From positions 1-22,343 of IMG/VR virus record IMGVR_UViG_3300013123_001011: DNA of 22,343 bases; one strand, 5' to 3'. This document shows, in pieces, positions 1 through 22,343 of this stretch. This stretch comes from a virus. Each line of letters begins with the position of its first letter. The stretch's first letter is position 1. The position numbers and the translations under genes were made by a program. Below the pieces are notes generated by a model that was not told where the DNA came from, made no database searches, and saw nothing but the letters and a program-made list of their open reading frames with translations.

Positions 1-2
1 CG

Positions 3-818
3 TCATCGTTCCTTTCTCATGACGGCACCGGTATATGAGGCACCGGCGATGGTGTCCAGCCCGTAGAAGGTGAACGGCACACGCTGGAGCGTCCAGGTGT
101 GTGTATTGACGACCAGTCCTTCCCCATGCGCCAGTGGCAGCGTCTCCCATCCTGCTTCACCAGCGAGCGCACGGTCGAGGATGCGAGTTTCGGAGGCATA
201 GACCAGCACGCGAGTTCGTGGTTGAAAACGGACTTCCAGCGGCATGTTGCCTTTGAGCAGCATGACCTCGTCAGGGCAGGTGGTTGCCACCAGCGCCAGG
301 CTAAGACTCCCATCCAGCGGTGCTAGATCACCCACCATCGCTCCGAAGTCGATGCCGTGCGGCCCAAGATGGCGCTGGGCGATCCGGGCCAACAACTCAC
401 TGTCCACCTGCGTCGTGCGCGGGAGGTGCAATCGCGCCGTATGCCGTATATGGTCGAGCACCGTGCCGTTGTGGGTCAGTAAAATGGGTGGGGCACAACT
501 GAGCGGATGATTTTCCTCGTTATTCCGTGCGCTCCCGCGTGACGGCCACCGCGTGTGCCCCATGAGATAGGTGATCTCTCGATCCACACCCAGCAACCAG
601 TCGAGATAGGCGCCGGACTGTACGAATTGACGTGCCGGCAGCGGTTCCTTGGCGACCCGCATACTCCCATCACGCTTGACCCAGGCGACACCCGTGGCAT
701 GCGGGCCGCGGTGTTCTGAGAGCAACAGCATTGCGGTAAAAAGATCGGCCAGCGCCTCAATGTCTTTCAGACGACGCTTTGACTGGTATCCTGCCAGCAC
801 TCCTATCAATCCGCACAC
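3..818 (-). CDS. Class II (Ntn-type) glutamine amidotransferase, stand-alone domain
   Basis: The 271-residue product starts MCGLIG, so removal of Met exposes Cys2, the N-terminal nucleophile of class II glutamine amidotransferases, which release ammonia from glutamine. Other family motifs are visible in order: HRGPHATG (36-43), GHTRW (87-91), NHP (103-105), HNGT (116-119) and DSELL (139-143). These match the glutaminase half of GlmS and PurF. No sugar isomerase or phosphoribosyltransferase domain follows, so the ammonia acceptor must be another protein, most simply the amidoligase two genes upstream. The start is GTG behind a strong AGGAGGTG site and overlaps the upstream gene by 13 bp, which implies translational coupling. 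The motifs make the domain call secure. The substrate that receives the ammonia is inference. Confidence 0.88.
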   Translation of the reverse strand: MCGLIGVLAGYQSKRRLKDIEALADLFTAMLLLSEHRGPHATGVAWVKRDGSMRVAKEPLPARQFVQSGAYLDWLLGVDREITYLMGHTRWPSRGSARNNEENHPLSCAPPILLTHNGTVLDHIRHTARLHLPRTTQVDSELLARIAQRHLGPHGIDFGAMVGDLAPLDGSLSLALVATTCPDEVMLLKGNMPLEVRFQPRTRVLVYASETRILDRALAGEAGWETLPLAHGEGLVVNTHTWTLQRVPFTFYGLDTIAGASYTGAVMRKER

Positions 819-1036
819 GGGGCACCTCCTTCCTCAGCGATCATGAATCCCGCAAACAGACCGGCGGCATACCGGTCCCGATATGCTTGCACCCACGCGG
901 CGGTCTCATAGAAGCCCATTATCTCAGCCAGTTCGATCACACGGGGCCTATCGAACATGTTGGTGTATCCACTTTGCCTAACGGCTTCCAGGCCTTCATA
1001 GACAGCGGCGGGAACTGGTACAGGGTGTTTCGCCAT
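806..1036 (-). CDS. Small DUF5049-like protein
   Basis: This 76-residue protein has the pattern of the short phage family DUF5049: an N-terminal helix followed by a segment of the form VRQSGYTNMFD, then a helix with MGFYE, then a segment resembling WVQAYRDRY. No catalytic residues are recognisable and the family has no established function. It lies between the amidoligase and the glutamine amidotransferase, 15 bp after the first and overlapping the second by 13 bp. It has its own AGGAGGAG ribosome binding site just before ATG. The tight packing suggests it is a subunit, carrier or adaptor of the same pathway, which is inference from position only. The C-terminus (EEGGAPCAD) carries the only cysteine. 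Confidence 0.62.
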   Translation of the reverse strand: MAKHPVPVPAAVYEGLEAVRQSGYTNMFDRPRVIELAEIMGFYETAAWVQAYRDRYAAGLFAGFMIAEEGGAPCAD

Positions 1037-1051
1037 GGTGATCTCCTCCTG

Positions 1052-2014
1052 TTAACACGAGGGCTGAAGCATCTCAGCTTCAGCCCCGGTCGTCGCTTCG
1101 GTTTTCGTCGTGGCTCGTTTGGGACGTTGGCTCTTGCCCCACTTGAAGGCCGAGTCGCCGGGAATCCGACTCAATAAATGCTTGCGGACTGACTTAAAAC
1201 GCTCCCCATTCAATCCGAGGGCGCTGATGAGCAGCACGCGCATGTCATAGCGCCCCGAGGCGGGATCAAAGGTGCGTTTTTTCGCGCTGGCGGCTTTGCT
1301 GTTGATGGCTTTCGCCAGCAGCGCCATGCAAAAGATAATCGCGGCACGGACCTCGCCGGCGTGCAGTGAGCCTTGCCAGGCTCGAACCTCGACGGCTGTG
1401 CGGACAAACCAACCGTTTAAATTTATCCCGCAGTATCTCGACTGATCGTAGCGTTGGGGATGCTCGGTGTAGTGTCCGTACCACTGCGTGTTGAGTTGGC
1501 GGAACGTCCTGGGCGGGTTGGCGCAGATGCGCCGGATGAAGTCCGGGTTGAGCGGCTTGCAGTAGCGGGCCTTGCGGGCGTCGCTCACCCCGAGCGCGGC
1601 GTAGATGATCTCCTCCTGCTTGTAGACCAGTTTACAGAGATTCGCCAGCGCTTTCGGGGTCACATCCGGGTGAGAAATGTGGATGTGCAATCCTGCATCG
1701 GCACCGGCTTTCGCTCCAGCGCGGCGCACCACCCGGATAATTTCCTGAATCTGAGGTATGTCGTCATAGCCCAGGACAGGAGAAACAATTTCCGCCCGTT
1801 TTTCCGGCGGCGCACTCGTCAAGCTGCTGTCCGCCACCACAGTCCACACCAGCCCGCGCGCGTCGGTTATGCGATACGGATCGTAACACGTGGGGGTGCC
1901 GACATGTTCGACGGTTCCCCCGACGACGCTGCGGATCGCCTCTGCCACTTCGCGCCGGGTGAGCATGGTGGTTTCGATCTCCAGACCGATCTTAATTTCC
2001 TCGAGCGTTACCAT
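1052..2014 (-). CDS. Amidoligase_2-type COOH-NH2 ligase
   Basis: The 320-residue protein has the signature of the amidoligase family (Amidoligase_2), which shares its fold with glutamine synthetase and gamma-glutamylcysteine synthetase. Visible motifs are GLEIE (10-14), ADSSLT (61-66), EIVSPVL (75-81), GLHIHIS (108-114) and RYCGINLNGW (193-202) followed by VEVRAW (208-213). The first Glu, the His pair and the late Arg/Asn/Glu positions are those expected to hold Mg-ATP and the carboxylate. Such enzymes form amide or peptide bonds with ATP, but the substrate here is unknown. The last ~30 residues are basic and Thr/Ala-rich, so probably disordered. GGAGG lies 5 bp before ATG. It heads a three-gene unit with a DUF5049-like gene and a glutaminase, separated from the tail genes by a terminator. 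Confidence 0.85.
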   Translation of the reverse strand: MVTLEEIKIGLEIETTMLTRREVAEAIRSVVGGTVEHVGTPTCYDPYRITDARGLVWTVVADSSLTSAPPEKRAEIVSPVLGYDDIPQIQEIIRVVRRAGAKAGADAGLHIHISHPDVTPKALANLCKLVYKQEEIIYAALGVSDARKARYCKPLNPDFIRRICANPPRTFRQLNTQWYGHYTEHPQRYDQSRYCGINLNGWFVRTAVEVRAWQGSLHAGEVRAAIIFCMALLAKAINSKAASAKKRTFDPASGRYDMRVLLISALGLNGERFKSVRKHLLSRIPGDSAFKWGKSQRPKRATTKTEATTGAEAEMLQPSC

Positions 2015-2037
2015 CGTTGCCTCCGATCTTGATTGCG

Positions 2038-2056
2038 GAACACGCGGTTCGTGTTC
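2038..2056. promoter_or_regulatory. Perfect inverted repeat in the amidoligase leader, operator candidate
   Basis: GAACACG, a 5-base spacer, then CGTGTTC form a perfect 7-bp inverted repeat 24 bp upstream of the amidoligase start codon. It lies between the terminator of the tail operon and the ribosome binding site. A repressor could bind it, or it could fold as an RNA hairpin in the leader. Further upstream on the minus strand TGGACA resembles a -35 box, but no good -10 lies at the right distance, so I do not call a promoter. Confidence 0.4.
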
Positions 2057-2113
2057 GCCCCCAATGAATCACTCTGTTTGCTATAATTGTCCAGCGCCAG
2101 GGGGCCAGATTCG

Positions 2114-2158
2114 GAAGAAAGATCGAAGAAAGACGCGACCCCGCGCGAAGGCGGGGTC
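2114..2158 (-). terminator. Terminator-like hairpin at the end of the structural operon
   Basis: An 8-bp perfect GC-rich stem (GACCCCGC with GCGGGGTC, 2137-2158) encloses a 6-base loop. On the minus strand it is followed by a pyrimidine-rich tract made of two copies of TCTTTCTTC (2114-2122 and 2125-2133). It starts 28 bp after the stop codon of the fibre gene and before the amidoligase gene. This looks like a Rho-independent terminator separating the virion operon from the amidoligase cassette. The downstream tract is T/C-rich rather than pure T, so efficiency may be partial. Confidence 0.6.
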
Positions 2159-2185
2159 TGGGTGGCATTGGGCGGTATTTGCCTA

Positions 2186-4360
2186 CTATCCCAGCGTCGA
2201 GTGCCGCAGATTCAAGCCACTGCCCGCAAGCTTGGTGGCGTACTGGCCGCTCTCGTAGAATTCGAATTGATTCGCCGGGCAGACAAGCAGATTCCCGGAG
2301 ACGAGCGCGAAATCGCCGATGCCGGTGAAGCGCACGCCCCACCGTGCCGTATCGCTGGCGGCATGAATAATCTGGTTGCCGATTACCTGCACGTTGCGCC
2401 CGCTAGAGACTTCCACACCGGCGGTGGCCGGATAGGTAATGACATTGCCGGTCACCGTGATGCCGCGCGAGTTGGCGATGTTGACGCCCTGCAGCGTCTG
2501 CGTATTGGCGATGACGTTGCCCGTGAGCACCGACTGATCGCAACTCTCCAGCGCAATGCCCCCGGCATCGGCTTCGCTACGACAGCCGCTCACCTGGTAG
2601 TGATCCCCCTGGCGGCAAATGAGGAAATAACTGCCGGCATTGCGGGAGAGACAGTTGACGATGGCATTGCGATCTCCCTGGGCATCCACGGCGTTTTGTC
2701 CGGTGTCGAGGAAGACGCAATCACGAATGACCATCTCGCTGCCGGTGAAAAGGATGCCGTCCAGTTCATTCGCCCCGCCCACGCCGATGAAGGTCAGGCC
2801 TTGGATGGTGCAATACGCGCACCCGATGAGCACCATCGTCGCATCCTCCAGCGCCCACTGGTAGCTGCTGTCCACCAGCCGCAACACGCTCTGGTGACCG
2901 GAGAGCGTCAGGCGGGAGACGTTGTTGCGCTTGATGGGCTGGTAGATGTAGAAGGTGCCTTCGGAGAGCGCCACCACGCCGGTGCGGGCCATCGTGCCGC
3001 CCTCGAAGGGTTGCGGGATGGACGGCAACATGGGCATCGGGCCATACTTGACGACATAGCTGTAGACGAGATCGCCGGCGGCCTGGTTGATCGCCGTCGC
3101 GAGTTGGGAGATGGTGGCCGTGGCGGGATACGTCACCTGCAAGGCCACCTGGTCGACGGTGACCGCCAGCGCTTCCCCCGGCACAAAGGCGATGGTGATC
3201 GCGTTGCCGTCGGGACCGGGACGCACCGCGCGGATGAAAATATGCCCGCCGTCGGGCGTGCGGTCGGTAAATTCGATAGTCGAGCAGAGATCGGGAATTT
3301 CCGGCAGGGCGTCGATGGCCTGCAGGATGATCGCTTCATCGTTTGTGCCGGTGCACACGAAATCCGCCGCCGACTTCACTGCCGGGGACGCATCCGAAGC
3401 CGCAACGACCAGGGTCGCGATTCGCTGGGCGGCATCGGCGCGCACTTTGTCAGCGGGCGTCATGAAGCCCGCCTGGAGGGAGGTGGCCGCGGGATGCACC
3501 GCACCGCCGGCGCCGACGTGCGAGAGCGGAGCATAGCCAGCCAGCAAGGTATCCATCTCGCCTTCGGTATAATACCGGTCGTCATGCTGATGCACGGGCG
3601 CCGTCTGGGCCAGTGTGTCCAGCGTGGTTTTGTCGGCGGTACTCATGAAGCCGGCGTGACTCGGCGTTGCCGTCGCATGCGCTGGCCCACCCGCGCCGAT
3701 ATGCGCATCGAGTTGCTCATCCAGTGCCGTGAGCGCGGTCTCCTGCCCATCGACGCGGGTATCGAGCATCGAGAGGGCCGTATCGTGTTCCTCCAGCCAC
3801 TCTTCGTGGGCATCGAGCCGCGTGGCATCGCCCGCTGTCAGCGGACGGGGTTGTAGGCGGATGATCTCCCCGGTGCCCGGATCATAGGTCATGATCGCCA
3901 CCACCGTGCGCCCGGTCGCTCCTTCCGGCAGCGGATCGCCGGTGGTGTCGCGCGTCTGCAACGTGGCGATCCATTTCTCACGCTCGGCGGTCGGCTCCCC
4001 GGTGAGGGGGTTGACCAGCGACGGGTCATCCGCCGCCGTGATCACCCGCCGGAAGACATCCACCCAAATCGTCTGCACGCCGGTCTCACCACAGGCCAGG
4101 ATTGCCCCCGGCACCGACACGGCATGCCCGTCCAAATAGATGAGACCATCCGTGATCTCCAGCGCCTCCCCATTCCCCGTCGCCGTCAGCCCCTCCAGGA
4201 TGGTGCCCGGCGCATAGACGCGATCCAGCAGTTCCCGCCGCTCGTAAATGGCGATTTCCTGGAGTTCATTCAATTCGGTATCGAGCAAATCGCGGTCCTC
4301 ACGGAACCGGATGCGCTTGTAGCCTTTCGTCGCATCAAAGTTATCGCCGATGATTACCAT
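2186..4360 (-). CDS. Tail fibre/spike with DUF4815-like N-terminus and beta-helix C-terminus
   Basis: The 724-residue protein is a receptor-binding fibre by composition and position, directly after the gpI-like baseplate gene. Residues 1-175 resemble the DUF4815 baseplate-attachment region (N-terminal NFDATKGYKRIRFRED, then LDTELNELQEI). Residues 175-220 look coiled-coil. Two collar repeats follow at 220-244 and 281-305 (pattern H-I/V-GAGG...AGFM...ADK), and between them is the fibre motif HQHDDRYYTE (257-266). From about 330 the pattern TGTNDEAIILQAIDALP opens a right-handed beta-helix of the pectate-lyase type, with rungs such as VLTGNVI, ITVTGNVI and VQVIGNQI to about 690. A separate module (about 360-455) appears inserted into the start of the helix. 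The host receptor is unknown. Enzymatic activity of the helix cannot be judged by eye. Confidence 0.85.
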   Translation of the reverse strand: MVIIGDNFDATKGYKRIRFREDRDLLDTELNELQEIAIYERRELLDRVYAPGTILEGLTATGNGEALEITDGLIYLDGHAVSVPGAILACGETGVQTIWVDVFRRVITAADDPSLVNPLTGEPTAEREKWIATLQTRDTTGDPLPEGATGRTVVAIMTYDPGTGEIIRLQPRPLTAGDATRLDAHEEWLEEHDTALSMLDTRVDGQETALTALDEQLDAHIGAGGPAHATATPSHAGFMSTADKTTLDTLAQTAPVHQHDDRYYTEGEMDTLLAGYAPLSHVGAGGAVHPAATSLQAGFMTPADKVRADAAQRIATLVVAASDASPAVKSAADFVCTGTNDEAIILQAIDALPEIPDLCSTIEFTDRTPDGGHIFIRAVRPGPDGNAITIAFVPGEALAVTVDQVALQVTYPATATISQLATAINQAAGDLVYSYVVKYGPMPMLPSIPQPFEGGTMARTGVVALSEGTFYIYQPIKRNNVSRLTLSGHQSVLRLVDSSYQWALEDATMVLIGCAYCTIQGLTFIGVGGANELDGILFTGSEMVIRDCVFLDTGQNAVDAQGDRNAIVNCLSRNAGSYFLICRQGDHYQVSGCRSEADAGGIALESCDQSVLTGNVIANTQTLQGVNIANSRGITVTGNVITYPATAGVEVSSGRNVQVIGNQIIHAASDTARWGVRFTGIGDFALVSGNLLVCPANQFEFYESGQYATKLAGSGLNLRHSTLG

Positions 4361-4369
4361 ATCGTGCCC

Positions 4370-4894
4370 TTACTCCTCCGTCCACCGCCGCGTGCCCGCG
4401 GGATGGTGCCGTTCCAGCACCGCAATGATCGCGTCATCACTGGGCGCGACTCCGGTCACCCCATAAATGCCCAGGTTGTAGCGTTGGCCGGGCAGCTTCT
4501 GCCGATTCAGCCGACCGCGCGTCCCCAACCGCAGCACCTGCCGGTGCGTTTCGATGATCTCCCCCTGCCAACCCAGTGCCTGCAATTCACGACGTAGCCC
4601 GGCCAGGGTGCCGAGACGCCGGTAGTGTTCAATCGCCTCGCGCATATCCCGTCGTTGCGGCGCCGGGTCGAGGGTCGGGTCATACGCCATGCCGACCAGT
4701 CCTGCCAGGACGGGAAGGAAATCGGGCGGGCAGGCATCGACATCGACCAGGTTCGGCAAGCCCGCGATCTTCGCGGTGATCTCGTCCAGTGTCGGCCCGA
4801 GGATACCCAGCAGCGCTCGCAAGTCGTTGCGCGTATCTTCCAGCAGGTAGAGATCGGGCAGCAGATGCTCCAGTCGTTCCACCCAGGATGGCAT
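4370..4894 (-). CDS. Baseplate/tail protein gpI-like (P2 family)
   Basis: The 174-residue protein has the layout of the P2 gpI tail protein family. It opens with a LEHLLPDLYLLED segment, followed by a helix resembling LGPTLDEITAKIAGLPNLVD. The centre carries the CPPDFLPVLAGLVG and IEHYRRLGTLAGLRREL signatures (about 55-108). The family joins the baseplate periphery to the fibre. Its ATG overlaps the gpJ stop codon (TGATG), a typical coupled J-I pair. The fibre gene begins 9 bp downstream behind a GGAG site. The call is supported by both motif and neighbourhood. Confidence 0.86.
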   Translation of the reverse strand: MPSWVERLEHLLPDLYLLEDTRNDLRALLGILGPTLDEITAKIAGLPNLVDVDACPPDFLPVLAGLVGMAYDPTLDPAPQRRDMREAIEHYRRLGTLAGLRRELQALGWQGEIIETHRQVLRLGTRGRLNRQKLPGQRYNLGIYGVTGVAPSDDAIIAVLERHHPAGTRRWTEE

Positions 4895-6312
4895 CAGCGC
4901 ACCACCTCCGTCGTGAGCGTCACCGCACCGAGGATGGCAATCTCACGCGGTGCCAGGACGACATCCACCGTCGGGCCGTGCAGCACCACATGGCTCACGC
5001 CGGCCACGCCATCGAGCAGCGCGATCAGGTCCGAGGTGTAGACCCCATGTCCAAAGGTCTGCCGGTCAAAGGCAAAGTGGTCCGTGAGCGCCAGCGACGC
5101 GCGCTGGCGCACCTGGTCGGCGTCCTGGTCGGGATACACATAAAGGATTGCCGAGATCGGCACCGGACGATAGGCCGGCTCATCGATGAAGATATCGATG
5201 GTCACCATGCGCCGGGCTTCCAGGTAGGCGCGGAGATCGCTCTTCAACTGTGGGGAGGGCGCGCCGCCGCCTTCCGGGGCGATGACGACGCGCACGGTGT
5301 AGATACGCATGGTGGCGTCATCGTTCAGATCGAGCACCTGCGCCTTCGCAATGCCGGGAAAGGCCATGCAGAGCGCCTGGTAATCGGCTTTCGTCACCGC
5401 CTTCCAGGTGGAGCGCAACACCGCCGGCGCGAGCAGACGGGCATGGTCGTGCGACTCAGCGTCGGTGCCCCCGGTGGCGGGAATGGGATTGTCGACGGTC
5501 GCCGTAATGGGAAGGCCATCCACCAGGATGGGGCTGGGCAACTCGGTGATGAGATGCGGTGCGAGATTCCCCTCCGGGCCCAGTGTGGTCAGATAGGTGA
5601 CCGCGATGGTCGATCCGGCGGGCGGCATGACCCCGAACTTGCCGTCGCCGAACTGGAGAACGGTCTGGTCAAGCCCATTGATGTCCACACGGAAGTGAAT
5701 GTCAGCCTGACCGCTGTCGGCGAAGTGCTCGACCGCCTGCCAGGTCACGCCAGTCACGCTGAGCGTGACCGTGCCGTGGGCGACGCCGGGATTGGTCAGC
5801 GCCAACCGTTGGAAAGCCTGGCCAGTTCCCGCGAACACCTCGGTACGCCGGGTGCCCTGCCGCGCGTTCACCTCGCCCTCACGCAACCCGGCGGTGATGA
5901 CCAGGTCACTGACCGTTTCGAACGGAATCGGTTCGCTCAGTCCTTGCCCCCGGCAGACCGTGCCCGCCGGAATGGTGATGTCGCGCTGAGCGGGTTGTCC
6001 GAGAGTGAAGCGTACCCGCGTGGTGGCTGCCACTGGTCCATGCAGCCGGTAATTGATCAGCGCACACAGGTTGATAATGGATTGCCGCTGGCGCGCGGTG
6101 GGGAGATAGCATTCCGCCGCCTGCGCGTCGAGGTAATACGCGAGCATGTCGCCGACCCCGGCAAAGAGTTCCAGCAGGACAATGCCCAGGTCGGACTCGT
6201 TGAAATCCGTCCAGCGGTCGGTCAACTGCGGGATGCGCGCGACCAGCTCCTGCCGGATGGCATCGTATTCCTTATTAATATAGGGCAGGCGTGCGCGCGC
6301 CGTGGTGCTCAT
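4894..6312 (-). CDS. Baseplate wedge protein gpJ-like
   Basis: At 472 residues this matches the baseplate J family of contractile-tail phages. The N-terminal part carries the expected sequence around ESDLGIVLLELFAGVGDMLAYYLDAQAAE (about 39-67). Residues 95-280 form a beta-rich middle with Gly/Pro-bounded strands. Residues about 285-370 contain the conserved TGGTDAES and VTKADYQALCMAFPGIAKAQV regions of the family. The protein builds the wedge ring around the spike hub. It overlaps the gp25-like gene by an ATGA junction and gpI by TGATG, so W-J-I form one translational unit in the order known from P2. Confidence 0.9.
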   Translation of the reverse strand: MSTTARARLPYINKEYDAIRQELVARIPQLTDRWTDFNESDLGIVLLELFAGVGDMLAYYLDAQAAECYLPTARQRQSIINLCALINYRLHGPVAATTRVRFTLGQPAQRDITIPAGTVCRGQGLSEPIPFETVSDLVITAGLREGEVNARQGTRRTEVFAGTGQAFQRLALTNPGVAHGTVTLSVTGVTWQAVEHFADSGQADIHFRVDINGLDQTVLQFGDGKFGVMPPAGSTIAVTYLTTLGPEGNLAPHLITELPSPILVDGLPITATVDNPIPATGGTDAESHDHARLLAPAVLRSTWKAVTKADYQALCMAFPGIAKAQVLDLNDDATMRIYTVRVVIAPEGGGAPSPQLKSDLRAYLEARRMVTIDIFIDEPAYRPVPISAILYVYPDQDADQVRQRASLALTDHFAFDRQTFGHGVYTSDLIALLDGVAGVSHVVLHGPTVDVVLAPREIAILGAVTLTTEVVR

Positions 6313-6704
6313 TGCTCACCTCGATAGAAGGGGTAGACGAAATTCTGTTCAACCTGCGATCCGATGAGCCGATACTGCACGTTTACCAGCACGGCATGGT
6401 CGTCGGACGACACGCGCACCTCCTCGATGACGATGCGGGGTTCCCAGCGGGTGAGCGCATCCCGCACCTCATGACGCACCAGGCCGTGCAGGATGGCGTC
6501 ATTGCCCTCGAAAAGCAGCTCGTGCAGACGGCTGCCGAATTCGGGCAGGAGAAACCGTTCCCCACGCCGCGTGCCGAGGATTTGTCGGATGCTCTCGTGA
6601 ATGTGGTCCTGGTCGCGTGAGGTTGCGGTCGAGATCGCCGCCCCGCCGTACTGCTTATGGAATTGAAAGGGGAACTTAAGTCCGCACCCCAGGATATCGC
6701 TCAT
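6309..6704 (-). CDS. gp25/gpW-like baseplate wedge protein
   Basis: This 131-residue protein has the gp25 core: DHIHESIRQILGTRRGERFLLPEFGSRLHELLFE (about 33-66) with the GER, PEFG and LHELLFE features typical of T4 gp25 and P2 gpW. It then has a strand-rich C-terminus including WEPRIVIEEVRV. The protein is the inner wedge that nucleates sheath polymerisation. It sits between PAAR and gpJ, the canonical position, with ATGA coupling to gpJ and a GGGGTGA site 5 bp before its own start. Length is normal for the family. Confidence 0.9.
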   Translation of the reverse strand: MSDILGCGLKFPFQFHKQYGGAAISTATSRDQDHIHESIRQILGTRRGERFLLPEFGSRLHELLFEGNDAILHGLVRHEVRDALTRWEPRIVIEEVRVSSDDHAVLVNVQYRLIGSQVEQNFVYPFYRGEQ

Positions 6705-6707
6705 AGC

Positions 6708-6965
6708 TCACCCCGCCTGTATCGTGCCGGCGCCACTGACAATCGTGGCCCCACAGGAGACGGCATCGCCGACACGCGCCACGGGTTGGCCTTCCACCAG
6801 CACGGTGGCTGATCCACCCGTAATGGTCTGCGGGCCATGCTGGGCGCAACTGACCGCATCGCCCTGCCGCGCCACCGGCGTACCCTCGACCGTCGTGCGC
6901 GTCGCCCCGCCGGTGATCGTGCCACCATGGGAGATGGCGTCACCTTGTCGCGCCACCGCCGGCAT
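6708..6965 (-). CDS. PAAR-repeat spike tip protein
   Basis: The 85-residue protein is almost entirely PAAR repeat: three units with PAVARQGDAISHGG, PVARQGDAVSC and PVARVGDAVSC spaced about 29 residues apart, with TITGG/TIVSGAG between them. PAAR proteins form a sharp metal-binding cone on the tip of the central spike of contractile tails and type VI secretion systems. The His and Cys residues in the repeats are the likely metal ligands. It lies between the spike (gpV-like) region and the gp25 gene, as in many myophages, and carries no extra effector domain. Confidence 0.92.
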   Translation of the reverse strand: MPAVARQGDAISHGGTITGGATRTTVEGTPVARQGDAVSCAQHGPQTITGGSATVLVEGQPVARVGDAVSCGATIVSGAGTIQAG

Positions 6966-6966
6966 G

Positions 6967-7320
6967 TTAGTGCCGCACCATCAGATTCAGCAAAAACGAC
7001 ACGATGCCCGCGATGATGCCGCCCAGCGACAGCACCAGCCCGGCGACCTTCCACATCGTCTCGGCACTCACTTTGGAGCCCAGGCCAATGTAGAGACACT
7101 TGATATCTTCGGTATGCCGCCGCAGGTCTTCCCGCACGCCGCTCACCATGAGTTCCACCGTCTCCTTGTCGGATTTACGATCCAGCTCTTTCTCGATGCG
7201 CTCGAGGCGCGACTGGATATCGCGGCGATGCTCCTCCAGCAAGGCGCGGAATTCGGCATGCCAGTGTTCAAGGGTTTGCGACAGCGTTGCCGGCGCAGAG
7301 ACCGGGGTCTGGTCAGTCAT
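6967..7320 (-). CDS. Coiled-coil protein with C-terminal membrane anchor (XhlA-like)
   Basis: At 117 residues this has a soluble charged helix (about 28-80, heptad-like with RLERIEKELDRKSDKETVELM) followed by one hydrophobic segment (about 88-114, WKVAGLVLSLGGIIAGIVSFLLN). The architecture resembles XhlA-type hemolysin/holin-accessory proteins, which have a coiled coil and one C-terminal TM segment. It lies between the PAAR and spike genes, 1 bp from PAAR. A role in lysis together with the nearby amidase and the second TM protein is plausible. An alternative is a membrane-contacting tail component. Family membership is judged by architecture only. Confidence 0.55.
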   Translation of the reverse strand: MTDQTPVSAPATLSQTLEHWHAEFRALLEEHRRDIQSRLERIEKELDRKSDKETVELMVSGVREDLRRHTEDIKCLYIGLGSKVSAETMWKVAGLVLSLGGIIAGIVSFLLNLMVRH

Positions 7321-7329
7321 CGGAATACC

Positions 7330-7869
7330 TCAGGAATTAATCAAGACGTTGCCAGCAGCCTGGATACGGATATTGCCCCCGGACAAACGGATTTCGCTGC
7401 CCGCGCCATCGGTCAGGATCAAGTCGCCGGCGCTGACCAGGGTGACGCACAAGCCATCGGGCGCATCTTCGAACAGCAAGGTGTGTCCAGCGGCAGTCTT
7501 GAACACTTTGCACGTCACCGGGGAGGCCGCCGCTTCCGCCGGCATCTCACCGGGGTTCGTGCCGGCCAGCCACACCCCACTCCAGATCGGCGACTGGACA
7601 TCGCCGCCTTCGAACTCGGCCCAGACGGACGCCCCCATGTCGGGGATCAGGTAGAACCCGCAGTCGGGATTTCCGCCATACGGAAAGCAGGGACTGGCCC
7701 ACGCGGACCAGGAGTCTTTCCCGATGCCCAGCACCGCGGGGATTTCGAGCCGGAGCCTGCCCAGGCGCTCGGGGTCGCGGTTGTCGCGCACGAAGGCGCG
7801 ATACTTGCCATACCAACGACCCCGGTCGCCCGGTTCATCATCCTGGGAGAACGGATTGAACATCGTCAT
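7330..7869 (-). CDS. Baseplate spike protein gpV/gp5-like (OB-fold hub)
   Basis: The 179-residue protein starts with a short leader, then the OB-fold module of contractile-tail spikes: GRWYGKYRAFVRDNRDPERLGRLRLEIP (about 18-45) and FYLIPDMGASVWAEFEGGDVQSPIWSGVW (about 73-101), the standard pattern of the gpV/gp5 OB domain. The C-terminus has repeating beta strands ending LSGGNIRIQAAGNVLINS, a short beta-prism that would receive the PAAR tip. It is much shorter than T4 gp5 and lacks a lysozyme domain. Peptidoglycan hydrolysis could instead come from the amidase encoded nearby. ATG and a second ATG two codons later are both possible starts. Confidence 0.87.
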   Translation of the reverse strand: MTMFNPFSQDDEPGDRGRWYGKYRAFVRDNRDPERLGRLRLEIPAVLGIGKDSWSAWASPCFPYGGNPDCGFYLIPDMGASVWAEFEGGDVQSPIWSGVWLAGTNPGEMPAEAAASPVTCKVFKTAAGHTLLFEDAPDGLCVTLVSAGDLILTDGAGSEIRLSGGNIRIQAAGNVLINS

Positions 7870-8178
7870 CTACCCACGCACCGCAAACAGACCGCGCAAT
7901 ATTTCCCGGCACACGCGCAAAGCCGCGGTGAGCGGCGTCTTCTTGGCATCCACGATCTGCACGGCATCCAGCAGCACGTCCTGCGCCACCTCGGACAGGC
8001 CGGTCTGTCGTTTGGCGACTTCCTGCTTCACGTCGGTGTGCTGGAGTTGCTCGACCACATCGACCACCGTTGCCAATGCTTCGGCATTCGCCCGCCCCCA
8101 GGCGGTGAGTTTTACCACCGCCACCACGCCGACCAGCACGGTCAGGATCGTGTCGAGATTCTGAAGAATCACCATCAT
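7870..8178 (-). CDS. Single-TM small protein, holin candidate
   Basis: The 102-residue protein has one N-terminal hydrophobic segment (about 10-28, LDTILTVLVGVVAVVKLTAW) followed by an amphipathic cytosol-type domain (VVDVVEQLQHTDVKQEVAKR and onward). Size and topology fit single-TM phage holins, but no diagnostic motif is present. It overlaps the amidase stop codon by ATGA and has a G-rich site (AAGGGGGG) ahead, so amidase and this protein are co-translated, typical of an endolysin-holin pair. The stop codon abuts the spike start. Two adjacent ATG codons make the start uncertain by one residue. Confidence 0.5.
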   Translation of the reverse strand: MMVILQNLDTILTVLVGVVAVVKLTAWGRANAEALATVVDVVEQLQHTDVKQEVAKRQTGLSEVAQDVLLDAVQIVDAKKTPLTAALRVCREILRGLFAVRG

Positions 8179-8786
8179 GCCCCCCCTTTCTTGTTGAAGA
8201 CATCCTCAATGCCATCGGCAATAGCCTGGGCAAACTGCTGGCGCACGGTGCGCTCCTTTAGCCACGCTTCCTCCTGGCTGTTCGAGATGAACGCCAGCTC
8301 GATGAGGATGGCGGGCATGTGCGTCTTCTTCAGCACGGCAAAGCGTCCGGGCTTCGCGCCGCGATTGGTCAGCGGATACCGTCGCCCCTGTACCCAGGCG
8401 CCCTTGCCACCGGCCAACTGTTCACCGATCCGGTGGAGGACGGCGTCCGCCACCACCTGTGCGGTGCCGCTCCCGCCGTACCAAACTTCCACGCCATGCG
8501 CCTGCGGGGAGGTGGCGGCATTGCAGTGGATCGACACAAACAACTCGGCGTGTTCCGTGTTGGCGGCGGCAATCGCCTCGTTCAGGTTCTCGGTGTCGCG
8601 CTCGGCGATGAGGGTGACGCCCAGCGCGTAGTAGCCTTTTTCACGGAGCAGATGCGCCAGGCGCTTGGCAAGGTCGAATGTCACCGAATTCTCCGTCAGC
8701 CCGGTAGGGCCAATAGCGCCGGGATCAAGCTGGCCGGTGACGCCTTCCCCGTGCCCCGGATCGATATAGATGCGTGGTTCTAGCAT
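8175..8786 (-). CDS. N-acetylmuramoyl-L-alanine amidase (Amidase_3)
   Basis: The 203-residue enzyme has the zinc amidase signatures of the Amidase_3/CwlV family: DPGHG (9-13, zinc His12), Glu32 in TENSVTFDLA, SIHCNA (85-90, zinc His87) and the catalytic Glu163 in ILIELAFISN. It cleaves the amide bond between N-acetylmuramic acid and the stem peptide. There is no signal peptide and no separate wall-binding domain. It lies between the sheath/zinc-ribbon genes and the spike, coupled to a single-TM protein. It is therefore either the endolysin or a tail-associated hydrolase, with endolysin favoured by the TM partner. All catalytic residues are present. Confidence 0.9.
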   Translation of the reverse strand: MLEPRIYIDPGHGEGVTGQLDPGAIGPTGLTENSVTFDLAKRLAHLLREKGYYALGVTLIAERDTENLNEAIAAANTEHAELFVSIHCNAATSPQAHGVEVWYGGSGTAQVVADAVLHRIGEQLAGGKGAWVQGRRYPLTNRGAKPGRFAVLKKTHMPAILIELAFISNSQEEAWLKERTVRQQFAQAIADGIEDVFNKKGGA

Positions 8787-8787
8787 G

Positions 8788-8940
8788 TTACCGTCCTCCC
8801 TTGCCGAGAATGCGGGAGAGCTTCATCCCGCATGTCGGGCAGACGCCCTGCACGCTGAGTGAACCGTTCTTCAGCGTCGCGTAGCGCGAGTCTTTGACCT
8901 CGCGTTCGCACTTGCACTTCAGACAATAGGCGGTTGCCAT
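8788..8940 (-). CDS. 50-residue zinc-ribbon protein (DUF5679-like)
   Basis: ATG at 8940 opens a 50-codon reading frame ending TAA at 8788. The product begins MATAYCLKCKCE, continues through a segment with TLKNGSLSVQG, and has VCPTCGMKLSRI near the end. Two Cys pairs (CLKC and CPTC) form a zinc ribbon, and the spacing with a central NG turn matches DUF5679. A strong GGAGGTGAC site lies 3 bp ahead. It is packed between the sheath stop (12 bp away) and the amidase start (1 bp away). Function is unknown. It may be a small nucleic-acid or protein-binding accessory factor. Confidence 0.78.
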   Translation of the reverse strand: MATAYCLKCKCEREVKDSRYATLKNGSLSVQGVCPTCGMKLSRILGKGGR

Positions 8941-8952
8941 CTGTCACCTCCA

Positions 8953-10482
8953 TTACAGTATTTCGTTGAAGTCACCGCCGGTGGCGGTCAGAATGAAATT
9001 GAGTTCGATGAACTCGGCGGTCTTCGTGGGTTTCACGAAGACGCGGCAGAGCAGTTCGTTGCGGTCGATGACCGCCGGGGTATTCGTTTCCTCGTCGCAC
9101 TGCACGGCGAAGTCGTAGAGTCCCCCGTGATCCTTGATGTCCTGCAAGAACGGGGTGACCAGCCGGATGAGTGCCCGCCAGGTGATGGGCAGATTCGGCT
9201 CGAACACCACGAACTGCGAGGATTTGGCCACCGCGTTTTCGATGTGCATCATCAGCCGCCGCACGTTGATGCGGTCGGTGGCCGACGGCTGTGACTGCAG
9301 CGTTTTCTGCCCCCACAGACAGATGCCGGCATCGGGCAAGGCGGCGACGCAGTTGATACCCTCCGGGTACAGGACATCCCGCTCCGAGCGGTTCGTCACG
9401 TAGCCGAGGCCCAACACGTTGCGAATACGCCCGCGGCTGATACCTGCCGGCGCCGCCCAGACCGCCGCCGCTTGATCGGAACGCGCGATGCAGCCCGCGA
9501 TGGCTCCGGTCGGCGGTACGTCCTTGTTGGCACTCGTCAGCGGATCACTGATGCGCAGCCACGGGTAGTAGAGCGCGCCATACGACGACTCGAAGGCGGC
9601 ATGGCTGTACGCCCCGGCGCCTTTGCGGAACTCCAGCGCCTCCTGCGGGGTCACGCCATACGGCGCATCCGCCAGGAAAAGCAGGTCTTTGCGGTGCTCC
9701 GCGTAGCCCAACCCGGCGATGATGACCTCCGGCGTGGTAACCCCCGGCACGCAGAGCAGGTTGAGCGCCTCCACGCGGTCAAAGGCATACAGCCCGGTAT
9801 GCGCGCCCGGATCGCCGATATAATCCTGGTCGGTCAGCCCGGTCAAGCCATCGTCGCCACCCGCCAGCACGAATGAGCCGGTCGCCGGACGATTGGTAGG
9901 AACGGCAGACGCGCTCTGCTGATCCGTCATGGTGAGATACACCGAGCGGCCATTCACCGCCAGTTCGACATAGTTCGCCGCCGTTTCGATCATGCTGAGA
10001 TCGGTAAACACCTCGACGATGTTGCCGTTCTCCTTGATGACGAGCGTGAACTCGGTGTCCGGGTTACGGGTGCCGTCCTGCACGGTGACTGAGAGCCGTC
10101 GCCCCCAACTGCCGGGTGTGACCGCGTCCACCTGCAACGTGTTGGCCGGGGCCGCATGTCGGTCTTTCAGCATGACGGTAGCGGCAGTCGCGGTGACCGT
10201 CGCCGGGTCGGTGGGATCGGTGGCATGCGCGATGCGCGTCACCCAGAGCACGCCCCCGCCATTGTCGAAGAAGGCGCGCGCGGCATAGGCGAGATAGCCC
10301 GCCGCCAGATACCCGCCGAAGGCGCGCAAGAACTGCTCCCAGCTCGTCACCAGCGTCGGCTCGTGAATGGGGCCTTTCTCGGCGATGCCGATCATGCCGC
10401 AGGCGCTGGTGGAGAGCTGTTTCACGTAAAAGGAAAAGTCGGTTTCGCGGGGGTAAATCCCCGGCGAGAGATAACTTGGCAT
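8953..10482 (-). CDS. Contractile tail sheath protein
   Basis: The 509-residue protein begins MPSYLSPGIYPRETDFS and carries the sheath N-terminal signature GMIGIAEKGPIHEPTLVTS. Further on are YAARAFFDNGGGVLWVTRIA (about 66-85) and the central region around YSHAAFESSYGALYYPWL, expected of the sheath subtilisin-like core. The C-terminus contains RRLMMHIENAVAKSSQFVVFEPN and FTAEFIEL-type strands, typical of the C-terminal sheath domain. It forms the contractile outer tube. AAGGAGG directly precedes its ATG, and the upstream gene stop abuts it. Unusually, no tail tube gene follows: the next genes are a zinc ribbon and an amidase. Confidence 0.93.
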   Translation of the reverse strand: MPSYLSPGIYPRETDFSFYVKQLSTSACGMIGIAEKGPIHEPTLVTSWEQFLRAFGGYLAAGYLAYAARAFFDNGGGVLWVTRIAHATDPTDPATVTATAATVMLKDRHAAPANTLQVDAVTPGSWGRRLSVTVQDGTRNPDTEFTLVIKENGNIVEVFTDLSMIETAANYVELAVNGRSVYLTMTDQQSASAVPTNRPATGSFVLAGGDDGLTGLTDQDYIGDPGAHTGLYAFDRVEALNLLCVPGVTTPEVIIAGLGYAEHRKDLLFLADAPYGVTPQEALEFRKGAGAYSHAAFESSYGALYYPWLRISDPLTSANKDVPPTGAIAGCIARSDQAAAVWAAPAGISRGRIRNVLGLGYVTNRSERDVLYPEGINCVAALPDAGICLWGQKTLQSQPSATDRINVRRLMMHIENAVAKSSQFVVFEPNLPITWRALIRLVTPFLQDIKDHGGLYDFAVQCDEETNTPAVIDRNELLCRVFVKPTKTAEFIELNFILTATGGDFNEIL

Positions 10483-10719
10483 TTAGCCCTCCTTCCGCTT
10501 GCCGGCTTTGCTGGCCACGGCATCGTCATCGGATAAGCCGGGGAGCGCGGCGGTGGCCTGCTGCAGGCGGATGAATCCACGGCGTGCTGCCCGGCGCATC
10601 TCCTCAGACACCTCGGCGTCCCTGATCTGCAGGCGTCCACGCGGCGGCAGGTGCATCCCGACGCCACTGGTCATCTGCAGCGTCAGTGGCTGAAATAAGG
10701 TGTTGGTAATCTCGATCAT
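10483..10719 (-). CDS. Small structural-operon protein, unknown
   Basis: The 78-residue product has three short strands (IEITNTLFQPLTLQM; a Pro/Gly turn PPRGRLQI) and a helix with SEEMRRAARRGF, then a polar Ser/Lys tail. It overlaps the tail terminator gene by ATGA and abuts the sheath gene, so it is expressed with them. Its first 50 residues resemble in pattern the 88-residue protein at 13936-14202 (I-x-N, a Leu-rich strand, Gly/Pro turn, then S-x-x-M helix). I do not recognise a named family. A small connector or assembly factor is possible. Confidence 0.65.
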   Translation of the reverse strand: MIEITNTLFQPLTLQMTSGVGMHLPPRGRLQIRDAEVSEEMRRAARRGFIRLQQATAALPGLSDDDAVASKAGKRKEG

Positions 10720-11255
10720 TCGGTTCCTTTCATAGCCAGCTCAATGCGGACGGCGCCGATCAGTCGGCCAGATACCGATGCCAGCGGCACGTCATCGCCC
10801 ACCGGACAATCCTCAATGCGGAGACGCCCCGACGCCTGGCGCAGATTGGACAGGTTCACGCGGCGCAGCCCACCCAGCGGGGTGAGTTCCGTCAGCGGCA
10901 GCCCACCGATACCGTCTACTGCCAGCACCGGATAGCGCTGGTAGAGCACTGCCACTTTGCTGGTAAACACGAGCAACTCCCGCTCCGTGCCGACTGAGAC
11001 CACCAGGTCGAAATCCAGGTGATAGAGCCGTGGATACGCGCCGCCGGTGCAGGTCATGGTCTCCCGGTCATTCGCTATCCAGTGTGCCAGCGTGCGGCGT
11101 CGCGCATCCTCGATCAGCGTCGGCCCCTGCACCAGCAGCGCCGGCACCTTGGGGGCTTCAAACACATCGTCAGCCGCCACCAGCATCGCGTCGGAATCAA
11201 TCTCCGCTTTCAACAGGCGGATGAGCGCTTCTGTGGCCAGGCGAATCGTCTCCAT
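10716..11255 (-). CDS. Putative tail terminator/completion protein
   Basis: The 179-residue protein has alternating helices and strands: an N-terminal helix (RLATEALIRLLKAEI), then VPALLVQGPTLIEDARRRTL, a strand-rich core (YHLDFDLVVSV, ELLVFTSKVAVLYQRYP) and C-terminal strands LIGAVRIELAMKG. The pattern fits tail terminator (gpU-like) proteins, and the position immediately before the sheath gene, after head-closure genes, fits that role. It starts 1 bp after the methyltransferase stop behind GGAGGGTGA and overlaps the next gene by ATGA. The family call is from pattern and synteny. Confidence 0.62.
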   Translation of the reverse strand: METIRLATEALIRLLKAEIDSDAMLVAADDVFEAPKVPALLVQGPTLIEDARRRTLAHWIANDRETMTCTGGAYPRLYHLDFDLVVSVGTERELLVFTSKVAVLYQRYPVLAVDGIGGLPLTELTPLGGLRRVNLSNLRQASGRLRIEDCPVGDDVPLASVSGRLIGAVRIELAMKGTE

Positions 11256-11256
11256 C

Positions 11257-12663
11257 TCACCCTCCGCAGACCTTCACGATGCGCCGACCCAGCCATTCCA
11301 TCACGTTGACGCACACGGCGTTGCCCAACTGGTGGTAGCGTTTGGCATCAGACTGGCCCTCGGTCCAGCCATCCGGGAAGCCTTGTAAGCGTTCGCATTC
11401 CAGCGGGGTGAGACGGCGCACGATAAAGCCGGTCTCGTCTCCCTCGGCGATGGCCACCTGCCCGCCGCCGTTGGCACGGCTCTCAGCATGATTCATGGCA
11501 CGCAACGTCGGCGCCAGGGCATCGACATCCCGTCCATCATCTTTGCCGCTGAACGCCAGCAGCACCGGAGCGGCGTCGCCTTTGCCGGATTCCCCGGCCT
11601 GTGCAGTCAGGCAGGGGACAATGCTGTCCGGTTCCCCACGGCCATTCCTGGCGTAACGCGGCTGAAAGACCAGCGGCAATCCCCGACCGGAGCCGTCCTC
11701 ACTGGAGTCATGGCGGGCAGTCAACGCGTGGGTGACGACGATGTTCTGGCATTCGTCACCACTCGGCCCGCCGGTGCCTTTGGCCCACTTCGCGCAGACC
11801 GTCCCGGCAACCGTATCCGGTTCACAAATCACCGGCTGATAGTTGAGCGACCATCCCCCCGAGGGTTTCGCCTGCAGCGTTTGTGTCACATCGCCGGTCT
11901 CGTTGAGATTCCGGGCGTCGAAGGCGACAAGCTGCCCGGCCTGCGCTTTGTTGTCATCGGGCCGAGCGACGCCGGTGGTCAGCGTGCCGCAGACCAGGAA
12001 CGCTACCTCGGTGCGCTCGTTGCCTGTGCGACTGACGCCAGCGCCGCTTGCAGTACGGGTGGGAGTGACCGGCCCCGTTTCTCGGCACGCCGCAGGATGC
12101 CAGCACACGCCTTCGGGGTCAAAGAGTATTTCGCCGCCACGCTGGGCTCCAAAATCCGCGACAGTGAACACTCGGCGCCGCCGCTGCGCCACTCCAAAGT
12201 ACTGCGCGTTAAGTACTGCCCAGGCGATATCCTGCGCCCCGCATTCTTCCAGCGCCAACAGGGCTGCGGTGAAGTCACCTCCACCGTTGCTACTGAGCGC
12301 CCCTGGTACGTTCTCCCAGACAGCGAGAGCAGGCTGAAGTTCATCAATAACTCGGATTGCTTCGAAGAAGAGACCGCTGCGCGCATCCGCAAACCCTTTC
12401 TGTTTCCCGGCAAGGCTCAACCCCTGACAGGGGGAACCGAAGAAGATGACATCGACCGGCGGGAGATTATGGGCACCGACATGGCGCACATCGTCATGGA
12501 GTGGCAGACCGGGAAAGTGCCGAGTCAGCACCTGCCGGCAAGACGGGTCGATCTCCACCGCCCAGCGACACACCATCCCCGCCTGTTGCAAACCCAGCAC
12601 CCCGCCACCGATGCCACTGAACAAATCACCAAAGGTAAGTCTCCGACCACTGCATTTCACCAT
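11257..12663 (-). CDS. DNA (cytosine-5) methyltransferase
   Basis: The 468-residue enzyme has all main C5 methyltransferase motifs. Motif I is DLFSGIGGG (13-21, AdoMet binding) and motif IV is FGSPCQG with nucleophile Cys79. Motif VI is ENVPG (117-121), motif VIII is QRRRRVF, and motifs IX/X are RLTPLECERLQGFPDGW and QLGNAV near the C-terminus. The 220-residue stretch between VIII and IX is the target recognition region and is long and Gly/Asp-rich, so specificity cannot be read. It sits inside the neck/tail operon, 2 bp after a neck gene and 1 bp before the terminator gene. No partner endonuclease is seen, so it is an orphan methylase, probably for restriction evasion. Confidence 0.95.
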   Translation of the reverse strand: MVKCSGRRLTFGDLFSGIGGGVLGLQQAGMVCRWAVEIDPSCRQVLTRHFPGLPLHDDVRHVGAHNLPPVDVIFFGSPCQGLSLAGKQKGFADARSGLFFEAIRVIDELQPALAVWENVPGALSSNGGGDFTAALLALEECGAQDIAWAVLNAQYFGVAQRRRRVFTVADFGAQRGGEILFDPEGVCWHPAACRETGPVTPTRTASGAGVSRTGNERTEVAFLVCGTLTTGVARPDDNKAQAGQLVAFDARNLNETGDVTQTLQAKPSGGWSLNYQPVICEPDTVAGTVCAKWAKGTGGPSGDECQNIVVTHALTARHDSSEDGSGRGLPLVFQPRYARNGRGEPDSIVPCLTAQAGESGKGDAAPVLLAFSGKDDGRDVDALAPTLRAMNHAESRANGGGQVAIAEGDETGFIVRRLTPLECERLQGFPDGWTEGQSDAKRYHQLGNAVCVNVMEWLGRRIVKVCGG

Positions 12664-12665
12664 GC

Positions 12666-13157
12666 TTACTCCATGAGCGCCGTGCGGAGCGCCTCGCGAT
12701 ACAAGTCCAGAATCTCATCCCGGTACTGCACCATCACCGGATGCAGAAACGGACGGGGTGGGATGATCACCGTCGTGCCATTGGGCATGGGAATGGTGGC
12801 CCCGTACTCCATGACCGCCCCGATATTGGCCACCGATTCCCCGTCCCGATACGTGGTCGTCCGCAGCAGACCGATGAAGGCCCGATCCCGCAGGATGCGA
12901 TGGGTGATCGCATGCATGAGGAAGCCGGTGTCGATGAGCGCCTTGCTCGACCCTTTCCGTGCGATGGTGGAATCCGCCAGTTTCGCGAAGGGCTGACCAC
13001 CCGGCGCCTGGCTGCGAATGCCGCGCTGGATCTCCCGCACCAGCAGGATGGCGGCTTTCACCGTAGCCTGCTGTACGGCCCGTTGCAGGCGCGCGCCGGG
13101 CTGTGCAGCCAGCAACCGTTTCACTTTCTCCCAATCGCCAAAGCGCTCAACACCCAT
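12666..13157 (-). CDS. Neck/tail-completion protein (HK97 gp10 or virion-morphogenesis type)
   Basis: The product from ATG at 13157 is about 163 residues, MGVERFGDWEKVKRLLA and onward. It has an N-terminal helix pair, a conserved-looking PGGQPFAKLADSTIARKG region, LIDTGFLMHAITHRI and a terminal PPRPFLHPVMVQYRDEILDLYREAL. The core S/T-I-x-x-K-x-x-x-x-L-I-D-T-G-x-L is typical of gp10-like and virion-morphogenesis neck proteins. The start is uncertain: a GTG at 13214 would add 19 residues, but that extension reads as non-coding antisense of the upstream gene. With ATG 13157 the overlap with the upstream gene is 11 bp. Neither start has a strong ribosome site. Confidence 0.72.
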   Translation of the reverse strand: MGVERFGDWEKVKRLLAAQPGARLQRAVQQATVKAAILLVREIQRGIRSQAPGGQPFAKLADSTIARKGSSKALIDTGFLMHAITHRILRDRAFIGLLRTTTYRDGESVANIGAVMEYGATIPMPNGTTVIIPPRPFLHPVMVQYRDEILDLYREALRTALME

Positions 13158-13512
13158 GGAGACGTACCAATGACACCACCTGGTGGGTGACCACCCCGAA
13201 CCAACGCTCTTCACGGATCGCCTGCACGCGATACGTCATGCCATCGATCACCAGCCGATCCTGCGCCCGCACCTCGGCCTCGGGTAACACGTTGGCCGTG
13301 CCGTCGATCTTCTGCGACAACTCCTCGGGCGGGGTTGGGACACATTCCACCGGGATGGTGCCCACCGGCGCATACTCGGCCTCATCAGCCCCATACAGTC
13401 GTTCACCGGGCACCGCCCGCGAGAGCACCGCCTGTTGCCCGGCAGCCAGGATGATCGCCCGGATATCGGCCACCGCCTGTGCGCGTTCCGCCTCGGTCGC
13501 CAGCGTCATCAT
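13147..13512 (-). CDS. Head closure/connector protein
   Basis: The 121-residue protein has an N-terminal helix (ADIRAIILAAGQQAVLSRAVPGE), a loop, then a beta-barrel-type C-terminus (EVRAQDRLVIDGMTYRVQAIREERWFGVVTHQVVSLVRL). The phrase DRLVIDGMTYRV followed by a long strand to VVSLVRL is typical of head-tail stopper/closure proteins (SPP1 gp16 type). It lies between the adaptor and the gp10-like gene, matching connector order. Overlaps with both neighbours show coupled translation. The fold is assigned from pattern, and no named family is certain. Confidence 0.65.
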   Translation of the reverse strand: MMTLATEAERAQAVADIRAIILAAGQQAVLSRAVPGERLYGADEAEYAPVGTIPVECVPTPPEELSQKIDGTANVLPEAEVRAQDRLVIDGMTYRVQAIREERWFGVVTHQVVSLVRLHGC

Positions 13513-13949
13513 TCGATCACCTCGCTGCCAGCCTCATAGATCACCGGCTGAATGCGCGGTGGGGTGATGAAGAAATCACCCCCGGACAGATCCGTCACGT
13601 GTTGCCGGTAGCGGGCCAGCACGTCCGCTTCCATCTCGGCCCAGTATTTCGCCTGATTGGTGCGCTCGATGCGCTTGTCACCCGAGGAGACATTGACCGC
13701 GTTCGCGGTCTTGCCGCGCATGATGCCGCAGGCAAAGCTCTCGGCCAGCAGCAGCAGCATCTCGGCTACCAGGCCCTCTGGGGCCGGGACGATCTCCCCG
13801 TTGATCGGCAAGAGGGCAGCGCCCGTGTCCTGCCGCACGGGGTAAATCGCCCGCGTCAGACATCGCTCCAACGCGGTATCGCTGAATAACACCGCCTCGG
13901 TGTCGCCCATATCCTGCCGCATGGCTGCGAGTAAATCAGCGCGCGTCAT
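13509..13949 (-). CDS. Head-tail adaptor (connector) protein
   Basis: Starting at ATG 13949 the product is 146 residues, MTRADLLAAMRQDMGD and onward. It is largely helical: LFSDTALERCLTRAIYPVRQD, AEMLLLLAESFACGIMRGKTA and an Asp/Gly-rich turn, ending in ARYRQHVTD. The SDTALERCLTRA-type opening helix is typical of gp15/gp6-type adaptors that bind the portal. An upstream extension in the same frame is Arg-rich antisense sequence and was rejected. The start overlaps the preceding gene by 14 bp and the stop overlaps the closure gene by 4 bp. The ring-forming adaptor role is from synteny and helical layout. Confidence 0.66.
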   Translation of the reverse strand: MTRADLLAAMRQDMGDTEAVLFSDTALERCLTRAIYPVRQDTGAALLPINGEIVPAPEGLVAEMLLLLAESFACGIMRGKTANAVNVSSGDKRIERTNQAKYWAEMEADVLARYRQHVTDLSGGDFFITPPRIQPVIYEAGSEVIE

Positions 13950-14202
13950 CGCCCGCCTCCGTCGCCTTCGTCGCTGCCTTGCCGGACTTCTTCTCCTCGG
14001 CAGCGGGCTTACTCGGTACCGCGACCGGAGGAGCTGGGGGCGCTGGATCATGCGCGACGACTTCCAGCGCCCGCTCCTCCAGTAGCGACAGCATCTGCGG
14101 AGAGAGGGTCTCCACAATCGCTATCTGCCCGGAGTCGAGCCGCTGCCCGGCATCCGGGATGTGCAGCACGGAGGGACGGATATTGCGAATGGTGTAACTC
14201 AT
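13936..14202 (-). CDS. Small head-operon protein with Ala/Lys-rich tail, unknown
   Basis: The 88-residue product has a short folded part (IRNIRPSVLHIPDAGQRL and SPQMLSLLEERALEVV, residues 5-50), then a Pro-Ala stretch (DPAPPAPPVAVPSKP) and a Lys/Ala/Asp-rich disordered end. It is coupled to the adaptor gene (14-bp overlap) and follows the capsid gene by 9 bp behind GGGAGA. It resembles in pattern the 78-residue protein before the sheath, suggesting related mini-proteins placed at two module boundaries. The role is unknown. A capsid-connector linker is possible. Confidence 0.65.
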   Translation of the reverse strand: MSYTIRNIRPSVLHIPDAGQRLDSGQIAIVETLSPQMLSLLEERALEVVAHDPAPPAPPVAVPSKPAAEEKKSGKAATKATEAGDDAR

Positions 14203-14211
14203 GACTCTCCC

Positions 14212-15330
14212 TTATCCGGCGGTCACGGTGACCGTCTTCGTCGCGGTGGCCGTCTGCCCGGCCTTGTCGGTGGCGACCAGCGTGATGCGATAGTTGCCCG
14301 CCAACGCGTAGGTGTGCTCGTAGCTCTGGCCCGCGGTCACACCATCGGTTACCTCGTCATCGCCCCAGAGCAGCAAGAGATTAGCGAGCCCCGTATCCCC
14401 ATCGGTGGCACTCGGCACCACGGAGACCAGCAGGTTCGTCGTGGACGGCGTGCTCAAACCGACCGTCGGCGGGTTGTTGACGCCGCGCAGCTTGATCTTC
14501 ACCAGGATGTCCGGGCGCAGGATGCCTTGGCCGAGTTCCGACCAGACCAGCCAGCCGGTTTTGAACCGCTCCTTGCGGTCGATGGCCTCGGTTTTCAGCG
14601 TCTCACGGATCGGCATTTTGCCGACTTCCTCCTCCGGGAGGATAAGCACTTCGTTCAGCGCCGCGGACGCGGTGAGCAGGATGCCGCCGGTGCCGTAGTT
14701 CTTGATCACGCCCTTGGTGCGCAACTCCAGTTGCGTCTGCGGGTCGAGATCCCAGCCGCGCAGGTCGTTGAAACGGCGCCCACGCATGACGATGTATTTG
14801 GCGGACAACTCCAGGTCTTCCAATATGGAGATGGCCTCGTTCAGCGCCGCCTCGGTGATGACGCTGCCCGCCACCTCAATGGTGTTGGCACTCGGCACTG
14901 CCGCGGACACCACGTTGATGCTGCGCTTGTCGATCTCCTTACGGATTTCATCGGCGGCGGCCTGCTGGATATCCATCAGCGTGCCGATGTTGCCGTTCTT
15001 CAAGACTGACACGTCCACCATCGGGTTCGAGTGGATGCGGTTGGTGCCGAATTCCACTTCGTCCTGGCCGAGTTGCTGCTCGCGGATTTCGCCTTCGGTG
15101 GAAATCCAGTAGGCTTTCACGCGCGGCTTCTTCTGATAGAGCGGGCGCTCCCCCTTCGGCAGCGTGTGCTGGGTCAGGAGCAGCGAGGAGATTTCCTTGC
15201 GGGCAATCTCCTGCTCGATGGGCGCGGCGATAGCGGCTGCCAGCGCGCGCATCCCTTCCGGGGATTCCAGCGCCTGGCTCATCAACTGCGCCATCTTCGC
15301 CATATACGCTTGATTCATGGTCGTTTTCAT
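14212..15330 (-). CDS. Major capsid protein with C-terminal PKD/Ig-like domain
   Basis: The 372-residue protein has two parts. Residues 1-282 have the layout of a HK97-fold major capsid protein: a helical N-terminus, NPMVDVSVLKNGNIGTLMDIQQA (about 102-124), DEIRKEIDKRSINVVSAA, the LSAKYIVMRGRRFNDLRGW core and a strand-rich end (LVKIKLRGV). Residues 284-372 carry a PKD-type fold: NPPTVGLS, LLLWGDD (318-325), EHTYALAGNYRITLVATDKAG and TKTVTVTAG. The second part would project as an Ig-like knob on every subunit. AAAGGAG lies about 12 bp ahead of ATG. It follows the probable decoration gene. Identity as capsid rests on position and pattern. Confidence 0.82.
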   Translation of the reverse strand: MKTTMNQAYMAKMAQLMSQALESPEGMRALAAAIAAPIEQEIARKEISSLLLTQHTLPKGERPLYQKKPRVKAYWISTEGEIREQQLGQDEVEFGTNRIHSNPMVDVSVLKNGNIGTLMDIQQAAADEIRKEIDKRSINVVSAAVPSANTIEVAGSVITEAALNEAISILEDLELSAKYIVMRGRRFNDLRGWDLDPQTQLELRTKGVIKNYGTGGILLTASAALNEVLILPEEEVGKMPIRETLKTEAIDRKERFKTGWLVWSELGQGILRPDILVKIKLRGVNNPPTVGLSTPSTTNLLVSVVPSATDGDTGLANLLLLWGDDEVTDGVTAGQSYEHTYALAGNYRITLVATDKAGQTATATKTVTVTAG

Positions 15331-15347
15331 GACTCGTGTGATCTCCT

Positions 15348-15710
15348 TTACAGCACCAGGCGGAATTTCAGCAGGCCACCGTCGATGGCGATGACGCGGG
15401 CGATGACGTGCTCACCCTGCTGCACGCCGGAAGTCAGCTTGCCGTTCGCCGACACCTTCAGGTCGTCACCGGCCTGCATGGTGCCGTCGAACACGTCGGT
15501 TTCATACACGCCGCCGTTGCAATACACGCCCGGCATGTCGCCGTCCTTGTAATCCTTGGCGAGGATGCCAAAACTCTTCAGCGCGGGATCGGTGTTGACG
15601 GCGAAGCGGTCATTGCCGACCAGCCGGACCACCTGCCCCAGCGCGCCCGCGCCTTGCAGCGTCCCATCGCCATAGCTCAATCCCTGATGGACAGGGGTGA
15701 TATAGGACAT
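15348..15710 (-). CDS. Putative capsid decoration/cement protein
   Basis: The 120-residue protein is Gly-rich and strand-rich: GALGQVVRLVGNDRFAVNTDP, KSFGILAKDYKDGDMPGVYCNGGVYETDVFDG and a C-terminal strand with FRLVL. Small beta proteins of this size lying next to the major capsid gene are usually head decoration or stabilisation proteins. It has a very good AAAGGAGA site ahead of ATG, and the capsid gene starts 17 bp after its stop. It lies 112 bp after the fusion gene, so it may have a separate expression level. The call is from position and composition only. Confidence 0.58.
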   Translation of the reverse strand: MSYITPVHQGLSYGDGTLQGAGALGQVVRLVGNDRFAVNTDPALKSFGILAKDYKDGDMPGVYCNGGVYETDVFDGTMQAGDDLKVSANGKLTSGVQQGEHVIARVIAIDGGLLKFRLVL

Positions 15711-15807
15711 GGTGAATTCTCCTTTACGTTACAGATAGACATGCCGGTTGCACGGGTGCGGATCGCCCGGTCAAGAGACCCGGAGCCCGGTGGTACGCGG
15801 CACACGC

Positions 15808-15822
15808 CCCGCGTCAGGCGGG
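15808..15822. other. GC-rich hairpin directly after the fusion-gene stop
   Basis: CCCGC, a 5-base loop and GCGGG form a perfect 5-bp stem immediately after the stop codon of the protease/scaffold gene, at the head of the 112-bp gap before the decoration gene. No T-run follows on the minus strand, so it is unlikely to be a full terminator. It could act as an attenuator or an mRNA processing/stability element. Confidence 0.35.
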
Positions 15823-16404
15823 TTAGGCTTGTGTCCGCGCGATGCGCTCGTCATAGGCTTGCTGGAATCCGCGCTTAAGCTGGTCTTCCAGCGACTCGTT
15901 CCGATCATCCACGTCCAGCGGGCGCACGCCGGCGTCGGTGCGCAGCGGCGTGGTGTCCTGGCTGGCAGCCTTGGGCTTGTCACAACCACAATCGGTCTTG
16001 TCGGCGTGACTGTTCTTGTCGGCGGCATCCGTTTTGCCGGGCATGGCCTGCTGCGCCATCTTTGCATACGCCTGTTCCGTGGCGGCGAAGGCCTCATCCG
16101 AGAGGCCGGCCAGGCGACCCACCTCGGCGTCCTTCTCCTCGTCGGTGCCGAACTTCAGACCTTGCCGTTCCAGCTTGCGCACCAGCGTCTGGGCTTTCGT
16201 GCGATTGGCGGCGGCTTTCTGTGCGGCCAGCAATTCGTCCACCTGCTGTTGCAGATCGAGCACCTGTTGTTTCAATTGCTGGTTTTCTTTCTCCAGCGCT
16301 TTCACCCGCTCGGCGTCATTGGCCGGCGGTGTGCCGCCGCCCGCGGGCGGCGTGGTCTTTTTGGCGGCGTCAGTGTCAGCCGCGTCGCGGTTCGGTTCGT
16401 CCAT
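15823..16404 (-). CDS. Nested scaffold protein from internal in-frame start
   Basis: Within the fusion gene, Met1008 is preceded by AAGGAG with 5 bases before ATG, one of the better ribosome sites in the window. Translation from it gives 193 residues beginning MDEPNRDAADTDAAKK. The product is charged and disordered at its start, has a coiled coil (VKALEKENQQLKQQVLDLQQ and onward), a Gln/Ala segment, a CGC motif and an Arg-rich C-terminus ending AYDERIARTQA. This composition is that of a phage head scaffold. The layout copies lambda C/Nu3, where the scaffold is made from an internal start in the protease gene. Independent expression is inferred, not shown. Confidence 0.62.
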   Translation of the reverse strand: MDEPNRDAADTDAAKKTTPPAGGGTPPANDAERVKALEKENQQLKQQVLDLQQQVDELLAAQKAAANRTKAQTLVRKLERQGLKFGTDEEKDAEVGRLAGLSDEAFAATEQAYAKMAQQAMPGKTDAADKNSHADKTDCGCDKPKAASQDTTPLRTDAGVRPLDVDDRNESLEDQLKRGFQQAYDERIARTQA

Positions 16405-19400
16405 CGTGTCTCCTTCCGAGTGATCGGCCCCCTGTGAGGCCACCTGTTTTCCCTTCGCGTGATGACCGGGCGCCAATTCGCCAGATGACAGGCGATCCGC
16501 GTCATCACCGGCGATATGGGCATTGGTGGCGGCGACTTGCGTAATGCGCGCGTTCTCGTCGGCCCCTTTGCGGTCGAGTAGCCCGAGGCCGGTGAACGTC
16601 ACGCCGTGCAGGATTTCGTAGACGGGCTGGCCTTGAAAATCGCCGCCCTTATACTTGCGCAGGTGCAGGCAGTAGTCGTTTTTCGACTGGGCGCGCTTGC
16701 CGCAGACCGAGCACTCGCCCTCCGCGTAATCGCACTCCATCGACACCTGCGCGATAATGCCGGTCTTCATCAGCTTGTAGGCGAGCGGGGCGTTGGGGGC
16801 GTCCTGCACGAACAACTCGCCCACGCACTCCACCCGCCCCCCGGTCTCGTCCTCCACGTAGTCGGAGGACACGATCCCGCCGACGATGTCGGTGACATCC
16901 TGCGAGTGCTTCAGATCGATTTTCTTGTTGACGGCGGTCACGTAACGAGAGGAGAGTTCCTCGGCGGTGAAATGGTCGCCGTTCTTGTTCGTGCCCACCC
17001 GGCAAAGGATGCAGGTGAAACGCGGATCGCCTGTTCCTGGCGTGACGGATTGCGCATCCGCCGCCAGGCGCACGTCAACCGGCACGCTGGTGTGGCAGTT
17101 AGCCGGACGCGCGTCGGCCTGCGCCGACTTCGCGGTCTGCCGCGGCTTCGACGAGACGAAGAGCAATTCTTTCGCGAACTGCCCCCCGGCGCCATAGCTG
17201 CGCGCCATGTTGTACTCGACCTCCATCGCTTTCCGACGCACCAAGCCGTAATGCTCGCCGAGAATGCGCCCGATCTCCGCTTCATCTGGGTACGCCTTGT
17301 CCCGGTAGGAGAGCAGCACCGTGCCGTACTTGCCGCGCGACTCACGGGCGAGTGATGCCATCAACTCCTGCATCGATTCACGTGTAAAGGTGGTGCGCGA
17401 GGGGTAGTTCCGCCGCCCGTTGTCGAGAATCTGCTTATCGGCCCAGCGGGTCATCAACCCCTCGACAAAGTGCAGATCGTTCTCGTAATCGTTCCGATTG
17501 AACGAGGTAATGTACGGCGGATCGAGATAGAGCGCGTCGGCGCCGAGTTTCCGTACCGCCTCCACCGCATCCAGATTGAACGCCTTGCACGCCGTGCCGT
17601 TATCGAAGACCAGCCCGTTGAGCCGTTTCACCGTCGCGCGGAAGGTGGCGACGAATTCGGAGACCGGCACGTTGGTCAACTGTGAATTGGACAGCCCGGC
17701 ATCCGTCTCCAGCGACGCTTTCGCATTCTTCTTCGAGCGGTTGAACTGGCCGAAGGCCGACTTCGCCTTCACCGTGGTGCCGAGCGCCGCCAGCGCCAGG
17801 TCTTTCTTGTAGCCGGGCAGCGTCTGGATATTCGCCCACACCTGATCAAGCCACGCCAGCACCGGCTTCGAATAGTAGAAGCCATGGAAGGTGCGCACGA
17901 TGAAATCGCCGGCGTCGGCATTGGGCGCGAGCAAGCGCTGTACATCGTCATCGCTCAAGGTCTCGTGGCTGTTCTCCACCACGGCGCGCGCCAGGTGGTA
18001 GGGATAGCGCAACAGATCATTGGCAAAGACCTGCAGCCCCTGCCGTTTGAAATGGTAGGCGACGTTGGCCCCGCCGGAGAACGCGTCGAGGATGGACTTC
18101 GCCTCTTTCGGCACCTGGCGAGCGATCCAGCCGAGCATGACGTATTTCGATCCCATGTAGCCGGTCACGCGCACCGGGTCATCGTCCTTGCCCGCCATGC
18201 AGGTGAGCAGTGCCAGGTCGTCTTCAATGCCGGTAATCGTCAGGACATCAGCGGCATCATCCGCTTTCGCCGATCCTTGACCGGCGCAGATAAACAAATA
18301 CTCTTTCGCGTTCGACGCATCGCCATGCCGCGAGGAGATCGAGTAATGGTGATCGTGCGAGCGCAGCGAGACAGTGCGTTTCCCCACCTCGGCGATGATC
18401 GAGCGCATCTCCGTTTCATTCGGATAGGCATGGTCGCGGTAGGAGATTAGCCAGTGCGGGATATGCGTGGCGTTCCCCAGGAACTCGGTGAAGAACGCGT
18501 TGGCATTCGCCTTGGTCACGGTCTGGTGATCGGTGCGGTAGTGATGGGTTTTCGTGTCCTCGTTGATCTCCAGCCCGTCCCAGTACGTCATCAACCCTTC
18601 GACGAAGTGATAGGACTTCTCGTAATTGGTGGTCGAGAACTCGGTGGCATACGGCGGGTCGAAGTAGGCCAGATCGACTTTCACCTCACCGAGCAACGCG
18701 TTGATATCCTTCTGGTACGCCTTGCAGTCTTTGCCGTTGCTGAAGACCAGCGCGTTGATGCGGGCGACGTTCTTGGCAAAGCGCTGCGTGAACTCGTCCG
18801 GCGTATCCTGACGCTTGCCATAATCGGTGCTGCTGGAGAAGTGGCCGAAGCCCCCCTTGCCGGACATGCACGTCTTGCCGAGCGCGAAGAGCGCGATGTC
18901 TTGCTTATAGCCCGACAGCGCGTCGATGTTGGCGCGCACCTGGTCGATGATGGCATGCACGCCCTCGGCAAAGAACAATCCGTTGAATTTGTCGCGCACG
19001 AAGGTGCCGGCCTTGCCGTTGGGCTGCAGCAGGGCGTGCAATTCCTCGCTGCTGACGCGGGTACCGTCATTCTCGACAATCGCCCGCGCGGCATGATAGG
19101 CGTAGCGCAGCCGGTCATTGGCGACGACCCGCAGGCCTTTCGTTTTGTACATATAGGCGACGACTGCCGACCCGCTGAAGGCATCGCACGCCGAGGCGAT
19201 GCCGTCCGGCGTGTGCTTCCAGATCCACTCTACGAGCTTTTGCTTCGAGCCGATGTAGTTGGTGACGTATTTCGGTCGCTCACCTTCGGGGAGTTCCTCG
19301 GTGGTGAGGTCGACCGCCGGCTCCTGGTCGGCGCCGAAAGCCTGCAAGCCCAGAAAGCCGTGCATGTCGGCTTCGGCTTCCAGCAGGAACGCTATGCGGT

Positions 19401-19425
19401 CCAGATCGGTGGCAAAGAGTTGCAT
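15823..19425 (-). CDS. Fusion: two D12 N6-adenine DNA methyltransferase domains + prohead protease + scaffold
   Basis: One uninterrupted 1200-residue frame. Residues 1-52 are a leader. Domain 1 (about 53-383) has NYIGSKQK, AdoMet motif DAFSGSA (81-87) and DPPY (256-259). Domain 2 (about 419-760) repeats the plan with TGYMGSK, DAFSGGA (447-453) and DPPY (635-638). Both are D12-class (Dam-like) N6-adenine methyltransferases with catalytic motifs intact. After a linker, residues 802-960 resemble a HK97-type (U35) prohead protease: DLKH with candidate His840, GGIVSSDY, GELFVQDAPNAPLAYKLM, and Ser895 in QVSMEC. A Cys/His knuckle follows (C905, C908, C919, H921). Residues 1038-1095 are coiled coil and the rest is charged scaffold. 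The protease-scaffold half fits its place before the capsid gene. Methylase fusion to it is odd. It starts the structural operon behind a divergent promoter region. An internal start at 16404 could release the scaffold. Confidence 0.85.
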   Translation of the reverse strand: MQLFATDLDRIAFLLEAEADMHGFLGLQAFGADQEPAVDLTTEELPEGERPKYVTNYIGSKQKLVEWIWKHTPDGIASACDAFSGSAVVAYMYKTKGLRVVANDRLRYAYHAARAIVENDGTRVSSEELHALLQPNGKAGTFVRDKFNGLFFAEGVHAIIDQVRANIDALSGYKQDIALFALGKTCMSGKGGFGHFSSSTDYGKRQDTPDEFTQRFAKNVARINALVFSNGKDCKAYQKDINALLGEVKVDLAYFDPPYATEFSTTNYEKSYHFVEGLMTYWDGLEINEDTKTHHYRTDHQTVTKANANAFFTEFLGNATHIPHWLISYRDHAYPNETEMRSIIAEVGKRTVSLRSHDHHYSISSRHGDASNAKEYLFICAGQGSAKADDAADVLTITGIEDDLALLTCMAGKDDDPVRVTGYMGSKYVMLGWIARQVPKEAKSILDAFSGGANVAYHFKRQGLQVFANDLLRYPYHLARAVVENSHETLSDDDVQRLLAPNADAGDFIVRTFHGFYYSKPVLAWLDQVWANIQTLPGYKKDLALAALGTTVKAKSAFGQFNRSKKNAKASLETDAGLSNSQLTNVPVSEFVATFRATVKRLNGLVFDNGTACKAFNLDAVEAVRKLGADALYLDPPYITSFNRNDYENDLHFVEGLMTRWADKQILDNGRRNYPSRTTFTRESMQELMASLARESRGKYGTVLLSYRDKAYPDEAEIGRILGEHYGLVRRKAMEVEYNMARSYGAGGQFAKELLFVSSKPRQTAKSAQADARPANCHTSVPVDVRLAADAQSVTPGTGDPRFTCILCRVGTNKNGDHFTAEELSSRYVTAVNKKIDLKHSQDVTDIVGGIVSSDYVEDETGGRVECVGELFVQDAPNAPLAYKLMKTGIIAQVSMECDYAEGECSVCGKRAQSKNDYCLHLRKYKGGDFQGQPVYEILHGVTFTGLGLLDRKGADENARITQVAATNAHIAGDDADRLSSGELAPGHHAKGKQVASQGADHSEGDTMDEPNRDAADTDAAKKTTPPAGGGTPPANDAERVKALEKENQQLKQQVLDLQQQVDELLAAQKAAANRTKAQTLVRKLERQGLKFGTDEEKDAEVGRLAGLSDEAFAATEQAYAKMAQQAMPGKTDAADKNSHADKTDCGCDKPKAASQDTTPLRTDAGVRPLDVDDRNESLEDQLKRGFQQAYDERIARTQA
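16402..16416 (-). promoter_or_regulatory. Internal ribosome binding site inside the fusion gene
   Basis: On the minus strand AAGGAG (complement of 16410-16415) is followed by 5 bases and ATG (16404). It is in frame with the protease/scaffold reading frame. A consensus site inside a coding sequence, placed exactly between the protease and scaffold regions, supports use as a second start. Confidence 0.6.
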
Positions 19426-19616
19426 TTGGTCATCCCCAACACGAGGGGCGTGCCCCCCTACATCCCTCTATATATGCAAAACCCCAATTTTCTTTTCAGA
19501 CCCAACCTTGGACCGCCACCAACCGCATACCGCACCATGAACATCAGGGGTCCGTGTCCATCTCCGCGCCACCGGAAGGCGGTGTAGGGTGCAGCGACTG
19601 TAATAAAGGCAAACAA

Positions 19617-19644
19617 CGTATAGCACCTTGTTTCTTACTGTGAA
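19617..19644 (-). promoter_or_regulatory. Probable sigma70 promoter of the structural operon
   Basis: On the minus strand TTCACA (19639-19644) and TATACG (19617-19622) are 16 bp apart, a fair match to sigma70 boxes. It points toward the fusion gene about 190 bp downstream. The -35 box overlaps the first copy of the TTACTGTG repeat. A leader of about 180 bases would precede the start codon, including a short GC hairpin at 19445-19456. Confidence 0.4.
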
Positions 19645-19681
19645 CTTTTCTACAAGCTATTTACAACGTGATTTTACTGTG
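19635..19681. repeat. Two direct copies of TTACTGTG in the divergent promoter region
   Basis: TTACTGTG occurs at 19635-19642 and 19674-19681, 39 bp apart. The first lies over the -35 box of the leftward promoter and the second lies between the boxes of the rightward promoter. Copies placed at both promoters look like operator half-sites, possibly for the adjacent HTH protein. The repeat is short and could be chance in AT-rich DNA. Confidence 0.35.
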
Positions 19682-19688
19682 TTATAGT
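19660..19688 (+). promoter_or_regulatory. Sigma70 promoter of the HTH gene
   Basis: TTTACA (19660-19665), a 17-bp spacer and TATAGT (19683-19688) are close to the sigma70 consensus. The start of the HTH gene lies about 30 bp downstream behind AAGGAGG (19705-19711). The surrounding 100 bp are markedly AT-rich compared with the rest of the window. Confidence 0.65.
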
Positions 19689-19717
19689 TATTTCAGTAAT
19701 TTGCAAGGAGGAATGTC

Positions 19718-20458
19718 GTGATGAACCCGTTACCAGTAGTGATGACGTTAGAGGAGGTGGCCATATATGTGCATACCACCCCGGAGAAGCTCAAGGGTGC
19801 TATTATTGCTGGCCAATTACGCGCATTCACGATTGGGCAGGATGAGTGGCGAGTGACTGAACCGGCCCTGCTGGAGTTCATGGGCGAAGTGGACAGCCAG
19901 CAAGCGGGGCGGCGAGTGCGTCACGGGGCGACAACGAATATAAGCCTCCGCGCGAACGATCCAACCGACACCCACCTCGAAGATATCCACTGGCAACCGT
20001 CCGGGCCTTTTACGTATCAGTGGCCGAAAATTCTTGAACAGATGGATTCGTCATACACGGCTGAGCTAACGATCCATGGCGAAACCAAGGCATTCACGAT
20101 TGGATTTACCAATCGTAAATCGGCTGGCATGGAACGGAGACGCGCTATCGTGTTTCTTGGGATGGGACCGCAGAGCTTGAAACCCCTGGTCGAATTCGTC
20201 GGCAGCAATGAGTTTGCGACCAACGGCCAGATGGCGAGTCCGATCAAAGTCGCCGGTGACGCCGATGGTAGTTGGCGCATTGTGCGGAGTGACGAACCCC
20301 TGCCGCCAGAATACGAGGGCTTGACCATCGCCGAGTATCGTGACATCGTGCGCGGACCCAATGCAGCGAGAGCTGCCGCCGTCGTCGTGCATAAAGACGA
20401 CTTGACGGTGCTGTTGCGCCATGGCATCATTCGCGCGACGTGGAAAGGCTGGCTCTAA
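19718..20458 (+). CDS. Excisionase/MerR-type HTH protein with uncharacterised C-terminal domain
   Basis: This is the only well-supported complete plus-strand gene in the window. Residues 8-55 form a winged-helix of the excisionase family (VMTLEEVAIYVHTTPEKLKGAI, then LRAFTIGQDEWRVTEPALLEFM). Residues 70-246 are a second domain with no motif I can name: FTYQWPKILEQMD, AELTIHGETKAFTIGF, RRRAIVFLGMG and a C-terminal AVVVHKDDLTVLLRHGIIRATWKG. The N-terminal domain binds DNA. The second part may sense a ligand or partner. Start is GTG 19718 or ATG 19721, with AAGGAGG at good spacing for either. Divergent placement and the TTACTGTG repeats suggest it may regulate the structural operon. Confidence 0.78.
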   Translation: MMNPLPVVMTLEEVAIYVHTTPEKLKGAIIAGQLRAFTIGQDEWRVTEPALLEFMGEVDSQQAGRRVRHGATTNISLRANDPTDTHLEDIHWQPSGPFTYQWPKILEQMDSSYTAELTIHGETKAFTIGFTNRKSAGMERRRAIVFLGMGPQSLKPLVEFVGSNEFATNGQMASPIKVAGDADGSWRIVRSDEPLPPEYEGLTIAEYRDIVRGPNAARAAAVVVHKDDLTVLLRHGIIRATWKGWL

Positions 20459-20492
20459 CCCCCGGGGGGTACCTTGGATATGCAGCCTGCAC

Positions 20493-20515
20493 GCCCCCGG
20501 TGGATCACCGGGGGC
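20493..20515. terminator. Bidirectional hairpin terminator between convergent genes
   Basis: A perfect 10-bp GC stem (GCCCCCGGTG with CACCGGGGGC) with a 3-base loop lies between the HTH gene (+) and the 122-residue gene (-), whose ends face each other. The stem is strong, but T-runs on both sides are poor (ATTCTCAT on the plus side). It most likely ends transcripts from both directions, perhaps with help. Confidence 0.6.
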
Positions 20516-20519
20516 ATTC

Positions 20520-20888
20520 TCATACAGGGGGACACGGTGGATCACCCAATGATAGACCCTGCGTTATTGCCGCCATCACAGCCAGCGTCACCGCGTCACT
20601 ATTCCGTGCCTCCGTTTCGTAGATCGGTGAGCAATCGCCAGTATACAGCGACACGGACCCGATCCAGCCTTCCAGCAAATCATCGGGAAAATGCGTATCA
20701 CCACGCTCCAGGTAGGCGCAGACGTAGAGCTGGGTATCGAACCAACGCATCTCCTCTGCCGGCAGATAGAGGATGGTCAACTCCCACGGCCCTTCGCCGC
20801 GCGCCCACACCCCGATGGGGCGATAGGAATGATGCCCGTCGTCCGGGTCCTGCTCCAGGACATACTCGATGAAATAGCGCACGCGCAT
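20520..20888 (-). CDS. Hypothetical protein, last gene of a three-gene unit
   Basis: From ATG 20888 the product is 122 residues: MRVRYFIEYVLEQDPDDG, a strand-rich centre (GPWELTILYLPAEEM, TQLYVCAYLERGD) and a Trp/Tyr-containing middle, ending in AVMAAITQGLSLGDPP. No known motif, TM segment or signal was seen. An earlier in-frame start (20921) would overlap the upstream gene by 31 bases and adds residues that look non-coding. GGGAG lies about 8 bases before the chosen start and the upstream stop is 2 bases away. A function cannot be given. A terminator hairpin follows. Confidence 0.62.
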   Translation of the reverse strand: MRVRYFIEYVLEQDPDDGHHSYRPIGVWARGEGPWELTILYLPAEEMRWFDTQLYVCAYLERGDTHFPDDLLEGWIGSVSLYTGDCSPIYETEARNSDAVTLAVMAAITQGLSLGDPPCPPV

Positions 20889-20890
20889 CG

Positions 20891-21379
20891 TTATCGCTCC
20901 CGCATCGCTTGCACGGCCCACTCCTGGGCCATCGACGCCAGTGCCGTCCGCACGAACCCGTACCGCTCATCACGCCGTGCGGGACGCGCCTCCAACCGCG
21001 CGCGCCAGGCAGACAGCTCAACGATCTGTTCGTCGTCGCAGAACGGCACCAGCAGCGCACACTCCAGCGACCGCCCCTCGTCATCGATCACCGCAAACAG
21101 CAGTGGAGGGTCTTCCGCCGACCAGTTGACGATGCGATGCACGTGGAAGCCGGAATGGTGTTCGCCTCCCTCCTCAAAGCCTTGCACGGCATAGACAACA
21201 GCGATGTGCTCCGTGCCGGGAACCGGCGTCATCGCCAGATAGACCACCGTCCCCAGGGGCACGGCAAAGCCATCCGCCCACCGCAGCGTGCCTATCGCAC
21301 CCTGGGTGTTGACCGCGTCCATGCATGCCTGCAGCGTGTCCAATGGTTTCTGCCGATCTGTGGCTTGGATCGGTTTCAA
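20891..21379 (-). CDS. Hypothetical protein, middle gene of a three-gene unit
   Basis: The 162-residue product is soluble and mixed alpha/beta. It has ADGFAVPLGTVVYLAMTPVPGTEHIAVVYAV (about 35-65), HHSGFHVHRIVNW (about 74-86), LLFAVIDDEGRSLECALLVPFCDDEQIVELS (about 92-122) and an Arg-rich C-terminal helix. The VVYLAMTP strand and HHSGFHVHR stretch do not match a family I know. It overlaps the upstream gene by ATGA and leads the 122-residue gene by 2 bases, so the three are co-translated. No transfer or regulation signals of its own are visible. Confidence 0.62.
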   Translation of the reverse strand: MKPIQATDRQKPLDTLQACMDAVNTQGAIGTLRWADGFAVPLGTVVYLAMTPVPGTEHIAVVYAVQGFEEGGEHHSGFHVHRIVNWSAEDPPLLFAVIDDEGRSLECALLVPFCDDEQIVELSAWRARLEARPARRDERYGFVRTALASMAQEWAVQAMRER

Positions 21380-22212
21380 AATCCGCTATATCCTTTCTTC
21401 GCGCCGGGGATGACGTGGATGATATCCTCCACCTTGCGCCCATCGGGCAGCTTGGTGATGCCATGCTGCTGGAACACCGCGAGCATCCGCCGCTTGGCCT
21501 CCGGGGAATCGAGCACCAGACAGTCGAGATTGTCCAGCAACGTCACGTTCTGCTTGAGGATGGTCTCGTTATTGCTGCTGGTCTCGGCGATCCGCTTCCA
21601 CTGTGCCGGGGCAGCGACGTGCTTGCGGGCGACGTGATCTCCGTAGCACCGGCCATAATGGTCGGTCTCGTAGACGATGGTATCCGTGCGCTGCGCCACG
21701 CCGGGTTTCAGGTAAAAGCCCATCTCCCCTTTCGATTTCGCCCCACGCGGGTCGGGTCGCCAGCGGGTGAAGACATAGTTGGCACCCCCGGAGGCCATAT
21801 CCGCTTCCGGCGACATGCCGCCAGGTTTCAGCCCGATACGCAGTTTTTCCGTGGTCGAGAGCAGCGACCCATTGTGCGCGAGCGCCTGATCGACCATCGT
21901 CACGTAGGCATCCGACCCCTCACCGACAATCTGGTGCATGAGGTTGTAGCCGCGCATCTCGCGGGAGATATCCAGGTCAAAACGCTCGCTTCGGCGATAC
22001 CCTATCGGCTCGCTTGCACGCCGGCGACGGGTGTCGTACTGATAGACGCCGGCGGGATGATAGCGCGGCAACTTCCGCACGTCTTCCACCCCCAGTCGTC
22101 CATTCCAGAATTGCACCATCCGCTCGACACGCTCGGTCATCGGGGCCTGCCGCTGCTCCAGTTGCCGCATCATCTGCTGGTAGCTCGCATCGTCCAGGGG
22201 GAGCCGATTCAC
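21376..22212 (-). CDS. Hypothetical phage protein with GGANYVFTR motif, first gene of the unit
   Basis: The 278-residue product has a helical N-terminus (ASYQQMMRQLEQRQAPMTERVERMVQFW, 9-36), an Arg-rich region (YDTRRRRASEPIGYRRSERFDLDIS) and a core with GLKPGGMSPEADMASGGANYVFTRW (126-150), MGFYLKPGVAQRTDTIVYETDHYG and KQNVTLLDNLDCLVLDSPEAKRRML. Sequences with GMS-D-GGA-VFTR remind me of phage minor head or MuF-linked proteins, but I cannot name the family. The start is GTG at 22212 with a poor ribosome site, and the frame stays open 12 codons upstream, so it may be a truncated or 5'-altered gene. It is coupled to the 162-residue gene by ATGA. Confidence 0.6.
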   Translation of the reverse strand: MNRLPLDDASYQQMMRQLEQRQAPMTERVERMVQFWNGRLGVEDVRKLPRYHPAGVYQYDTRRRRASEPIGYRRSERFDLDISREMRGYNLMHQIVGEGSDAYVTMVDQALAHNGSLLSTTEKLRIGLKPGGMSPEADMASGGANYVFTRWRPDPRGAKSKGEMGFYLKPGVAQRTDTIVYETDHYGRCYGDHVARKHVAAPAQWKRIAETSSNNETILKQNVTLLDNLDCLVLDSPEAKRRMLAVFQQHGITKLPDGRKVEDIIHVIPGAKKGYSGF

Positions 22213-22283
22213 GACGGCGACTTGATGCAGGTACAGGTATTCCTGATATTATGTGTCGCGCAACATAATATCAGGTATGTGTC
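22213..22283. promoter_or_regulatory. Divergent control region at the right edge
   Basis: Between the minus-strand gene start and the possible plus-strand gene lies an AT-rich stretch with TATTAT-like boxes in both orientations and the inverted repeat at 22242-22275. No clean -35/-10 pair can be chosen. It probably holds promoters for one or both sides. Confidence 0.35.
22242..22275. repeat. 13-bp inverted repeat at the right edge
   Basis: CCTGATATTATGT and ACATAATATCAGG are perfect reverse complements separated by 8 bases (GTCGCGCA). The sequence is AT-rich inside a GC-rich region. Just downstream TATGTGTCG and TATTATGTG recur at 22276-22284 and 22290-22298. It could be an operator between divergent genes, a recombination site or a hairpin. 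The repeated short words suggest multiple protein binding sites. Confidence 0.55.
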
Positions 22284-22343
22284 GTGAAGTATTATGTGGC
22301 GCAGTGGGTGCCGGTGAGCGTAAATGCCCCAGACTACGCCACA
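22284..22343 (+). CDS. Possible 5' end of a plus-strand gene, cut by the window edge
   Basis: From GTG at 22284 the frame stays open to the window end: MKYYVAQWVPVSVNAPDY and onward, a plausible protein start. An in-frame stop lies 15 bases upstream. The first 20 codons are too few to name a product, and the ribosome site is not obvious. It is reported only because the composition looks coding and it diverges from the preceding unit. Confidence 0.3.
   Translation, partial: MKYYVAQWVPVSVNAPDYAT

What the first reader, a model, noticed from the sequence alone, without database searches (positions are those of the whole stretch)
15823..19425. DNA methyltransferase pair fused to capsid protease and scaffold
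A single 3.6-kb open frame joins two D12-class adenine methyltransferase domains (DPPY at 256-259 and 635-638) to a prohead-protease-like domain (candidate His840, Ser895) and a coiled-coil scaffold. Protease and scaffold normally stand alone before the capsid gene. I know of no described phage where the methylase is part of that protein. The fusion would bring the methylase into the procapsid, with possible release by the protease. It could methylate DNA at packaging, or be ejected with the genome as an anti-restriction protein.
Basis: partly seen in the sequence, partly recalled or inferred. Interest (0 to 1): 0.85.

Follow-up and report, generated by a model that had tools for sequence, protein, structure and literature searches.

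The report
Methylase built into phage capsid protease
In a large, uncharacterised group of tailed phages the protease that matures the virus shell is made only as the tail end of a DNA-methylating enzyme, which suggests that the enzyme is carried into the forming virus head, probably to shield phage DNA from bacterial restriction.

Summary
Window 15823-19425 is one 1200-aa open frame, on the minus strand: two D12-class adenine methyltransferase (MTase) domains, a prohead protease, a coiled-coil scaffold.

It is not an assembly error. A query holding only the protease-scaffold part recovers the same fusion everywhere: 102 of 105 protease genes with enough upstream DNA (91 of 94 distinct) have the MTase in the same frame. 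The other three are broken frames or a fragment. One-MTase and two-MTase forms occur. All 136 MTase domains keep DPPY, and dN/dS is about 0.03-0.11.

The protease assignment, weak by plain HMM, is now firm: HK97-gp4-type profile match (E 6e-7; H840 and S895 align with H65 and S114), a pLDDT-90 model matching phage proheadases and herpes proteases, and a conserved zinc-finger insertion.

New here: a conserved Shine-Dalgarno plus start codon (ATG, GTG or TTG) opens the scaffold at residue 1008, a lambda/Mu-style nested scaffold. No conserved start precedes the protease, so it is apparently made only joined to the MTase.

Protease-scaffold nesting is ordinary; the MTase is the unusual part. Carriage into the procapsid and anti-restriction are inferred, not shown. 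PHROGs already holds the family, labelled only 'DNA methyltransferase'; I found no paper describing the fusion.

The parts
15823..19425 (-). Fusion gene, 1200 aa: MTase 1 - MTase 2 - prohead protease - scaffold
18256..19269 (-). D12-class N6-adenine MTase domain 1 (residues 53-390; motif FSG, DPPY 256-259)
   Evidence: Pfam PF02086; HMM and motif survey
17131..18177 (-). D12-class N6-adenine MTase domain 2 (residues 417-765; DPPY 635-638); lost in the one-MTase relatives
   Evidence: tree
17095..17130 (-). Variable linker between MTase 2 and the protease; no start codon here in the window, and no conserved start with Shine-Dalgarno here in relatives
16528..17094 (-). HK97-gp4/S78-like prohead protease domain (residues 778-966), beginning at the conserved HTSxPV strand
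16906..16908 (-). Catalytic His840 codon (aligned with HK97 gp4 His65)
16741..16743 (-). Catalytic Ser895 codon (aligned with HK97 gp4 Ser114)
16663..16713 (-). Zinc-finger-like insertion C905-x2-C908-x10-C919-x-H921, invariant in the family and in phage G and Pupper
16410..16415 (-). Shine-Dalgarno AAGGAG, 5 nt before the internal start
15823..16404 (-). Nested scaffold frame from internal ATG (residue 1008 to 1200, 193 aa, coiled coil)
   Evidence: SD plus start codon in 84 of 94 distinct homologues; next-best column 10%
15348..15710 (-). Small head protein between scaffold and capsid gene (weak match to a PHROG labelled head scaffolding protein; decoration-protein position)
   Evidence: conserved next to the fusion in relatives
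14212..15330 (-). Major head protein (phrog_2522, E 1e-82) with a C-terminal PKD domain
21379..22248 (-). C-terminal end of the giant MuF-domain protein upstream of the fusion (cut by the window end)
   Evidence: 73% identical to L002 4139-5005, the end of a 1664-aa MuF protein

Best explanation
This is a late head-assembly gene of tailed, contractile phages with a Mu-like head module. It makes two products. The full-length chain (MTase-MTase-protease-scaffold) is expected in few copies. The scaffold alone, made from the internal start, is expected in many copies (translation start supported by strong conservation; copy numbers inferred from lambda and Mu). The shared scaffold tail would draw both into the procapsid (inferred), so the N-terminal MTase rides inside as a passenger of the protease (inferred). 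The protease then digests the scaffold and cuts itself, freeing the MTase within the head (inferred). The adenine MTase (catalytic motifs and purifying selection shown, activity inferred) methylates phage DNA, either while it is packaged or after being ejected with it, and so protects it from host restriction (inferred).
For: Fusion kept in 102 of 105 informative genes, recovered with a query without the MTase. DPPY kept in 136 of 136 MTase domains; dN/dS 0.03-0.11 for the MTases, 0.02-0.07 for the protease. Protease identity: hhalign E 6e-7 with catalytic residues aligned, AF2 model pLDDT 90, Foldseek to proheadases and herpes proteases, PHROG head maturation protease matched by 12 of 13 members. 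Scaffold internal start in 84-86 of 94, with codons ATG/GTG/TTG interchanged while the amino acid changes. No conserved start for the protease alone. Head-module order TerL, portal, MuF, fusion, small head protein, capsid. Precedent: P1 DarB, an adenine MTase carried in the virion head that protects incoming DNA (PMC5512222, PMC12810830).
Against: No virion proteomics, methylation or restriction data. No conserved cleavage motif was established in the linker. The MTase could act in the cytoplasm before assembly. In one-MTase forms an ATG lies 7 codons before the conserved protease start, without a Shine-Dalgarno, so a little free protease cannot be excluded.
Confidence: 0.58

Rival explanations
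1. The MTase works in the cytoplasm on replicating or concatemeric phage DNA as part of the full-length protein. The fusion only ties its timing and amount to late gene expression; it is not carried in the virion, or is degraded in the procapsid.
For: The MTase is in a late operon and has intact motifs. Phage MTases that act before packaging are common (general knowledge). No cleavage or packaging data exist.
Against: The position at the protease N-terminus, with scaffold at the C-terminus, would take it into the procapsid unless it is cut off earlier; a separate gene in the same operon would serve the timing purpose equally well.
Confidence: 0.27
2. The MTase domains serve mainly as a DNA-binding or procapsid-tethering module that couples head assembly to phage DNA; catalysis is secondary.
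For: The fusion is nearly obligate, while one domain (MTase 2) can be lost.
Against: Catalytic motif DPPY kept in every copy, which a mere binding module would not need.
Confidence: 0.08
3. The C-terminal part is not a prohead protease, and the similarity is coincidental.
For: The window protein alone gives only E 0.03-0.06 to S78 and 0.1 to the HK97 proheadase model, and PHROGs labels the whole family DNA methyltransferase.
Against: Profile, fold, catalytic residues, gene order and nested scaffold all agree.
Confidence: 0.03
4. Assembly error, frameshift artefact or decaying pseudogene.
For: A few relatives have broken frames (L028, L092, L108, L113, L118).
Against: About 90 distinct intact genes and strong purifying selection on both halves.
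Confidence: 0.01

Closest known systems
Lambda gpC/Nu3 and Mu-type nested protease-scaffold genes (e.g. KS10 gp28/gp29, PMC2628397)
   Same: Protease with C-terminal scaffold, scaffold also made from an in-frame internal start, just before the capsid gene
   Different: No methyltransferase in those proteins; lambda gpC has a different protease fold (own knowledge)
HK97 gp4 / Pfam S78 prohead protease family; close branch phage G gp19 and Pupper gp94
   Same: Fold, His and Ser positions; phage G and Pupper also share the zinc finger
   Different: Here an MTase is fused at the protease's N-terminus; HK97 gp4 lacks the zinc finger and is a stand-alone protein
P1 DarB and other polyvalent proteins (PMC5512222, PMC12810830)
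   Same: An adenine MTase associated with the phage head, proposed to protect DNA from restriction
   Different: DarB is an EcoKI/TaqI-like MTase fused to an SF2 helicase, not to the protease or scaffold; here the MTases are D12 class
D12 MTases of type II restriction systems (plasmid partners of DpnII- and AlwI-family enzymes; tandem forms in pGS18 and phi1605)
   Same: Same MTase class, about 28-33% identical; tandem two-domain chains exist
   Different: Those stand beside a restriction enzyme; the phage MTases form a separate clade on a long branch and lie in a head-assembly gene
phrog_27806
   Same: Its 798-position profile spans one MTase plus protease plus scaffold; the window protein is a member (1218 bits)
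   Different: Labelled only DNA methyltransferase; protease, scaffold and nested start not noted; the two-MTase form is longer

Membership tests
D12-class N6-adenine DNA methyltransferase | PF02086 match above cut-off, SAM motif F-x-G and catalytic DPPY in each domain | tested here: met
   151.6 bits against cut-off 22; FSG or near in most, DPPY in 136 of 136 domains
D12-class N6-adenine DNA methyltransferase | Adenine methylation at a defined DNA site | not testable with these tools
   No site could be inferred; word-frequency test uninformative
HK97-type (S78) prohead protease | Homologous fold and sequence profile | tested here: met
   hhalign E 6e-7, probability 92%; Foldseek BFVD annotated proheadases at about E 2e-9, PDB herpes proteases as top four hits at E 0.004-0.013
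HK97-type (S78) prohead protease | Curated Pfam/NCBIfam threshold for the protein alone | tested here: not met
   S78 14.7 bits against 21; HK97 proheadase 12.8 against 59; a divergent branch
HK97-type (S78) prohead protease | Catalytic His and Ser | tested here: met
   H840 and S895 invariant and aligned with H65 and S114
HK97-type (S78) prohead protease | Gene placed just before the capsid gene in a head module | tested here: met
Nested protease-scaffold gene (lambda/Mu type) | In-frame internal start with ribosome-binding site before a coiled-coil C-terminal part | tested here: met
   84 of 94 distinct homologues; next best position 10%
Nested protease-scaffold gene (lambda/Mu type) | Separate scaffold protein observed | not testable with these tools
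   needs proteomics or ribosome profiling
DarB-type virion anti-restriction protein | MTase-SF2 helicase dyad with EcoKI/TaqI-like MTase | tested here: not met
   D12 class, no helicase domain
DarB-type virion anti-restriction protein | Presence in the virion and protection in cis | not testable with these tools
   no experimental data

The most novel reading that the evidence does not exclude
The MTase is a built-in virion passenger: it enters the procapsid as part of the maturation protease, is freed by that protease, stays in the head and is ejected with the genome, so that the phage methylates its own DNA in the new host before restriction enzymes cut it.
Probability: 0.3. Interest if true: 0.85.

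Novelty: new variant of a known kind. Interest (0 to 1): 0.62.

Why it matters
Enzymes get into phage heads by routes that are poorly understood. A conserved covalent link between a DNA-modifying enzyme and the maturation protease would be a simple loading device: one enzyme per protease copy, freed when the head matures. It would extend the P1 Dar idea to a different enzyme class and a different loading route, and it gives a testable handle on when phage DNA becomes methylated. It also explains an annotation blind spot: in these phages the protease and scaffold are hidden under the label DNA methyltransferase, so the head module looks incomplete. The zinc-finger protease branch, shared with phage G and large actinobacterial phages, is a second item for structural work.

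Tried and rejected
Assembly error: rejected by about 90 distinct intact copies. Independent start for the protease: one-MTase forms have an ATG 7 codons upstream of HTSxPV but without Shine-Dalgarno, two-MTase forms have nothing conserved. First AlphaFold job (423 aa, 22 sequences) was unusable, pLDDT 53. PDB sequence search found no relative of the protease beyond zinc fingers and none of the MTase. Palindrome word counts gave no hint of the MTase target; GATC is slightly low but so are others. Searches for a Mu transposase (PF02914, PF09299) rang nowhere, controls included, so they say nothing. Inserts between the MTase domains and before the protease in relatives match no Pfam family. A shared protease cleavage motif between linker, scaffold and capsid protein was looked for by eye and not established. 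Papers describing such a fusion: none found in the open-access library; subscription journals and preprints were not searched.

Full report
WHAT IS THERE. Window 15823-19425, minus strand, is one open frame of 1200 aa. Pfam finds two D12-class N6-adenine MTase stretches (E 4e-44). PHROGs finds phrog_27806, labelled DNA methyltransferase, over residues 416-1196 (1218 bits), so a family joining one MTase to the C-terminal part was already clustered, without its other functions being named. The window is a 22-kb fragment of a virus record. On the same strand follow a small head protein, the major head protein, neck and tail genes including a sheath, and baseplate genes: a contractile-tailed phage.

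IS IT CHANCE OR ERROR? No. The full protein found five viral relatives covering it end to end. A query of residues 782-1200 only, without the MTase, found 35 loci in bacterial genomes, and a query of protease and scaffold found 80 viral loci. Of 105 protease genes with at least 1.4 kb of DNA upstream, 102 carry the MTase in the same frame (91 of 94 distinct); the three exceptions are two frameshifted genes and a fragment. One more relative, at a contig edge, has a stop codon between the two parts (L028). Two forms exist: MTase-protease-scaffold (about 800 aa) and MTase-MTase-protease-scaffold (about 1170-1370 aa). In the tree all second domains form one group and all first and single domains another (the split around the first domains is less well supported, 81/92; two rows labelled single there are two-domain genes cut by a contig end), so the single form most simply arose by loss of domain 2. 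All 136 MTase domains keep DPPY. dN/dS is 0.03-0.11 for the MTases, 0.02-0.07 for the protease and 0.09-0.19 for the scaffold.

THE PROTEASE. Taken alone, the window sequence reaches only E 0.03-0.06 against Peptidase_S78, below Pfam's cut-off. The family does better. Twelve of 13 aligned members match PHROG head maturation protease phrog_18299, best E 2e-21. Profile-profile comparison with HK97-gp4-type proteases gives E 6e-7, probability 92%, and sets H840 against HK97 H65 and S895 against S114. An AlphaFold model from 45 sequences has mean pLDDT 90. Its best matches in the viral library are phage G gp19, Pupper gp94 and, further down, annotated proheadases; its first four matches among solved structures are herpesvirus maturation proteases, at E 0.004-0.013. 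An inserted C-x2-C-x10-C-x-H element, invariant even in phage G and Pupper, looks like a zinc finger. The conserved HTSxPV strand at 778-783 resembles the start of phage G gp19 (MIKYTFPVKI), so the MTase appears to be joined at the natural N-terminus of the protease. Phage G gp19 (300 aa) and Pupper gp94 carry no MTase in front.

THE NESTED SCAFFOLD. At residue 1008 a perfect Shine-Dalgarno precedes a start codon (AAGGAG, 5 nt, ATG in the window). Of 94 distinct homologues, 86 have ATG (73), TTG (7) or GTG (6) at that column, and 84 also have a strong Shine-Dalgarno; the next-best column in the region reaches 10%. The start codon is kept while the residue changes between Met, Leu and Val, and the Shine-Dalgarno is kept while the peptide changes, so selection acts on the DNA signal. 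L114 has its own signal a few codons away. [quoted passage not shown] The homologues are related sequences, so these counts are not independent trials. No comparable signal stands before the protease.

HOW IT PROBABLY WORKS. Shown: gene order, domains, conserved motifs, purifying selection, a conserved internal start signal. Inferred: the scaffold tail brings the full-length protein into the procapsid, the protease digests scaffold and linker, the MTase is left inside, and it methylates phage DNA at packaging or after ejection. P1 DarB is the nearest precedent for an adenine MTase in a phage head that protects DNA from restriction (PMC5512222, PMC12810830), but DarB is another MTase class fused to a helicase. 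The main rival is that the MTase acts in the cytoplasm before assembly. Sequence alone cannot separate the two.

CONTEXT. In relatives the module runs TerL, Mu-like portal, giant MuF-domain protein, small genes, fusion, small head protein, capsid protein. MuF proteins fused to other domains are thought to be injected effectors (PMC5512222), so this operon may carry more than one passenger. Among the closest MTase relatives outside the family are partners of DpnII- and AlwI-family restriction enzymes at about 28-33% identity, separated by a long branch; the target site is unknown.

VERDICT. Observation confirmed, with strand and the protease-scaffold remark corrected; interpretation partly supported. 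New variant of a known kind: a Mu/lambda-type nested protease-scaffold gene with a near-obligate N-terminal adenine MTase. Interest 0.62.

Noticed in passing
window 11257-12663 (-): A C5-cytosine DNA methylase gene sits inside the structural operon between neck and tail genes; it is 91% identical in L004, while no counterpart of that length was seen at this place in L002, so it looks like a movable extra gene.
   Followed up: partly
L002 14-5005, L009 205-4383; window 21379-22248: The upstream gene is a giant MuF-domain protein (1393-1664 aa) with a conserved C-terminal region of unknown function; a candidate injected effector.
   Followed up: partly
L002 6551-7561: A Ser/Thr protein kinase gene lies between the MuF gene and the fusion gene.
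   Followed up: no
L212 3728-8353, L213 3695-6181: Phage-G-like prohead proteases appear to be interrupted by large insertions that look like inteins, splitting the domain near the catalytic Ser or the zinc finger.
   Followed up: no
L009 6480-6875 and equivalents: Most two-MTase relatives carry an extra stretch of about 135 aa between the MTase domains, with no Pfam match; the window lacks it.
   Followed up: partly
L011 and L025 (Desulfosarcina alkanivorans chromosome): One genome holds two prophages of this family, one with two MTase domains and one with a single domain.
   Followed up: no
L012-L015: Very similar genes occur in MAGs assigned to several phyla, which suggests one phage binned into different MAGs rather than an enormous host range.
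   Followed up: no
window 14212-15330 (-): The major head protein carries a C-terminal PKD domain; L009's capsid protein is shorter (287 aa) and may lack it.
   Followed up: partly
window 1052-2014 (-): An amidoligase-like gene (phrog_2443, E 3e-66) lies downstream of the baseplate and tail-fibre genes.
   Followed up: no
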